A DNA stretch of 64,000 bases from Nitrososphaeraceae archaeon (GTDB lineage Archaea > Thermoproteota > Nitrososphaeria > Nitrososphaerales > Nitrososphaeraceae): the NCBI GenBank assembly GCA_031316115.1, contig JALDRC010000005.1, positions 248,001 through 312,000 of the forward strand, given 5' to 3'. The translations under genes were made by a program, and so were the position numbers. The notes beneath the pieces are model-generated. The model was not told the origin of the DNA and ran no database searches. It saw only the letters and a program-made list of their open reading frames with translations. Shown here in pieces: positions 1 to 64,000 of the stretch. Positions within the stretch are counted from its first letter, which is position 1; every line of letters starts with the position of its first letter.

Positions 1-73
1 CATTAAATATGCTGAAAATGCTAATATTCCATTGTTGGAATCTAAACAAATACAAACATACTCGTTAATTTAA
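1..73 (+). CDS. ribB: C-terminal end of RibB (DHBP synthase), partial
   Basis: An open frame enters from the left edge (codons begin at base 2) and stops with TAA at 71-73. The 23 visible residues include KYAENANIPLLESKQIQ, which resembles the C-terminus of 3,4-dihydroxy-2-butanone 4-phosphate synthase (typically 'A..H.LP....EDLI.Y'). RibB makes the four-carbon substrate of lumazine synthase, whose gene begins 8 bases downstream, so context agrees. Only the tail is visible, so the call rests on a short match plus operon position. Confidence 0.5.
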   Translation, partial: IKYAENANIPLLESKQIQTYSLI

Positions 74-81
74 TTTTTAAA

Positions 82-543
82 TTGTACCAAGTAAGACTAG
101 GATTGGTTGTTTCTGAATTTAATGAAGAAATTACCAATGCCATGTTAGAAGAAGCTAAACTGCAGGCATCGAAGTTAGGTGCTATTATCAATTATGTATG
201 TTATGTTCCAGGTACTTTTGATATGCCTCTAATTATCAATAGTTTGCTGCAAAAGAATAATATTGATGCCATAGTGACATTAGGGGCGGTTATAAAAGGA
301 GATACTGATCATGATTTGATAGTCGCAGAAAATGCTGCAAGAATGATCGCTGATTTGTCACTTGCGCATAATAAACCAATAGTATTAGGAATATCTGGAC
401 CTAACATGACTTTAGAACAGGCTTGGGAAAGAGTAAAAATAATACCTATCAGAACAGTAAATGCAGCGATAAATATGGTCGTTAGACTGCGAAAAATTAA
501 TGAGATTAATGAAATGGAAAATAAAATGAATATTATAAAATGA
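82..543 (+). CDS. ribH: 6,7-dimethyl-8-ribityllumazine synthase
   Basis: This 153-residue protein condenses 5-amino-6-ribitylaminouracil with 3,4-dihydroxybutanone phosphate in the penultimate step of riboflavin synthesis. It has the family landmarks in order: N-terminal VSEFN, VPGTFDMP near residue 43 (family VPGAFEIP) and GAVIKGDTDHD near residue 69, carrying the catalytic-region His. The length is normal. The start is TTG at 82, giving MYQVRLGLVVSEFN; no ATG lies in a suitable position. It follows the ribB stop by 8 bases and its TGA overlaps the next ATG (ATGA), indicating one transcript. Confidence 0.93.
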   Translation: MYQVRLGLVVSEFNEEITNAMLEEAKLQASKLGAIINYVCYVPGTFDMPLIINSLLQKNNIDAIVTLGAVIKGDTDHDLIVAENAARMIADLSLAHNKPIVLGISGPNMTLEQAWERVKIIPIRTVNAAINMVVRLRKINEINEMENKMNIIK

Positions 544-1316
544 CTATACAAATTACAATTATAAAAATTGAAGGATACGGCGGTTGGACTCTAACTCTAG
601 GAAATGACAGAGAAGCTCAATTACAAATTCTACAATCTAAGATATATGGAGATTTACAAAAATTATTCTCGGAACAAAATTGTCTTGTTTTTTTTAATCG
701 GTTTGATGAATATTTTGTAGCGTCTAATGGCTTATCTGTAAAAGATCATATAGAGATAATTAGAGAAATGTCTAAAAAATATCCCAATCTAGTACTTTCA
801 ATTTCTATAGGAACTGGGAATACTCCATTAGATGCCAATAATAATGCTTATAAAGCTAGAAAAAGTAAGAATCTTTTGGATTCTCATTATTTAATTTATG
901 GAAATCAGTTGGATTGTTTAAAAACAAATACAAGATCAGTTTGGAATAACTATTTCAAAATTCTTCATATTGATATAAATAATTCATCAGAAACAGAATC
1001 AAAATTATCGCCATATGAGATTACATTACATGTGGTAAAAATATATTTTATTCTTATAGATAAATTTCTGAAAAAAGATTCTTTAACTTTTTTTTTGGGA
1101 GGTGATAATTTTATGGTAATTACCCATGATTTAAAAGAATCTGAAATTTCAAATATATTAGATATCATATATAAGGAATCTCGAGTAAAACTTAATTGCG
1201 GAATAGGTTCAGGAAGAACATCCAGAGAAGCTGCTAAAAATGCTACACAATCACTTGATAATATCCGTAAGTTAAGAAATGAAGGTAAAATTTTTCATGT
1301 TTATGAAGCTATATGA
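540..1316 (+). CDS. arfA: GTP cyclohydrolase IIa (archaeal GTP cyclohydrolase III)
   Basis: The 258-residue product matches the archaeal GTP cyclohydrolase III family (MJ0145 type), which opens GTP to 2-amino-5-formylamino-6-ribosylamino-4(3H)-pyrimidinone 5'-phosphate, the first step of archaeal riboflavin and F420 synthesis. The characteristic N-terminus (ITIIKIEGYGGWT) and two related halves of the cyclase/GGDEF-like fold are visible: NRFDEYFVASNG in the first and FFLGGDNFMVI in the second, each followed by a glycine-rich segment (ISIGTGNTP, NCGIGSGRTSREA). It overlaps ribH by 4 bases at its start and the amidohydrolase gene by 4 bases at its end, so the operon looks translationally coupled. 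Confidence 0.92.
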   Translation: MTIQITIIKIEGYGGWTLTLGNDREAQLQILQSKIYGDLQKLFSEQNCLVFFNRFDEYFVASNGLSVKDHIEIIREMSKKYPNLVLSISIGTGNTPLDANNNAYKARKSKNLLDSHYLIYGNQLDCLKTNTRSVWNNYFKILHIDINNSSETESKLSPYEITLHVVKIYFILIDKFLKKDSLTFFLGGDNFMVITHDLKESEISNILDIIYKESRVKLNCGIGSGRTSREAAKNATQSLDNIRKLRNEGKIFHVYEAI

Positions 1317-2620
1317 TAAAAATAATAAAGAATATAAGTCTACTTTATGGAAACAATCTAAGATTTATTGAACATGGATTTGTTCAAATCAATGATCAAG
1401 GTATTATTATGGATGCAGGTTCAATGGATACTTATTCAAATAATCTTCCACAAAACAATCTGCATATATTTGACGGTGAAGGTTTTATTGTTATACCAGG
1501 ATTTATTAATGCGCATACTCATATTGCTGATTCTATTGGAAAAGATATATATATAAATTCTGAATTTGAAGAACGAATTCATCCAATTTATGGAATTAAA
1601 CAAAAAATACTGAAAAATAGCAAACAAGAACATCTAAAATATTTTATACGAAATTCAGCAATTAGCATGTTAAAAAAAGGCATAGTTGCATTTGCAGATT
1701 TTAGAGAAGGAGGTGTAGAAGGTATTAAATTGTTATTAAATTCTTTAAGCGATCTTCCAATAAAATCTGTGATTCTAGGAAGACTAGAATATTATTTTGA
1801 TTTAAAAGAATATCAAACTAAGAAGATACGACTAGACAATAAAAAAAATTTAAATGATCAAAAGATTCCTTCTGACCTTCTATCCTCTGTTAGAAATGTA
1901 TTAGAATTAGGTAATGGTTTGGGAATAAGTGGGACGAATGAAAATACAAATTTAGCTTTAAAACAATATAGATATGTTTTTGATCAATTTAATAAACATA
2001 AATTTTTGAAAAATAAATATATGCAGAAAAAAATTATTGCAATTCATGCTGCTGAATCAAAAAAGACAGTCGCATTTTCAAAAAAATATACTGGAAAAAC
2101 TGAAGTTGAAAGAAGTATTATATTTTTGAAACCCAATCTCTTTATTCATATGACACATGCTACATTAAATGACCTTGTTCTAGCTTCAAAAAATAATATT
2201 GGTATAGTTATTTGTCCTCGATCTAATGGTATGCTTGGGAATGGCATTCCTGATATACCATCAATGCTAAAATTGGGATGTAAAATTGCAATTGGTACTG
2301 ATAATATTATGGTCAATTCTCCAGATCTGTTACGTGAAGTAGATTACATATGGAAAGTATCAAGATCACAACAAACAAAATACTCTGTCCAAAACGATAT
2401 GAGGGAATTACTAAAAATGATCACAGTCAACCCAGGAGATCTGTTTAATTTAAATTCTGGAGCAATAGTAAAAGGTAAGTTCGCTGATTTATTATTTATA
2501 GATAAATTTCATCTTGAGCTTCAACCTATTCATAACATATATGCTTCTTTAATACATCGTCTCACCTATGATGCCATCAAAGCAGTCATGATTAATGGAA
2601 AGTTTGTGAATGTCGATTAA
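1313..2620 (+). CDS. ATZ/TRZ-type amidohydrolase inside the riboflavin operon
   Basis: This 435-residue metal-dependent hydrolase belongs to the amidohydrolase superfamily, ATZ/TRZ/guanine-deaminase branch. It shows HTH (His68, His70) after PGFINA, HAAE (His245, Glu248), IHMTHA (His279/His282), the family segment CPRSNGMLGNG at about 301, and GTDN (Asp330). These supply the metal ligands and catalytic Glu and Asp. Members of this branch deaminate or hydrolyse aminopyrimidines, purines and triazines. It overlaps arfA by 4 bases and arfC by 11, so it is made with them. I infer a role as the formamide hydrolase (ArfB step) or as the deaminase that archaeal riboflavin synthesis still lacks. Substrate is unproven; a nucleobase-salvage deaminase is the alternative. 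Confidence 0.85.
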   Translation: MIKIIKNISLLYGNNLRFIEHGFVQINDQGIIMDAGSMDTYSNNLPQNNLHIFDGEGFIVIPGFINAHTHIADSIGKDIYINSEFEERIHPIYGIKQKILKNSKQEHLKYFIRNSAISMLKKGIVAFADFREGGVEGIKLLLNSLSDLPIKSVILGRLEYYFDLKEYQTKKIRLDNKKNLNDQKIPSDLLSSVRNVLELGNGLGISGTNENTNLALKQYRYVFDQFNKHKFLKNKYMQKKIIAIHAAESKKTVAFSKKYTGKTEVERSIIFLKPNLFIHMTHATLNDLVLASKNNIGIVICPRSNGMLGNGIPDIPSMLKLGCKIAIGTDNIMVNSPDLLREVDYIWKVSRSQQTKYSVQNDMRELLKMITVNPGDLFNLNSGAIVKGKFADLLFIDKFHLELQPIHNIYASLIHRLTYDAIKAVMINGKFVNVD

Positions 2621-3275
2621 ATCTGATCTTAGAGTCATAATTAATTCAGCCATGACTGTTGATGGAAAAATTTCTACAATTAGTGGAGACTCTAAAATTT
2701 CCTCTAAAGAGGATTTAGTGCGTTTACATAAATTACGTTCTAAAGTTGACGCAATCATGGTTGGAATTAATACTGTAATAATAGACAACCCTATGCTTAA
2801 TGTTAGAATAAATAATATCAAAAAAAAGTCTCCTTCACGGATTATTATAGACAGTACTGGTAAAATTCCTCTAAATTCGAAAATCTTAAGGAGTGCTTCT
2901 CAAATAAATACCATTATAATCGTAACAAAAGAAGCAGATAAAGACATCATAGATAAAATTAATTCTTTTGGCGCAAAGGTATTAGTTATTGGTACTAAAT
3001 CAGTAAATTTACCAAAATTGTTTAATATTTTATATGAAATGGGATATAAGAAAATTTTAGTAGAAGGGGGCGGAGAATTGAATTGGTCATGTATCACTTC
3101 AGGATTGGTAACAGATTTAATATTAACCATATCACCAAAAATCATAGGAGGAAAAAAAGCAATAACCCTAGTAGAAGGTTCTGGGTATTCAAAAATATCT
3201 AATGGAGTAAATCTACAGTTAGTTAGAGTAACAAAAAAAAAGAATAATGAAATAATACTATATTATAAATTATAA
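2610..3275 (+). CDS. arfC: 2,5-diamino-6-ribosylamino-pyrimidinone phosphate reductase
   Basis: The 221-residue protein is a stand-alone RibD C-terminal (dihydrofolate-reductase-like) domain. It reduces the ribosyl side chain to ribityl with NAD(P)H in archaeal riboflavin synthesis. Diagnostic segments are SAMTVDGKIST near residue 13, LRSKVDAIMVGINTV near 45, PSRIIIDSTGKIP near 75 and the nucleotide-binding LVEGGGELN near 150, followed by SPKIIGGKKA. The ATG at 2610 lies inside the end of the amidohydrolase gene, with an 11-base overlap. It is the last gene of the operon; its stop lies 7 bases from the end of the convergent tfe gene. Confidence 0.92.
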   Translation: MSIKSDLRVIINSAMTVDGKISTISGDSKISSKEDLVRLHKLRSKVDAIMVGINTVIIDNPMLNVRINNIKKKSPSRIIIDSTGKIPLNSKILRSASQINTIIIVTKEADKDIIDKINSFGAKVLVIGTKSVNLPKLFNILYEMGYKKILVEGGGELNWSCITSGLVTDLILTISPKIIGGKKAITLVEGSGYSKISNGVNLQLVRVTKKKNNEIILYYKL

Positions 3276-3282
3276 GCTAGTT

Positions 3283-3801
3283 TTATTTTTCAGATGAAAT
3301 CTCTGATATTATTTGATCGATTTTATATCTAAGTGCTTCTTTTATTTCATTATTATCTACCATAGAAAGATTATCTGTGCATGTTGGACACTTAAAAAAT
3401 GATTCTATAGCTATATCGAATTTTATACGTTGACATTGATCATTTCCGCAATGATAGAATTCGGATGATTCTTCATATTCTAATCTTTTTTGTAATCTTT
3501 CTAGAATCTTTTTCTTTTGATTGTCGATAAAATTGTCAACTTGATCATTTTTGGCTCGCCATCGATAAACGAACCATCCTTTTTTTTCATCTTTTACACG
3601 AATGCCAGTAATTAGCGCTTTTCCAAACATATCATATAAAACCTTTCTAATTATATTAATTCTCATTCCAGTTGCACTTGCTATCTCCTCATCTGTTGCA
3701 TCCTGAGTACTTAAAAGTGCTTTAGCTACTCGCTGATATTCTTCTCCACCTATTAAGTTAGATATTTTAACGAAAGAATCTTCATTATCATATGATTGCA
3801 T
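3283..3801 (-). CDS. tfe: Transcription factor E (TFIIE alpha homologue)
   Basis: This 172-residue protein has the TFE layout: an N-terminal extended winged helix (residues 1-90, with ATDEEIASATGMRINIIRKV as the recognition region), a charged linker helix (about 92-112) and a C-terminal zinc ribbon with Cys118, Cys123, Cys138 and Cys141. TFE stabilises the open promoter complex and binds the RNA polymerase clamp. It is convergent with the riboflavin operon and divergent from the zinc-ribbon/PRC protein at 4039, with a shared 237-base promoter region. Confidence 0.93.
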   Translation of the reverse strand: MQSYDNEDSFVKISNLIGGEEYQRVAKALLSTQDATDEEIASATGMRINIIRKVLYDMFGKALITGIRVKDEKKGWFVYRWRAKNDQVDNFIDNQKKKILERLQKRLEYEESSEFYHCGNDQCQRIKFDIAIESFFKCPTCTDNLSMVDNNEIKEALRYKIDQIISEISSEK

Positions 3802-4038
3802 ACAAATATAATTTATGGTTGTTAGGTATTATATATATACCTAAGATTTAAAATTAGTTTTTATTTTTTAAGGTTATCTTAAATTCAGTAATATTTTTTG
3901 AACATCGAGATTTATAATTTAAGATTTAATAAAAATTTTTTATTTTATGTCTATGTTTAGAATATATTGTATGATTATATAAAAATAAATGATACAAACA
4001 CTAATACGACTGTTTTTATAAATAGTTAACAAACTGTT
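3802..4038. promoter_or_regulatory. Divergent promoter region between tfe and the PRC/zinc-ribbon gene
   Basis: This 237-base, very AT-rich spacer separates two outward-facing genes. On the minus strand a TATA-like run (3826-3840, next to tfe) fits a short leader, and on the plus strand TTTATAAATA at about 4014 lies 24 bases before the ATG at 4039, as expected for leaderless archaeal transcripts. No ORF is visible. Confidence 0.5.
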
Positions 4039-4911
4039 ATGATGATTGAAGATGAAGGTTTAAAAGAGAAAAAACTACGAGGTTCTGGAGGTTTTATAAT
4101 AGCATTAGTTTCAGATGATGAACAGAAAAAGGGAAATCTTGGAGGTCCAGAATTATTTATAGCAGGAATTGGTAGGCTAGATAAGGATAGAATTTTAAAA
4201 TATTATTGTAATAAATGTGAAAAAGATTATTCTGAATCTCCTCAGATTATTTATGAAAATCCAAATGAAGAGGTTGGAGAGGGAGTTATTTTGATAGAAA
4301 AAGGTGAGTATAAATGTCAATTTTGTAAAACTACAATATCCCAATACAGAAAGTTCAATAATGAGGAAGACTTGAAATCTTCGTCATCAGGTAAAATTTC
4401 TGACCAATTAACTCAAAATGTAACTAAATCTTCATCAACTGAAGAGCAAGAACAAAAAAATAGCATCGAGACTTTGAAAAAGATAAATGGTGCCAAAACA
4501 ATTCAAACAAAAAATAGAGAAGAATACAAATCATCGAATGTTTCCCTTTCTTTAGATAAATATTTTCCTATACAAGTCATAATTGATATGCCAGTTTATG
4601 ATCAAGAAGCAATGTTGGTAGGAAATGTAAAAGAAATAGGTCTTAAGAAAAATTCTAATGGAACTATAGAAATAACAGTTCTTGTTACTTCTAAAAAAAT
4701 ATCAGATGATCAAGATAATGATTTTAATGAGATACCGTGGACAAATATATCAAAAATAGGAGATATAATATTAGTTTCTAATGATCAGGATAAAAAATCT
4801 ATGATATATAGTAATAGTAACCAGGAAAAAATTAAAATATGTGATTCATGTATGTTTCAAAATGCTGCAGATGCCATCTATTGTGAGGAATGCGGGAAAA
4901 AATTAAACTGA
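4039..4911 (+). CDS. Zinc-ribbon protein with a PRC-barrel-like domain
   Basis: A 290-residue soluble protein with three parts. An N-terminal zinc ribbon has CNKC near residue 57 and CQFC near 94, preceded by a conserved-looking glycine-rich block (GPELFIAGIGRLD). A polar Ser/Thr/Gln-rich linker spans about 115-165. A domain at 175-255 has the PRC-barrel pattern (MPVYDQEAMLVGNVKEIG, then IPWTNISKIGDIILV). The C-terminus is a second ribbon, CDSCMFQ...YCEECGKK. PRC barrels appear in RimM, photosynthetic reaction centres and some archaeal cell-division proteins. The function is unknown; a role in transcription, RNA metabolism or division is only a guess from its domains and its position opposite tfe. 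Confidence 0.75.
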   Translation: MMIEDEGLKEKKLRGSGGFIIALVSDDEQKKGNLGGPELFIAGIGRLDKDRILKYYCNKCEKDYSESPQIIYENPNEEVGEGVILIEKGEYKCQFCKTTISQYRKFNNEEDLKSSSSGKISDQLTQNVTKSSSTEEQEQKNSIETLKKINGAKTIQTKNREEYKSSNVSLSLDKYFPIQVIIDMPVYDQEAMLVGNVKEIGLKKNSNGTIEITVLVTSKKISDDQDNDFNEIPWTNISKIGDIILVSNDQDKKSMIYSNSNQEKIKICDSCMFQNAADAIYCEECGKKLN

Positions 4912-4932
4912 ATGAGAAAGGAATATTTGAAT

Positions 4933-7056
4933 TTAGTTTTTTGTGATTCCTATTCTGACGTCTACTGCTCTAACCCCTTTCCCTTTTTCTAATACAAGCA
5001 GTGGGTTCATATCAAATTCTTCTATTTCAGGAAAGTCAGTTATTAATTGGGATAAACGTTGTAAGCTTTCTATGATTCCTTCTATATCTGATGGATTTTC
5101 TCCTCTTACACCTTGTAACAGTTTGATCGTTTGTATAGAGTTTATCATCTCTTTGGCATCTTCAATATTTATTGGAGCCAGTCTAAATATAACATCTTTT
5201 AGAACTTCAACATAAATTCCCCCTAGACCGAACATAATTAAAGGACCGAATAATGGATCTCTTTTTGCTCCTAAAATAGTTTCTTTTGCAGTTTCTACCA
5301 TTTCTTGAACCAGAACTCCATTTATATGTGCATCAGATTTGTAATTCTTTACATTAGTTAAAATATCATTAAATGCTTTTCTTGCTTGTTCTTGATTTCT
5401 TATGCCAATTTTTACTCCACCAGAATCGGATTTATGTATGATTTCTGGTGAAACAATTTTCATTACAACAGGGTAACCAATATCTTCTGAGAACTTAACA
5501 GCTTCCTCTTCATTTGTTGCAAGAAAATTCTTAGGAGTTGAAAAGCCATACGCTTTTAGTATCTCATAACCTTCTTCTTCAAGTAAGTTTGTTCGATTAT
5601 CTTTTTTTACTTTATCAAAGATAGTTTTTACTTTTGTCTTATCGACCTCGAATTCTTTAGGTTTTGGATCATCTCTTTTCAGCCATTTACTATAACGAAA
5701 CATAGCATCTAATGTTCTTATAGCAGGTTCTGCATACATGAAATGAGGAATTCCTCCATCAGAAAGGATCTGTTTATTTTCCATTCCCTCAGCAAGACCC
5801 ATTAATGCAGCAAGCATGGTTTTTCCTGATTCTTTAGATGTTTTTATTATCGTTCTTGCCAAGTCATTATAATCTAATGTTGCTGAAGGAGTACACATAG
5901 TAATTACTGCACTAACGTTTTCATTAGACAATACTTCTTTCAACACTTTTTCAAATCTATTAAAATCGGCGTCTCCAACAATATCAACGGGATTTCGTGC
6001 TGAACCATGGGGCGGTATTGTTTTTGAAATCTCTGTATATGACGAAGAAATATCTGCTATTTTCAACCCATATTTTGAACAAGAATCAGTTGATATAATA
6101 GCAGGACCGCCTGCGTTAGAAACTATTGCCACTCCACCAATTAAATTAGGTACTGGTTGTTTGGAGAATGCCGTAGATATTTCGAATAGTTCTTGCATTG
6201 TATCTACTCGGATTACTCCAGATTGAGTTAGTAGTGCATCATAGGTTTCATCTGCACCCATCAAAGCACCAGTATGCGACATAGCAGCCTTAGCTCCTTC
6301 CGGTGTACGACCAGACTTTAATACAAGAATGGGTTTCTTCTTTTCCTTTGTTATCTTTTTTGCAATTTCCATAAATTTTCTGCCATCGTGTATGTCTTCA
6401 AGATACATAACAATAACTTTAGTCTCTTCATCATCGGCTAATAACTCTAAAACATCATTCTCATCCATATCCACTTTATTTCCCATACTGATTACTTTTG
6501 AAAATCCTATTCCTTGTGCGAGTGCATCCTCAACTGTAGCTGCACAAATTGCTCCACTTTGCGATACTAATGCAATTCCACCAAAGGCTGGAGTTATCTT
6601 TAAAAATGTAGCATTCATCATGTTATTTTTTGATAAACTCATTATACCCAAACAATTAGGTCCTATAATTCGAATTCCATTTTTTTCTCCGATTTCACCA
6701 ATTTCTCTCTCAAGTTTGGCTCCATTTTCATCAACCTCTTTAAAACCCGCTGAAACTATTATTACACCTTTAATTTTCTTTTTACCTACTTCTTCTATAA
6801 CTTGTGGAACTATCCTATTTGGTGTGGCAATAACAGCCAAATCGATTTCTTCTGGTACATCTAAAACACTTTTGTATGCTGTTATTCCAGATACTGTTTG
6901 AGTTGATGGCGTAATAGGAAAAATTTTACCACTGTATCCTTGTACAATATTGGAAAAAATGGCTTTTCCTACCCCTGGTTTTTCAGAAGCACCTATTACA
7001 GCAATAGAATTGGGATTAAAAAAAATATCTTTCAAGTTAGATGATGATATCATCAT
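4933..7056 (-). CDS. ADP-forming acyl-CoA synthetase (candidate 3HP- or 4HB-CoA ligase)
   Basis: The 707-residue protein fuses the alpha and beta parts of NDP-forming acyl-CoA synthetases. A CoA-binding Rossmann domain (PNSIAVIGASEKPGVG) and succinyl-CoA-ligase-like domains come first, with IRIIGPNCLGIMS near 135 and the phospho-His segment SHTGALMGADE near 257. An ATP-grasp domain follows from about residue 495 (GYPVVMKIVSPEIIHKSD; FGLGGIYVEVLKD). In ammonia-oxidising thaumarchaea such fused enzymes activate 3-hydroxypropionate and 4-hydroxybutyrate in carbon fixation, saving ATP by forming ADP. I cannot tell which substrate this copy uses; acetate or branched acyl-CoA is also possible. It is transcribed alone, convergent with the gene at 4039. 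Confidence 0.88.
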   Translation of the reverse strand: MMISSSNLKDIFFNPNSIAVIGASEKPGVGKAIFSNIVQGYSGKIFPITPSTQTVSGITAYKSVLDVPEEIDLAVIATPNRIVPQVIEEVGKKKIKGVIIVSAGFKEVDENGAKLEREIGEIGEKNGIRIIGPNCLGIMSLSKNNMMNATFLKITPAFGGIALVSQSGAICAATVEDALAQGIGFSKVISMGNKVDMDENDVLELLADDEETKVIVMYLEDIHDGRKFMEIAKKITKEKKKPILVLKSGRTPEGAKAAMSHTGALMGADETYDALLTQSGVIRVDTMQELFEISTAFSKQPVPNLIGGVAIVSNAGGPAIISTDSCSKYGLKIADISSSYTEISKTIPPHGSARNPVDIVGDADFNRFEKVLKEVLSNENVSAVITMCTPSATLDYNDLARTIIKTSKESGKTMLAALMGLAEGMENKQILSDGGIPHFMYAEPAIRTLDAMFRYSKWLKRDDPKPKEFEVDKTKVKTIFDKVKKDNRTNLLEEEGYEILKAYGFSTPKNFLATNEEEAVKFSEDIGYPVVMKIVSPEIIHKSDSGGVKIGIRNQEQARKAFNDILTNVKNYKSDAHINGVLVQEMVETAKETILGAKRDPLFGPLIMFGLGGIYVEVLKDVIFRLAPINIEDAKEMINSIQTIKLLQGVRGENPSDIEGIIESLQRLSQLITDFPEIEEFDMNPLLVLEKGKGVRAVDVRIGITKN

Positions 7057-7183
7057 TATCGTTTCACTCGTTCAAGGTTATATTTATTCCTCTTATTTAC
7101 TATTTATTATTAAAATAAATTATTTTCTTTACTTTTAACTTGTATTTTAAAAGTTAAAATTCGAGATTTATAATTTTAAATAG

Positions 7184-8551
7184 ATGAAAAATCAAATAGA
7201 AAAACACATAGATTCTCAAATTAAAAATATGCTTTTAGATCTTCAAACCCTTATTCGGATACCGAGTGTTTCTGCAAAGAATCAGAATCTTATCGAATGT
7301 GCAACAGCTGTGGAAAAATTGATGAGTAATGCCGGTATAAATTCAGAAATATTGTATTTAGAGGATAAAAAAATAACACCGCCTATAGTATTTGGAGAAA
7401 TAAGATCTAAAAATAATCCTAGCGGAAAAACTTTATTGTTTTACAATCATTATGATGTTCAACCTGAGGATCCTATAGATGAATGGAATTTTCCACCATT
7501 TAGTGGCAAAACCTCTGGGAATTATATTTATGGAAGAGGAGCATCAGATGACAAAGGAGAATTAATAACAAGGATCAAAGCTGTAGAATCTTTCATAAGA
7601 GAAACTGGAGATATTCCATGTAATGTAAAGTTTATCGTTGAAGGCGAAGAGGAAATCGGAAGTAGTCATATTGAACAATATCTCATAAAATATAGAGAAA
7701 AATTTAGATGTGATTGTATTATTTGGGAATTTGGGTATATAAATGAAAAAAATATACCAATCGTAAGTCTAGGCATGAAAGGACTTCTATATGTTGAATT
7801 GATAGCGTTTGGTCCTAACAAAGATACACATTCCAGTTTAGCTGTAATTATTGAAAATCCTGCATGGAAATTAATTAAATTACTTGATTCAATGGTGGAT
7901 GAGAAAGGAAGAATTTTGATAGAGGGTTGGTATAGTGATGTAAGGGATTTCCTTCCTGAAGAAGAAACAATTTTAGCTTCTGAAATTTTCCAAGAGGAAC
8001 CATTTAAAACTGAATATGGAATAACAAATTTTTTGGGAAACATCAAAGGAATTGAGATAAAGAAAGCATTATGTGGATATCCAACCTGTAATATATCTGG
8101 TTTAATTTCTGGTTATACAGGACAAGGAGCTAAAACCATAATACCGTCTTATGCAAAGGTCAAACTAGATTTTAGATTAGTTCCTGATATGAACCCACAG
8201 AAACAATTCGAGCTTTTAAAAAAGCATATAGAAAAACAATTATTAAAAAATATTGATATTAAATTTATTCATGGAGAACCAGCTGCTAGGACATCCTATA
8301 ATGATCCATTTGTTAAACTAATAAATGAATCTACAAGAGAAATGTTTGGAGAAACTGTTTTAAATGTTTCATCTGCGGGTACTGGTCCCATGTATTCTTT
8401 TCAAAAGATTTTGAATGCACCTTCTGTCTCATTAGGATGTACTTATTTATATTCGAAAATCCATTCACCTAATGAATATGCTAGGATAGATTTTCTAGTA
8501 AGTATTACAAAATGTTTATGTAAAATAATGGAAAGATTAGGAAAGCAATAA
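7184..8551 (+). CDS. M20 family metallopeptidase (dipeptidase-like)
   Basis: This 455-residue protein is a binuclear zinc peptidase of the M20 family, close to cytosolic dipeptidases. The motif order is NHYDVQPEDP (metal His and Asp, about residue 88), YGRGASDDKGE (bridging Asp, about 120), VEGEEEIGS (catalytic and metal Glu, about 150) and the final metal His in KIHSPNEY near 428. A dimerisation domain lies at about 200-340. It likely hydrolyses small peptides in the cytoplasm. The ATG at 7184 is preceded by AT-rich sequence with TTTATAATTTTAAA about 25 bases upstream, so the transcript is probably leaderless. It is convergent with the membrane protein at 8559. Confidence 0.88.
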   Translation: MKNQIEKHIDSQIKNMLLDLQTLIRIPSVSAKNQNLIECATAVEKLMSNAGINSEILYLEDKKITPPIVFGEIRSKNNPSGKTLLFYNHYDVQPEDPIDEWNFPPFSGKTSGNYIYGRGASDDKGELITRIKAVESFIRETGDIPCNVKFIVEGEEEIGSSHIEQYLIKYREKFRCDCIIWEFGYINEKNIPIVSLGMKGLLYVELIAFGPNKDTHSSLAVIIENPAWKLIKLLDSMVDEKGRILIEGWYSDVRDFLPEEETILASEIFQEEPFKTEYGITNFLGNIKGIEIKKALCGYPTCNISGLISGYTGQGAKTIIPSYAKVKLDFRLVPDMNPQKQFELLKKHIEKQLLKNIDIKFIHGEPAARTSYNDPFVKLINESTREMFGETVLNVSSAGTGPMYSFQKILNAPSVSLGCTYLYSKIHSPNEYARIDFLVSITKCLCKIMERLGKQ

Positions 8552-8558
8552 CAAGATG

Positions 8559-9116
8559 TCATTCAGTTTTGTTATATTTATGTTTTGAAATTGTATATAA
8601 TCCATGTGCAGAAATAAGTAGAGCCGACAACGACATTTTTGTTGCAAATACTAGATTCCATGGTGTTTCAGGATTAGGATATGGTACGCTTATGTCATCT
8701 AACCTAACTATCCCATTTATAGCGTCTACTGTAATAAAAGAATTCCAGATAACAAAATTATAAATGAATTCATAGATAGATATAACAAATATAGCAAGAA
8801 CAACAACTTGCAGAATAGCCTTAGCTGACTCTGGTATGTTTCTAACTTTTTCCCCACCTAGTTTAGTTACACAATACCACCCAACTACGGTTACAATCAT
8901 TAAGTATGTTATCAATTTTGATAATCCAGGAAATGGAAATTCTGTATAAACTAAAACTTCTCCTATGACTACTTGACCTGTCCTTAAATACTCATCTATG
9001 CTAACATACAATGAGTAAACAGTAATAGATGCCATTACTATTGCACAAAAATAAAAAACCAAAAGATAAACAGTCCTAGCGCGTTTCTCATCATTTTTTT
9101 GTAGAGTTCTATGCAT
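8559..9116 (-). CDS. Four-helix integral membrane protein, unknown function
   Basis: The 185-residue protein has four clear hydrophobic segments: about 18-40 (VYLLVFYFCAIVMASITVYS), 68-88, 101-122 and 158-178. Loops are short and the C-terminus is basic (SKHKYNKTE). An extracytoplasmic loop between helices 3 and 4 contains VDAINGIVRLDDISVPYPNP. The arrangement resembles DUF5671-like or small conserved thaumarchaeal membrane proteins, but I do not recognise the family. It is convergent with the M20 peptidase (7-base gap) and divergent from the dCMP deaminase gene. Confidence 0.7.
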   Translation of the reverse strand: MHRTLQKNDEKRARTVYLLVFYFCAIVMASITVYSLYVSIDEYLRTGQVVIGEVLVYTEFPFPGLSKLITYLMIVTVVGWYCVTKLGGEKVRNIPESAKAILQVVVLAIFVISIYEFIYNFVIWNSFITVDAINGIVRLDDISVPYPNPETPWNLVFATKMSLSALLISAHGLYTISKHKYNKTE

Positions 9117-9211
9117 TAATGAAAATTCACTTCCTATTAGACATATCTAGAAAAATTCCTTTAAAAATTTTTAGAATTAAAATAATAAAAGAGTGTATAA
9201 AATAATAAACA

Positions 9212-9739
9212 ATGGCTATAATAAAAAAAAATAAGATAAATTGGAACAAGGTAAGACCTTCTTGGGATGTATATTTTATGCTTCAAGCTGAAATTGCAAA
9301 ATTACGTTCGAATTGTATTACACGTCAAATAGGATCCGTTATAGTTAAAGAGAATCGTCAAATTGCTACTGGATATAATGGTACACCTCCTGGAATAAAG
9401 AATTGTATTGATGGAGGTTGTAATAGATGCCAAGCTAGAATGAATGGAGAATTAAGTTCAGGAGGTAGCTTGGAGAGATGTTTATGTACTCACGCCGAAG
9501 CAAATGCTATTATGCAATGTGCACTATTTGGAAATGGAACAAGTACTAGTGGAACTACACTTTATAGTACATTTTCGCCTTGTTTAGAATGTAGTAAAAT
9601 GTGTATAACAGTTGGTATTAAAAGAATTGTTGTTATTAACGATTATACAGAAGATAGTTATAAAATATTAGAAGAAGCTAACATAAATATCGATAAATTA
9701 AAAAAAGAAGAACTTCTTCAATGGCTAGATTTTATTTAA
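9212..9739 (+). CDS. Deoxycytidylate (dCMP) deaminase
   Basis: This 175-residue member of the cytidine/dCMP deaminase superfamily has RPSWDVYFMLQAEIAKLRSNC at the N-terminus, TRQIGSVIVK, GYNGTPPG near residue 58, the zinc and proton-shuttle motif HAEANAI near 97 and SPCLECSKMC near 122. The C...C...H residues between 72 and 94 match the extra zinc site seen in the ComEB/dCMP deaminase group. It converts dCMP to dUMP for dTTP synthesis. The ATG at 9212 follows a 95-base spacer. The small gene at 9832 lies downstream on the same strand. Confidence 0.9.
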   Translation: MAIIKKNKINWNKVRPSWDVYFMLQAEIAKLRSNCITRQIGSVIVKENRQIATGYNGTPPGIKNCIDGGCNRCQARMNGELSSGGSLERCLCTHAEANAIMQCALFGNGTSTSGTTLYSTFSPCLECSKMCITVGIKRIVVINDYTEDSYKILEEANINIDKLKKEELLQWLDFI

Positions 9740-9831
9740 CTTCAATATATATCAATTTAATTTGTAGACCTGCTATCATTATCTTGTAGTATTAACAAAG
9801 AATAGAATTTTATACTTCTTTATAGTGAGCT

Positions 9832-10005
9832 ATGAAAACTATGGGTACTGATAAATATGAAATTTACTTAACAGAGCAAGAATTACAAACTATTATGGAT
9901 TCGCTTAGTAATACAATATTTAATGAAGAAATTAAAGAAGATGCTCGAAAAAATGCAAAAAATTTATTTATAAGATTACAAAAAGAATTTCCTTTGTTAA
10001 AATAA
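9832..10005 (+). CDS. Small 57-residue protein, unknown function
   Basis: An ATG at 9832 opens a 57-codon frame ending at TAA 10003-10005. The product is a charged, predicted helical protein: after MKTMGTDKYEIYLTEQEL comes a heptad-like helix (LQTIMDSLSNTIFNEEIKE) and a basic stretch (RKNAKNLFIRLQKEFP). The codon use (AAA, GAA, ATT rich) matches the neighbours and the frame has no low-complexity repeats. A TATA-like TTTATA at about 9819 lies close to the ATG, so the transcript may begin further upstream. I recognise no family; the coding call rests on composition and a coherent amphipathic product. Confidence 0.5.
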   Translation: MKTMGTDKYEIYLTEQELQTIMDSLSNTIFNEEIKEDARKNAKNLFIRLQKEFPLLK

Positions 10006-10076
10006 TTATTAGAGACGTATCAAAAAATAACTAAAATCATAATTTTGTAAAAAAATAGTGTACTGATGAAGCTATA

Positions 10077-10949
10077 TCAAAAATTTTTTTCTCTTAAATT
10101 TTTAATAATATTTAAAATTGAATCTGCATCAGTCGCTTCTGGTTCAATTTCTAGGTATTTTGTTAGTAATTCTTTTGCTTTTTCGGGATTTGTCCTATAT
10201 AAAATTATTCCTTTATCTCTTATAGCGTATGAATTTAGAGGATCTATTGCTAATATCATCTCATTGGATAGATTGAATCTCTCATAGTCTTGGCTTTCAA
10301 AGAAGCTTTCTTTCATATTATTAAGTAGTCTAATAGCCACTTGAGAGAGAGTTGCTTTAGTTAAAAGTAGCTTATTTAACGGAATATTTTGATGTGGAAG
10401 AAGTTTATCTAGTATGTTCTTTAGAGAATAATCATCCATAATTCTTCCCTTACTGAAAGGATCTATAATTATCTCGTCTCCTTTTTCATCTAGAACATGT
10501 TTTACCAAAAAATATCCTGGAAAATTAACAGGATATAATTTCAAACCAATAGAATTTCCAAGGGAAATGTATATAATTGATAATGTGATGGGAATCCCCA
10601 TTTTTTTTTCCAAAACAATATTTAAAAGATTATTCATAGGATTCTGATAATCAATGATGTTTGGTCTAAATCCTTTTTCTTTGAACATAAATTCATTGAT
10701 TATTTCAATTTTCTGAGTTGGTCTGTTATTGATATTATCCTTTTGAGATTTCGCATTTATTTTGCTATTCAATTCTTTTTGCATGATGTTTATTTCATTT
10801 AGACTCTTCTCTAAATTGAGGTCATTATCATACAATGTTTTTGATATTTGCAATGCAATATTTGTAATATTTTCAAGCTTGTTAACTTTAATGATTGGTT
10901 CAATTGTATTTTCTTTCCAATCTTGAATTAACAATTCAATATTTTTCAA
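10077..10949 (-). CDS. SirB1-like transglutaminase-fold protein with TPR tail
   Basis: The 290-residue protein contains the SirB1/transglutaminase-core-2 region: NEFMFKEKGFRPN at about 105, then LEKKMGIPITLSIIYISLG at about 132, GYFLVKH and IIDPFSKGRIM near 180. The family's usual active-site Cys position is occupied by Ser/Ile residues here, so protease activity is unlikely. Residues 230-290 form a short TPR-like tail (YAIRDKGIILYRTNPEKAKELL). Bacterial SirB1 relatives are poorly characterised. It faces away from the gene-poor stretch at 10950-12282. Confidence 0.8.
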   Translation of the reverse strand: MKNIELLIQDWKENTIEPIIKVNKLENITNIALQISKTLYDNDLNLEKSLNEINIMQKELNSKINAKSQKDNINNRPTQKIEIINEFMFKEKGFRPNIIDYQNPMNNLLNIVLEKKMGIPITLSIIYISLGNSIGLKLYPVNFPGYFLVKHVLDEKGDEIIIDPFSKGRIMDDYSLKNILDKLLPHQNIPLNKLLLTKATLSQVAIRLLNNMKESFFESQDYERFNLSNEMILAIDPLNSYAIRDKGIILYRTNPEKAKELLTKYLEIEPEATDADSILNIIKNLREKNF

Positions 10950-12282
10950 TGATATATTATTAATAATATCTTTAATATAACTTGATTAAATGGAAAAGTA
11001 TACTGATTACATTATTAAGCATTATTCGTACCAACATAGATTATGCTTAGTACTCTACTAGCAACTATATATAATAAATATAGAATCGCAAAAAAAATTT
11101 AATTTAAGTTAATTCAACTTATGATAAAGCACAGACTACTTGAAATACTGTAACATATCTCTAATAAATATCAAATATCTAGAAAATCATATAAGTTCAA
11201 GAATAGGTAGCTGCATAGAATATGTAATATAAAATGATATGCAGGATAACAGTAGAAAATCATATAATATCCAACTTGGAAAAGTAACAAATTAGATAGA
11301 ACAAAAATACTATTTAGTAATACAAAAATATTTGGTTATAGCCATATCAAATTCAGGTTAAGAGATTAAAGTAAAGCAGACAGATATTACTCAGTACTAA
11401 CACTATTTACAACATCCTAAAAAAACATGTTTTTATCTAAAGATCAATGAAATGTAAAATTAGAGATAAAAACAAAATCGAAGATCTGTGTTAGAAAAAT
11501 CTAATTAAATGTACAGATGAATATTTTAAATTCGTTTTAAATGGAAAATTATGCTTAAAAGAACTATTTTATAAGTGGTTAGATTTAACATTTCAAGAAA
11601 GGTAATAAGTAATTTTAATAAAAAAAATATTGATAAATTGCAGCTAGATTCTTGAAGACTATAGAGTGATAAACCTGAAAATGTAACACATGATAATAAT
11701 AAAATGGTATTTATATAAAATATATTAAAATATTTTTCCACAACTTAACAGGATAAGATTCCTCTATACTATGTCCCCTAGATATCCATAATTACAAGAT
11801 AACATTGATATATAAAAATAAAATTTAACATATGAGTTTATTGCAGTAGAAAAAATATAACATGTCTAATTGAAAAAAAGAAACAAAATCTTAATCCATG
11901 TATTTTTGTGAAGCTACAGAATAGAGATAGAGAATATGTTGATGCGGATTGTCATACGCCATTTCAAATGTTCCAGACAAAAGGATTATTATTGAATAGT
12001 TGTAAAAATAACAATTTAGATAGATAAAAGAAAATGTTACTCATAGTGGTAGTGAATCTTTTACATTTATCTGTAAATATAACATACTTATTAATGATAT
12101 TTGCTAAAGAATTTTATATTCGTTATACATATTTTTGGTAATTGCATTGATTATTTTGGAAAATTTTATATTGGTATATTAGATCTAATTACTATTACTT
12201 ATAAAAATGATAAAATTCTATCATAATATCGATGTAATAGTGGATACTCGTATAATGTTTGTTTTAGTTTTTTCTTCACTCA
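10950..12282. other. 1.3-kb gene-poor AT-rich stretch
   Basis: No convincing coding region is visible. Frames are broken by frequent stops, there is no clear tRNA and no recognisable inverted-repeat pair. The composition is strongly A-rich on the plus strand (many AAAA and ATAT runs), as in other decayed segments of this window. It may be an old, heavily mutated insertion, but unlike 18830-19590 and 29930-30800 I could not recover transposase-like peptides. Confidence 0.4.
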
Positions 12283-12912
12283 TTGAATGAATGTAATATG
12301 GAAAATATATCAAATAATAAACTATTTTTTATATATGTAGCAAAGAATGAAGAATGGAAAAGATTAGAGCAGGAAGATTGGAATTATGTATCTTCTATGG
12401 TAAAATTTTTTTATTGGTGGACTAAGAAATATTTTCATTTAAAGTTTGACATAGATGCAGATATCCTTCCAGTAATAACAGGGAAATTATTTGATAGAAT
12501 GTCTCTTGGTTATCTTCTAAGAGATCACCAAGATAGAGGACAATCAACATATCACTTTTACCTGTCGTATTTTAAACCTTTTTGGGGTGCTTGTCATAAT
12601 ATAGGAGGATATGCTACAAGTAATTTTGGAATGTTAGATTGGATACGACCTAACAACACTTGTTCTGATGAACAACGCTCAAAATTTTTTGCTGACAATA
12701 ACTGTGCTAGAGTATCTCATATATTATTACATGAGATTTTGAGGATCGTAGGAAAGAAACAAAAAGATTATTTCGATAAAGTTCATGATTTATGGGATGA
12801 ACATGAATATAAGGATCTCCCTTTTTTATATTATAATGAACATTATTCTAATGTAACCAGAGATAGCTACTATCGTTTCGTAACAATGGATATATCAAAG
12901 TTACGATATTAA
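12283..12912 (+). CDS. Hypothetical protein with a degenerate HExxH-like motif
   Basis: The 209-residue product is Trp/Tyr/Phe-rich and has no membrane segment. Near residue 147 it carries SHILLHEILRIVGKKQ, where the metzincin pattern HExxHxxGxxH would be; the second His is Arg and the third is Gln. DNNCARVSH just before resembles the helix preceding such sites. It may descend from a matrixin/archaemetzincin-like protease that lost zinc binding. The start is TTG at 12283; ATG at 12298 is an alternative that removes five residues. It precedes a small membrane protein by 29 bases, possibly in one transcript. Confidence 0.6.
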   Translation: MNECNMENISNNKLFFIYVAKNEEWKRLEQEDWNYVSSMVKFFYWWTKKYFHLKFDIDADILPVITGKLFDRMSLGYLLRDHQDRGQSTYHFYLSYFKPFWGACHNIGGYATSNFGMLDWIRPNNTCSDEQRSKFFADNNCARVSHILLHEILRIVGKKQKDYFDKVHDLWDEHEYKDLPFLYYNEHYSNVTRDSYYRFVTMDISKLRY

Positions 12913-12941
12913 AGTTTAAAAGAAACTATTTTAAAAATATT

Positions 12942-13247
12942 ATGTCTTTTATGAATATACAATTACTAATAAAATTAGGTGCAGTAATAGGATCGATCGG
13001 AACAATTTCTTTGATTATATTTGCTATTGCATTACTTGTGTTTCCTGTCATAAAAGAATGTAGCAATAATGGAACATACAAATGTACTTATTTGTCTCAG
13101 GCTCCATATCCATTAAATCTTCTTATCAATCCCATCATATTATTAACTATCTTGATTATTATTTCCATAGGAATAGCAATGATTAGATCTGGAAAGTGGT
13201 ATTCAAATAGAAAATTATCATGGCAAAAAAATAAGAATAATTTCTAA
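12942..13247 (+). CDS. Small two-helix membrane protein
   Basis: This 101-residue protein has two hydrophobic helices, at about 8-35 (LIKLGAVIGSIGTISLIIFA) and 60-80 (LINPIILLTILIIISIGIAM). The loop between them contains two cysteines (KECSNNGTYKCTYL) that could form a disulfide outside the membrane. The C-terminus is basic and polar (YSNRKLSWQKNKNN), suggesting it stays in the cytoplasm. No family is recognised. It ends 3 bases from the convergent radA stop. Confidence 0.6.
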   Translation: MSFMNIQLLIKLGAVIGSIGTISLIIFAIALLVFPVIKECSNNGTYKCTYLSQAPYPLNLLINPIILLTILIIISIGIAMIRSGKWYSNRKLSWQKNKNNF

Positions 13248-13250
13248 AAG

Positions 13251-14315
13251 TCATACCTCTTCTTCGTCGCTATCTGTTTCATTCTTTCTGGATTTTTTAC
13301 TTCCTTTCTTTGTAGTTTGCTCTTCTAGATCATCTGCTCCTCTTTCGGTAACGGTAAACCTTGTGTCAGAATATGGATGATAAGGAGAATCCATAATTTT
13401 TGCAATTCTATTTTCTCCAGATTTTCTTAGATATATTCTATATGTTGAAGCATGTCCTACTACGTTACCTCCAGTAGCTTTTGTAGGATCGCCAAAGAAC
13501 GTATCTGGAGAAGATTGTACTTGATTTGTTATAACTATAGCTATGTTATATATCTCTGCTAATCTAATTAATTTATGTAACATATTATTTAACCTCTGTT
13601 GTCTATCAGCTAATGTCCCTCTTCCAGAGAACTCTGCTCTATGAAGAGAAATAATGCTATCGATTATTACTAATTTTGCTTTAAAATCATCAATATATTT
13701 TCCTAAATCTTTTACTATTAACTCGAGATGAGAACTATTATATACCTTACATATGGCTACATTTTTAAGAATTTCAGTTGGATCAAATCCTCTTGCTCTA
13801 GCTATTTGTTCTACTCTCTCTGGTCTGAACGTTCCCTCTGTATCAATATATATCACTCCACTATCTAGACCTCCTGTTTCTATTGGTTGTTTAGCTATAA
13901 CACATAATGTATGACATATTTGTGATTTTCCTGAACCAAATTCCCCATAAAATTCAGTCATAGCCTGTGTTTCTATTCCTCCAAGTAATAGATCATCTAA
14001 AGCATATGATCCAGTAGAACATCTTAACATTGATCTTCTTTTTTGTAATGCGGTATCTGCAGTGATGAATTCTTTATCTAAAACATTTGTTTCTCTCAAT
14101 AATTTTTGTGCAGATATTATAAAAGAAGCAGCAGTTTCCTTTGTAGCATTAATACCTTCTGATAATTCTTCTGCACTAGATACCGCTAAATCCATTACTG
14201 AAATAATGCCTGCGTCTCTCAATTTTTTGGCTGTTGTAGGACCAACTCCTTCAATATCTTGAATATCAAGATCAATTATTGCAACATTACCACCAGATTG
14301 TGATTCATTTTCCAT
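13251..14315 (-). CDS. radA: DNA repair and recombination protein RadA
   Basis: This 354-residue archaeal RecA/Rad51 recombinase forms nucleoprotein filaments on single-stranded DNA and performs strand exchange. An N-terminal helix-hairpin-helix domain (IEGVGPTTAKKLRDAGI, about 21-37) is followed by the ATPase core: Walker A GEFGSGKS at 124-131, Walker B LVIIDSI near 217, the L1/L2 region (RGTLADRQQRLN; TNQVQSSPDTFFGDP) and GGNVVGHAS near 285. The C-terminal tail is acidic and basic (KKGSKKSRKNETDSDEEE). It is transcribed away from the tRNA-Trp gene. Confidence 0.97.
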   Translation of the reverse strand: MENESQSGGNVAIIDLDIQDIEGVGPTTAKKLRDAGIISVMDLAVSSAEELSEGINATKETAASFIISAQKLLRETNVLDKEFITADTALQKRRSMLRCSTGSYALDDLLLGGIETQAMTEFYGEFGSGKSQICHTLCVIAKQPIETGGLDSGVIYIDTEGTFRPERVEQIARARGFDPTEILKNVAICKVYNSSHLELIVKDLGKYIDDFKAKLVIIDSIISLHRAEFSGRGTLADRQQRLNNMLHKLIRLAEIYNIAIVITNQVQSSPDTFFGDPTKATGGNVVGHASTYRIYLRKSGENRIAKIMDSPYHPYSDTRFTVTERGADDLEEQTTKKGSKKSRKNETDSDEEEV

Positions 14316-14450
14316 ACTTTATATCCATAAAATTTCTTATATTAATATATGCAGTAACCTAAAAGAGGGTGAGGGAGGCAGATGATTTCAAAATTTTCTC
14401 TAGTTTTTTTTGTTTACGAAATAAAATTTTGAAACTCATTGTCAAATAAA

Positions 14451-14584
14451 TGGGGCCGAAGGGAATTATTCTAATAATGAAACCATTATTATTTGAACCC
14501 TTGACCTACGGGTTTCTCTTAATTGAGATCTGCCCTATTTTTTGATCTGGAGCCCGTTGCGATGCCTGGCTTCGCTACGACCCC
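14451..14584 (-). tRNA. tRNA-Trp(CCA) with two introns
   Basis: Read on the minus strand, acceptor GGGGTCG pairs with CGGCCCC (one G-U), followed by discriminator A at 14451. The D stem is GCGA/TCGC with loop AGCCAGGCA. The anticodon stem is ACGGG/CCCGT and its loop begins CTCCAG, giving anticodon CCA. Forty bases lie between the stem halves, so a 33-base intron sits at about the canonical 37/38 position. The T stem is AAGGG/CCCTT, but 34 bases lie in a loop that starts TTCAAAT, implying a second intron of 27 bases. Removing both gives a 74-base mature tRNA. No CCA is encoded. Confidence 0.9.
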
Positions 14585-14775
14585 AATTTTGCATCGCATC
14601 TAAGACTAGTATACAATATGTCTATAAGTCTTACGAAGATGTTTGTTAACTATATATTATTAAAATAATAAATTTATCTCAATATTTTTGTAATAAAACA
14701 ATAGGCTTTTTATATTCTTTCTAAATTTTATTAGATTTAGAAAAAAATAAATAATTTCTGCTATTATTATCTCTA

Positions 14776-15024
14776 TTGATAGGAGAAACTCAACTCCGCG
14801 CTAGACGAACTCGTATCAAAATATTACGTGCAATATCTGCTAAAAATGGCTCTGCTGGTTTTTCTGAAATACAAAATGCTACTGCGTTATCAACAGGTTC
14901 AATTTATTATCATATTGAAAGGATGAAAGAATACATTAAAAAAAATTCAAGAAATTATTCTATTACAAAAAAAGGTGAGCAATTGTTAGTGGAACTTGAT
15001 TCAAAATCGAGAATATTGACATAA
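14776..15024 (+). CDS. Small winged-helix DNA-binding protein
   Basis: The 82-residue product is one winged helix-turn-helix domain: a basic N-terminus (QLRARRTRIKILRAISAKNG), the recognition region GFSEIQNATALSTGSIYYHI and a wing (NYSITKKGEQLL). It resembles ArsR/PadR-type or archaeal HTH regulators. The start is TTG at 14776, assigned because no ATG precedes the conserved helix; upstream DNA is AT-rich with a TATA-like run near 14745. It precedes another winged-helix gene on the same strand, separated by 78 bases. Targets are unknown. Confidence 0.7.
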   Translation: MIGETQLRARRTRIKILRAISAKNGSAGFSEIQNATALSTGSIYYHIERMKEYIKKNSRNYSITKKGEQLLVELDSKSRILT

Positions 15025-15102
15025 AAATCAGATAGCTATGTTATAAAAATTAGAATGTATACGATCAATTTTTATGAAACATTTGTTCTATAAAATTCGT
15101 TT

Positions 15103-15384
15103 ATGAAATATAGAAGTAGAACTGATATTGTAGCTCTAATTTTAGAAGCTACGAAAGAAGGTGCTGCAAAAACAAAAATAATGTATAAAGCTTTTCTTTC
15201 TTATAGCCAATTAAAGGAATATCTTTCTATTTTACTAGAAAGAGAATTGATTGAATATTTTGAAAAGGAACAGATTTTCAGAATTACTGACAAAGGAAGG
15301 AGATTTTTACATCTATATTCCAAGGTCATGGAATTAATTACTCCAGAACAGGATCATGAACATCAAGAGGAACGTCAAGTCTAA
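15103..15384 (+). CDS. Winged-helix regulator (MKYRSRT family), copy 1
   Basis: This 93-residue protein has the compact archaeal winged helix often annotated as HTH_45: MKYRSRTDIVALIL, then KIMYKAFLSYSQLKEYLSIL as the helix-turn-helix and LIEYFEKEQIFRITDKGRRFL as the wing. A His/Glu/Gln-rich tail follows (PEQDHEHQEERQ). A clear paralogue lies at 46308-46568 on the other strand. The family is common in Nitrososphaerales; the DNA target is unknown. The ATG at 15103 is followed directly by the conserved N-terminus, so the start is secure. Confidence 0.8.
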   Translation: MKYRSRTDIVALILEATKEGAAKTKIMYKAFLSYSQLKEYLSILLERELIEYFEKEQIFRITDKGRRFLHLYSKVMELITPEQDHEHQEERQV

Positions 15385-15479
15385 CAAAAAGAAATTACTT
15401 TCGCTAGATAACTTGTTCATACTAAGATATCAATTAACGTCATTAATCATTCTGTTAGTTCTTTTTTAATAGAAATTTC

Positions 15480-16200
15480 GGCTCTGTTAAGATAAGATAA
15501 TATTCACCTCCTTTAACCAAAAATTATTGTTATTATTTGTTATTACATCGTTATACATAGAAGTAAAGAATTGTATCCAGTTATGAACATGAAATAGATT
15601 ACATTCAATTTGCTTACAAGGATAGTAATCATCAAATGATTCAATTCTATCTTTAAAATACTGGTTTGCTCTTTCCATCAAACTTTTTTCTATTGAAGAA
15701 TGTAGATAGTGTTTTAATTCAATTACATGACACGCTTCCTCGTACCATGTACCGCCATCTGTATAGACAGTATGTTTTCCATATTTTGTAACTAATGATC
15801 TAATGAATTTTTCTGCAACAAGCATGTTTCTCTCTTCAGAAATATAGATTCCAAGCACCGAAGAGTTAATTGGTTCTATACATATCCATAACCAAAAATG
15901 TTGACTACCAATCTGAATAATTGTTTCATCTATAATAAAAGCAGTTACTCTTTTTCTTTTGTAGATCTGACAGGAACCAAACCTTTGTATCCAATTCCAA
16001 ACAGAAACATGACTCCTTTTATCATCTCTAAATACTACTAATGCTTTAGATGTACTGCGTAGGCTCAAACCAAGAAAGTACAGATAAAGAGAATACATTA
16101 CAATAAAAGAAGCTGTTCTATTTCTTTCAAATTTGATTTGATTCATACGATAAATATAAAGTTCTTAGCTATAGCTGTTTCTGCTTAAGTTAACAGAACC
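15480..16200 (-). mobile_element. IS6-like insertion sequence, intact copy
   Basis: The element is 721 bases long. Its ends are imperfect inverted repeats: GGCTCTGTTAA on the left and, read inward, GGTTCTGTTAA on the right. It is flanked by GAAATTTC and GAAAGTTC, an 8-base target duplication with one mismatch. IS6-family elements typically make 8-base duplications and have GG..CTGTT ends. A second 721-base copy lies at 55598-56318. Only one ORF is carried. Confidence 0.9.
15487..16146 (-). CDS. DDE transposase, IS6/IS240-like
   Basis: This 219-residue DDE transposase nearly fills the IS. An N-terminal helix-turn-helix (LSLRSTSKALVVFRDDKRSH) is followed by the catalytic core: first Asp in IIDETIIQIG (about residue 71), second in YTDGGTWY (about 129) and the Glu in the helix LMERANQYFKDRIESFDDYY (about 157). 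This copy has an intact frame, unlike the copy at 55605-56264, so it could supply transposase for both. The ATG at 16144-16146 lies just inside the right end. Confidence 0.9.
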   Translation of the reverse strand: MNQIKFERNRTASFIVMYSLYLYFLGLSLRSTSKALVVFRDDKRSHVSVWNWIQRFGSCQIYKRKRVTAFIIDETIIQIGSQHFWLWICIEPINSSVLGIYISEERNMLVAEKFIRSLVTKYGKHTVYTDGGTWYEEACHVIELKHYLHSSIEKSLMERANQYFKDRIESFDDYYPCKQIECNLFHVHNWIQFFTSMYNDVITNNNNNFWLKEVNIILS

Positions 16201-16259
16201 GAAAGTTCTATCTCGTTCATTTAGGAGAATAGTCATATCTTCTTAATTTATTATTATCA

Positions 16260-16400
16260 AGATCATTCGTTATTTTAATATTATACGTATAAACAAAAAG
16301 TTGTATCTAGTTATACATATCAAATAGATTATATTGATCTTACATCCACTTAAAGTAATCATCACAATAAAAGTAGATCTTGTTTTTCAAATTTAATTTT
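16260..16400 (-). pseudogene. Fragment of a decayed IS6-like element
   Basis: About 60 bases beyond the intact IS, the segment at 16268-16370 aligns with the left part of that IS (15540-15645): shared stretches include TTGTATC.AGTTAT, AAATAGATTA.ATT and AGTAATCATCA. It lacks an open frame. This is the 3' part of an older, diverged relative, so the locus has been hit more than once. Confidence 0.6.
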
Positions 16401-16494
16401 AATATTATATTAGAACATACTCAACTATAGATTTTAATGCTTATTTAAAAAGAGCAGAAGATTATATCTATATCTTATTATTATTTAATAATTA

Positions 16495-17142
16495 TTAGTT
16501 ACATACATAATATTTATTTTTACTTAATTTAGGAAAAGAAGAATTATCAACTAGTTTCCAGTTATTAGCTTCTTTTAAAGCTTCTATTTCACACCTATCA
16601 ATTTTTTTATTGATGTTATATACTAAAGAAGACATCAAAGAATCATCAAAATTTGCATGGCCAAGACCTAAAGCATGGCCAATTTCATGTTTTGCTAAAT
16701 ACTCGATCAAATTATTAGTTAGTTTTTTGGTAAATGCCTTTTCGGCTAGAAAAATTTTGGTACTATAAATAAAACCATTAGAATCGAAATTGGTTATGGT
16801 TTGACCTGCGACTTTTCCATTATCACTTCCAAATGATATAGTAATATCTGCTTTTTCGTTATAGTCAGCTTCTTGAAATTTTATTTGTTTGATTTTTTGT
16901 TCCCAATCATAAAATGCCGCTTTTACTACATGTTTAATTACAGGTTTTACATTTGTTATTTTAAAAGTCAAAATTCCATCGTCTAGTGCTTCACCCCAAG
17001 TACAACAAATTTCTATTTCTTTTAAGTCATCATTTTTTGGACCGGCATTTACTGAGTTAAAAACATTGATATTGATAAAAATAACAATAATATTCAATAT
17101 TATGAAATAGGAATATTTTGTTATTTTCTTCAATGATTTCAA
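16495..17142 (-). CDS. Secreted matrixin-like zinc metalloprotease
   Basis: The 215-residue protein begins with a basic stretch and a hydrophobic segment (about 11-30), a signal peptide or membrane anchor ending near NSVNAGPK. The catalytic site at 152-162, HEIGHALGLGH, is a complete HExxHxxGxxH metzincin signature, and DDSLMSSLVY downstream supplies the Met-turn (LMSS). The region at 95-130 (ADITISFGSD...IYSTKIFLAE) is typical of matrixin-type domains. It likely degrades extracellular protein. It has no neighbours in an operon. Confidence 0.85.
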   Translation of the reverse strand: MKSLKKITKYSYFIILNIIVIFININVFNSVNAGPKNDDLKEIEICCTWGEALDDGILTFKITNVKPVIKHVVKAAFYDWEQKIKQIKFQEADYNEKADITISFGSDNGKVAGQTITNFDSNGFIYSTKIFLAEKAFTKKLTNNLIEYLAKHEIGHALGLGHANFDDSLMSSLVYNINKKIDRCEIEALKEANNWKLVDNSSFPKLSKNKYYVCN

Positions 17143-17268
17143 TTTATTATATTAGTATATTTATATGAATATCTGAACACTCTTTATATATAATCTATTA
17201 TAAGTATAATTGTCGGGATAAAGAAAGAGTATTATAGGTTATTGTTTTATATGTTGGAGATCTATTAA

Positions 17269-17610
17269 ATGTCATCAACAGAAGAATCTAATCCTACAAC
17301 TTATTTAAAATATAAAAATCTTGAGGATATGCTAAAAGTTGTATTATTTGCAGCTCAATCTCCAATAGGAATAATTCCTATGCTTTATTATATTAATTAT
17401 AAAGGAAAGGAATTATTATTCATCGAAACGGGAGCTGTCAACACGATAGTTCACTATATTACTGTCGAGGAAAGGCCAACAAGAAAGTTTATAGAGCTAA
17501 AACAATTAACTGGAAAATTCGAGTTTGTAAATAATATTGGTAATGATACACAATCTATCTATATTCCAATCTTACATCTCGAAGAATCCTCTTTTGAATT
17601 TCCTATTTGA
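17269..17610 (+). CDS. Conserved-looking small cytoplasmic protein, unknown function
   Basis: The 113-residue protein has no signal peptide. A predicted beta-rich region runs from residue 30 to 105 (IGIIPMLYYINYKGKELLFI; AVNTIVHYITVEE; FEFVNNIGNDTQSIYIPIL). Its size and strand pattern would fit a small beta-barrel or a thaumarchaeal protein of unknown function. The ATG at 17269 follows GGAGATC 9 bases upstream, a possible weak ribosome-binding site. It stands alone between the matrixin and the phosphatase gene. Confidence 0.6.
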   Translation: MSSTEESNPTTYLKYKNLEDMLKVVLFAAQSPIGIIPMLYYINYKGKELLFIETGAVNTIVHYITVEERPTRKFIELKQLTGKFEFVNNIGNDTQSIYIPILHLEESSFEFPI

Positions 17611-17863
17611 ATACCCATCTATATATTATAGAAATTTATTTTATATTTTATTTAGATCTGTTAAGATGTTTTATTACAATCTTTTGATCTATCCAATTAA
17701 AAAATTAGCATATCAGGAATATTGACAATTAGTAATATTTATGTAAATTTATTACCATTTTATACAAGTCAAACAAACTAGCAAAAAGAATTTAAGATGT
17801 TCCAGATAGTAATTGTAGCTGTTAATGTATCAATTTATAATATATACATAACAAAGAATCTTC

Positions 17864-18691
17864 ATGATATTAGAAATTTTAATTCAAGCATCTAAAAATG
17901 TTTTTCACACAGTTAAGGATTTGATAGGAACAGAGGAGGGAAGTTTAAAAATAGCTCAAGGAGCTGGAGGAGACATATCCAGAAAAATTGATTTAGTAGC
18001 TGAAGAAGCGGTATTAAATACAATCAAGCTATCTAATTTTTTTCCTACTGTAATTGGAGAAGAATGTGGAATGATTCATGGAAAAGATCATAATGAAAAA
18101 AACAATGGTTTTTTAATAATGGATGCAATAGATGGAACTACCAATGCAGTACGGGGGATCCCTTTTTGTTGTTGTTCATTGGCATATGCATCAGATTTCT
18201 GTCTTAGTTCTGTAATTGATGCAGTTGTTCTAGATCTATTCACAGGAGACATATATTCAGCATCGAAAGGCAAGGGTTCTTTTTTTAATAATAAAAAAAT
18301 TAATGTAAGAAATATTGATCTAAGTACGGTTAAATCCGTAGGAGATCTTAGATCTATTGATTCTGTCATAGGTACAAATGTTTCTGGAATTACATATGAC
18401 ATGATTAAAGAGCTAACAACAATATTATCATATTCCAATCATGTAAGACATTTTGGTGCAAATGCTCTTGAATTATGTTACTTTGCTAAAGGGTATATGG
18501 ACGCCTACATAGATATTAGAGGAAAGATACGGTCCACCGACATGGCTGCTGGGTATTTAATAGCAAAGGAAGCAGGAGGAAAATTATTTGATAGAAATGG
18601 AGAGGAACTAGATTCTAATCTTGATGTTAGAACTAGATTGTCATTTTATGCAGTCTCACAGGAAAAACTTTTTAATCTAATAAAAATGTGA
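17864..18691 (+). CDS. Inositol monophosphatase / archaeal FBPase family enzyme
   Basis: This 275-residue member of the Li+-sensitive phosphatase superfamily has GEECG near residue 66 (metal Glu), IMDAIDGTTNAVRGIPFCC near 84-103 (two metal Asp residues and the Thr that positions the water) and RSTDMAAGYLIAKEAGG near 222 (the WD-A-like motif with metal Asp). The archaeal branch dephosphorylates both inositol phosphates and fructose-1,6-bisphosphate; the sequence alone does not say which. The start is ATG at 17864; TTTATAATATATAC lies about 28-33 bases upstream, consistent with a leaderless transcript. Confidence 0.88.
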   Translation: MILEILIQASKNVFHTVKDLIGTEEGSLKIAQGAGGDISRKIDLVAEEAVLNTIKLSNFFPTVIGEECGMIHGKDHNEKNNGFLIMDAIDGTTNAVRGIPFCCCSLAYASDFCLSSVIDAVVLDLFTGDIYSASKGKGSFFNNKKINVRNIDLSTVKSVGDLRSIDSVIGTNVSGITYDMIKELTTILSYSNHVRHFGANALELCYFAKGYMDAYIDIRGKIRSTDMAAGYLIAKEAGGKLFDRNGEELDSNLDVRTRLSFYAVSQEKLFNLIKM

Positions 18692-18829
18692 ATTATTTGT
18701 AATTAAGCAACTTTTTATTAAATGTAGGAAGATAATAAATCTTTAATTCTAATAGCACGTTAACATATACCTATGAATATTATGTTTATTAAATACAAAG
18801 ATAATAAGAAAATTTGAACAAAAAACATG

Positions 18830-19590
18830 GTAGAGCATATTTGTATCCAGACAGTTAAGTAGAATTGCTGGTTTTTGAAAGTGGGATTATCTTTTCATAC
18901 AATATAGTAAATAGAATTGTAAGTGGATTAACATAAGATATCATTATAAAGGAAATAGATTTTAATCAATAGAGAAAGCATTAATAAAATGTGTATAAAT
19001 CTTAAAAGTATATACAACAACGATGACAATAACAATAACATCAAATACTGATCTATAACATTGCTAGTAGACATAGAATTCATAGCGATACCAAAAAATA
19101 GTCATTATATTAAATAAAAATGAAGAGATTATCTTAAATTGTACATTGCAATTGATGTAAACTTAAAACAGATAATACCTTTTAGAGTAACTAAAGATAT
19201 AATTCATAATAACAAATTTGTAGCTATTAAATAAATGAGTTACAACAATACTAAAATTTATGCATATAAAATATATGAGAGTAAAACTAATTTCAAGCTT
19301 CAAGACAAAATGCATATTTAACCTGCCATATCTATCAACAGAAAAAATGCTAATAATAGAAAAACAAGAAAAAGTAGATCTAGAAATGAACTATTACATC
19401 TGATTCAAGATATTGGATATGAAGAATATAAGAAGCTTAAAAAGGACAACGAGATGTTGTTGAGGTGTTAGTCGTCTCATCATTAAATGTGTATTAGAAG
19501 ATTGTTTACAACGAAATATATTCAGTATGCAAAGAAAGAAAAAACTACCCGGGATATTTTTGTAGAAATAGTTCATATTATTTTAAATAG
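18830..19590 (+). pseudogene. Decayed IS5/IS4-type transposase
   Basis: There is no continuous frame, but transposase-like peptides appear in order on the plus strand. From about 19137 one reads LYIAIDVNLKQIIPFRVTKD and IIHNNKFVAIK; from about 19340 SINRKNANNRKTRKS, then SRNELLHLIQDIGYEEYKK; from about 19451 VVEVLVVSSL; and near 19550 FVEIVHII. Archaeal DDE transposases of this type have 'IDV...II..RVT....HD.K.', 'R.NA..RKS.SRN' and a C-terminal 'VE...S..K' block in this order. Many stops and frameshifts show it is dead. No ends were identified. Confidence 0.65.
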
Positions 19591-19793
19591 CTTTTGTACA
19601 AACTATCTCAATCTTTGATTAAGCTGCATACTAATATCAGTATTGTAAAAAGATTATTATTATTTTATTCATTAGAATTTTCTAGATAATTATACATAAA
19701 AAAACTTGACATGAATTTTACTTTAATATTTATCAATATAAAAATTTTTAAAAGTATATATTAATATCTTTTATTTTTTCTCTATCAGTAAAA

Positions 19794-21122
19794 ATGAATT
19801 ATAGAAATTTTGTTAAATACAATTTTATCGTATTATTCTTTGTTTTTAGTATTATGTTTATCCTATCAAATGATTACTATAAAACATTTGCACAATTAGA
19901 TACAAACAACTTTCATTACCAGTATTATCTAGATGATGAAAATATCCATATCCCTGACCAATTTATTATTTATTTGAAAGATAATGGTAATAATAATTTT
20001 AATACTCTTGACCCAGAGGAATTCTATGAAACAGAATTGAAAAATACAGGAACAGAATTACTATATACATATAATTATGTAACCAAGGGATTAGCCATAA
20101 AAATACCAAATGAAAATGTCTTGGAAATTCTAAAAAGAAATCCTAATGTTGAATACATAGGTCAAGATATGATTGTATCTATCTTTAGTAATCAAAAAGT
20201 GTTTACTCAATTAAATCACCAGGAATTACCGAGGGGGATAGATAGAGTAGATGGAGATTTAAGTTCTGCTCGTAATAACATTAACTCAATTAATGCAGAT
20301 ATCGCAGTTTTAGATACGGGAGTTGATCTTGATCATGAAGATTTAAATGTATATCAACAGGTGTCTTTTATTCCTAATACAAATTCTGCTGATGATGATC
20401 ATGGACATGGAACACATATTGCTGGAATAGCTGCTGCAAAAGATAACTCATTAGGCACTGTCGGCATAGCTCCTGGCGCTAGACTATGGGCAGTTAAGGT
20501 TCTTGAAGGGACAGGTATTGGTGATATGTCTACATTAGTCAAAGGTTTAGATTATGTTGCAGAGAATGCAGATCAAATAGACGTAGCTGTAATGAGTTTG
20601 GGATGTGAATGTAAATCTAATGCTTTAGATATCGCAGTTAATAATGTAGTTGATTTAGGAGTAACTCTTGTTGTTGCTGCAGGAAACGATGGAACAAATG
20701 CGGAGACATTTTCTCCTGCCAATAATCCGAATGTAATTACTGTTTCTGCCATTGTAGATACAGATGGAAAATGTGGAGGTAATGGACATAGTACTTCTTA
20801 TGGTCAAGACGATACATTAGCAACGTTTAGTAATTATGGAGATATAGTAGATATTTCTGCTCCAGGTGTTGAAATATTTTCTACCTACAAATCTAACTCA
20901 TATACTAGTTTATCTGGTACTAGTATGGCCGCTCCTCATGTAGCAGGAGCAGCTGCTTTATATAAAAGCACACACCAAGATGCAACTCCAATCGAGATCA
21001 AAAATCATTTAGTAAACTCAGGTACAGAACTTTCAGATTTGTGTGATGGGAATGGTCATGGATACTTTTCAGCAGATAAAGACAATTTTAACGAACCATT
21101 ATTATATTTAGGAAAAGATTAA
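19794..21122 (+). CDS. Secreted subtilisin-like serine protease (S8)
   Basis: The 442-residue protein starts with a signal peptide (about 9-34, ending KTFAQ). An I9-type propeptide at 48-130 contains IPDQFIIYLKD and NPNVEYIGQDM. The catalytic triad is clear: Asp in AVLDTGVDLDHEDL (about 177), His in DDHGHGTHIAGIAAA (about 205) and Ser in SGTSMAAPHVAGAAAL (about 382). LVVAAGNDGTNAE (about 300) holds the oxyanion Asn. It would act outside the cell after autocatalytic propeptide removal. It sits alone between two gene-poor stretches. Confidence 0.93.
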   Translation: MNYRNFVKYNFIVLFFVFSIMFILSNDYYKTFAQLDTNNFHYQYYLDDENIHIPDQFIIYLKDNGNNNFNTLDPEEFYETELKNTGTELLYTYNYVTKGLAIKIPNENVLEILKRNPNVEYIGQDMIVSIFSNQKVFTQLNHQELPRGIDRVDGDLSSARNNINSINADIAVLDTGVDLDHEDLNVYQQVSFIPNTNSADDDHGHGTHIAGIAAAKDNSLGTVGIAPGARLWAVKVLEGTGIGDMSTLVKGLDYVAENADQIDVAVMSLGCECKSNALDIAVNNVVDLGVTLVVAAGNDGTNAETFSPANNPNVITVSAIVDTDGKCGGNGHSTSYGQDDTLATFSNYGDIVDISAPGVEIFSTYKSNSYTSLSGTSMAAPHVAGAAALYKSTHQDATPIEIKNHLVNSGTELSDLCDGNGHGYFSADKDNFNEPLLYLGKD

Positions 21123-21256
21123 GCAATTAATCACAAGTCATTTTTAGTTTATAGAATAGAAAAAGTATCGGATGTTTAATACTTTTTTGTATTTATATAA
21201 TCCATAATCTATATAGAACATACATATAATTACTTTTATTTCTATTACTATCAGTT

Positions 21257-21389
21257 TTTGTTGCACAACTATGATTTTCGTAGATTTTGACTAAAAATGC
21301 ATCCACAGTAAAGGAGAGAAGTTATATTTGCAATTTGTTCCTGGCAAAATTCCATATCATATTATCGATTTTCATAGTTGTGCAACAAA
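21257..21389. mobile_element. 133-bp MITE-like element with 18-bp inverted ends
   Basis: TTTGTTGCACAACTATGA at 21257-21274 recurs as its exact reverse complement at 21372-21389; matching continues imperfectly 5 bases further in (TTTCG against AAACG). The 97-base interior has no ORF. Short size, long terminal inverted repeats and no coding capacity are the hallmarks of a MITE. I see no convincing target duplication and no full element with these ends in the window. Confidence 0.6.
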
Positions 21390-22803
21390 GCATCTATTAC
21401 TAATAAAAATATACTGTTAAATAGGTATCAAAATATTATATTGTTGTTTAAAGATTGTATTTCATCTCTAAAGATAATGTTATAACTACAATTTTTAATA
21501 GAATTTAGAACCAAGATAACATATAATAAAATAGAGCTATTTAAATAAAATATATTAGAAATCTTTTATAATTTAATATTAAATTGTCTTATATATTACT
21601 TAAGGTAATGCGACAAGATAAATCATCAATTGAACAAGTTATAAAATTTTTGAAATTGAAATTGGAAGCATGTTTTAATGAGATCAGTTGATTTAATTTT
21701 TAAATTTTAATAAATAAACCAAAATTTGACAAAAGTAAATCTCAATTTTATAATCGCAAAATGAATATGTATAATTTTGCAGATTACTTACTACAGAAGC
21801 TAAATAATACCTATTATCATCATAATTGACCAAGTAGTTAAACCTGTTAATATGCCTAGAGATGATAAAACAATAGTTTGTTTCTTCATGTTTTATGATT
21901 ATTGAGATTATTATTGACTTAAGAGATTCGAAAAAAGATCCTAGTTAAATTTAAAACTACTAATGTAAGAATAAATACTATAGAAGTTTTTATCTAATAG
22001 CACAATATTAGATAAATAAGTAACAATGTAACTCAAAGAAAGGTATATTTAATATAGATCTTTATTGTATTAGTATTCGTATTTTGTAACTGGCATTAAT
22101 TACAAATTTACAAACATATTACCCATAAGAAATATTATACGTGCTATCACAGTAAATATGTTATCTAACATATATTCATATATCATTCACTTCCAAAAAT
22201 TAATTATAATAAAGATAATTATATAGAATTTGTAATTGAACTTTTGTTAGTAAGTATGTTTTTCTCTATATTTGGTTATATAATATATTACCCAAATAAT
22301 TGTGATTCTTATCTATATTGTTATTTTATTGCTATATAATGAATAAAATTCTTCAATTGGCTTAAGACTATATCTTAGTCTAAACAATTAGTTTCATAGA
22401 TTTTATTTAGAAAAAAGTGGCAAAGCAATTTTGATACGTAACTATTATGACGGTATAATGAACTTGTATGAAGAAGGATATCTTTATCTCTTACAATTAT
22501 TTATCTAGATAAGAATAAATAGTTAATTTAACAATCAAGTCTTTGCCAGTATAAAATTTCAAAAAGACATCTTGATTTTATCAATTTTTTTCTGTATTCA
22601 ATTTTCAGAGATTATTCTCACTTTATATCATGAATTTTGAGTTATGATATCCTAGTTTTTAATGGTTAATTCCTTTTTGTTATTCAACCTCAAATTGGCA
22701 ATTATAATAGAATAGTGTCTTTTATTAAGATTATAATATTAGTAATGAATTTTCAATAATAATCAATAATATTAAATAAAATAGTACTAATCTAAATATA
22801 GTT
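21390..22803. other. 1.4-kb gene-poor AT-rich stretch
   Basis: Apart from a possible 29-codon ORF on the minus strand (21800-21889), no gene is recognised. Frames are short and broken. A TATA-like sequence near the right end probably belongs to the nurA promoter. Confidence 0.4.
21800..21889 (-). CDS. Possible 29-residue single-helix membrane peptide
   Basis: An ATG at 21889 opens a frame for MKKQTIVLSSLGILTG followed by more hydrophobic residues to a stop at 21800-21802. A Lys-Lys N-terminus and one uninterrupted hydrophobic helix (residues 5-29) make a plausible tiny membrane subunit. It is short enough to occur by chance in AT-rich DNA, and no conserved neighbour supports it. Confidence 0.25.
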   Translation of the reverse strand: MKKQTIVLSSLGILTGLTTWSIMMIIGII

Positions 22804-24006
22804 TTGAAAGAGAATAATACAACAACTTCTGATAATTTTACTGATTTTCCTTTTTCAGATATTCCAGCTTCACTTGTGGAAGAGTTGTTATCAAAAACAA
22901 CACAAATAGGGAATGATATCTTTAATTCAATAAATATAATCAAGAAGAAAAAATACTATTTTCGTTCTCAATTAGATAAATCTAACATATTAGCAAATGA
23001 TTCTGAAATTAAGACTCAATTTTTGACATCTTGTGCAGTCGACGGCGCTTATGCAATTGAACGACTACTTGGAAGTGATTTAATTGCTATAGGGACGGTT
23101 GGTGTAGAGGGTCTAAATTCCTCAGATAAAAAAAAGGGAGAATGGCAATCTCCTAATCATAGCGTATTTATCAATAATGAAAAACATGATCCTGAAAACA
23201 TGATTGCTGCAAGAGGATTAATGATTGAAATGGAGATAAATCTGGCAGCAAATTCACCATATGATCTAGTTTTTTTGGATGGATCACTAACTACTGGACT
23301 TATTCATATGTATAAGGCTATTGATTTTATAGAAAAAAGAAGAACGGTTATAGCAGATAAAATTAGAGATTCTTATAAAGAATTTTTATCTTCTTACAAA
23401 AAAATTTTAGAATCGGATCATATGGAAAAGCAGTGGGTGGGAATTCCAAAATATACTTCAAGAAACGATATCGGAGATATATTTGGATGGCCAACAGATT
23501 ATGATGATCGTGCTATTCTGACTTTGATCTTAAACGAAGGAGAATATACAAAACCAAGACAATTTACATCTAAGGAAAATTGGCATATGAAGATTCCGAA
23601 ATTTAATTCAAATGATAGTATGACTTCTAAAACTAATAACAGTGAACTTGAAAGTTTAATGGATGAAGTTATTAGAAAAATAATAGAACTTCATGTTATT
23701 TATTATAAACCGTATAAATGGTCACCAGCATTAAGAATTGAAATTCCTTATTCCATTGCAACAGATAAAAAAAGACTTTATTCACTTCTTCAAAATATAA
23801 AAAATCAATGTATCGTTCCATCAATTATGGAACCATACCCACTCTATCTAGCCGATCGAATTGCTAAACATATATCACCTGCCATTCCGGCATATAAACA
23901 AATTCTAACAAGTAGCATAGCTGAACTTGATAAAGAAAATACTAAAGATGATATATCAGATATCATTTTTATAATGCATTCGTATAGAACAGAAAGTGGG
24001 ATGTAG
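22804..24006 (+). CDS. nurA: NurA 5'-3' nuclease
   Basis: The 400-residue protein is the nuclease partner of HerA in archaeal end resection. The RNase-H-like core shows SCAVDGAYAIERLLGSDLIA near residue 76 (first metal Asp) and DLVFLDGSLTTGLIH near 155 (second Asp), with further acidic residues in the C-terminal half (ADRIAKH near 355). The start is TTG at 22804; ATG codons further in would remove part of the N-terminal domain. It is the first gene of a nurA-herA-mre11-rad50 run, 8 bases before herA, typical of archaea that resect double-strand breaks through HerA-NurA with Mre11-Rad50. Confidence 0.9.
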   Translation: MKENNTTTSDNFTDFPFSDIPASLVEELLSKTTQIGNDIFNSINIIKKKKYYFRSQLDKSNILANDSEIKTQFLTSCAVDGAYAIERLLGSDLIAIGTVGVEGLNSSDKKKGEWQSPNHSVFINNEKHDPENMIAARGLMIEMEINLAANSPYDLVFLDGSLTTGLIHMYKAIDFIEKRRTVIADKIRDSYKEFLSSYKKILESDHMEKQWVGIPKYTSRNDIGDIFGWPTDYDDRAILTLILNEGEYTKPRQFTSKENWHMKIPKFNSNDSMTSKTNNSELESLMDEVIRKIIELHVIYYKPYKWSPALRIEIPYSIATDKKRLYSLLQNIKNQCIVPSIMEPYPLYLADRIAKHISPAIPAYKQILTSSIAELDKENTKDDISDIIFIMHSYRTESGM

Positions 24007-24014
24007 TAAAAATA

Positions 24015-25895
24015 ATGGAAGACAATTTTACCTATGATTATGGGAATTATGAAAAGAATAATATAGAATCAAGTTGTGATCGCAAATTGGACCAATTACT
24101 GTCAAGTACCGAACAAATTGGTACTATAGGTTCACCATCATCAACTAGTGAAATAAATTTAAATATTTTACATAATGCAGTAACTAAAAAACTAGTAGGA
24201 GAATTAGTAATTTTTAAATATATACAAGATTCGCAAGCAAACTATTCTTTAGGGCAAATTACTGAAATAGAGCTTAAAAATGCACTATTAGAAGACCCAA
24301 CTATAAAATCCGTTGCACGACTAAGGGGTTTAGTAAATCCTATTAGTGGTATTCAAGATACACATGTAGGCAAGCTAATATGTAGTGCGGTGTTTAGTAC
24401 CAGTAATGAAGGGAACTTTGATACAAGTTTACTTGGCACTGTTCCTCCTACAGGAACATTTGTTCATTTAACTAATGATTCTATTCTAGATTCTTTATTA
24501 GAAAAACATCTTGACAAATTGTTTTATCTTGGCTATGTCTATGGATCTAAAACAAAGTTACCTATGTGGTTCAAACATTTTAGCGATGGTCCTAGTGGAG
24601 CCGGAGAAGCTTATCATCTAGGAATCTTTGGTACTACAGGTTCAGGAAAATCGACATTAGCCAAAATGATTTTAATGGGGTATTCCAAATATCCAGAGAT
24701 GGGATTATTAATATTCGATCCAGTTGGTGAATTCTCGAAAGATACAATATTTGATTTAGATGAAATTTATAGTGATCGTAAAAATAATGCTTTTTATTTG
24801 AATATGAAAGAAATTTTGCTTTCATTAGGGAAAAAATTTGAGGTAGTAAATATTAGAAACTTAATATTGGATAGATGGGACCTTTTTGAAGAAATATTGT
24901 ATGAATCTACATTCTTTTCATATCTATCTATCAAAGGAGAAAATAAAAGGGATGCAGTTAGTGTTTTAATTAACTATATTAGAACTAGATCACACATAAG
25001 TCTTAATAATCTCATAAGATTAGAATCATTTCATGAAATACTTAACATATTACGTAATCCAAATATTCAATTATTAATATATTCTACTCCAGACCCACGA
25101 TCACGGTTAAATACGGTTCTTTCTGAACTAGATGAAGATTACATCTATGAAAAGATCTGGAAACCTATATGTCAGTTATTTCATTTTAGAGAGGGTGCTC
25201 AAACAGTTGATTCGTTACTAAGAAAATTTACAATGAAGGAAAAACCTATGATTATAGTAGATCTTTCTTTACAAAGTGCTCACAACATGAAATTAGATTA
25301 CTGGAATGAAACCATACAAGCTTTAGTTCTTAAAAGACTATTGTACGGTCTAATAAATCTGGGGGAAAAAAGCTGGCAGCAAAATAACTCATTGAATACT
25401 TTAGTTGTTCTAGATGAAGCACACAGATTTGCAAGAAGGGAAAAATATGAAAATTCAATTGATTTAGAGAATGTAAGAATAGCATTGTTAGATGCTGTGA
25501 GAACTACTAGAAAATATGGTTTAGGATGGATGTTCATAAGCACCTCTTTATCTAGTGTACACAAAGATATTTTACAACAATTAAGAATAATGTTTTGTGG
25601 ATTTGGATTATCTTTAGGAAATGATTTAGTGACTCTGAAAGAATTGGTATCAGATCACAATTCAATTAAACTATATCAATCATTTACTGATCCGGCAAAC
25701 TCATTTAATACTAAATCTAAAAAGTACTCTTTTATGAGTCAAGGGCCAGTTTCGCCACTTTCCTTTGCTGGAACTCCTTTGTTTTTAAATGTATTTAATT
25801 TATCTGAAATATTTATTAAGGAAAATAAATTGTTATCCTATAGAAAAGTTTCAGAAAATACTCTTTCTTATACCCAAGATAGCTATGATTTTTAA
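24015..25895 (+). CDS. herA: HerA bipolar DNA helicase/translocase
   Basis: This 626-residue hexameric ATPase of the HerA/FtsK group moves along DNA and stimulates NurA. The N-terminal HAS-barrel (about 45-165) contains IGQ-like beta strands. The RecA-like core has Walker A FGTTGSGKSTLA near residue 205, FDPVGEF shortly after, Walker B LVVLDEAHRFARRE near 462, and TTRKYGLGWMFISTSLSSVH near 495, the conserved sensor/arginine region. It begins 8 bases after nurA. The stretch between residues 255 and 400 is a lineage-variable helical insertion. Confidence 0.92.
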   Translation: MEDNFTYDYGNYEKNNIESSCDRKLDQLLSSTEQIGTIGSPSSTSEINLNILHNAVTKKLVGELVIFKYIQDSQANYSLGQITEIELKNALLEDPTIKSVARLRGLVNPISGIQDTHVGKLICSAVFSTSNEGNFDTSLLGTVPPTGTFVHLTNDSILDSLLEKHLDKLFYLGYVYGSKTKLPMWFKHFSDGPSGAGEAYHLGIFGTTGSGKSTLAKMILMGYSKYPEMGLLIFDPVGEFSKDTIFDLDEIYSDRKNNAFYLNMKEILLSLGKKFEVVNIRNLILDRWDLFEEILYESTFFSYLSIKGENKRDAVSVLINYIRTRSHISLNNLIRLESFHEILNILRNPNIQLLIYSTPDPRSRLNTVLSELDEDYIYEKIWKPICQLFHFREGAQTVDSLLRKFTMKEKPMIIVDLSLQSAHNMKLDYWNETIQALVLKRLLYGLINLGEKSWQQNNSLNTLVVLDEAHRFARREKYENSIDLENVRIALLDAVRTTRKYGLGWMFISTSLSSVHKDILQQLRIMFCGFGLSLGNDLVTLKELVSDHNSIKLYQSFTDPANSFNTKSKKYSFMSQGPVSPLSFAGTPLFLNVFNLSEIFIKENKLLSYRKVSENTLSYTQDSYDF

Positions 25896-25919
25896 AATGA
25901 ATTAAATGATATTTTTCTT

Positions 25920-25926
25920 GGAGGTG
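25920..25926 (+). promoter_or_regulatory. Strong Shine-Dalgarno before mre11
   Basis: GGAGGTG at 25920-25926 is one of the few strong ribosome-binding sites in the window, where most genes look leaderless. It lies 5 bases before ATC (25932), 8 before ATT (25935) and 11 before ATA (25938), all in the mre11 frame. It therefore argues for initiation at one of these non-standard codons, upstream of the conserved DTHLG motif. Confidence 0.7.
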
Positions 25927-25934
25927 TTAAGATC

Positions 25935-27197
25935 ATTATAAAAATCATCCATATTTCAGATACTCACTTGGGTAAGAGGCCCAAGAGAACTAGATCTTCA
26001 ATTATTAATCAAGAAATAAGACCGATTGAAGATGATTTCTATAATGTTTGGAAAAGATTTGTGGACGAAGTTACAGACAATGATGCTCTAAAACCAGATA
26101 TCATATTACATAGTGGAGATTTTTTTGATTCACCATCGGGAAATGATCCTACTCCACCACCAGAATTTGCTAGGAAAGTTGTTGCGGAGACGTTTAAAAA
26201 ACTAAATCAGAAAAAGATACCCATAGTATTTATAGATGGAAATCATGGAAGATATGTACAATATCGTATTTCTACCCTTAGCGAATATCCAATTTTATTT
26301 GATAATGTATATCTGTTTACATATTTTGAATTGAAAGATAGTATCAGAAATAAGATACCGTTGTTTAAAGATTTTCCAGAACTGAAATTAAGAGTTCATG
26401 CCCATCCTTCAATTGAATCCACTGATATACCGCAATTATTTTCAAAATATAAAGAATGGATTTTAATTCAAAATAATAACATAGACCCTGAAATGATAAA
26501 TATTGGATTGGCGCATGGAATGATAGAGAATAAAACATTACATAGTGACTTTTTAATGGGGGATTATGATTATGTTGCTCTTGGAGATAATCATAAAATG
26601 CAACAGGTAACAGATAGAGCATGGTATGCTGGCTCTACAGAGTTATGGAGTTTTGGAGAGCAAAGTTATAACAAAGGATATTTAATAATTAATATAGATG
26701 GTAATAACAAAGGAATAGAAATAATTCCTAAATTTTTTAAAAATCATAGAAAGATTGTGTCTGAAGAAGTTAATATCGTAGATGAAGATACTAATGCAAA
26801 GATTATAGAAAAAATAAAAAATATCTTTAATAAAAATAATCTAAAGAAAGAATATGATTATTCTACAGCAGCTAGAGTTAAAATAAGTTTGAAAGGTAAC
26901 AAGAGTTATGGATCTTTCTTTCATTTAAATGAACTGGCATCATATTTGAATAAAATTACTCTGGATAGTAATGAATATAATATTGTAGAATTTATTTTGG
27001 ATCTTCCACAATATACTGAATTTAATAGATATAATAGTAATATAGATCAAGAGAATCCATTTATTGAATATTTAATAGAGAATCCAGAACAAGAATTTAA
27101 AGAATACATAGATTCTACAAGAAAAGAGGATTTAAAGAGGAATAACTTGGATTCAAATTTATTAGCTAAATTTTTCTTTGAAGCTCTAAAAGGTTAA
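25935..27197 (+). CDS. mre11: Mre11 nuclease, non-standard start codon
   Basis: This metallophosphoesterase is the nuclease of the Mre11-Rad50 complex. Motifs are HISDTHLG near the N-terminus, DIILHSGDFFDSP, PIVFIDGNHGRY near residue 95, NIGLAHGM near 190 and YDYVALGDNHKMQ near 210. The first ordinary start codon in frame (TTG, 25968) is itself the Leu of DTHLG and would delete the first metal-binding Asp and His. The frame is open upstream to the Shine-Dalgarno site but holds only ATC, ATT and ATA; I chose ATT at 25935 for spacing (N-terminus IIKIIHISDTHLG). No in-frame ATG, GTG or TTG lies between the site and DTHLG. Rad50 follows 12 bases after the stop. Confidence 0.88.
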   Translation: MIKIIHISDTHLGKRPKRTRSSIINQEIRPIEDDFYNVWKRFVDEVTDNDALKPDIILHSGDFFDSPSGNDPTPPPEFARKVVAETFKKLNQKKIPIVFIDGNHGRYVQYRISTLSEYPILFDNVYLFTYFELKDSIRNKIPLFKDFPELKLRVHAHPSIESTDIPQLFSKYKEWILIQNNNIDPEMINIGLAHGMIENKTLHSDFLMGDYDYVALGDNHKMQQVTDRAWYAGSTELWSFGEQSYNKGYLIINIDGNNKGIEIIPKFFKNHRKIVSEEVNIVDEDTNAKIIEKIKNIFNKNNLKKEYDYSTAARVKISLKGNKSYGSFFHLNELASYLNKITLDSNEYNIVEFILDLPQYTEFNRYNSNIDQENPFIEYLIENPEQEFKEYIDSTRKEDLKRNNLDSNLLAKFFFEALKG

Positions 27198-27209
27198 AGT
27201 GATATACTT

Positions 27210-29798
27210 GTGAAAATCTTGAAAATTGAGGCAAAAAATTTCAAACCTTTTAATAATATATCGGTTCCCGCAAATGGATATTTTGATGACGGTTTCTTTT
27301 TTATAAAAGGAAAAAATTCCATGGGAAAGACCAGCTTTATTGAAGTTATTCTTTGGGGAATTTTAGGTGAACAACTAATGATTGAAAAAGATAGAAAATT
27401 ACTGATCAAAAATGGAGAATCAAAATGTGAAGTAGCTGTTACGTTTGAAATTAGTAATATTCAATATAGAGTCATCAGAAGTATAGAAAGCATAAAGAAA
27501 AAGATAACAAAAATTAATGAACATAGATTTGATAATAATAATTTATTCAAATCATCTGCAATATTGTTTAAGAAAGATAACATAGAGGATGAAAATAAAA
27601 GTAAATTTATTCAAATTTGTCGTGGGACAACTGCAGTCAATAAAGAAATTGAATCCTATCTAGGTATTTATCCAGAATCAATAGAAAAAACCGTTTATAT
27701 CAGACAGAAAGAGGTAGATAAATTAGCGTTAGCTGATCCAATTGAATTAAGAGAATTAATAAAAAGTCTATTTGGATTAGAAGAATTTGATGATAATATT
27801 AAGGTCTTTTTACGAAATAAAACTAACAAACTTAATCAAGAGATTAAGGAATTAAATTTACAATTAGGAAGTTTAATAACAGAGAAAACTGAACAAGAAA
27901 AACAAAATAGATTATTAGAGGATAAAGAAAAAAAATTGTATATAGAGCAAGAGGAGTTATTAAATGATCGTGTTCTACTTAATACATATCCAGATAAGGA
28001 TATATTAATGAATATAAAAAATAATATTGAAGTTATTAACAAAAGTAATAATGATTTAAGTTATATCAAACGATTAATTAACAGAGAAAAAGAAAATTTA
28101 ACTATTCAAAAAAATAGAATAAAAGAATTTCAAGACAAAATATCTAATGCAAATCATAATATAAAAAAAATATCGGAAGAAATTGAAAAATATCCGAAGA
28201 TAGATACATTAAAACCTGTAAAAGATATTTTACAGGAAATTGAAAATGATGAAAAACATGCTAAAAAGTTAATTATAGAATCTGAGTTAGATTTACCATT
28301 TAATTTTCAAAATATTTCGATTGATAGTTTTAATGGAATTCAGCTAGAAATAAGTAAACATAAACAAGATGTAGAAAATATTGAAACTAAAAAATATAAA
28401 AAGTTTAATTTGCTAGAGGAACAAAAAAAACTTTTAAATTCAAATCAAATTTTATCTAAGATTAAAAAAAATAGTATTGAGTATATTGATAAAAGCAATA
28501 TCTGTCCAATTTGCTCAAATATTATAATTAATTCATCTACATTAATAACTAGCATAGAACAAGAAATATATGATTTCTCTAGAAAGGAAAAAATAATAAA
28601 AGAAAATATTGAAAAGATAGAAATTGAATTACAGAAAATAGAACTAGATTTAGATGATAGAAAAAAGAAAAAACAGACATTAGAACTTATTAAACCTTTT
28701 ATAAGTAGAATACTTGAAAAAAGATTTAGTCTATTTGACGAAATAAATTTCATTACAAAATTAGAGCAAAATGATTATGTAGTATCTGGGTTAACATCTA
28801 AAACAATTGATGAATTAATTTTAAAAATAATAAAGAAGGAAAATGAAGGGTTTACTTTAACTGAGCTTATTAAAAATTTTGAAGATAAACTTAAATCAGA
28901 AAATCTAAAATTAGAAAAAATAATATCTGAAATAGATAAACTATATGAGCAATACAATAAAACAAAAGTGCATACGGATTCTTGTAAAAATTCTTTAACC
29001 AAAATTTGTAAAAATCTAAAAAGAAAAAGTTTAGAGGATTTATTTAGACATTTTTCTTGTCAAAATGTAGATGAAATGATTTCTAAAAGAATGGATCTAT
29101 TTATTCATATCAAGGAAAAATCCAAGTTGGTGGAAGTTATCAAATATGATATTTCATCTTTAAAAGAAGACATAAATTCTCGATTAAAAAGAATTCATAT
29201 GTTACAAGATGCACAAAAAGAATTAAAAGAAAAAGAGAAATATTTGAAACATATTTTGTTCCTTATTGGAGAGATAGACGGATTTATATCCAATGACATA
29301 GTTGAAGGCAAACTTGCAAATGTCCTAATGCATAGTACAAATTACTATCTAATCCCTTTCACTGAAGGAAGATATAAAATATCAAATGTATCAAGTACAA
29401 TGCGAAAAACTAAAGATCGAATTTCTCATGGATTAGCTTTGACGCTAATAGACAACAAAGATAAAGTCCAGAAAAATAAGGAACAACTAAGTGGCGGAGA
29501 TGAGTCAGCACTTGGATTAGCTCTCAGAATAGCTATATCTAACCTGATGTCAACAATACGACCGTTTAAATACGTGGAAAAAAAGATCCCCATGATTAAT
29601 TTTATAATTCTAGATGAACCATTAACAAGCCTTGATGAATTTAGAAGAAATATCATAATGAATATATTGATTAATGATAAAAGTTTTAAACAGATTTTTC
29701 TAATCTCTCACGCAGATATATATGGATACAATTATAATTCAATTATAATAAATGATGAAGAAAATTCTGAGAGGAAAATACAATACATTCAACAATAG
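27210..29798 (+). CDS. rad50: Rad50 SMC-like ATPase
   Basis: The 862-residue protein has the Rad50 layout: N-terminal Walker A IKGKNSMGKTSF near residue 33, two long coiled coils (about 185-420 and 450-740), a zinc hook ICPICSNII at about 431, the ABC signature LSGGDESALGLALR near 758 and Walker B FIILDEPLTSLDE near 799. With Mre11 it tethers and processes DNA ends. The start is GTG at 27210, giving MKILKIEAKNFKPF. It is the last gene of the resection cluster; decayed transposase sequence follows. Confidence 0.94.
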   Translation: MKILKIEAKNFKPFNNISVPANGYFDDGFFFIKGKNSMGKTSFIEVILWGILGEQLMIEKDRKLLIKNGESKCEVAVTFEISNIQYRVIRSIESIKKKITKINEHRFDNNNLFKSSAILFKKDNIEDENKSKFIQICRGTTAVNKEIESYLGIYPESIEKTVYIRQKEVDKLALADPIELRELIKSLFGLEEFDDNIKVFLRNKTNKLNQEIKELNLQLGSLITEKTEQEKQNRLLEDKEKKLYIEQEELLNDRVLLNTYPDKDILMNIKNNIEVINKSNNDLSYIKRLINREKENLTIQKNRIKEFQDKISNANHNIKKISEEIEKYPKIDTLKPVKDILQEIENDEKHAKKLIIESELDLPFNFQNISIDSFNGIQLEISKHKQDVENIETKKYKKFNLLEEQKKLLNSNQILSKIKKNSIEYIDKSNICPICSNIIINSSTLITSIEQEIYDFSRKEKIIKENIEKIEIELQKIELDLDDRKKKKQTLELIKPFISRILEKRFSLFDEINFITKLEQNDYVVSGLTSKTIDELILKIIKKENEGFTLTELIKNFEDKLKSENLKLEKIISEIDKLYEQYNKTKVHTDSCKNSLTKICKNLKRKSLEDLFRHFSCQNVDEMISKRMDLFIHIKEKSKLVEVIKYDISSLKEDINSRLKRIHMLQDAQKELKEKEKYLKHILFLIGEIDGFISNDIVEGKLANVLMHSTNYYLIPFTEGRYKISNVSSTMRKTKDRISHGLALTLIDNKDKVQKNKEQLSGGDESALGLALRIAISNLMSTIRPFKYVEKKIPMINFIILDEPLTSLDEFRRNIIMNILINDKSFKQIFLISHADIYGYNYNSIIINDEENSERKIQYIQQ

Positions 29799-29929
29799 TA
29801 TTTATTTTCTAGCATAACTAACAAAAGTTCAATTATAAATTTTAAAGTATTTTTATTAGAAGGGCATAACTTAAGATCGTATCCAAGATAGAGGAATAAG
29901 TTACTTTTTGACATATTGATTCATATTAC

Positions 29930-30800
29930 AATTGAACAGAAGAAGACATCGAGAACACCTAGTCAAAACAATTACATGTATCCTAGATGAGATATGGATT
30001 AAAATTAAAAAATATTCTACTAGATGAGAAATCAGACTTTGCAACATGGCGTCCCATTATTTCATATAGAAAAGTATTTGATGGTCTAATCTGTATCCTC
30101 AGAACTGAATGTCAATTGAAAATATTATCTAAAGAGTATTGCTCTGGTTCTACATTCCATAAAAGTTTTCAGGAAAGGACAAGATGTTATTGATATGATC
30201 TTGCCAAGACTGTAAAAAATTGAAAATCATAGAAGAGGAATCAAATGGAATTAGCAATAACTTGATAGTTTATCTGTAAATTATTTTTTTTAGGGTTATG
30301 ACTTGTAATACCCCCCCCCCATAAAGAACAAATTATGAAGTAAAAGGCATATTTTAATAGATAAGGAAGAAGGTATGATTTTTTGAATTTTTATAATATC
30401 TGTAAATACTCATGATTTTACTGTTATAATTGATACGTTTATACTATAGTTTTCAAAGGATATTCATACAAACTAATTTATAGAAATAATAGGAACAAAT
30501 AGAATCTGTATCTTGACAAAGTTTCTTATTGTAATGAAGTAGAACAAGATATAGTTAAGAGAGGATACAATCCACACATGAGATATAGAAGAGAAGAAAT
30601 AATATTTCATAGAAAAATAGTCAACAACAAGATGGGTGGTTGTACAGAGCAAATTCTTGGTATTTCAACTATTATGAAAGTTATTTAGAAGATATGAAAA
30701 GAAAGATGAGATCTATCGTAGTTTATTTAAAGTATCAAATAGAATAATTGTTTATAGAGATTAATTTTAGGACAGATTCTAAATCATTATTACTATTTTT
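29930..30800 (+). pseudogene. Decayed IS5-family transposase (DUF4096 type)
   Basis: Two blocks of a typical IS5-group transposase survive. At about 30008-30190 one reads LLDEKSDFATWRPIISYRK, FDGLICILRTECQLK and GSTFHKSFQERTRCY, matching the DUF4096 N-terminal domain. At about 30515-30665 LDKVSYCNEVEQDIVKRGYN, PHMRYRREE and GGCTEQILGIS match the C-terminal 'LDK.YD...........GY.PHIR.R' and 'RWVVERTNSW' blocks. The central DDE portion (30200-30480) is mostly missing or unreadable; a run of ten C residues (30311-30320) lies there. Stops throughout show it is inactive. Confidence 0.75.
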
Positions 30801-30989
30801 AAATTATTTTGTAGATTATTTTTGTCATTCTCAGAGAGAAGGTCGCGTGATATATTGCTAGCAAATAATTTTAATCACTTATAATTACTATTAAAAACAG
30901 CTATACAAACATCTCCTCTATTTTTTCGAAATTTAAATGGAATAAAATATGAAGAATGAAAAATAAATAGAAACCATGTTGTTTTTAAA

Positions 30990-31199
30990 TTATTGGTAAA
31001 CCTTGCTAAGATTTAGAATTGATTTATATTTCTTATTTCTTGGCTTTGTTCTTAATCTATAACCACAACATGGGCAATAGAAACCACCCCAAATCATAAA
31101 TACCTGACAAACCTGACAACGTTTCTGTCCTGATAAATACCTACCGATATCTATTGGTTTAAGAGCTTTATGACGTACACAAATTCCTTTACAAACCAA
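30990..31199 (-). CDS. Small double zinc-ribbon protein (MVCKGIC family)
   Basis: This 69-residue basic protein begins MVCKGICVRHKALKP and continues GRYLSGQKRCQVCQVFMIW, then YCPCCGYRLRTKPRN. CxxC pairs at about 28-31 and 43-46 form a zinc ribbon; the N-terminal Cys3 and Cys7 may bind a second metal. As I recall, near-identical small proteins occur in many copies in Nitrososphaerales genomes, which supports the taxonomic placement. The role is unknown; nucleic-acid binding is plausible. Confidence 0.75.
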   Translation of the reverse strand: MVCKGICVRHKALKPIDIGRYLSGQKRCQVCQVFMIWGGFYCPCCGYRLRTKPRNKKYKSILNLSKVYQ

Positions 31200-31278
31200 T
31201 TTAAATTACTTTTCTTTTTATTGTGAACTTAATAATGAAATTTCTAAAAAATAATTTGGAAAGATTCATAAATTTTGT

Positions 31279-31587
31279 CTACACAAAATAAGATTCAATC
31301 TCTTTTAATCTGTCTAGGGATCCTTCGCATTCACGAATATCTAGAAATTCTTCTCCCGTCCTAACTTTTTGTAAAAAAGATACAACTTCTTCATTGCTTA
31401 CCCCATGTTTGATATCATATTTTATTTTTTTTTGAACTTTATTTATTCCACCATAACGTTTGTGGATTCTCAATTCGTATCTACTAGCATCTGGAGGAAG
31501 ACCCTTAACATGTTTGATAATTGTTTTTTCCATGCTTTTTACATGCCATTCTTTCATAGGAAAAATATTTTGAACCAAAAAAATCAA
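31279..31587 (-). CDS. Hypothetical helical protein
   Basis: The 102-residue frame gives a charged, mainly helical protein (GLPPDASRYELRIHKRYGGI, KKIKYDIKHGVSNEEVVSFL). The first 10-18 residues are hydrophobic and may be upstream sequence; ATG codons at residues 11 (MKEWHVK) and 19 (MEKTIIK) are alternative starts, giving 92 or 84 residues. No family is recognised. It lies downstream of nothing on its strand and upstream of the zinc-ribbon gene by 79 bases, possibly in one transcript. Confidence 0.5.
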   Translation of the reverse strand: MIFLVQNIFPMKEWHVKSMEKTIIKHVKGLPPDASRYELRIHKRYGGINKVQKKIKYDIKHGVSNEEVVSFLQKVRTGEEFLDIRECEGSLDRLKEIESYFV

Positions 31588-32134
31588 AGTACTATATACT
31601 ATAGAGATATATAATACAATCTATTAAAAACTTCATAATTATTATTAATTTATGCAATATTGATATTTTTGGTGCTTTTAAAGAAATCCTTTTAAAATGA
31701 AAATTATAATCGAATAGAGATAGCTTTAAATTCTATTTCAATCTCTGCTATAAAGAAAAATTTTATATATATCCAATTTTGCATTTCTCCCTATGCAATT
31801 AGTTCCAGATTTACAAATAATCTTTTATAATTTTTGACGTAAGATATAGTATGGTAAATATTCTTAATTGTTATATTTTTGTTATATGCTTTCAAGATAT
31901 TTTTTGAATTTAACACTCAATTTTTTGCTATTTTAAAAGGATAAATTTATATATAAAATATCAAATTATCCGATTTCTTGTTTATAATTGTATTAGTTAA
32001 TTTAATATCATAAATATTTACAAAAATTTTAAATTTATCTAGTAAAAGATTTTTAATATTCTGATTTAAACAATTAGAGTAATTATTTAAAAGTTAAAGA
32101 ACATTTTTTTATATAAATAACGTAGATAGATGTA
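31588..32134. other. Intergenic AT-rich stretch
   Basis: No gene or repeat is recognised in these 547 bases. TATA-like sequences near the right end (TTTTATATAAA at 32106-32116) lie about 25 bases before the patatin ATG and fit a leaderless promoter. Confidence 0.5.
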
Positions 32135-33304
32135 ATGATTAACCATACACATAAAAAAGATTGTGAAAATGTCCTAATATTACAAGGTGGAGGTTCATTA
32201 GGTGCATTTGCTTGCGGAGTTTGTAAAACATTTGCAAAAAAAAATGTAGAATTTGATATCATAGCAGGAACTTCGATAGGAGCAATTAATGGAGCAATTA
32301 CTGCTGGAAGTATAAATAATGATCCATCCAAGGATCTAGAGAATTTTTGGCTGGAAATTGCAGAAAGTAACCATAGAATAATACCAGACATATTTACATT
32401 AGATTATGATAATCAAAATAATATAATTAAATTTAATAGAGCACCCTCAGCATCATTAAATGCAGCATTATTCGGTGTTCCAAAATTTTTTATTCCAAGA
32501 TGGTTTAACTGGAATGAGTCATTAAATAAGAAAGAAAATAGTAAATCACCTTGGAACTGGACATATATATATGATAATACTATACTTGAAAAAACGATTG
32601 AGAAATATATAGATTTTAAAAAACTTTCTCCTGAAGTAAGACAAAAAAATAATAAAACCAAAAATAATAAAAGGAATATACGTCTAATAATAACTGCGGT
32701 TGATGTACTCTCGTCTAATCCAATAATATTTGATAGTTATAAAATACAAATAGAAATGAAACATCTTTTGGCTACTATAGGATATCCTCAGTATGGATTT
32801 CCTTGGGTAGAGGTAAATAATGGAGTTTATGCTTGGGATGGATCCCTGTTAAGTAATACACCAATAAGAGAAGTTATGATAGCTTCTCCAAGTAAGGACA
32901 AAAATATCTTTGTTGTTGAAAACTATCCGAAACAGATAGATAAACTTCCTGAAAATATGACTGAAGTTCAAGCGAGAGCTAAAGACATACTTTTTACTGA
33001 TAAGGATCATAGCCTTGAAAAAATGTCAAAACTTATAACTAGACACATTAATTTAATAGAAACACTATACGATATCTTTGAAGATCATGATCAATCACAA
33101 ATAGATAAAGACATAATACAATATATAAAAAAAGAACATAGAATATTGGTAGAAAAATTTGGAGCGAAGATTCTCAATATAAAGAAAATAAGTAGAGACA
33201 ACTTTAAATCCCCGTACACCTTACAAAATGCTGACTTTTCAGTTAATACTATTAAAGAACTTATAAACCAAGGAGAAAATAAAGCATTAGATGCTTTAAA
33301 TTAA
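32135..33304 (+). CDS. Patatin-like phospholipase
   Basis: This 389-residue Ser-Asp dyad hydrolase has LILQGGGSLGAFACGV (oxyanion glycine loop, about residue 13), IIAGTSIGAINGAI with the nucleophile Ser (about 48), and YAWDGSLLSNTPIREV with the catalytic Asp of the DG motif (about 233). Such enzymes release fatty acids from lipids; archaeal substrates are uncertain because membranes are ether-linked, so storage or dietary acyl esters are possible. There is no signal peptide. The C-terminal 120 residues are helical and polar. It is monocistronic. Confidence 0.88.
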   Translation: MINHTHKKDCENVLILQGGGSLGAFACGVCKTFAKKNVEFDIIAGTSIGAINGAITAGSINNDPSKDLENFWLEIAESNHRIIPDIFTLDYDNQNNIIKFNRAPSASLNAALFGVPKFFIPRWFNWNESLNKKENSKSPWNWTYIYDNTILEKTIEKYIDFKKLSPEVRQKNNKTKNNKRNIRLIITAVDVLSSNPIIFDSYKIQIEMKHLLATIGYPQYGFPWVEVNNGVYAWDGSLLSNTPIREVMIASPSKDKNIFVVENYPKQIDKLPENMTEVQARAKDILFTDKDHSLEKMSKLITRHINLIETLYDIFEDHDQSQIDKDIIQYIKKEHRILVEKFGAKILNIKKISRDNFKSPYTLQNADFSVNTIKELINQGENKALDALN

Positions 33305-33701
33305 AATTGTATTTAGTAGATTATAATCAATAATAGAAAACTATCTGTTAATATCAGACTTATTATTACTGTTCATTATATCTTATACAAAGATTAGTAG
33401 AATCTTGACTATAATCAGTCCAATGAAGACTAAGTTGAAGTCTAAAAATAGATATGTTATTTTTAAATATAAATTTATTCTAAATTTTAGAAGTATTTTA
33501 TATCCAATTATTAATTTTCTTTATTTAATAGATTTAGTTATTATTGCTTCTCTGTAATAATTTGATTTATTAAAGATAATCATTTAAGAATGTACGAAAA
33601 TTGTATACTTTTAGAGAATTTATATCGTAGACAGTGTCATACTACTAATTTATATAAATTTAGTTAAAAATAAATATATTTTTTAAATGTAGTATACAAT
33701 A
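33305..33701. other. Intergenic AT-rich stretch
   Basis: No coding potential or repeat is recognised in these 397 bases. TTATATAAATTT at 33650-33661 and TATATTTTTTAAA at about 33674 provide TATA elements for the UDG gene. Confidence 0.45.
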
Positions 33702-34376
33702 TTGCAGGATTGCAATCTAAATTTTATTGAGGTAAATGAAGATATTATAAAATGTGTTAAATGTACAAGATTAGTAGAATATATTAAAAACATAGAAAGT
33801 AAAAAAGTTAAAAGATATAGGAATTTAAATTATTGGTCAAAACCTGTATCGGGGTTTGGAGATATAGATGCCGAACTTATGATAATTGGTCTAGCACCAG
33901 CTGCGCATGGAGGAAATAGAACAGGAAGAATGTTTACTGGGGATAGTTCTGGAGATTGGCTAATAAAGGCTTTATATGAGTTTAATCTATGTAACCAATC
34001 ATATAGTCATCATTTAAATGATGGATTAATTTTAAGGAATGTTTACATAACTTCAATAGTAAAATGTTGTCCCCCAAAAAATAAACCATTACCTGAAGAG
34101 GTCAATAATTGTGAGGAACATCTCAGAAAGGAGTTAGGATTATTAGCTAAAAGTTGTAAAGTGTTTTTAACCCTAGGGAAATTAGCATTTGATCAATTTT
34201 GTAATATTTATGAGATAAGAAAGTTAAAGTTTAAACATGGACTCATTTATCGTATCGATGCTGATAAGGTGTTAATGTCATCATATCACCCTAGTAGACA
34301 AAATACTAATACGGGAAAATTAACTTGGGAGATGTGGATTAATATTTTCAGGGAAATTATGCATAATTTCCTTTAA
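33702..34376 (+). CDS. Family 5 uracil-DNA glycosylase (UDGb)
   Basis: The 224-residue protein has the UDGb motifs: IIGLAPAAHGGNRTGRMFTG near residue 65 (motif 1, with Ala where other families have a catalytic Asp/Asn) and MSSYHPSRQNTNTGKLT near 195 (motif 2). The cysteines at residues 4 (CNLN), 19, 22 and about 124 (VKCCPP) fit a 4Fe-4S cluster, as in families 4 and 5. It removes uracil and other deaminated bases from DNA. The start is TTG at 33702; no upstream in-frame ATG keeps the promoter spacing. Confidence 0.9.
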   Translation: MQDCNLNFIEVNEDIIKCVKCTRLVEYIKNIESKKVKRYRNLNYWSKPVSGFGDIDAELMIIGLAPAAHGGNRTGRMFTGDSSGDWLIKALYEFNLCNQSYSHHLNDGLILRNVYITSIVKCCPPKNKPLPEEVNNCEEHLRKELGLLAKSCKVFLTLGKLAFDQFCNIYEIRKLKFKHGLIYRIDADKVLMSSYHPSRQNTNTGKLTWEMWINIFREIMHNFL

Positions 34377-34446
34377 TCAAGATATTTAAATATGTAGTCA
34401 AAATAATATTTTTAATTTAATCCTTTTGAAAATAGGTAAGAATTAG

Positions 34447-35424
34447 TTACTGTATTTTTTTTGGATATTTCCTTTCTATTTCTTGAACATTTTTCCATTT
34501 TTTTCTTACAAACGAAGGAAAATGAGAAAAAGGGTTTTGTTTTCTATATTCTATTAGATATCTTATGGTTTGACTGTTTGATGGTGCCCCGGTGCCAGGG
34601 ATTAAATTATAATTTTTTCTGTTATCAACTAATCTATACTTTTTATTAATATCATCTAATTCATTTAATCTTGAATATCTAGATACTAATGATGCTACTT
34701 TGCATGCTGTATATTCTTCATCCGCAGAATGTTTAACAATTACTTTATTGTCATTTAGTGTCAATTTAAGTAAATAAGTTCTTAATTCACTGGAAACACC
34801 ATAATCGTCGACTATTATAATAGATTTTGAAATGTTATTTATTATTTTAGAGATTAACTCAACATATCCTCTATCAAGTAAAACTATTTTTGAAGTAGAA
34901 TCAATTTCAGTAGGTGTATATTGTTTAATAATAAATCGAAATTTATTTGTTAATTTATTTAGTAATTTATTGATTTCATAACGATCCAATTCACGAACAT
35001 TTTTATACTTCATTAAATCATTTATTTCCTTAAAATTATTACTACTTATTAACGCACAACCTAAAAACATTGAACCAAAAGTTTCACCAACTCCAGCTTC
35101 ATCGCATCCAATATGAAATTTATAATTCCAAATATCCTCTATTGTAGTTTGTTTATTATTTTCTTCAATCTCTATTGGAATAATTTTCGAGATAATATTA
35201 ATTAATTCTATATAGATATTGTTATTGGGGTTTGACTGTATCATTAGTTTTTTATTTTCATAATAAGTAAAAGTAACTTTCTTTTTTTCTTGTCTTACTT
35301 CAAAAGCATCTTTTATTCCATTAGTTCTAGTTTTTGGTTTAGTAAGAAAACTTGATTGAATTAACTTCTTTATGGTATTATAATGTTTATTTTCTACTTC
35401 TTTGATAATCATATAAGGTTTCAA
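34447..35424 (-). CDS. Ribonuclease HII/HIII-like
   Basis: This 325-residue protein has the type 2 RNase H motifs FHIGCDEAGVGETFGSMFLG near residue 108 (Asp-Glu pair), IVDDYGVSSELR near 220 (Asp), HSADEEYTACKVASLVSRYS near 250 (Asp/Glu) and the C-terminal PSFVRKKWKN. An N-terminal extension of about 100 residues, rather like the TBP-like domain of RNase HIII, precedes the catalytic domain, so it may be nearer HIII. It cleaves RNA in RNA-DNA hybrids. It is convergent with the UDG gene and divergent from the small gene's surroundings. Confidence 0.85.
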   Translation of the reverse strand: MKPYMIIKEVENKHYNTIKKLIQSSFLTKPKTRTNGIKDAFEVRQEKKKVTFTYYENKKLMIQSNPNNNIYIELINIISKIIPIEIEENNKQTTIEDIWNYKFHIGCDEAGVGETFGSMFLGCALISSNNFKEINDLMKYKNVRELDRYEINKLLNKLTNKFRFIIKQYTPTEIDSTSKIVLLDRGYVELISKIINNISKSIIIVDDYGVSSELRTYLLKLTLNDNKVIVKHSADEEYTACKVASLVSRYSRLNELDDINKKYRLVDNRKNYNLIPGTGAPSNSQTIRYLIEYRKQNPFSHFPSFVRKKWKNVQEIERKYPKKIQ

Positions 35425-35581
35425 ACAATAATAAAATATTATTATTAATAATAAACATGACTATTTAAGGTATAGATATTTAAACAAACAGATCTTTAAG
35501 TTTTAGTACATACTAGTTATATATAACAAAAAAAATTAAAACGATTTTTTAGTCTATTATGATTGTTTGATATAACAGACT

Positions 35582-35704
35582 TTATGTTTTCACTTCCTTC
35601 GCTTCTCTTTTTCTTTTCTCTTTTTTTCGATATTCCTTATATGCATCTCCAACATATGTTGATGGTGATTCTAAATTTTCTTCTGAAGCTTCAATATTAC
35701 TCAT
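35582..35704 (-). CDS. Small 40-residue charged protein
   Basis: A minus-strand ATG at 35704 opens a 40-codon frame: MSNIEASEENLESPSTYVG followed by DAYKEYRKKEKRKREAKEV. The acidic N-half and very basic C-half suggest nucleic-acid or ribosome contact. A TATA-like TTTTATAATATAAAA lies about 20-30 bases upstream on the minus strand, fitting a leaderless transcript. The opposite strand of this DNA is also open but encodes a Phe-rich, implausible product, so I prefer this frame. Confidence 0.5.
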   Translation of the reverse strand: MSNIEASEENLESPSTYVGDAYKEYRKKEKRKREAKEVKT

Positions 35705-36244
35705 TAATATTCAAATGTATTTTATATTATAAAATGATTAACATCAATAATTTCAAATTAATATTTTAAATTTTTCTAATTTCATTTCTATAAATTGATA
35801 TTCTAGATGTAGATAAGGAATCATAACCAATTACTAGAATAATTAATAATTATGCCAAAGTAATATGAGTTGAAAATGTAAGTTTTGTTATTATATTCCT
35901 AGAAATTTATATTTCAATATACATCTATTGCATCTTATGTTTAGTCCTTTGTTATTCTAATTTTAAGTTTTTACATTTCTTTTTATAGAGATTATCACAT
36001 AATGTATTATAATTGGCTATTTATAATTAATTCATGGGTTTGATCCTATCTATTAATAAAATCATCAAATGTCAAAAGTGGAATTCTAAAAATTGGTTTG
36101 CATAAACAAAAACCAAATTCTATTAAAAAAATTATAATAAAGATAAAATAACTTTTTATTTTAGACAATTTTGATTTTTGTAGATTCTCATAAAGTTATT
36201 TAAAGAAAGAAGATAACTATTTAATTCCATAAATAAAATAGGAT
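35705..36244. other. Intergenic AT-rich stretch before the Hsp20 gene
   Basis: No gene is recognised. The region ends at the palindrome and TATA box of the Hsp20 promoter. Confidence 0.45.
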
Positions 36245-36261
36245 ACTCACAGAATGTGAGT
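36245..36261. promoter_or_regulatory. 17-bp palindrome upstream of hsp20 (candidate operator)
   Basis: ACTCACA-GAA-TGTGAGT is a perfect 7-base inverted repeat with a 3-base spacer, ending 34 bases before the ATG of the small heat-shock gene. TATATAT at about 36266 follows immediately, so the site occupies the BRE-side edge of the promoter, a usual place for an archaeal repressor or activator. Confidence 0.55.
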
Positions 36262-36295
36262 AACATATATATTTGGTTGTTTAATATTATATACT

Positions 36296-36934
36296 ATGGA
36301 TACACCATTTGATATAATACCAGAAGACTGGTTTAGGAGATTTGGTTTTAATAGAAATCCCTCTGACTGGCTAATAGATAGAAGAGATTTCAATGATATA
36401 TTTAGAGACGTTTTCAATATTAGGGATAATCTAGAAAAAAGATTTTCAGAAGAGTTTAAAAGTATAGAATCAAAAATACCTAAAGACTTAGTAAGAGAAT
36501 ATGAGACTTCTGATGGTTCAAAGGTTAGAGAAGTAGGCCCTATAGTATATGGATATTCTATGAATATAGGATCTGATGGAAAACCGCATGTAAGACAATT
36601 TGGAAATGTTAAACCTTCGAATATTGGTTTCTCACCACACCCTACTCTTTCAGCTGAAAGAGAACCTTTAGTACAAGTAGATACGACAGATAAAGAAGTA
36701 AAGATCATAGCAGAAATGCCTGGGGTAAGTAAAGAAAAAATAAAAATAGATGCATATAACAAATATATAGAAATCAAGAGCGAAGATCCTAATAGAAAAT
36801 ATCACAAAACTATTGAGGTTCCAGAAGATATTGATATAGAAAGTGGAAAATCTAGGTACAATAATGGAATTCTCGAGGTAACATTTAACAAAAAGGAACA
36901 AATCAAAAAGGGAAAAAATATCAATATTGAGTAA
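36296..36934 (+). CDS. hsp20: Hsp20/alpha-crystallin small heat-shock protein
   Basis: The 212-residue chaperone has the alpha-crystallin domain at about 120-205: VQVDTTDKEVKIIAEMPGV, KIDAYNKYIEIKSED, YHKTIEVPEDIDIESGKSRY and the C-terminal NGILEVTF. The N-terminal arm of about 115 residues is long, aromatic and charged (PEDWFRRFGFNRNPSDW), as in other thaumarchaeal members. It holds unfolding proteins in oligomers. A palindrome at 36245-36261 suggests stress control. The ATG at 36296 is 30 bases from a TATATAT box. Confidence 0.92.
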   Translation: MDTPFDIIPEDWFRRFGFNRNPSDWLIDRRDFNDIFRDVFNIRDNLEKRFSEEFKSIESKIPKDLVREYETSDGSKVREVGPIVYGYSMNIGSDGKPHVRQFGNVKPSNIGFSPHPTLSAEREPLVQVDTTDKEVKIIAEMPGVSKEKIKIDAYNKYIEIKSEDPNRKYHKTIEVPEDIDIESGKSRYNNGILEVTFNKKEQIKKGKNINIE

Positions 36935-37432
36935 ATTTGATTCTAAAAGTTTAGATGATCAAAGGATGAATAATAGTTGTTCAGGATCACTAATTCCCTA
37001 TTTTTTCTAATGGATTAAATTACTCTATTAAGATAATCTTCATCTCATCCAACTCGCAATCATTATAATTATTTGCTTTGATTGGATCATTTTAGATGGA
37101 TTCAATAAATTTTTACCAGCTATGTACATTGATACATTACATTTATTATTTTCTTTTTGTATAAACGTATAATAGTAATGAAAATTTTTCTGTCATTCAA
37201 AAACTTTAGATAAATAGCAAACTAGATATAAAATATTATGGTTCATATCAAACATTAATAAATAATAAATCTAATTGTAAAAGAAAAAGTGTAATCTAGA
37301 TTCAAGTTAGATTTATAAATTTCTAATCACTCTATATAGTTAGGATATAAAATAACTCAAAATAATAAACATAAATTAAATGATAAAAATTGGTTCATTG
37401 AAATAAGAAATTTTAATGAAATATTTGAATTT
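36935..37432. other. Intergenic stretch; open upstream extension of the next gene
   Basis: Mostly unassigned AT-rich DNA. From about 37345 to 37432 the frame of the following gene is open and reads KLNDKNWFIEIRNFNEIFEF, which looks protein-like but contains no ATG, GTG or TTG. The next gene may therefore have lost its start, or may begin at a rare codon. Confidence 0.45.
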
Positions 37433-37852
37433 GTGAAGTATACTGTATCAAAAGTTTTTAAAATGAACAGAACTGGACTAAACCTTGTTCTCCAAGTGAT
37501 GCCAAGTAATTTAGGTGCTTATCACATTCTTGGATCAAATATGATAGTAGCTAATAGTTATTTATTAGAGCATGTTAAAAATTCCAACTCCAGAGAAGAG
37601 TACAACTGTTATGTTTTTACACTCATAGTTCATGAATATTTACATAGTCTTGGAATAGTAAATGAATATCAGGTAAGAAAGATGACATATAAATTATGTC
37701 TGGATCTCTTCGGAAAAGATCATTTAACAACTAAATTTGCAATTAACCCATCAAGCGCTTTTCTGTTACAAGCATTGAATAGAACTAGTTTTGAAGATAG
37801 TTATATACTAGTAAAAAATTTTGATGATAAAAACCAATACTATATACAGTAA
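37433..37852 (+). CDS. HExxH putative metallopeptidase, possibly 5'-truncated
   Basis: The 139 residues from GTG at 37433 contain IVHEYLHSLGIVNEYQVRK near residue 65, an HExxHxxG zinc-protease signature in which the third His of metzincins is replaced by Asn/Glu. The preceding segment GAYHILGSNMIVANSYLL is like the upper-rim strand of minimal metallopeptidase folds. There is no signal peptide. The frame continues upstream for about 30 plausible codons without a standard start, so the true protein may be longer. No partner gene adjoins it. Confidence 0.6.
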   Translation: MKYTVSKVFKMNRTGLNLVLQVMPSNLGAYHILGSNMIVANSYLLEHVKNSNSREEYNCYVFTLIVHEYLHSLGIVNEYQVRKMTYKLCLDLFGKDHLTTKFAINPSSAFLLQALNRTSFEDSYILVKNFDDKNQYYIQ

Positions 37853-37909
37853 AAAATAATTCTATATGAGTTAACCATTTTCTTAAATATTAACATAAAA
37901 AAATAGTTA

Positions 37910-37970
37910 TGTTAACTTTGAGAGTTAAAGATATTGATGTTCTATTCTAACATTATATATTGTTTTGATT
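37910..37970 (+). repeat. 61-bp inverted repeat, left copy
   Basis: These 61 bases, beginning TGTTAACTTTGAGAGTTAAA, recur exactly as the reverse complement at 39576-39636. The repeat begins like an IS6-type end (compare GGTTCTGTTAAC at the intact IS right end; the right copy reads GGTGTTAACTTTGA inward). Confidence 0.9.
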
Positions 37971-38180
37971 TGTAAGAAAGAGAACATCCGTGTTGGAACT
38001 TATCAAGAAATGTTGGATGACTATTAAGTATATTATCAAAAAGATCTGATGAATGTAATTTTGTTATGAAAAAGAGAAATATAGGTTATTAATATCAAGC
38101 TTTGAAGTTCTACAAGATGAGATATTCGATAAAGATATTTGTTTTCATTCCTGGCAAAGTCTTACAGTAAATTTTATTCT

Positions 38181-38789
38181 TTATTTTTCATTATTAATCA
38201 AATTTAGTTTGAAAGCATTTAATTGAAATCCCTCTACATCTTCTGTTTCTCCATCCCAAGTAGCTGTTGCTATAAGTGTATAAACTCCTTCTTCCATATC
38301 TAATTTAACTTTATTTGTACCACTAGAATTAGTTTGATAAAATTCCTCACTTTCAACTATTTGTGTTACTTCTCCAGCCTCATTATATGCAGTAACACCT
38401 AGATAAGATGGTTTAAGAATTTGAGGATAATTTATTATTTTAAATTCTATTTCTGAACCATTTTCTACGTTTATTATTTTCGTATTTATATTACTTATAT
38501 TGAATTGAGGTTTCTGAAAAGCAGAAAAAGAACTATCTCCACGGTAGATAGAAAATATTGGTTTTCCTTCATATGTTTGGTTATTATAAATCATCTGAAT
38601 TTTTGCAGGTAATACATCAGAAATTGAATTGCTATCCATTCCGATGGTAATTAATGAATATTGATTTTGATTGTTATTTATTTTATATTCTGTCACGCTA
38701 GATATTGAATATGACTTTTCAAGAAACGAAGAATTAACTAAAAATAAGGATACTGTTATGACAAGAAATGTGATTTTTCTAAAACCCAT
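38181..38789 (-). CDS. Secreted beta-rich protein, unknown function
   Basis: Using the ATG at 38789, the 202-residue product begins MGFRKITFLVITVSLFLVNS, a clear signal peptide with a cleavage region near SYSISSV. The frame is open 43 codons further upstream (to 38918), but that part would bury the signal, so I reject it. The mature part alternates polar and hydrophobic residues (NQYSLITIGMDSNSISDVLP; EEGVYTLIATATWDGETED), a beta-sandwich-like pattern with a C-terminal Ig/CARDB-like strand set. It lies between the two 61-bp inverted repeats. No enzyme motif is visible. Confidence 0.65.
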   Translation of the reverse strand: MGFRKITFLVITVSLFLVNSSFLEKSYSISSVTEYKINNNQNQYSLITIGMDSNSISDVLPAKIQMIYNNQTYEGKPIFSIYRGDSSFSAFQKPQFNISNINTKIINVENGSEIEFKIINYPQILKPSYLGVTAYNEAGEVTQIVESEEFYQTNSSGTNKVKLDMEEGVYTLIATATWDGETEDVEGFQLNAFKLNLINNEK

Positions 38790-38989
38790 GTTATCTTCTA
38801 TGATATTCACTTTAACAAGATTATCTAATAAAATATTTAAATTTTGATACTCAAAGATAAAATAATATAATTTTTTGATAGAATGTTTGAGAACATAGCA
38901 ATGCATAGTATAAACCATAATTAAATTCTGATTAATAATTATTAGACTTTTAGGCTCTAAATTTTAGAAATAATCGCATCTATTAGATT

Positions 38990-39560
38990 TGGAATTTTAT
39001 CCTTTTCTTTCAATATAGTATTATACATAGATACAAATAGTTCTATTCAGTTATCACATGTTAATTATTGCATTCGATTTTAGTACATGGATAATAATTA
39101 AAGGATTCAGCTCTATAAATATACTGCATAACTTTCTCAATCAGAATCTTCACGAGTGGAGAATGCAAATAATGTTTTAATCTCATTGCTCTGTAAGCTT
39201 CTTGATATCATGTATTTATACGTCCTAATATACTGGATGTCTATCGTATTTAATATCCAGAGATTCTAAAAATGATGATAATACAAGCATATTTCTTGCG
39301 AAATGTTAATTCCAAGCACAGATCTTTAAACAGGTTCAATACAGATCTAAAACAAGAAAAGCTGTATACTAATCTGAATTGTAGTTTCATTCATTATGAA
39401 TGCAAAAATCCTTTTTCTTTCGTGAACCTGAAATGAATAAATCCTTATAATCATTTCCATATAGACATGTAACTTCTTACATGGACTTTAAAGAGGTGCT
39501 TCTTTAGAGATATTTCTTCGACTTAGCTCAAGAAAATACAAATACAAAACCATGATAGAA
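38990..39560 (-). pseudogene. Decayed IS6-like transposase
   Basis: On the minus strand this follows the intact IS6-like transposase at low identity over nearly its whole length. Equivalents of the 3' region (AGT.CTATTCAGTTATCACAT), the central GTGGAGAATGCAAATAATG segment (intact: GAAGAATGTAGATAGTGTT), the 'ATTCCAAGCACAGATCTTTAA' block (intact: ATTCCAAGCACCGAAGAGTTAA) and the N-terminal part appear in order. Stops and frameshifts abolish the frame. The right inverted repeat (39576-39636) begins just beyond, where the IS end should be. Confidence 0.75.
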
Positions 39561-39575
39561 GATGTTATATTTCTT

Positions 39576-39636
39576 AATCAAAACAATATATAATGTTAGA
39601 ATAGAACATCAATATCTTTAACTCTCAAAGTTAACA
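39576..39636 (-). repeat. 61-bp inverted repeat, right copy
   Basis: Exact reverse complement of 37910-37970. It abuts the upstream end of the decayed IS6-like transposase. Perfect identity next to heavily mutated sequence suggests gene conversion, inversion between the copies, or recent origin of one copy. Confidence 0.9.
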
Positions 39637-39686
39637 CCATCAAGTTATCATTACAGAATTAAAAAGAAAAGATATTCCGATAGTAA

Positions 39687-40034
39687 CTAATTACCTAAAT
39701 CAATATTTACCCTTACAATACCATCACTATTAAACGTACCAGAGGAGCAGCCTTCTCTTTTATCTTTAAGGTTTATTATACATACGTTAAGTATATCGCC
39801 ACTAGAAACGCCATCAACTTGTTTAATTAAGTTATTACCTATATTAAAAGTGTCATTCCATTCCCAAGAATTTTGAAAGGTAAAAGCTGATGTTTTTAAA
39901 ATATTCCCTATTTCTGCTCCATCGATTTGTATTTGAATGGTTCCATTTACTGCAAAGACACTAAATGGAAGAGGAAGTGATATGGCTAGTATTATCATTA
40001 TAACTATAATAACCTCATGGCGGCTTTTCCTCAT
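39687..40034 (-). CDS. Small secreted protein, unknown function
   Basis: The 115-residue protein starts with basic residues and a signal peptide (VIIVIMIILAISLPLPFSVF, cleavage near VFAVNG). The mature 85 residues are beta-rich with two cysteines in IINLKDKREGCSSG and LNVCI that could form a disulfide (DILNVCIINLKDKREGC). No family is recognised. The ATG at 40034 is the only start before the signal. Confidence 0.65.
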   Translation of the reverse strand: MRKSRHEVIIVIMIILAISLPLPFSVFAVNGTIQIQIDGAEIGNILKTSAFTFQNSWEWNDTFNIGNNLIKQVDGVSSGDILNVCIINLKDKREGCSSGTFNSDGIVRVNIDLGN

Positions 40035-40904
40035 AACTATATCTATTTACATTATAAATATAATATTTTATATAATAATCAATTTTATTTTTTTTTTTTG
40101 AATTCAATTCAGATTAACAATATTTTGATATCATTTTTCATTATTGTGGAAAATCAGTTTTTAACTACTTTTGTCTCTATCAAAATAATAAATCATCTAA
40201 TATTTTCAAAATGTTTGATTTTTATTACATTATCGAAATGTTTCAATAAATATTTTTTTGCTTTGCTAAATCGCGATCATATTACCTTAATTTAATAATT
40301 CAGGCCTTGTTTTCTTTTATATAGGTCACGCATTCCACACCTTTTTTAGAGACTAGCAAAATCCTCGCTAATAGCTATTTCTGTTTTTTGACATAAGCTT
40401 TGTTTTGTAGGTTTTGCTTTTCTTTTTTGGTAGGTATTCGAAGGCAGGATTGAACGCCCGGGCATGATGTTATTATTAACTTTAGGCATTTATTATTTTA
40501 GAAACATACATTCTATTATTGATTTCTAATTTTAACTATTGTAATAATCTATTTATCAATTTTCAAGATTATAAATTAGTTTATTTTAATTTATGTGAAT
40601 AGCTCTTTTGTTTGGATATCTCTACAAAGACAAATAGCATCTGTAACACTAGCTCCTAAAAGAAGATAAATGGAAATGCTTATTAATTATTGTAAAAAGA
40701 TCTTTGCAATCTGTTAAAAAAGTATGAAGTAGAACAAGAAGTAATTGATTTATAGCAAGGCAGAATTCCCAAAATATAAGAATCTATTACGAACATTATT
40801 ATGTAACTTTAACTAGAATCAAAAAATTATTAAATGAACATTATTCAATAATTAAATAATATATTATATTAAGAAATTAAAAATTCTAAATATAATATGT
40901 CAAT
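40035..40904. other. Gene-poor stretch with a GC-richer patch and possible IS traces
   Basis: No intact gene is seen in 870 bases. At 40425-40475 a GC-richer patch (GAAGGCAGGATTGAACGCCC) stands out; it looks tRNA-like at first but does not fold as one. At about 40715-40760 the plus strand reads YEVEQEVIDL, similar to part of the decayed IS5 C-terminus at 30530, so another transposase trace is likely. Confidence 0.35.
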
Positions 40905-40945
40905 CAGAAGTTGAATCCTCCATGTAGCAGAGTTCTATTACATGG
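40905..40945 (+). repeat. Type B intergenic element, copy 1
   Basis: AGAAGTTGAATCCTCCATG starts a 41-base block shared with 47751 and 62939. The stem is imperfect here: CCATGTA pairs with TACATGG around a 12-base interior. On the minus strand it reads HVIELCYMEDSTSD. Confidence 0.7.
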
Positions 40946-40971
40946 TTTCTGGATCTATTTGTCATAAATAA

Positions 40972-41712
40972 TTAATCTAAGAATAGTTTATGTACATTTT
41001 CCTTTGTGATATGAAGTTTATAAACATCATCTTGCTTTAGTATAAAGACTTGATCATGGCCTTCAAATAATTCTACAAGATCTTTTATCTTTGAATTTAA
41101 CAATGTTTCCATTTTGTAAGTACAATACATAAGTCCTGGTATTCTGCTATCATCATAAGCTTTTTCAATTGTTAATGCTTGTTGTAATGAGGATCTTGCT
41201 ATATCATTTATCATAAAATCAATACAGCAAACTTGTTTGTTATTTGCTTTTGTTGCTATATTTTCCAAAACCTTGCCACAGTAATTCATAATACCTTTTT
41301 GATTTTGAATTTGGATCTGTTGCTGTTGCTTACTTTGTTTTTGCCCTTTGCTATCTCTTTTGATTGGTGTTGTTTCATCATAACAATAAGGTGTTACTGT
41401 GCCATCATACCAATTGAGTTTAGACAAATACTTGGTAGAAATAGAAGAAGGAGGACCACAAAAGCATCTAAATAAATCACTTTCTTTTGCAAGTCTATCC
41501 ATAGATTTTAGTAATCCCAATATGGAATCATCATCAGAATAAATTAAGAGATAATGTTTTTTTGGAATATCTGATTGTTGTTGTTGATTGAGCCACTTAT
41601 CAACTGCATCTTTTACAATTGAATTTATTGATACTCCTTTCTCTTTGGATAACTCTCCTAATTGAGAATGTATTTTATCATCAAATCCTCTAATTAGTAA
41701 ATCACGTGTCAT
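40972..41712 (-). CDS. Ribbon-helix-helix regulator with a C-terminal sensor-like domain
   Basis: The 246-residue protein opens with an Arc/CopG-type ribbon-helix-helix domain (MTRDLLIRGFDDKIHSQLGE, then GVSINSIVKDAVDKWLNQ). After a Gln-rich linker, residues 55-245 form an alpha/beta domain (HYLLIYSDDDSILGLLKSM, FRCFCGPP, VCCIDFMINDIARS, PGLMYCTYKMETLLNSKIKD) resembling MEDS/DcmR-type sensor domains, though this is tentative. Cysteines in FRCFCGP and QVCCID could sense oxidation. It is divergent from the OsmC gene across 111 bases holding a perfect palindrome, so it probably controls OsmC and itself. Confidence 0.78.
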   Translation of the reverse strand: MTRDLLIRGFDDKIHSQLGELSKEKGVSINSIVKDAVDKWLNQQQQSDIPKKHYLLIYSDDDSILGLLKSMDRLAKESDLFRCFCGPPSSISTKYLSKLNWYDGTVTPYCYDETTPIKRDSKGQKQSKQQQQIQIQNQKGIMNYCGKVLENIATKANNKQVCCIDFMINDIARSSLQQALTIEKAYDDSRIPGLMYCTYKMETLLNSKIKDLVELFEGHDQVFILKQDDVYKLHITKENVHKLFLD

Positions 41713-41764
41713 TCTTTTTATCTAACTAATAAAACATCTAAAAGATATATATGTGTTATTAATT

Positions 41765-41819
41765 TGCTATCATGCTATCATAAATTAATAACATTTATAT
41801 AATGCTATCATGATAGCAT
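41765..41819. promoter_or_regulatory. Operator region: perfect 18-bp palindrome plus upstream repeat
   Basis: ATGCTATCATGATAGCAT (41802-41819) is a perfect palindrome ending 4 bases before the OsmC ATG. GCTATCATGCTATCATA at 41765-41781 repeats the half-site GCTATCAT twice in tandem, close to the start of the divergent regulator. TTTATATAA at 41794-41802 is the OsmC TATA box. Binding at the palindrome would cover the transcription start; the tandem half-sites could serve the regulator's own promoter. Confidence 0.75.
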
Positions 41820-41823
41820 TTAT

Positions 41824-42426
41824 ATGAATCAAAAAACAAATCAAACAACAATAAATAAAGAAAAAAATGAAAAAGAAGAACAAATTGTCAATGGAGTCAA
41901 TGTGACAAAACTATTTGAGACAGTTGGAGTAATCAAGGAAAAACCGGAGATTGCAAAATTCAATTTTAGAGCAAAAGGTCAATGGATTGATGGTGCTCAT
42001 GGTAAAACCACTATTAATGAGTTTGATGGAGCATGTCAAACTTTTAAAAGAAGTCAACCATATGTCTTTGAAAAAGATGAACCACCAGTACTATTAGGAA
42101 AAGACCGTGGAGCTAATCCTGTTGAATATGTTTTTGCAGCCCTTGATGGATGTTTGACTACATCTCTGATATATCACGCAGCTGCAAAAGGAATAAAAAT
42201 AGATGAAGTTGAGACATCACTTTCAGGAGATATAGACTTGCATGGTTTTCTTGGATTAGATGACAATGTAAGAAATGGATATGAAAAGATAAAGGTTACA
42301 TTTAAGATAAAATCAGATGCACCAGAGGAAAAACTACAAGAATTAGTAGAACTTGCTCAGAAAAGATCACCGGTATTTGATATAGTATCACATCCAACCC
42401 CAGTAGAAGTAAGCTTAGAAAAGTAG
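41824..42426 (+). CDS. OsmC-like protein, copy 1 (second Cys lost)
   Basis: This 200-residue OsmC/Ohr-family protein has NPVEYVFAALDGCLTTSLIY near residue 98 with the first conserved Cys, then GFLGLDDNVRNGYEKIKVTF. The second conserved Cys, expected in RSPVCD near the C-terminus, is Phe here (RSPVFDIVSHPTPVEV). OsmC proteins reduce organic peroxides with a Cys pair, so this copy may be inactive as a peroxidase or do something else. A paralogue with both cysteines lies at 44156. Promoter and palindrome lie just upstream. Confidence 0.88.
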   Translation: MNQKTNQTTINKEKNEKEEQIVNGVNVTKLFETVGVIKEKPEIAKFNFRAKGQWIDGAHGKTTINEFDGACQTFKRSQPYVFEKDEPPVLLGKDRGANPVEYVFAALDGCLTTSLIYHAAAKGIKIDEVETSLSGDIDLHGFLGLDDNVRNGYEKIKVTFKIKSDAPEEKLQELVELAQKRSPVFDIVSHPTPVEVSLEK

Positions 42427-42779
42427 TAGTATAATGATATGACACAAGTAAAATAGCAAAAAAATATTTTTTTATAACTAAGGTTTGGAAACTACAATTC
42501 CTATCCTTATTTTGTATATAGAATAATTATTAAAATGAAATCAAATCTATAATTAATATAAATTTGTAAATTAAATAGAAATAGTTGAATATTTACGTCA
42601 TGAATAAATCCTATTTGAATTATCTGATATTAATATCCAAATTTAGTTTTATAAATAAAAAATAGAATTATTAGACAATCACTGACACATTGTGATGAAT
42701 AACCATAATAGTATAAAATTAGTCGAAATATTGTTCTATTATGGCCAAATTTAAATATTCTAAACTGTAATTTCAAATT

Positions 42780-43322
42780 ATGAAAAATAATAATTTAATT
42801 TCAATAACATTAGTTTCTACGCTATCAATTCTTCTTGTTGCTGTTACTTCATTAATTATACCAGTATATGCACAAGAAGATGGAAATACAACAGATTCAG
42901 CAAATTTGAATAAAACTTTTAAAATAGATGATTTAATTTATGAAGGAAAAGGTGAAATCACTGGTACAAGAGTCTTAAATGCAGAAGAAGGCAAGGTAGA
43001 AAACGCTGCAATATCAATAGGAATATTTAATGGAATTAATGTTACAGAAATAGAAACTTTTTGGGCTATTCCTGTAGGTAATAATGTGTATCAAGGTGAA
43101 GGTCAAGCAATAATTACTACAAATACAGGAGGTGAAACTGCAAGTTTCCAAGGATATGGTATGGGTTATCTGGATGACTCTGGAACAATGAAAATAAGAG
43201 GAATGAATTTTTATAAAACATCAAGTCAAGAACTTTCTTTCCTGGATAATATGGTAGGATTGTTTGAATATGAAGTTGACCAATCAGGAAATACTCATAA
43301 AAAGGTTTGGGAATGGAAGTAA
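42780..43322 (+). CDS. Secreted barrel-like protein (YEGKG family), copy 1
   Basis: The 180-residue protein has a signal peptide (ISITLVSTLSILLVAVTSLI, cleavage after VYA). The mature part, LIYEGKGEITGTRVLNAEEG through FYKTSSQELSFLDNMVG to KVWEWK, is beta-rich with repeated Gly turns, a pattern like lipocalin or allene-oxide-cyclase barrels. A paralogue without a signal peptide lies at 61213-61620. TTTAAATATT starts 30 bases before the ATG, the same promoter as the SDRP genes, and the signal peptide also resembles theirs, so it probably shares their control and location. Confidence 0.75.
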   Translation: MKNNNLISITLVSTLSILLVAVTSLIIPVYAQEDGNTTDSANLNKTFKIDDLIYEGKGEITGTRVLNAEEGKVENAAISIGIFNGINVTEIETFWAIPVGNNVYQGEGQAIITTNTGGETASFQGYGMGYLDDSGTMKIRGMNFYKTSSQELSFLDNMVGLFEYEVDQSGNTHKKVWEWK

Positions 43323-43600
43323 TTCTATCAATTTTTAATTTATAATCTTGGTCAACTATTAACAAGATTTTTCTGATCTACTATATTCCCTATTTTTGTA
43401 TTCAAGAAGCGGATACTTGGATTGGATTTTCTATCTGATAGAAGGAAATTGGTAATTACAGAGATTTAATGACCATATGATTGATTATGATTATTATTAT
43501 GTAGTATTTCATATGTCACAATTTTTCATAAATTATTAAATTTTAGATATTATTTTTTATTTTCTCAATTGCCAATTCCATATTTTATATTTCTAATTGT

Positions 43601-43774
43601 AGCAGAATAAATTTACCGTCATTGTTGCTTCCAATTCCTTTTTTTGTATGTCTATTATACTGTTGTTACTTGTATATGAACCAGAATACATAACGTGCCC
43701 GTCGGGAGTAATACCTATAGCGGTGCGAAAATAGGAGTCCAATGTACAGATAATATAACTTGTATTTAGCTTTT
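43601..43774 (-). repeat. Type A element, longest copy; beta-propeller-like remnant
   Basis: The core AGTAATACCTATAGCGG...TAGGAGTCC (about 43705-43740) recurs at seven other sites. On the minus strand the frame from about 43770 to 43602 is open and reads SYIICTLDSYFRTAIGITPD, then GHVMYSGSYTSNNSIID and a stop. IGITPDG is the hallmark of YVTN/NHL-type propeller blades. On the plus strand, TTGTATTTAGCTTTT near 43760 ends in a T-rich run. It is either a fragment of a lost propeller gene or an RNA element. Confidence 0.7.
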
Positions 43775-44155
43775 ATTTTTACCTCCTAAATATTTTATTT
43801 GTGCAGTACAAAGTACAAATTTGTAATTGTTTAAACCTTAACCTGTTAAAACTTGTTTAAAATAGAAAATTAAAAATTTTTAAATTATTATTCTTATTCT
43901 CAAATTCTTCTTTCAGAATTATTATATTCAACAGAAAACAAAACATTACAATTTGATAAATCCTTATCTCAGAAAAATAGAATGTTAATTCATTCTTTTT
44001 TCTTCACTATTATTTCCGTTCCGGAAAATAAGAGTCATATTTTTTTAGAAATCATCATTCTACTCATAGAGGTATCAAATTCAATTTCTCAATTGGAAGA
44101 TATGCATTAAAATTTGTTCCGTAGTTAATATCAATATCAATAGTGTAGTATACTT

Positions 44156-44740
44156 ATGAATCAAACAAATCAATATCAAAAAAATGAACAGAAAGACAAA
44201 TTAGTAAATGGAGTCAATGTAACCAAACTCAATGAAACAATGAAAGCAATAAAAGAAAAACCTCAGATTGCGAAATTCAATTTCAAAGCAAAGGGTAAAT
44301 GGATTGATGGAGCTCATAGTCGTACTACTATAGATGAGTATCATGGAGCAGGTCAGACTTTCAAACGAAATGAACCGTTTGTTTTTGACAAGGATGAACC
44401 ATCTATACTATTAGGTGAAGATAAAGGAGCTAATCCAGTTGAATACGCCCTTGCTGCATTGGATGGTTGTCTAACTACAACTCTTATTTATCATGCCGCA
44501 GCAAGAGGAATAAAAATAGATGAAGTAGAAACATCATTTTCAGGAGATCTGGACTTGCATGGTTTTCTTGGATTAGATGAAAACGTAAGAAATGGTTATG
44601 ACAAAATAAAAGTAGACTTTAAAATAAAATCAGATGCACCAAGAGAAAAAATACAAGAACTGATAGAAATTGCAAAAAATAGATCACCTGTATGTGATAT
44701 TATTTCCAATCCAACTCCTGTTGAGGTAAGTTTAGAATAG
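44156..44740 (+). CDS. OsmC-like protein, copy 2 (both Cys present)
   Basis: This 194-residue paralogue of the protein at 41824 is about 75-80% identical by eye. It has NPVEYALAALDGCLTTTLIY with the first Cys near residue 105 and RSPVCDIISNPTPVEV with the second near 180, the usual peroxidatic/resolving pair. It likely reduces organic hydroperoxides. The MBL-fold gene begins 16 bases after its stop, so the two are probably cotranscribed. The operator seen before copy 1 is absent here. Confidence 0.9.
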   Translation: MNQTNQYQKNEQKDKLVNGVNVTKLNETMKAIKEKPQIAKFNFKAKGKWIDGAHSRTTIDEYHGAGQTFKRNEPFVFDKDEPSILLGEDKGANPVEYALAALDGCLTTTLIYHAAARGIKIDEVETSFSGDLDLHGFLGLDENVRNGYDKIKVDFKIKSDAPREKIQELIEIAKNRSPVCDIISNPTPVEVSLE

Positions 44741-44756
44741 TAGTAGTATATCAGAC

Positions 44757-45545
44757 ATGACACAAATAGCAAAAAATATCTATTCGGTTGAGGGTTTGGA
44801 AATCCCTATTCCAGGAGTTAATATAACTCCTTATATTGTGCAAGAAGATGACAATGGCGAAGACCTGACACTAATTGATACTGGTTATATTTCTGAGATG
44901 CCTAAATTTGAAACCTATCTTGATAGTATTGGATTGAAATTAAAAAATATTAAACGGATAATTTTGACTCATCTGCACATAGACCATATTCAAGCGGCAA
45001 ACTACATCAAAAAAATATCTAATGCTAAAATTTATTCGCATTGGTTGGAAGCCCCTTTTATCTCTAAAAATATACCTTATCCTGGTCCTCCTTCTCAAAG
45101 CACATTACAACAGATTTATGATCAAAATAATCTAAAAATAGATGATATACTAAAGAGATTTGGACGTTTAGATGCAGAACCTATTCAAGTAGACAGTACA
45201 TTAGATGATTTGACAAAAGTAAAAAGTTTAACTGTCATTCATACTCCAGGACATACATTTGGTCATATTGCTTTGTACCATGAAGAAAGCAAGATACTAT
45301 TTGGTGCAGATATGTTTTCTAAAAACGCAAAATATGGAATTATTGAGCCAACAACAGATTTTTTCATTGATCCTTTAGTAACTTCTCTATCAATAGTGAG
45401 AACATCAAACAAAATAAAATTTGATAAATTATATCTTTCACATCAAGATAAACCTATTTTAGAGAATGCTAATAACAAAATGGCAAAGATTGGAAGATCT
45501 TTTATAGATAAAATAGTAAGTCAAATGAAATCTAAAGGATTATGA
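44757..45545 (+). CDS. MBL-fold metallohydrolase
   Basis: This 262-residue metallo-beta-lactamase-fold hydrolase has TLIDTGYISEM near residue 42, the metal-binding LTHLHIDHIQAAN (HxHxDH, about 74), HTPGHTFGHIALYH near 162 with the next His and KILFGADMF with the bridging Asp near 182. It belongs to the glyoxalase II-like/generic hydrolase group; the substrate is unknown. Cotranscription with an OsmC protein suggests detoxification of peroxides or of persulfide/thioester by-products, as persulfide dioxygenases share this fold. Confidence 0.85.
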   Translation: MTQIAKNIYSVEGLEIPIPGVNITPYIVQEDDNGEDLTLIDTGYISEMPKFETYLDSIGLKLKNIKRIILTHLHIDHIQAANYIKKISNAKIYSHWLEAPFISKNIPYPGPPSQSTLQQIYDQNNLKIDDILKRFGRLDAEPIQVDSTLDDLTKVKSLTVIHTPGHTFGHIALYHEESKILFGADMFSKNAKYGIIEPTTDFFIDPLVTSLSIVRTSNKIKFDKLYLSHQDKPILENANNKMAKIGRSFIDKIVSQMKSKGL

Positions 45546-45641
45546 AGATAAAAAATTTTATTTTTTATATTATGTAAATAGGAGTGCAATTATTCCTTTA
45601 TTAAATTAGAATTTAAATATGATTTTATTTATTTGTAATAA

Positions 45642-46170
45642 ATGAAAATTAATAATATTTCTTCAATATCATTTCTTTCCACTTTAGCATTTCTTTTTGC
45701 TGTTACTTCATTTATCATGTCAGTATATGCACAAGAAAATAGGACAGATACAGATTTCCCAGTTCTTTGCAATTCAACATGCTAATTTTGGTTCAATATT
45801 TGAAATCAATGAAACTGCATATTCATTGGAATTAAATTATTTATCTGATAACATAATCTTGTTTTTAGATAGACCATTTATAATAGTTACATAAGTAAAT
45901 AAGATTTTGTAGGTAATTTGGGGATAGAAATAGATAATATTGCAGTTGATACACAAAATACAGATTAGGTGATTGGTTATGATGAAGTAGAAAAGACTAT
46001 TGAATTAGAATTGTTCAATCCTATCTATAGTTTAAATGAAAACACACTAAAATATTATATCAATTTTCTCAAAACACTTCTATTAATATTCCTAATGATT
46101 TTGGAGAATCAACATTATTGGTAGATTCTAGAGATTTACTTCAATTAGTTACTTTGAGAGTACAGAATAA
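45642..46170 (+). pseudogene. Decayed SDRP-family secreted protein
   Basis: The ATG at 45642 lies 30 bases after a TTTAAATAT box, and the signal peptide is intact to SVYAQENRT. The body continues in broken frames: FAIQHANFGSIFEINETAYS, LELNYLSDN..., a stop after FIIVT, then ELFNPIYSLNENTLKYY. At least one frameshift (near 45760) and two nonsense codons disrupt it. It is the only heavily decayed copy in the family. The upstream DNA matches that of the 51934 copy closely. Confidence 0.85.
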
Positions 46171-46307
46171 ATAACTTATATCAAGAAAAAAAATAAAAAT
46201 TTATAATATTTGATATTCAAACTAATATCAAAGTATTAAATTCCATTTAGTTTTATTTTGATATTGGACAATATTCAGTTATTCCAGATTTAACTTATTA
46301 AATCCAA

Positions 46308-46568
46308 TTAATTGTTTTTAATTGGGGTTTGTAATAATTTACCCATTTCATCATGCATGTCAAGAAAGCTTAATCCTTTTGCTGTAGTTTTAAATGTTAC
46401 CGTTCCTTCTAAGTATTCTATCAGATTATTTTCCATCAAAATTGAAAGATATTCTTTTAACTGTGCATAACTTAGAAAAGCTTTATACATAATTTTTGTT
46501 TTGGTTCCCCCTCCATTTGCAGCTTGTAGTATATTACTAACAATTTCTGTTCGACTTCTGTATTTCAT
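46308..46568 (-). CDS. Winged-helix regulator (MKYRSRT family), copy 2
   Basis: This 86-residue paralogue of the protein at 15103 has the same start (MKYRSRTEIVSNILQAANGG), helix-turn-helix (KIMYKAFLSYAQLKEYLSIL) and wing (LIEYLEGTVTFKTTAKGLSF). Its tail differs (HDEMGKLLQTPIKN). Placed inside the SDRP cluster, it could regulate part of it, but no operator is evident. The ATG at 46566-46568 starts the conserved block. Confidence 0.8.
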   Translation of the reverse strand: MKYRSRTEIVSNILQAANGGGTKTKIMYKAFLSYAQLKEYLSILMENNLIEYLEGTVTFKTTAKGLSFLDMHDEMGKLLQTPIKNN

Positions 46569-46880
46569 ATTTTTTATATAAGGTTAACCTATTTTAATAT
46601 TCTGTTAATGAAAAACAAAAGAAGCTACTATAGAATAGTTCCATATATTTAATTTCAAATAGAGTAAAATAAACATATATTTTCTATTTTCTAATGATTT
46701 TAAAGAAAAAGCTAAAAATAGTTTATTACTCAATTTTGGATATATTTACCTAATTTTAGGAAATGGTTTTATATTTCTAATATATCATTATAAAAGCCAA
46801 TTTTCTTGCTAAATGGAATTAAATTAATCAAATATAGAATACTTTTGAATGAAATAGATAAATCTAAAAATTTTGTAGCC

Positions 46881-46922
46881 TGTCGAGAGTAATACCTCTA
46901 GTGGTTATAATATAGGAGTCCA
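46881..46922 (-). repeat. Type A element, diverged copy
   Basis: GAGTAATACCTCTAGTGG...TATAGGAGTCC matches the type A core with several changes; on the minus strand it reads LDSYIITTRGITLD, still open. It lies just upstream of the promoter of the SDRP gene at 46970. Confidence 0.75.
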
Positions 46923-46969
46923 ATTACGTTTAAGGTGCTTTTAAATATTATAACCTTTACAAACCATTC

Positions 46970-47524
46970 ATGAAAATAAATTTAACTTCAATATGGTTGT
47001 TATCAACACTATCAATTCTTAATGTTGCAACCTCATTAACTGCAACAGTTTATGCTCAAGAAGAAGGAAATGTAACAGATTCAGAAGAACCAATGAAATT
47101 CTTTGCAATTCAACATGCACAATCAGGTTCCATTTCTGAAACTAATTCGACTGCTTATTCTTTAGAATTGAATGATGTTTCTGACAAGACTATTTTGTTT
47201 TCTGATAGACCAGAGAGAATAGTTACATCTATAAGCACAGCTGATTTTATAGGTAACTGGACTAATGGACCAAATAGTTTTGCATTAGATGCTCCAAATG
47301 CTGTTTTGGTAGTAGATGAACAAGGAATACAAGATAATGCTATTGTTGATTTATTTAATCCAATTTATGATTTAGATAAAAAGACATTAAAATATGAAGT
47401 AACTCCAGATAATGCAACATCCATTAATATATCAACTAAATTTGGACAGGTAACGTCATTCATAGATACAGGATCTAATCAAGGTGTAGTAGCTGAAATG
47501 ATTGCTTTAGGTGGTAATAGATAG
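46970..47524 (+). CDS. SDRP-family secreted protein
   Basis: The 184-residue protein starts with a signal peptide (LTSIWLLSTLSILNVATSLT, cleavage near VYAQ). The family core follows: FFAIQHAQSGSISE, YSLELNDVSDKTILFSDRPE (the SDRP motif), DFIGNWTNGPNSFALDAPNA and the C-terminal VDLFNPIYDLDKKTLKYEV. It is probably an all-beta domain. Related 'FSDRP..R' proteins exist in bacteria as I recall, but the function is unknown. TTTAAATAT lies 29 bases before the ATG, so the transcript is leaderless. The C-terminus (VVAEMIALGGNR) is unique to this copy. Confidence 0.8.
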   Translation: MKINLTSIWLLSTLSILNVATSLTATVYAQEEGNVTDSEEPMKFFAIQHAQSGSISETNSTAYSLELNDVSDKTILFSDRPERIVTSISTADFIGNWTNGPNSFALDAPNAVLVVDEQGIQDNAIVDLFNPIYDLDKKTLKYEVTPDNATSINISTKFGQVTSFIDTGSNQGVVAEMIALGGNR

Positions 47525-47750
47525 ATACCAGAAATATGATTTGAAGAATATATAATAATATATTCAATAAATACACATATATTCTTTATTTTATTTTTAT
47601 TACAGTAAAATATTTTTCAATAACTTCAAAATTTGGAAATTAATACTAATGAAATTTACTTCAAATAGATTAGTATCATATAAAATTAATCAAAAAACTG
47701 TAGTAATGTGATCTTCTATCAATAGGGTTCGTCTACAGATCTAGTAAGCT

Positions 47751-47793
47751 GTTCGTGAGTTGAATTCTCCATGTAGTAGCGTTCTACTACATT
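47751..47793 (+). repeat. Type B intergenic element with perfect hairpin
   Basis: GTGAGTTGAATTCTCCATG leads into ATGTAGTAG-CGTT-CTACTACAT (47771-47792), a perfect 9-base stem with a 4-base loop. The minus strand is open and reads NVVERYYMENSTHEQ. It lies 227 bases after the SDRP stop at 47524. Confidence 0.8.
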
Positions 47794-47849
47794 ATTAAAA
47801 ACTTATTATAAAACATATATAATTGAAAATTTATTTCAGGTTTTGTCAT

Positions 47850-48050
47850 TTATCTTATTTGAGATTTTCTCTTATGAATGCCGTCTTTTTGGATTAATAT
47901 GAATATCATTTGATAAAAGGAAATTCCTAATTTGAATGCCTCAAAATCTACATTCCTTAAAATGGATTTTATTGATTCATTATCTGATGAGTTTAGTATA
48001 AATTCATCTATAATTTTTTTGAATTTATCATCATTATAATGCAGAAACAT
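47850..48050 (-). CDS. Possible small protein, 66 residues
   Basis: The frame encodes a helical, charged protein (DDKFKKIIDEFILNSSDNES, then EAFKLGISFYQMIFILIQKD). Composition is plausible for a real gene, but no family, operon or clear promoter supports it. It could be a remnant of a larger gene. Confidence 0.35.
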   Translation of the reverse strand: MFLHYNDDKFKKIIDEFILNSSDNESIKSILRNVDFEAFKLGISFYQMIFILIQKDGIHKRKSQIR

Positions 48051-48436
48051 TGACTTGATTTTATCTACATAGTTATTAAGACATTGTGAGAAATGTTAGT
48101 ACTAATTGCTAACATGTAGCATAATGTATCTTCCTATAATTTTTGAATCAAATTTTCACAGGATTTTATTTTACTTAAATAGTAATGTAGAATATTTTGT
48201 ATTTTATCAGAAAAATAAAATGTTTAATTTACTCATTATCTTGAAAATATTGTCATGTAAGTACTGTACTAAAGTGATATCAATTAGTATACAATTATAA
48301 TGACATTAACAATTACAATAAAAAGTGGTAAACTACCACCATCACTTTCAGATAAAACAAATAAAAATACAAATAAATAACATGATTAAACAATTTAAAA
48401 AATAGTTTCATATTATACTAATTAAGATAAATACGC

Positions 48437-49446
48437 TTACTCATCTCTAAGAAGGTAATTCCTCATATTCAGATTGAATCTTTTTGTTCTAAAATATATT
48501 GATATTTTCTTTCTAAAATCTGTAAATGATGAGTAGTATTGTAGAACAAGTAAATCATCTTTGGCTATCTTCCATATCTCTTCCAGTACCATAAATTCAG
48601 GAGATGCTGTTGGTTGGTATATTGGAATTAGAATATCTTTATTATCAGTAAAATATTGTAATACCTTTTGTGATTTGTAATGTTGTTTTGCTTTATCCAG
48701 GAACAGATAACATTTTGGAAACTTCCTATGGATTTGCTTTAGGTAATCTAAAAATGTATTTTGATTAAACCAGTCATACTGCCTGAACAGTTGTTTTCCT
48801 TGTAAACTTGTAGCACCAAATAAAACTGATTCCTGATGTGATCCGGTAATTCTTACAACTGGTCTTTCATCTTTGCTTATCCATACTTTCCTAACAAGTA
48901 AATCAAAAAAGAAGAATGATTCGTCTGTCGATACTACTGTAAATCCATCTTTTAAATTGTCCAGTATTTCTCTTGCTCTTTTTTAAAATCTTCTTTCTCT
49001 TCTTTTGATGCTGTGTTTACATGTGTCTTTCTAGGTACTTTCTGTTTGAATCCCCATCTTCGAAGTAATGTATAGATGTAAATATGATGGTAGTGTATAC
49101 CACTTTCTCTGACTATAATATCATAAACCTGTTTTGTAGTCCAGCCTTGTTTGCGAGATAACAATTCATTTTTTATTTTGGATACTATTATCTGTGGTAT
49201 ATCTGGTGGTCTACCACTTTTTGGTCTGTCTTTCAATCCTTCTATACCTTCTTCTCTGTATCTTCTTAACCAGTCAGATGCCCATGTTCTACTTCTGTGT
49301 AGATCTCGGGCTACTTGTGCAGGAATATGTTTATCATATACTACATTTAACACAAGCAACATTCTTTCCTTGGTATCTGAATTAGATTCTTTTCTATACA
49401 ATTGCTCAAATCTTGCTCTTGGAATGTTACTTTTCTCTAACACCAA
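48437..49446 (-). mobile_element. IS630-type transposase in two frames (possible -1 frameshift)
   Basis: The first frame (49446 to 48952) gives 164 residues: a helix-turn-helix (HIPAQVARDLHRSRTWASDW, LRRYREEGIEGLKDRPKSGR) and a winged helix for end binding. The second frame continues to 48437 with the DDE catalytic domain: VVSTDESFFFFD, CYLFLDKAKQHYKSQKVL and FMVLEEIWKIAK. The join lies at TTTTAAAAAAG (about 48983-48993): slipping -1 on A6 moves exactly from DFKK into the frame reading RAREILDNLKDGFTV. IS630-group elements often use such slippage. Ends and the TA target duplication were not resolved. Confidence 0.85.
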
Positions 49447-49564
49447 ACGAATGGTTGTATGCTTACCAAGTTAGCTAAATCTATTATTATCTAAAATGTA
49501 TGACTGTAATGTTAAATTAATGTCAGCATAATCATATTAATTGGTATAGATAATATAATTAAAA

Positions 49565-49620
49565 GAATAGTAATACCTATAGCGGTTCTAATATGGGAGT
49601 CTAATGTAAAGATAATGCTT
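49565..49620 (-). repeat. Type A element
   Basis: AGTAATACCTATAGCGGTTC...GGGAGTCTAATGTAAAGATAATGC. The minus strand is open and reads SIIFTLDSHIRTAIGITI, aligning with the longest copy also outside the core. It lies between the IS630-type element and the hydrolase gene. Confidence 0.8.
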
Positions 49621-49858
49621 TATTGTTAGAAACTTATTTAATTTAGATGGTAAATTTAACTAATCATCTTGTAACTATCCAGACTCATCAAATTACGCAT
49701 ATCAAGAAGACATATTAGTGTGAATTATCAAAGGATATGATTCTAACCATAAGGTTAACTTAAGTTATTTTATTATTGAATCTGATTTACTTATTATCTT
49801 CAAGAAGAGATCTAATAACTTATTACTACTACTATTAGATCATAAGAAAAATATGTTA

Positions 49859-50920
49859 TTAGTTGGATTGTGCTGCAGTGGATAGAAATGTATTCATTAT
49901 TTTACCTATCTCTTCTGGATATTGATCCATTACTGCATGACCAGCATTTTTGATCTGTACAAGCCAGGCTCCTGGAATCTTCTCTACAATCTTTAAAGAA
50001 TTAACATGTGGCACGTACATATTATCATCAGTTCCAGTTATGACCAAAGTAGGTTTGGCTAATTTTGCAAGCTCATCACAAGCACCACTCCAGTTGGTTG
50101 CCTCCCACTCTTTTCCTATATTATTCTGATTATTCATTGCTTCAGGGGAAAGTCCAGGCTTCGCTTGCTGCATAGTTGGAATGTTATCAAGGACTTCAGG
50201 ATGCAGTTTAATCCATCCTACTCCTACTGAAGCAGCTACAAGCTCTTTCATCTCCTCTTGAGATATAGAAACATTATTTAGAGATTTGTTTACAACTTCG
50301 GATTGCAATTTTATAAACTCAGCTGGTTTGGGTATTTGATCTTTACCGCCACATGATGAACCAACAAGTGTAAGAGTGTTAACCTTATCTGGATACATCA
50401 TTGTAAACTGTTGAGCTATAAATGATCCAAGAGAATATCCCATAACATCTGCTTTTGGTATATTCAGAGCACCCAGTAGACCAGCTGCATCACTTGCAAG
50501 TTGCTGCATAGAATATGATTTAGAACCCATTGTTGTATTTCCAAGTCCACGACTATCAAACACAATTACTGTGTGATTTGAAGAAAGATTTGTTAGAAAG
50601 GAAAGGTCCCACGCATCCATAACATCAGAAGCGCCATTGAAAAGGATGATATGGTCACCTTTTCCTAACATTTTGTATGAAATTTCAATATCACCTATCT
50701 GAATTTTTTTTGCTGGAATACTTTGTATGTTTGATGAATCTATTGCATTGAAATTTGTGTTATCTTGCTGACCATATACATGATTGGTAGTAGTAGTCAT
50801 AATAATGACAGTGGTAGTAGAAATAATCATTATAAACATGAAGATAATGATGAAAACAGAAGTGTTGTTTCCTTTACTTTTTTGTGGGTAATGCATTTTT
50901 TTTCTAATGTTTAGTAACAT
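49859..50920 (-). CDS. Secreted or anchored alpha/beta hydrolase
   Basis: This 353-residue protein has a hydrophobic N-terminal segment (VFIIIFMFIMIISTTTVIIM, then NHVYGQQ) that is a signal peptide or anchor. The alpha/beta hydrolase domain shows HIILFNGASDVMDAW (oxyanion region), VFDSRGLGNT, the nucleophile elbow VMGYSLGSFIAQQ near residue 150, Asp in VITGTDDNMYVPH near 290 and His in NAGHAVMDQYPEE near 330. It resembles haloperoxidase/epoxide-hydrolase-like esterases; the substrate is unknown. ATG at 50896 (MHYPQKSKG) is an alternative start. GC content is visibly higher than in the neighbours, so recent acquisition is possible. Confidence 0.88.
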   Translation of the reverse strand: MLLNIRKKMHYPQKSKGNNTSVFIIIFMFIMIISTTTVIIMTTTTNHVYGQQDNTNFNAIDSSNIQSIPAKKIQIGDIEISYKMLGKGDHIILFNGASDVMDAWDLSFLTNLSSNHTVIVFDSRGLGNTTMGSKSYSMQQLASDAAGLLGALNIPKADVMGYSLGSFIAQQFTMMYPDKVNTLTLVGSSCGGKDQIPKPAEFIKLQSEVVNKSLNNVSISQEEMKELVAASVGVGWIKLHPEVLDNIPTMQQAKPGLSPEAMNNQNNIGKEWEATNWSGACDELAKLAKPTLVITGTDDNMYVPHVNSLKIVEKIPGAWLVQIKNAGHAVMDQYPEEIGKIMNTFLSTAAQSN

Positions 50921-51060
50921 TAACTTACTATTAACCCTATGCCTTATAATTCAGGAAATTATTAATTGATATAAAAATACACAGCATTAATAATAACTAA
51001 TAGTAGGTTTGTAATATGCAAAATCAAAAGTAGATGAATGGAGAAAACTACTGAACAATT

Positions 51061-51102
51061 GGGAGTAATACCTATAGCGGTGCAAAAATAGGACCCCAAT
51101 TA
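51061..51102 (-). repeat. Type A element
   Basis: GGGAGTAATACCTATAGCGG...TAGGACCCCAATTA. The minus strand reads LGSYFCTAIGITP. It ends about 20 bases before the TTTAAATAT box of the next SDRP gene. Confidence 0.8.
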
Positions 51103-51150
51103 TTGTTTTAATAAATCAGATTTAAATATGATTTTTTTTATTTGTAATTC

Positions 51151-51678
51151 ATGAAAATTAATAATTTGTCTTCAATATCATTTCTTTCAACATTATCAAT
51201 ACTTGTAGCTTTTACTTCATTAACTATATCAGTATATGCACAGGAAGATAGAAATACAACAGATTCAGAAATGCCTAAATTCTTTGCTATTCAACATGCT
51301 ACTTCTGGTAAAATATCTGAAATCAATGAAACTACATATAGTTTAGAATTAAATGATGTTTCTGATAAAACTATTTTGTTCTCTGACAGACCAGACAGAA
51401 TTGTAAAAACAGAAAGCACAACAAACTTCACAGATAACTGGTCTACCGGAGCGGATAGTTTTGCAGTTGATACACCTAATGCTGTATTGGTCGTAGAGGA
51501 ATCAGAAAGACAAGATAATACAATAATAGAATTATTTAATCCTACTTATGATTCTAATAAAAAGACATTAAAATATAATGTAATTCCAGATAATGTAACA
51601 TCTATTGATTTGGTAGGTGAGTTTGGACAGGCAACTTTACTCATTGATCCTGGTGGTCAATCTGGCCCTGGAACATGA
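51151..51678 (+). CDS. SDRP-family secreted protein
   Basis: This 175-residue protein has a signal peptide (SISFLSTLSILVAFTSLTIS, cleavage after VYA), then FFAIQHATSGKISE, YSLELNDVSDKTILFSDRPD, NFTDNWSTGADSFAVDTPNA and IIELFNPTYDSNKKTLKYNV. It ends in FGQATLLIDPGGQSGPGT. The last 28 codons and about 180 bases beyond the stop are almost identical to the copy at 56599, showing recent duplication or conversion. TTTAAATAT lies 30 bases before the ATG. Confidence 0.82.
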   Translation: MKINNLSSISFLSTLSILVAFTSLTISVYAQEDRNTTDSEMPKFFAIQHATSGKISEINETTYSLELNDVSDKTILFSDRPDRIVKTESTTNFTDNWSTGADSFAVDTPNAVLVVEESERQDNTIIELFNPTYDSNKKTLKYNVIPDNVTSIDLVGEFGQATLLIDPGGQSGPGT

Positions 51679-51840
51679 ACGTGAAAAGTTTAAACATGCT
51701 TGATATATCTATAGGAAATCTTTTTTTAAAATTTTTATTTTAAATTGATCTTTATAAAAAATTAATGTTTTGAATAGAATTAAGATAAATGACTATAGAA
51801 TATCTATGAATAAGATTAGTGGGTTTGGAAAAACTACCAG
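51595..51840 (+). repeat. Segment nearly identical to 57045-57295
   Basis: From GATAATGTAACATCTATTGA through the stop codon and the 3' flank to AGATTAGTGGGT, this segment matches the 3' end and flank of the 56599 gene with only a few substitutions and small indels. It includes non-coding DNA, so a DNA-level duplication or gene conversion is the explanation. Confidence 0.85.
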
Positions 51841-51882
51841 TCTGAAGTAATACCTATAGCAGTGAGAAAAAGTGGAGTCCAA
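51841..51882 (-). repeat. Type A element, one-base insertion
   Basis: GAAGTAATACCTATAGCAG...AGTGGAGTCCAATTATTCC. One extra base relative to other copies shifts the antisense frame (LTAIGITSD remains in one frame, DS upstream in another). It lies before the TTTAAATAT box of the 51934 gene. Confidence 0.8.
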
Positions 51883-51933
51883 TTATTCCTTTATTAAATT
51901 AGAATTTAAATATGATTATATAGAAATTCAATT

Positions 51934-52458
51934 ATGAAAAATAATTCAACTTTAATGATATTACTTTCGACCCTATCAATTCTTATTTCTGCATCAACAT
52001 TGACTTCAATTTATGCTCAAGAAAATATGACAGATACCGACATGCCAAAATTCTTTGCAATACAACATGCTCAATCTGCTTCAATATCTAAAGTAAATGC
52101 AACAACTAATTTCTTGGAATTACATGATGTCTCTGATGTCATCTTATTCTCAGATAGACCAGACAGGATTGTAAAGACAGAAAGTACTCAACAGTTTTTA
52201 GATAGATGGTATGATGCAGGTACAGATACAAAAAATAGTTTCTTTTCAGATCCTCCTAATGCTGCTTTAGTTATAGATGACCAAGAAGGCCAGGATGTAG
52301 CAATTCTTGAATTGTTTGAACCTGCATATGATTATGATTCTAACATATTGGTATATAATTTTAATTATCTAAATAATACTAATACTATATTGCCAAATGA
52401 GTTTGGAGAGACGACTTTAGTAATAGACAGTTCTCATCCAATGCATATACACCTTTAA
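51934..52458 (+). CDS. SDRP-family secreted protein (LHDVSD subtype)
   Basis: This 174-residue protein has a signal peptide (TLMILLSTLSILISASTLTS, cleavage near IYAQ). The subtype core is FFAIQHAQSASISKVNATTN, FLELHDVSDVILFSDRPDRI, FLDRWYDAGTDTKNSFFSDP and ILELFEPAYDYDSNILVYNF. It is nearly identical to the gene at 61693 from residue 43 onward, but the signal peptides differ. The C-terminus ends in VIDSSHPMHIHL. TTTAAATAT lies 29 bases before the ATG. Confidence 0.82.
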   Translation: MKNNSTLMILLSTLSILISASTLTSIYAQENMTDTDMPKFFAIQHAQSASISKVNATTNFLELHDVSDVILFSDRPDRIVKTESTQQFLDRWYDAGTDTKNSFFSDPPNAALVIDDQEGQDVAILELFEPAYDYDSNILVYNFNYLNNTNTILPNEFGETTLVIDSSHPMHIHL

Positions 52459-52480
52459 TTCTTAACCAAAGAAAACTACG

Positions 52481-52560
52481 GGCCCGTCGGGAGTAATACC
52501 TATAGCGGTTCTAAAATAGGAGTCTGTTATAGAGATATTAAAATCTCATATTTAGCTTTT
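52481..52560 (-). repeat. Type A element next to an SDRP stop codon
   Basis: CGTCGGGAGTAATACCTATA...AAATAGGAGTC, then TTTAGCTTTTTTTTTATT. The minus strand is open and reads DFNISITDSYFRTAIGITPD, then GPVVFFG and a stop. On the plus strand it begins 22 bases after the SDRP stop and ends in a run of nine T, so it may also terminate that transcript. Confidence 0.8.
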
Positions 52561-52612
52561 TTTTTATTGGAACGTTTTCAAAAAATCAGAAAAATAAAAT
52601 GAGAATTTAGCC

Positions 52613-53908
52613 TTAATTATTTAGTTTAGTAGAGTTGAATGATGAAGAAGGTAAGTTAGAAGTAGCCAGAGGTGTAAACCCATTATGAGATTCAAGCCAT
52701 GAATAAAGATCTCTCAAAACGTACTGTTGTATTGGGCCAAATTCAGATTTCCATTCGGATGAAGGATAGAATACATGACCAAGATTAGGATAAGTTATCA
52801 ACGTATGGTCAGGATGATTTACATCTGTTAATCTTTGTTGCAAGAGAAACGCTTGTTGAACTGGAGTCTGAGTATCATTCTCTCCATTGAGTATTAGAAT
52901 ACCTGTAGATTGAGAGACATTACCAATGATGCCGAGATTTGTTGGCAAATTAGATAATGATTTCCACAATACAGGACAAACCGCGGGGTGGTTGCATTCG
53001 AGAGATCTGAAAGATGTAATATTTTCATACCCCTTTACCAGCAAAGGTTTAAGTTGTTTCTCAATACTTATGTAATCACTCGTGCCAAAATCCTTCGCTA
53101 GAATGGTCGTTATGGCTTCAGTATTATTAGTAAGCATAACAGAAGAGGGCACCAAGAATTGCCTTAACAGAGGGTCGTTAGCTATTTGTTGTATTGATAT
53201 CATTCCAGTTTTATTTCTATCCAATACTTGTGAAGCATACTCTAAGGGCAAGGATACGTCTTGATAGTATTCTACTGCTTTTGTGGGGTTCTGAGCTAAC
53301 ACTGCCATAAGTATTATGTTCTTTACATTCGTCGAATTATCTAATGCTACTCTTGGAGCGTAAATCGTGCCTTCGCTATGACCAATTATATTTATCCTCT
53401 TAGGATCCACCTCAGGTTGTTGTAGAAGAACATTCAAAGCTTTCTTGCCATCTCGAATATAATCATTGGCTGTAGCATTTCCCCAAACATTTGTGTTCAA
53501 AACAGTATAATTTGAACTAACACCTCTTTTATCGTATCGAAGTACTTCAAAGCCTCTTTCTGATAGATATTGAGATATTTCGAAAGTAAGTTGACCCGAG
53601 GGATATATCTTTGTACCTGTTGCATTATCAATACGGATAAATCCTTCAGTCCCATTCATATCTACTGCACCAGACCCCTGAATAAGAAGAACGCCTGGAA
53701 ATGGTCCGTTTCCAACTGCAGGAATAGTTAGTTGTGCATTAGTCTTTACACCATTACCTAAATCAATAACCAAGTCTCTATATTTTATTGTCTGTAAGTC
53801 TTGTTGAGCTAGTACTGTAAAATTGTTGCCAGACAATACAGACGATATAGAATAGAGAGTAAGAGAGAGAAGAAAAATTATTGATATTGTTACCAATAGA
53901 CTTTTCAA
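52613..53908 (-). CDS. Secreted alpha/beta hydrolase (S9/DAP2-like)
   Basis: The 431-residue protein starts with a signal peptide (LLVTISIIFLLSLTLYSISS). The hydrolase domain has PGVLLIQGSGAVDMNGTEG near residue 92 (oxyanion hole), VLRYDKRGVSSN, the nucleophile elbow NIIGHSEGTIYAPRVA near 175, Asp in LILNGENDTQTPVQQ near 342 and His in YPNLGHVFYPSSEW near 380. A helical cap spans about 210-320. It resembles secreted peptidase/esterase-type hydrolases of bacteria. Its GC content exceeds that of the flanking SDRP genes, so it may be transferred. Confidence 0.88.
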   Translation of the reverse strand: MKSLLVTISIIFLLSLTLYSISSVLSGNNFTVLAQQDLQTIKYRDLVIDLGNGVKTNAQLTIPAVGNGPFPGVLLIQGSGAVDMNGTEGFIRIDNATGTKIYPSGQLTFEISQYLSERGFEVLRYDKRGVSSNYTVLNTNVWGNATANDYIRDGKKALNVLLQQPEVDPKRINIIGHSEGTIYAPRVALDNSTNVKNIILMAVLAQNPTKAVEYYQDVSLPLEYASQVLDRNKTGMISIQQIANDPLLRQFLVPSSVMLTNNTEAITTILAKDFGTSDYISIEKQLKPLLVKGYENITSFRSLECNHPAVCPVLWKSLSNLPTNLGIIGNVSQSTGILILNGENDTQTPVQQAFLLQQRLTDVNHPDHTLITYPNLGHVFYPSSEWKSEFGPIQQYVLRDLYSWLESHNGFTPLATSNLPSSSFNSTKLNN

Positions 53909-54044
53909 TATATAATCATTATAGAAGAGTTATATAAGCATAGCGAAAAGTTATGAACGGGAAATAATAATGACTACTTTTTCAAGTCCGAAATATAATT
54001 GAAACCTTCTTGTAGAAATTTAAAACTTGATTTTTAAAAATAAA

Positions 54045-54464
54045 TTAGATATTAGTTGATTCTTTAACCTTACCAAAAAATAATTTTACTTTGTATGTAA
54101 ACATATAGTAAATTATCACACCGTAAATTATCACTGAAATAATATATATTAAATCTTGGCTACCTACAAGAGTAATAATTGCAAATATTATTGCAATTAT
54201 GCTTATTATAAGTGTAATTATACGACCCCATCCTTTTCCTTTTAAAAGACCCCAAGAAACAATGAAACTTGCTATTCCTAATGCCATTAATGCCAAACCA
54301 CCTATTGTAATGAGTGATCCAAACTGACTAGTTGAAGAATCAGAATCTATGCTAATTAAAGTGCCTGCAAATAAAGGAGCAATTCCAGTAAATAAAAGTA
54401 TTATTCCACCAAGTATCATAAGAACGGATATAATAGTAATTCCAGTCGGGCGACCTTGAGTCAC
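54045..54464 (-). CDS. Four-helix membrane protein
   Basis: This 139-residue protein starts TQGRPTGITIISVLMILGGI, then has four hydrophobic helices at about 8-32, 48-72, 80-98 and 104-124, and a charged tail (KLFFGKVKESTN). The Gly-rich RP.GITII.V..I..GI opening resembles the DUF2127/DUF4064-like small membrane proteins of many microbes. The function is unknown. It lies upstream of, and divergent from, the disrupted membrane-protein gene. Confidence 0.7.
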   Translation of the reverse strand: MTQGRPTGITIISVLMILGGIILLFTGIAPLFAGTLISIDSDSSTSQFGSLITIGGLALMALGIASFIVSWGLLKGKGWGRIITLIISIIAIIFAIITLVGSQDLIYIISVIIYGVIIYYMFTYKVKLFFGKVKESTNI

Positions 54465-55597
54465 ATAACAACAGAGTTTTTGATTAATTTAAGTATTACT
54501 TTATGTAATTAATGTTAATTCATAAGTAAAAAAGTTTAGTTTCTATTGTTATACAGATTAAATTAGCGGTATTATAATCCTGAACGATCAAAAGTAGAAT
54601 CATACAAGTCGTGGGATTCTAATACTAATTTGTATTTAGGTTTTATTATAAGAAACTTAATTAGCAATTACCTATATTAAATTAATTATTACATATGTGT
54701 TTGTTTCCTATAATTCCATAAATCTCTACTTTTTTATAGAATTTTTCAATTTCCATCTTGAAATTACACATATAGTTATTAGTTAAATGGTAAAAGAATC
54801 TTTAAAATATATAAAATATTATTGTTATTCTCAATAATCTTTGGCATCAGAAGACAAGATTAGACAAAGAGTAACATTAAAGTATTTTATTGTTTCAATA
54901 ATTATAGCAGTAATAATTGCAAATACTATTGTAATCCTTTCAGAGGCCCACAGTAAGCATTCTATTTCTCTTTGGATATTGAATATAACTACGGGTACTG
55001 CTTCAATTTTAGGTATCATCTCTATCTGCAGATATGGAATTTATGGACTTCACGGTAAATCATATTTGTTTCTTACCCTGGGTCTTATATCTTGGTTTTC
55101 TGCTGATTTTACACTTTTATATAATTATTATGGATTAGGAATAGAAGAACAAAGATTTGTAACTATTACAGATGCGTTATGGTTTGCTGGATATGGCTTT
55201 CTTGCTTTACATTTGTTAATAATAATTCGGTCTTTGGATGTTAAAATCAAATCTATAGTTTTTGTTGTAATATCAATTATTACAGTACTCTTTGTTAGTT
55301 ATAATTTACTTAATCTACTTTCTTATGATTTTCATACTGCTGATGATTTTATAGTCACTATAGTAACTATTTTGTATCCTATTTTAGATTTTATACTAAT
55401 CATACCTTCTGCAATAATACTTGTAACATTGAGAAAGGATTATGCACAAAACATTCCTTGGTTTCTTTCTTCCTTATCATTACTAGTCAATGCAATAGCA
55501 GATGATGGATATGTCAATGATTTTGTGACAGGTAATACAGAAAATTTTTGGTTTTGGGAGCTTTTTTATATATCCGATTTTATTATAATGTCTGGAG

Positions 55598-56318
55598 GGC
55601 TCTGTTAAGATAAGATAATATTCACCTCCTTTAACCAAAAATTATTGTTATTATTTGTTATTACATCGTTATACATAGAAGTAAAGAATTGTATCCAGTT
55701 ATGAACATGAAATAGATTACATTCAATTTGCTTACAAGGATAGTAATCATCAAATGATTCAATTCTATCTTTAAAATACTGGTTTGCTCTTTCCATCAAA
55801 CTTTTTTCTATTGAAGAATGTAGATAGTGTTTTAATTCAATTACATGACACGCTTCCTCGCCATTATGTACCGCCATCTGTATAGACAGTATGTTTTCCA
55901 TATTTTGTAACTAATGATCTAATGAATTTTTCTGCAACAAGCATGTTTCTCTCTTCAGAAATATAGATTCCAAGCACCGAAGAGTTAATTGGTTCTATAC
56001 ATATCCATAACCAAAAATGTTGACTACCAATCTGAATAATTGTTTCATCTATAATAAAAGCAGTTACTCTTTTTCTTTTGTAGATCTGACAGGAACCAAA
56101 CCTTTGTATCCAATTCCAAACAGAAACATGACTCCTTTTATCATCTCTAAATACTACTAATGCTTTAGATGTACTGCGTAGGCTCAAACCAAGAAATACA
56201 GATAAAGAGAATACATTACAATAAAAGAAGCTGTTCTATTTCTTTCAAATTTGATTTGATTCATACGATAAATATAAAGTTCTTAGCTATAGCTGTTTCT
56301 GCTTAAGTTAACAGAACC
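55598..56318 (-). mobile_element. IS6-like insertion sequence, second copy
   Basis: This 721-base element has the same ends as the copy at 15480. It is flanked on both sides by the perfect 8-base direct repeat GTCTGGAG (55590-55597 and 56319-56326). It differs from copy 1 by a one-base gain near 55862 and a one-base loss near 56197, with few other changes, so the two copies diverged recently. Confidence 0.95.
55605..56264 (-). pseudogene. IS6-like transposase, frameshifted
   Basis: Identical to the intact transposase at 15487-16146 except for a -1 change near 56197 (after the N-terminal SLYL) and a +1 change near 55862 (between YTDGGT and EEACHV). The reading frame breaks twice, separating the helix-turn-helix and the first two catalytic Asp residues from the Glu helix. 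It cannot make a full transposase unless both shifts are bypassed. Confidence 0.9.
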
Positions 56319-56598
56319 GTCTGGAGCATTATTTTGGTATAATAAATTCCATATTTCAAATGCTAAAAGAAATGCAAAATTGAGCAATCATCATAGATAA
56401 ATAAATAATTACCTCTGTTAAAACTTTTATCAGTATTTTTATGTCTTATAAATTATATATATAATAACAATAACAATAACTTGAATAATTATAATAAATT
56501 TGAAAACTTAATTTAAATTGAAAATGATCTAAATATAGGATTCTAATTGGTGTTTTATAGAATTATAATTTAAATATTATAGACTTTATTGTTATTTG

Positions 56599-57132
56599 AT
56601 GAAAAATAATTATTTAATTTTATTTTCATTATTTTCAACACTATCAATTCTTCTTGTTGCTGTTGCTTCATTCACCATGTCAGTATATGCACAAGAAGAT
56701 GGAAATACAACAGATGCAGACATTCCTAAATTCTTTGCAATACAACATGCACAATCAGGTTCAATTTCAGAGATTAATGAAACTGCATATTCATTAGAAT
56801 TAAATGATGTTTCTGATAAAACTATTTTATTCTCTGATAGGCCTGATAGAATTGTAAAGACAGAAATCACTAAAAACTTCATTGGTAATTGGTCTACAGG
56901 CGTAGATAGTTTTGCAGATGATGCTCCTAATGCAGTATTGGTTGTAGACAAAATAGAAGCACAACAAGATACTGCAATAGTTGAATTGTTTAATCCAATT
57001 TATGATTTAGATAAAAATTCATTGCAATATCAAGTAACTCCAGATAATGTAACATCTATTGATTTGGTAGGTGAGTTTGGACAGGCAACTTTACTCATTG
57101 ATCCTGGTGGTCAATCTGGTCCTGGAACATGA
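56599..57132 (+). CDS. SDRP-family secreted protein
   Basis: From ATG at 56599 the 177-residue protein has a signal peptide (LILFSLFSTLSILLVAVASF, cleavage after VYA), then FFAIQHAQSGSISEINETAY, LELNDVSDKTILFSDRPDRI, FIGNWSTGVDSFADDAPNAV and IVELFNPIYDLDKNSLQYQV. It ends FGQATLLIDPGGQSGPGT, shared with the copy at 51151. A TTG at 56596 would add one Met, but ATG 56599 keeps the 30-base spacing from TTTAAATATT. It lies just downstream of the IS-disrupted gene. Confidence 0.82.
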   Translation: MKNNYLILFSLFSTLSILLVAVASFTMSVYAQEDGNTTDADIPKFFAIQHAQSGSISEINETAYSLELNDVSDKTILFSDRPDRIVKTEITKNFIGNWSTGVDSFADDAPNAVLVVDKIEAQQDTAIVELFNPIYDLDKNSLQYQVTPDNVTSIDLVGEFGQATLLIDPGGQSGPGT

Positions 57133-57291
57133 ACGTGAAAAGTTTAAACATGCTTGATGTATCTATTAAAAAAAATCTTTTTAAAATTTTTATTTTAAAC
57201 TGATGTTTATAAAATTAATGTTTTGAATAGAATTAAGATAAATGACTATAGAATATCTGTGAATAAGATTAGTGGGTATAAAAAACTAATG

Positions 57292-57340
57292 ACCAGTCGG
57301 GAGTAATACCTGTAGCAGTGAGAAAAATGGAGTCTAATGT
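57292..57340 (-). repeat. Type A element
   Basis: AGTCGGGAGTAATACCTGTA...AATGGAGTCTAATG. The minus strand is open and reads DSIFLTATGITPDW. It follows the duplicated 3' flank of the 56599 gene. Confidence 0.8.
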
Positions 57341-57551
57341 TATATTATAATAAATAATTATGAAGATTTGAATGACCTTTGGTATTCTTTAGTGTGTTGT
57401 TACGGTAAAATGTTTTGAATATAAGCATATTTAGAATAAATCTATATAGATAAGATAGATTTTTGTCAAATAATGATTTGTTATAGATATTTTTAAAATA
57501 TTTTTTATAAAAAAAATAATTAAACAACAACTTGTTATAATTAATTATTTA

Positions 57552-58247
57552 ATGAATTCAATTTTAATTACATTTGTCTTATCAGGTATTTTAGTATCTG
57601 GAATATTTTTTATAAATAACAACTACAACAGCTACAATCATAATATACTAATAACTGCAAACGGTCAAGAGGAGTCCTACAATGAGTACAATGATCATTA
57701 CAATTATGATTATAATAATAGATATAATTATTCACCACAAGAATAGGAGTACTATGATGATAACTACAATAATGATTATATTTACAAAACAAGAGATTCA
57801 CAAAAGTCTAAATTATTTGCAATACACCATGTAGAATCTGGTACAATATCAGAAATCAATTCAAATACCTTTTCTTTAGAATTAAATGGTGTAGCTGATA
57901 ATACTATATTATTTTCAGATACCGAATATAGAATTATTAAATCTATAAGCACAGAAGATTTTGTAAATGGTTGGAATGTTCAAAAGGATAGTTTTGGAAA
58001 TGTTTATTTAAATGGGTTATTGTTTTTTGGTAAAGAAAAGTTAGAGTCTTTATCAATAGAATTATTTAATCCTGTATATGATGCAGATGAAAAGATATTA
58101 CAATTTGACGTAATTATAGAGAATACAATAGATATTGATTTACTAAATGAATCTGACCAAGCTACATTGGTAGTTGGAGTTGGTGGTTGTTCCTGTAGTA
58201 CACTACTTATGAATTTGGAGCATGTTTCAGTAATAGGAACAGAATAA
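57552..58247 (+). pseudogene. SDRP-family gene interrupted by one amber codon
   Basis: A 231-codon frame starting at ATG 57552 is continuous except for one TAG at 57744-57746. Before it come a signal/anchor segment (SILITFVLSGILVSGIFFIN) and a Tyr/Asn-rich linker (YNEYNDHYNYDYNNRYNY). After it the linker continues (EYYDDNYNNDYIYK), then the family core: LFAIHHVESGTISEINSNT, LELNGVADNTILFSDTEYRI, IELFNPVYDADEKILQFDV. The motif is SDTE instead of SDRP. A recent nonsense mutation is likeliest; other genes here end in TAG, so recoding is improbable. Confidence 0.8.
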
Positions 58248-58387
58248 TAAAATATATTTTTTATAAGGATTATAGAAAATATTTTTACTAAAATTTCTAC
58301 TGTTAGATATTATGAACCAAATTTAACTAATTCTATAATTTAAAGTTAAAACAAAATTTTAATATTAAATATTCTCATAAGCAAGTA

Positions 58388-58975
58388 ATGAATAAAATTA
58401 AAAATATAAAACTATTCGTATTGCTTTCATTTTCAGTTACACTAACAACAATAATACTTGTTAGCACTACAACATCAATTCAATCAATCTATTCTGAAGA
58501 TGATATAAATGGTAAGAATCTTGGCAAATTCTTTACTTCACCAATTTTAAGCCTTCAACAAGCAAGTTCTGGCACAATTTCACAAATCAATTCTACTGCA
58601 TATTTATTGCAATTAAATGATGTTTCAGATAAAACAATTTCTTTTAAAGACAGACCATATAGAAATGTTACGTCTTTGAGTACAGAATATTTTGTAGATG
58701 TTTGGAATATGCTAAAAGGAGCAGAGGAAAGTTATGCTAAAGTACCACCAAATGCGGCTTTAATTGTTGATGAGATACAAAAAGGAGAATTAGAACAAGA
58801 TACAGTTGTGATAGAGCTTTACAATCCTGTATATAATGAAGATACAAAAATACTAAGATATGATTTCACAGTTGTTGATAATTCTACATTTAGTGATTTA
58901 CCATTGGATATAGGACAATCAGCCCTTTTAATAGATGGAGCCTATGCTGGTCAAAGCCATGGATCAACCCGGTAA
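58388..58975 (+). CDS. SDRP-family secreted protein, divergent member
   Basis: The 195-residue protein has a signal peptide (LFVLLSFSVTLTTIILVSTT, ending near SIYSED). Its core is diverged: ILSLQQASSGTISQINSTAY, LLQLNDVSDKTISFKDRPYR (KDRP in place of SDRP), YFVDVWNMLKGAEESYAKVP and PPNAALIVDEIQ, then VIELYNPVYNEDTKILRYDF. The C-terminus is AYAGQSHGSTR. ATTAAATATT lies 24 bases before the ATG. A degenerate type A element starts at its stop codon. Confidence 0.8.
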   Translation: MNKIKNIKLFVLLSFSVTLTTIILVSTTTSIQSIYSEDDINGKNLGKFFTSPILSLQQASSGTISQINSTAYLLQLNDVSDKTISFKDRPYRNVTSLSTEYFVDVWNMLKGAEESYAKVPPNAALIVDEIQKGELEQDTVVIELYNPVYNEDTKILRYDFTVVDNSTFSDLPLDIGQSALLIDGAYAGQSHGSTR

Positions 58976-59020
58976 GGAATTAGGAGACCAATGTAAAGAT
59001 AATGCTAACTTGTATTTAGC
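58973..59020 (-). repeat. Degenerate type A element at an SDRP stop codon
   Basis: TTAGGAGACCAATGTAAAGA followed by TAATGCTAACTTGTATTTAG and CTTTTCT keeps the downstream half of type A; the AGTAATACCTATAGC half is missing. GCTAA...TTAGC can pair and is followed by T residues, so it may be a terminator for the 58388 gene. Confidence 0.6.
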
Positions 59021-59106
59021 TTTTCTCTATTGAATTTATTTTTTAAAATTAGTTAATTTAAAAATAATTATTTTTTTAAATTAAAATAAGTTATAGTGTA
59101 AATATT

Positions 59107-59892
59107 ATGGATTTGCAGAATATTCAACAAGAACAACAGCAACAACAACAAACAAGACATGACCACCAAACTCAACATACAGCTATTGTTACTGGAAGTA
59201 CAAGAGGTATAGGTAAAGAAACTGCATTACTTTTATTAAAAAATGAAATGAATGTAATAATATCCTCAAGCAATCAGGAAAATGTAGATCATATGATACA
59301 AGAAATATATGAAAAATTTCCCTCTAAAAAAGATAATATTTTAGGAATACAGTGTGATGTTAGCAAATATTCTGAGGTAAAATCTCTTGTAGATAAAACC
59401 ATAGAAAGATTTGGAAGGATTGATATTCTTGTAAATAATGCAGGTATTGTGTCTTACAAAAATATAATAGATACAACAGAAGACGAATGGAATAAAACAA
59501 TTGATATTAATTTAAAAGGTGTTTTTCTATTTACCAAGGAAGTTCTTCCACATATGATTGAAAATAAATCTGGTGGTGTGATAATAAATGTTAGTTCAGG
59601 TGCTGGAAAGTCTGGTTTTGCAAACATGGCTTCATATTGTGCAAGCAAATTTGGAATAATAGGTTTGACTGAAAGTATAGCTGAAGAAGTTGCTGATAAA
59701 AATATCAAAATTATGGCAATTTGCCCTGGTGGAGTAGATACAAAAATGATTAAAGATCTTATCAATCAAGGAGTAGATAGATCTGGTATGAAATTGCTCA
59801 AACCAGGAGATGTTGCAGAAAAGATTTATGATATGATATCAAATCAAAAAAAATATGCTAATGGACAATCAATAGAGTTTTATAATAATTAA
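59107..59892 (+). CDS. Short-chain dehydrogenase/reductase
   Basis: This 261-residue SDR has AIVTGSTRGIGKETALLLL near residue 28 (NAD(P) binding), DILVNNAGIVS near 108, NVSSGAGKSG with the catalytic Ser near 160 and SYCASKFGIIGLTESIAEEV with the Tyr-x-x-x-Lys pair near 178. The N-terminal 25 residues are a Gln/His tract (QQEQQQQQQTRHDHQ) outside the fold. It resembles 3-oxoacyl-ACP reductase/glucose dehydrogenase-type SDRs; the substrate is unknown. Basic residues after the first strand (SSSNQEN) do not settle NAD versus NADP. Confidence 0.88.
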   Translation: MDLQNIQQEQQQQQQTRHDHQTQHTAIVTGSTRGIGKETALLLLKNEMNVIISSSNQENVDHMIQEIYEKFPSKKDNILGIQCDVSKYSEVKSLVDKTIERFGRIDILVNNAGIVSYKNIIDTTEDEWNKTIDINLKGVFLFTKEVLPHMIENKSGGVIINVSSGAGKSGFANMASYCASKFGIIGLTESIAEEVADKNIKIMAICPGGVDTKMIKDLINQGVDRSGMKLLKPGDVAEKIYDMISNQKKYANGQSIEFYNN

Positions 59893-59933
59893 TCAATAAA
59901 TAAAATTATGATGTATTTATTTATTAAATAATT

Positions 59934-61099
59934 GAGGCTGGGTCATAATTATTCTATTTTCATAACGAATAAAGCTAGTTTATTGATATATGATGTTTTG
60001 GTGGAACGACCATACAAACCAATAAACTAGCAGTACAAAATAGATCTGTATCTATTCTAATTAGCATTTTGTATTTGATTGGTTTGATTCGTTGGCCACA
60101 TAATAATAAATCACGATCTGGAAGACCATATGTCTACTCTCCTACTGTTATTTTGAGATGCTTTATAGTACGTATATGGTTTCGATTAGACTCCAATAGG
60201 GCATTATATGAATATCTTGCAATGGATCTATGGTATAACAGAAAAGTAATGAAAGTATGTGGACTATCAAGAATACCTAGTAGAAGAACGTTTGATAGAC
60301 GTATTGCTACAATATCTAGAGATATTAAAAACAGAATTACTACAATGGGTGAACTTTTTGTTCATGATAAAATAATAGATCCATCTGTTCTTTCAGCAGA
60401 TAGTACCCTTATCAAAGCCAAAGGTTATGTCTGGCATAAATCCTCTATGGAAGAGGGAGTAGTACCACGTTCTGGTATCGATACTGATGCAATGTGGGGA
60501 TTCAGTCATACCAAGGGATGGATATTTGGATATAAACTACATATGATATCAAGTACTGGTTCTATTATAGTACCATTGGCTGCAGATTTTACAACGGCCA
60601 ATATACCTGACAATCAGATATACAGTATATTGGCAGCAAGTCTACCTGTTACAATAATTAAAAGAACATTATACATGTCTGCAGATCCTGGATATGATGA
60701 TCATGAACTGTATGATCTCAGCAATAGCATGGAATTTAGATTGTTGTGTCCTGTACAAAGATATAAAAATACACCTCCTGACAGAATAAAATTGATAGAA
60801 TTTTATGAATCAAATGTTGGACAGTCAATCTATTCTCTGAGAAGTACATCTATAGAACCTTTGATAGGGCATATCAAATCGGCATTCATGATAAAGCCAG
60901 TACCTGTTAGAGGATATGATAAGGTTTGTGCTATAGTACTGTTATCGGTCTTGCTATACCAGTTACTTGTATACTATAACTGTAAAACTAACTACAGAGA
61001 TAACCCTATGGCAATCAAATACATGCTAGGAACATAAAAATTGATAATTCAATACTGCTTACGTGACAATATTTGCTAACTGAATTATGACCCAGTCTC
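59934..61099 (+). mobile_element. IS5-family (ISH1-like) insertion sequence
   Basis: The element is 1166 bases. Ends are inverted repeats: GAGGCTGGGTCATAATTA on the left and, read inward, GAGACTGGGTCATAATTC on the right. It is flanked by the perfect 8-base direct repeat AAATAATT (59926-59933 and 61100-61107). Eight-base duplications and GAG-type ends fit the ISH1 subgroup of IS5. One transposase gene occupies it, and the element looks recent and intact. Confidence 0.92.
60069..61037 (+). CDS. IS5/ISH1-like DDE transposase
   Basis: This 322-residue transposase begins YLIGLIRWPHNNKSRSGRPY and has the DUF772-like N-terminal helices (VILRCFIVRIWFRLDSNRAL). The DDE core has LSADSTLIKAKGYVWH (first Asp, about residue 119), LYMSADPGYDDHELYDL (second, about 205) and RSTSIEPLIGHIKSAFM (Glu, about 262). 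The start is TTG at 60069; the frame is open about 25 codons upstream but without a standard start. The frame is intact, so the element may be active. Confidence 0.9.
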   Translation: MYLIGLIRWPHNNKSRSGRPYVYSPTVILRCFIVRIWFRLDSNRALYEYLAMDLWYNRKVMKVCGLSRIPSRRTFDRRIATISRDIKNRITTMGELFVHDKIIDPSVLSADSTLIKAKGYVWHKSSMEEGVVPRSGIDTDAMWGFSHTKGWIFGYKLHMISSTGSIIVPLAADFTTANIPDNQIYSILAASLPVTIIKRTLYMSADPGYDDHELYDLSNSMEFRLLCPVQRYKNTPPDRIKLIEFYESNVGQSIYSLRSTSIEPLIGHIKSAFMIKPVPVRGYDKVCAIVLLSVLLYQLLVYYNCKTNYRDNPMAIKYMLGT

Positions 61100-61212
61100 A
61101 AATAATTGTTTGTTTATAATTATTAGAATCAAATAATAATTGTACTAACAAAATTAATTTTATTTTATACTTTACAAAAAATATTTTTATTTATTTATTT
61201 TTTATTTTTTTA

Positions 61213-61620
61213 TTATTTCCATTCCCAAACTTTTCCTGAATGGTGATTTTCATGTGCCTCTGCTTCAACTGCTCCTACGGTATTGTTAAGAAATGAGAGT
61301 TTCCCATTAGATGATGTTTTATAGAAATTTGTAGCTCTAAAAATTGTTCCTCTTTTCTCCATCGAACGACCTATGCCATAGCCTTTGTAACTTGCTGTTC
61401 CTTCACCATTCTTTGTAGTAATTAACGCCTCTGCTTCACCATAAACTATATCTTTACCTGTAGGAATAGTCCAAAATGTTGAGGTTATAGTTACATCGAT
61501 ATTTTTGAATTTTCCTTCCTCTATCAATGTATATTCAATTTTATTTTCTTCGGCATTTAATACTCTTGTACCGATAATTCTTCCTTTTCCTTCATAAATT
61601 AGGTCACCTAACATAGCCAT
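61213..61620 (-). CDS. Barrel-like protein (YEGKG family), copy 2, no signal peptide
   Basis: This 135-residue paralogue of 42780-43322 aligns from LIYEGKGRIIGTRVLNAEEN through TFWTIPTG, GTASYKGYGIG and FYKTSSNGKLSFLNNTVGAV to KVWEWK. Unlike copy 1 it starts MAMLGDLIYEGKG with no signal peptide, so it is probably cytoplasmic. Similar small barrels are widespread with unknown roles. It is divergent from the SDRP gene at 61693. Confidence 0.75.
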   Translation of the reverse strand: MAMLGDLIYEGKGRIIGTRVLNAEENKIEYTLIEEGKFKNIDVTITSTFWTIPTGKDIVYGEAEALITTKNGEGTASYKGYGIGRSMEKRGTIFRATNFYKTSSNGKLSFLNNTVGAVEAEAHENHHSGKVWEWK

Positions 61621-61692
61621 TTGTATCTAATTCTTCTTTTTATATTTATATAAGATTAGAATATATTTAGTTCTTTTCTTATAAGGCTGTTA

Positions 61693-62205
61693 ATGATTAA
61701 ATTATCATTATTCTTAATTTTAGGAATTGTTTCTTCATTGGTGTTATTTAGTAATAATATGATATATGGACAGCAACCAGAAAATATAACTTCCTCCAAT
61801 GAACCAATCAATTTCATTGCAATACAACATGCTCAATCTGGTTCAATTTCTAAAGTAAATGCAACAACTAATTTCTTGGAATTACATGATGTATCAAACC
61901 CTATCTTATTCTCAGATAGACCAGATAGGATTGTGAAGACAGAAAGTACTCAACAGTTTTTAGATAGATGGTATGATGCAGGTATAGATGCAAAAAATAG
62001 TTTCTTTTCAGATCCACCTAATGCTGCTTTAGTTATAGATGACCAAGATGGCCAGGATGTAGCAATTCTTGAATTGTTTGAACCTGCATATGATTATGAT
62101 TCTAACGTTTTGGTATATAATTTCAATTATCTAAATAATACAATTAGTAAATTGCCAAATGAGTTTGGACAAACTACTTTAGTAATAGACATGCAACCTC
62201 AATAG
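61693..62205 (+). CDS. SDRP-family secreted protein (LHDVSD subtype)
   Basis: This 170-residue protein has the signal peptide LFLILGIVSSLVLFSNNMIY (cleavage after IYG), unlike any other copy. The body is nearly identical to the 51934 product: FIAIQHAQSGSISKVNATTN, FLELHDVSNPILFSDRPDRI, FLDRWYDAGIDAKNSFFSDP and ILELFEPAYDYDSNVLVYNF. It ends VIDMQPQ, because the original 3' end has been duplicated downstream (62206-62275). This is a chimera: a new signal peptide and promoter joined to a recently copied body. Confidence 0.8.
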   Translation: MIKLSLFLILGIVSSLVLFSNNMIYGQQPENITSSNEPINFIAIQHAQSGSISKVNATTNFLELHDVSNPILFSDRPDRIVKTESTQQFLDRWYDAGIDAKNSFFSDPPNAALVIDDQDGQDVAILELFEPAYDYDSNVLVYNFNYLNNTISKLPNEFGQTTLVIDMQPQ

Positions 62206-62275
62206 ATTATAAAAGGAGGTTGGATAAACTACTTTAGTAATAGATGGTAATCATCCAATACACATACACTGATTT
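62206..62275 (+). repeat. Duplicated 3' end of the preceding SDRP gene
   Basis: TTGGATAAACTACTTTAGTA and the following ATAGATGGTAATCATCCAAT repeat the gene's own 3' end (TTGGACAAACTACTTTAGTA) and match the 3' end of the 51934 gene (codons for SSHPMHIHL; here NHPIHIH). The sequence is untranslated, so the original terminus became 3' UTR after a short tandem duplication or recombination. Confidence 0.75.
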
Positions 62276-62300
62276 TGTAACCAATGAAAACACAGTCATG

Positions 62301-62341
62301 TTAAGAGTAATACCTATAGCGGTTCTAAAAGTAGAGTCCGA
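62301..62341 (-). repeat. Type A element
   Basis: TTAAGAGTAATACCTATAGC...AAGTAGAGTCCG. The minus strand is open and reads DSTFRTAIGITL. It lies about 20 bases before the TTTAAATAT box of the next gene. Confidence 0.8.
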
Positions 62342-62391
62342 ATAAATTTATTTGGTAATAATTTAAATATTATAATCTTTACAAGCAAGTA

Positions 62392-62928
62392 ATGAAAAAT
62401 AATTTTAGTATACCAATATTCCTTTCTGTAATATCAATTCTTTTTATTGCTGCAAGTTACTCAACAGTTTATGCTCAGGAAAATATGACAGATTCAGACA
62501 AGCCAAAATTCTTTTCAATTCAGCACTCTAATTCTGGAAAGATATCTAAAATCAATGAAACTTCTTATTCTTTAGAGTTAAATGACGTTTCAGACAAAAC
62601 TATTTTATTTTCAGATAGACCTGATAGAATTGTTACTTCTGTGAGTACATCAGATTTCATTGGTAACTGGTCTACTGGAGTAAATAGTTTTACAGTGGAT
62701 GCTCCTAATGCTGTTTTGGTTATAGATGAATTAGAAGAACAAGATGATGTAATAATAAAATTGTTTAATCCTATTTATGATGTAGATAAAAAGACATTAA
62801 AATATGAAGTAATTCAAGATAATTCAACAACGATCGAATTACCAGAAAAGTTTGGACAATCTACTTTAGTAATAGATGATATTAGCGTATATGCTGGTAT
62901 TGTTAATCATTCTGTCAGGATAACCTAA
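62392..62928 (+). CDS. SDRP-family secreted protein
   Basis: The 178-residue protein has a signal peptide (IPIFLSVISILFIAASYSTV, cleavage after VYA), then FFSIQHSNSGKISKINETSY, LELNDVSDKTILFSDRPDRI, FIGNWSTGVNSFTVDAPNAV and IIKLFNPIYDVDKKTLKYEV. The C-terminus, VIDDISVYAGIVNHSVRIT, is unique. TTTAAATAT lies 30 bases before the ATG. A type B element starts 10 bases after its stop. Confidence 0.82.
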   Translation: MKNNFSIPIFLSVISILFIAASYSTVYAQENMTDSDKPKFFSIQHSNSGKISKINETSYSLELNDVSDKTILFSDRPDRIVTSVSTSDFIGNWSTGVNSFTVDAPNAVLVIDELEEQDDVIIKLFNPIYDVDKKTLKYEVIQDNSTTIELPEKFGQSTLVIDDISVYAGIVNHSVRIT

Positions 62929-62938
62929 AAACCCTTGA

Positions 62939-62984
62939 GTCCGTCGGGAGTTGAATCCTCCATGTAGTGGGGTTCTACTACATT
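62939..62984 (+). repeat. Type B element with hairpin and T-run
   Basis: GTCCGTCGGGAGTTGAATCC leads into ATGTAGT...ACTACAT (62962-62983), a 7-base stem extended by a G-U and a G-C pair. TTTTTTTT at 62993-63000 follows, so on the plus strand it looks like a terminator for the 62392 gene. The minus strand is open and reads VVEPHYMEDSTPDGLKGF. Confidence 0.8.
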
Positions 62985-63161
62985 GTATATAGTTTTTTTT
63001 AGAAACTTTAATTAAAAGAAATCCTGACAATATATTGAATTCTGAAGAAATAATCAATTCGTTAGATAAGGTAGAGATTTTTTAATTAAATATAGCCTGT
63101 AAATAAAAGTAAATATCTATCCAAGTAAATGTATAATATTTAGAGGAATGAACGCGATAAA

Positions 63162-64000
63162 TTGAGTTCATCACCCATTTCCACTTTCAAACAGTTAAAG
63201 CATTATGTAGAAACAATGGTAATGAAAGCAAATTATCAACCAGTCGTGATTAAATTTCTTTTGCAAAATGGAGGATCTGCCAACCGAGTCGATATTGCAG
63301 ACGAACTTAAAAGATATAATCTTTCAGATTCTGAAAAAGATTATAGATATGTTGAAGTTTTTCGAGTCTTAGAAAGAAATAATGTTGTAAGTAAAGTAGA
63401 TAACATAATTTCCTTAAATATCACTGGGTTTAGTAATGATCAAATCAATAAATTAATTTCTATTTGTGAGGGCAAGATAACTCAATATCAAACTACTATT
63501 GATATTTCAAACAACAATATCGAGTCGATAGATAATAGAAATTATGCCACACGAATGAAAAGATATCTTGAACGAAGATTTAATATGGATATAAACGAAC
63601 TTGAGGACAATACACTTCAAATTCTTTCTTCAGGAACTATTATACATGTAAAGATATCATCAGATAAACACAGATGGTACGGCTTAAATACCAATACATA
63701 TGATCGTTTTATGAATTTATCACAAAACGTCTATCTTGCTTTAAGTCTTGCCGGACCAGAAAAGACATTTATTTTACCAAGAGAATATATAATCAAAATT
63801 TTTGATTCAAATGCAGCACGTTTGAGAACTCATAGTAAAAGTAAAAGATGGATGATTCGTATAAAGGAAAACTCTAATGGCTATCAATTAAGTATTGATC
63901 ATATTCCAGAACTATTTGAAATAAACCAAAATCTTAATTATTGGAAACAAATTCCTGATTTCAAAGATAGAAAAATCGATCTGTCTGAAATTGATGAAAA
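63162..64000 (+). CDS. Unrecognised protein with winged-helix-like N-terminus, partial
   Basis: An open frame runs from TTG at 63162 past the window end (280 residues visible). It begins MSSSPISTFKQLKHYVETM, then VMKANYQPVVIKFLLQNGG and SANRVDIADELKRYN, like a winged helix; YVEVFRVLERNNVV follows. Residues 150-280 are mixed (RWYGLNTNTYDRFMNLSQN, TFILPREYIIKIFDSN). I do not recognise the family; a DNA-acting enzyme or restriction-type protein is possible. TTG is preferred over ATG at 63216 because a TATAATATTTA box at 63132-63142 sits about 25 bases before it and the intervening residues look conserved. Confidence 0.7.
   Translation, partial: MSSSPISTFKQLKHYVETMVMKANYQPVVIKFLLQNGGSANRVDIADELKRYNLSDSEKDYRYVEVFRVLERNNVVSKVDNIISLNITGFSNDQINKLISICEGKITQYQTTIDISNNNIESIDNRNYATRMKRYLERRFNMDINELEDNTLQILSSGTIIHVKISSDKHRWYGLNTNTYDRFMNLSQNVYLALSLAGPEKTFILPREYIIKIFDSNAARLRTHSKSKRWMIRIKENSNGYQLSIDHIPELFEINQNLNYWKQIPDFKDRKIDLSEIDE

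Follow-up and report, generated by a model that had tools for sequence, protein, structure and literature searches.

Gene order, co-occurrence with arfA and a predicted fold point to an amidohydrolase as the probable deaminase of archaeal riboflavin and F420 synthesis

The window, a 64,000-nucleotide stretch of a Nitrososphaeraceae genome, carries between arfA and arfC an amidohydrolase gene that we propose, with high confidence on the basis of comparative sequence evidence and a structural model, to encode the deaminase that archaea use in making riboflavin and F420. To our knowledge, the deamination step of this pathway has no proven gene in archaea. It also seems very likely that this amidohydrolase-fold deaminase is the near-universal archaeal partner of ArfA and fills the deamination step, including in the six-gene riboflavin operon of the ammonia oxidisers. 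If true, a gene would be assigned to a step of an essential archaeal cofactor pathway feeding flavins and F420, the archaeal solution would use a fold unrelated to that of the bacterial/fungal enzyme, the label 'chlorohydrolase' would be corrected on many archaeal genomes, and dephosphorylation would be left as the main reaction still without a gene. Haloferax offers a tractable host in which this prediction could be put to the test.

For this family the idea has a precedent. Table 6 of PMC8305020 (2021) lists three riboflavin gaps for Haloferax and cites Rodionova et al. 2017 for candidates for two of them, namely HVO_1235 (ArfB) and HVO_2483 with its homologue MJ0699; the remaining one concerns the phosphatase EC 3.1.3.104, which leaves HVO_2483/MJ0699 as the deaminase candidate by elimination, a prediction known to us through this citing paper. 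The first-pass annotation of the window held that the step has no assigned gene in archaea and so overlooked this computational prediction of 2017, while its statement stands in that we found no assay-based proof; no paper reporting the deaminase activity was found in the open-licence literature. Because the NF005552 profile matches both M. jannaschii and H. volcanii and a Halobacteriales protein falls inside the archaeal clade of the 75-relative tree described below, the window gene and HVO_2483/MJ0699, the pair predicted for this gap, very probably belong to the same family. Added here are the evidence from ammonia oxidisers, a co-occurrence table and the coexistence of the amidohydrolase with creatininases.

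The riboflavin operon and its conservation

The amidohydrolase ORF encodes 435 aa from an ATG start and lies in an operon of the order ribE-ribB-ribH-arfA-amidohydrolase-arfC, which comprises six genes because ribB and ribE sit upstream of the window on the same strand (Table 1). Overlaps of 4 bases join ribH to arfA and arfA to the amidohydrolase gene, which in turn overlaps arfC by 11 bases; the last two values agree with those of the first-pass annotation. The protein scores 133.4 bits (1.5e-38) against Pfam Amidohydro_1 (gathering score 25) and, over its full length, 303 bits against NF005552 (PRK07213.1, 'chlorohydrolase'; cut-off 294 bits), an NCBIfam family whose name is silent on riboflavin and whose cut-off lies above the scores of distant crenarchaeal members. 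The Pfam search gave it neither a creatininase (PF02633) nor a cytidine-deaminase (PF00383) match, and the ArfB model NF033501 was absent among the best 25 of the 39 NCBIfam families that match it. Neither a tRNA nor an Rfam match at the gathering threshold was found across the whole window (1-64000), and there was no match to anti-phage defence models; a sigma-70-type promoter scan was uninformative, the host being an archaeon.

Table 1. Genes of the riboflavin operon and motifs of the amidohydrolase, in window positions except where another frame is given
Feature	Position	Strand	Evidence or remark
ribE (riboflavin synthase)	upstream of window, before ribB	+	NCBIfam TIGR00187, 208.7 vs 156.6 bits
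ribB, full gene	L034 11393-12073 = genome C16:247393-248073		Pfam DHBP_synthase 2.2e-52; preceded by ribE
ribB (DHBP synthase), 3' end	1-73	+	gene start upstream of window
ribH, 6,7-dimethyl-8-ribityllumazine synthase	82-543	+	Pfam PF00885 3.3e-34; TIGR00114 above cut-off
arfA, GTP cyclohydrolase III	540-1316	+	Pfam PF05165 (GCH_III) 6.4e-55
amidohydrolase, proposed 2,5-diamino-6-ribitylamino-4(3H)-pyrimidinone 5'-phosphate deaminase	1313-2620	+	Pfam PF01979, NCBIfam NF005552, neighbourhood, arfA co-occurrence, AlphaFold model and fold search
H68-x-H70, metal-binding motif	1514-1522	+	conserved in clade and other ATZ/TRZ enzymes
H245-x-x-E248, metal ligand and catalytic Glu	2045-2056	+	98-99% conserved
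C301-P-R-S-N305	2213-2227	+	R303 clade-specific: 90% Arg in clade, Ile/Val/Ala outside
T329-D330-N331	2297-2305	+	D330, catalytic/metal Asp; N331 clade-specific
arfC, 2,5-diamino-6-ribosylamino-4(3H)-pyrimidinone 5'-phosphate reductase	2610-3275	+	TIGR01508, 195.6 vs 186.45 bits; Pfam RibD_C 1.2e-48

The first-pass annotation had named a gene order limited to this genome as an outcome that would speak against its proposal; the order ribH-arfA-amidohydrolase-arfC was in fact kept in all 29 ammonia-oxidising archaea examined. With start codons set mechanically as the first ATG/GTG/TTG, the arfA-amidohydrolase junction overlapped by 1-10 bases in 29/29 of these genomes and the amidohydrolase-arfC junction overlapped in 27/29, the exceptions being a gap of 16 bases and an insertion of ~1.1 kb. 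The four-gene order is more than chance, and the presence of the amidohydrolase in the riboflavin operon is not a local oddity. The gene is found with arfC in several further families of Thermoproteota and in Heimdallarchaeota (L119, L122), with ribH-arfA in Sulfolobales-like genomes (L040, L046, L047), and with ribH, arfA and arfC all together in Bathyarchaeota (L057) and Jordarchaeia (L061). Methanosarcinales are also among the lineages in which it is linked to arfA, arfC or ribH; in Methanosarcina, Methanolobus and Methanococcoides its distance from arfC is two genes, and in Methanothrix it is divergent from arfC. Counting against the deaminase reading, the gene lies away from riboflavin genes in several families (Pyrobaculum-like f11, f13, f22), 'Pyrobaculum-like' and 'Sulfolobales-like' being labels guessed from gene content.

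Two local arrangements may be recorded here. A creatininase-arfA-arfC-ribB cluster in family f11 (L205 1568-4207) is without the amidohydrolase gene, which is found elsewhere in the same genome (L153). Methanosarcinaceae encode universal-stress-like and CBS-domain-like proteins between the amidohydrolase and arfC (L076 7096-8490 and the Methanolobus equivalents); in Methanoperedens (L091) a comparable pair lies after the amidohydrolase.

Creatininases and the choice of step

The first-pass annotation had allotted the protein one of two steps, the formamide hydrolysis that follows ArfA or the deamination that follows ArfC, and had favoured the latter, a preference that is supported by three riboflavin clusters from two lineages in which an amidohydrolase and a creatininase-family protein occur together (L056, L058, L061). 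The L056 cluster reads ribB-ribC-ribH-arfA-amidohydrolase-arfC-creatininase, the Jordarchaeial L061 cluster has the same gene content, and L058 is a close relative of L056. With the known steps of L056 filled, deamination and dephosphorylation remain, and of these a metal-dependent ATZ/TRZ protein fits only deamination. A creatininase elsewhere in the genome, for which the first-pass annotation had proposed a survey, was also found: exactly one is present in all sampled Nitrosopumilaceae (f2) and Nitrosocaldaceae (f3) and one or two in Nitrososphaeraceae (f1), and a single orthologous group common to the three families includes the C4:64676 gene of the window genome. The formamidase role of these creatininases is putative, since those of the clusters and C4:64676 score 29-40 versus 180 bits on the curated ArfB model, well below it. 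ArfB itself (creatininase family PF02633; M. jannaschii) serves the same pathway at a neighbouring step but belongs to a different protein family from the amidohydrolase, and creatininase-family proteins and the amidohydrolase occur together in genomes.

These observations bear on whether the amidohydrolase might substitute for ArfB by hydrolysing the formamide of the FAPy-ribose phosphate made by ArfA. Its place directly after arfA in ammonia oxidisers and Sulfolobales-like genomes would suit two consecutive steps, and no creatininase was found in three carriers of the amidohydrolase, Methanosarcina spelaei, Methanolobus vulcani and Methanoperedens. We nevertheless regard such a substitution as very improbable: a creatininase stands beside the amidohydrolase in the three clusters above and elsewhere in the genome in the sampled ammonia-oxidiser families (with the caveat of their low scores on the ArfB model), the protein has a deaminase-type active site and fold, and in M. 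acetivorans an NF005552 match comes without a detected ArfA. Short of an assay, the evidence decides between the two options for the deaminase and not the formamidase.

GTP cyclohydrolase II was likewise not found in M. spelaei (L076), M. vulcani (L097) or Methanoperedens (L091), and the first two riboflavin steps appear to have no assigned gene in these Methanosarcina, Methanolobus and Methanoperedens genomes or in the M. acetivorans control.

Active site, predicted fold and putative reaction

The full ATZ/TRZ-type active site noted in the first-pass annotation was recovered with its motifs intact (H68-T-H70, H245-A-A-E248, H279, C301-PRSN305, GTD330-N331). Residues H68, H70, H245, E248, H279 and D330 stand in the expected order, are 97-100% conserved in 99 members and are kept in the outgroup, whereas G13, D73, G94, K96, L100, F130, E132, R303, N331 and R416 are conserved in the clade and not in the sampled ATZ/TRZ outgroup. 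A fold search with the AlphaFold model (pLDDT 91.6, pTM 0.92) returned adenosine-type deaminases, atrazine chlorohydrolase, the isocytosine deaminase Vcz, guanine deaminases and triazine hydrolases as the best PDB matches, with TM ~0.7-0.8 to 4gbd, 4v1x, 7ww2 and 2i9u; identity to characterised relatives is 12-21%, a low value that counts against the deaminase reading. By Pfam, active-site and fold criteria the protein is a member of the amidohydrolase superfamily and belongs to the ATZ/TRZ (subtype III) deaminases.

Vcz and guanine deaminase provide chemical precedents because the ArfC product carries, as its pyrimidinone, a substituted isocytosine ring. The isocytosine-specific Vcz (PDB 7ww2, 8is4), a subtype III amidohydrolase whose substrate has the same type of ring as that product, shares the fold of the window protein (TM 0.77-0.80) at 16% identity; the ligand in 8is4 is a free base, and the clade of the window gene conserves K96, R303 and R416, which the sampled ATZ/TRZ outgroup does not.

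In the route that we infer, in its substrate, step order and residue roles alike, ArfA would open GTP, a creatininase-type formamidase would then remove the formyl group, ArfC would reduce the ribose to ribitol, and the metal-dependent (beta/alpha)8 amidohydrolase would then hydrolyse the 2-amino group of the isocytosine ring to yield 5-amino-6-ribitylamino-uracil 5'-phosphate and ammonia. The mechanism would be that of ATZ/TRZ deaminases, with one divalent metal bound by H68, H70, H245 and D330; H279 would help to activate a water, and E248 would carry protons to the ring and to the leaving amine. Of the clade-specific residues, K96, R303 and R416 are candidate ligands of the phosphate, with the ring or the ribityl chain possibly held by D73, E132 and N331. 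RibD/Rib2, of the cytidine-deaminase fold, catalyse the same type of reaction as that proposed for the amidohydrolase with an unrelated fold, and Rib2 acts on the same substrate in fungi.

The same chemistry on the same ring would also permit deamination before reduction, the bacterial order, in which the enzyme would act on 2,5-diamino-6-ribosylamino-pyrimidinone phosphate with ArfC afterwards, and the amidohydrolase gene does precede arfC in the operon. This order is nonetheless very unlikely: reduction comes first in archaeal biochemistry (Graupner 2002, as cited in PMC8305020 and PMC13028884), and ArfC scores above the cut-off of the archaeal reductase equivalog. The passages of the 2026 review PMC13028884 on this route likewise place archaeal reduction before deamination, and name no gene. 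Deamination of the ArfC product is the reaction that we propose.

Distribution with arfA and other deaminases

Since a locally built amidohydrolase profile pulled in outgroup enzymes, clade membership was settled on tree position and the A3 profile. A tree of 75 relatives separated an archaeal clade of 61, which holds all riboflavin-linked proteins, from 14 other ATZ/TRZ enzymes, bacterial ones among them, across a long dividing branch (length 1.22, SH-aLRT 100). A second tree (57 rows) gave the same split (branch length 0.86, SH-aLRT 100) and placed the Pyrobaculum-like, f13, f22 and f6 copies inside the archaeal clade; both trees were quick and made without bootstrap. Near 1e-52, the E-value alone failed to part Pyrobaculum-like members from other ATZ/TRZ enzymes, whereas the tree did so.

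Of 299 genomes from the phylum, 129 yielded arfA and 133 the amidohydrolase clade, a count that includes G065 and G129, two arfA genomes at first seemingly without the gene, the reasons being a divergent copy and a match split in two. The clade was present in every arfA genome (129/129), occurred without arfA in four (G017, G091, G097, G294), and in 166 genomes neither was found (Fisher p 4e-81, ignoring the relatedness of the genomes). An arfC homologue without a clade member occurs in 18 genomes, G252 (below) among them, which counts against the deaminase reading; all 18 are also without arfA, and most of them may therefore not run this pathway.

This distribution bears on a further explanation, that the protein is a nucleoside salvage deaminase (for SAH, MTA, 5'-deoxyadenosine or guanine) that merely happens to lie in the operon. 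Its closest solved relatives are indeed SAH/MTA, guanine and triazine enzymes, and its public label is 'chlorohydrolase', yet it falls in a separate clade with invariant residues of its own, its presence tracks arfA in 129/129 genomes, and genomes such as G075 hold a further ATZ/TRZ gene outside the clade. We therefore hold a salvage role to be highly improbable and retain the assignment to the riboflavin pathway as the very probable one.

Several arfC homologues found without arfA or amidohydrolase belong to genus g58 of family f5 (L139, L141, L144, L147, L152); a number of the g58 homologues adjoin an anthranilate-phosphoribosyltransferase-like gene, and they may serve another pathway. G277, a genome of the same order (family f4) with a completeness rating of 100%, gave no arfA, arfC, amidohydrolase or creatininase, and is possibly a riboflavin auxotroph among the relatives of the ammonia oxidisers.

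The window genome has two PF00383 matches, one at 9212-9739 and the other weaker and stop-containing, and no RibD-type domain was found in its operon. Formally, the dCMP-deaminase-like gene at 9212-9739 offers this genome another deaminase, a point against the amidohydrolase; we rejected it as the pathway enzyme, its best match being the ComEB dCMP-deaminase model (below cut-off) and its position outside the operon, ~6 kb downstream of arfC. In 37 of the 38 genomes tested, no bacterial RibD-type deaminase domain is attached to the reductase. G252, from the same phylum, is the one exception: arfA, creatininase and amidohydrolase were not found in it, and instead a single ORF of 583 aa (L151 4800-6551) combines GTP cyclohydrolase II, cytidine-deaminase and RibD_C in a bacterial-type fusion; this fusion ORF has CofG/CofH-like neighbours.
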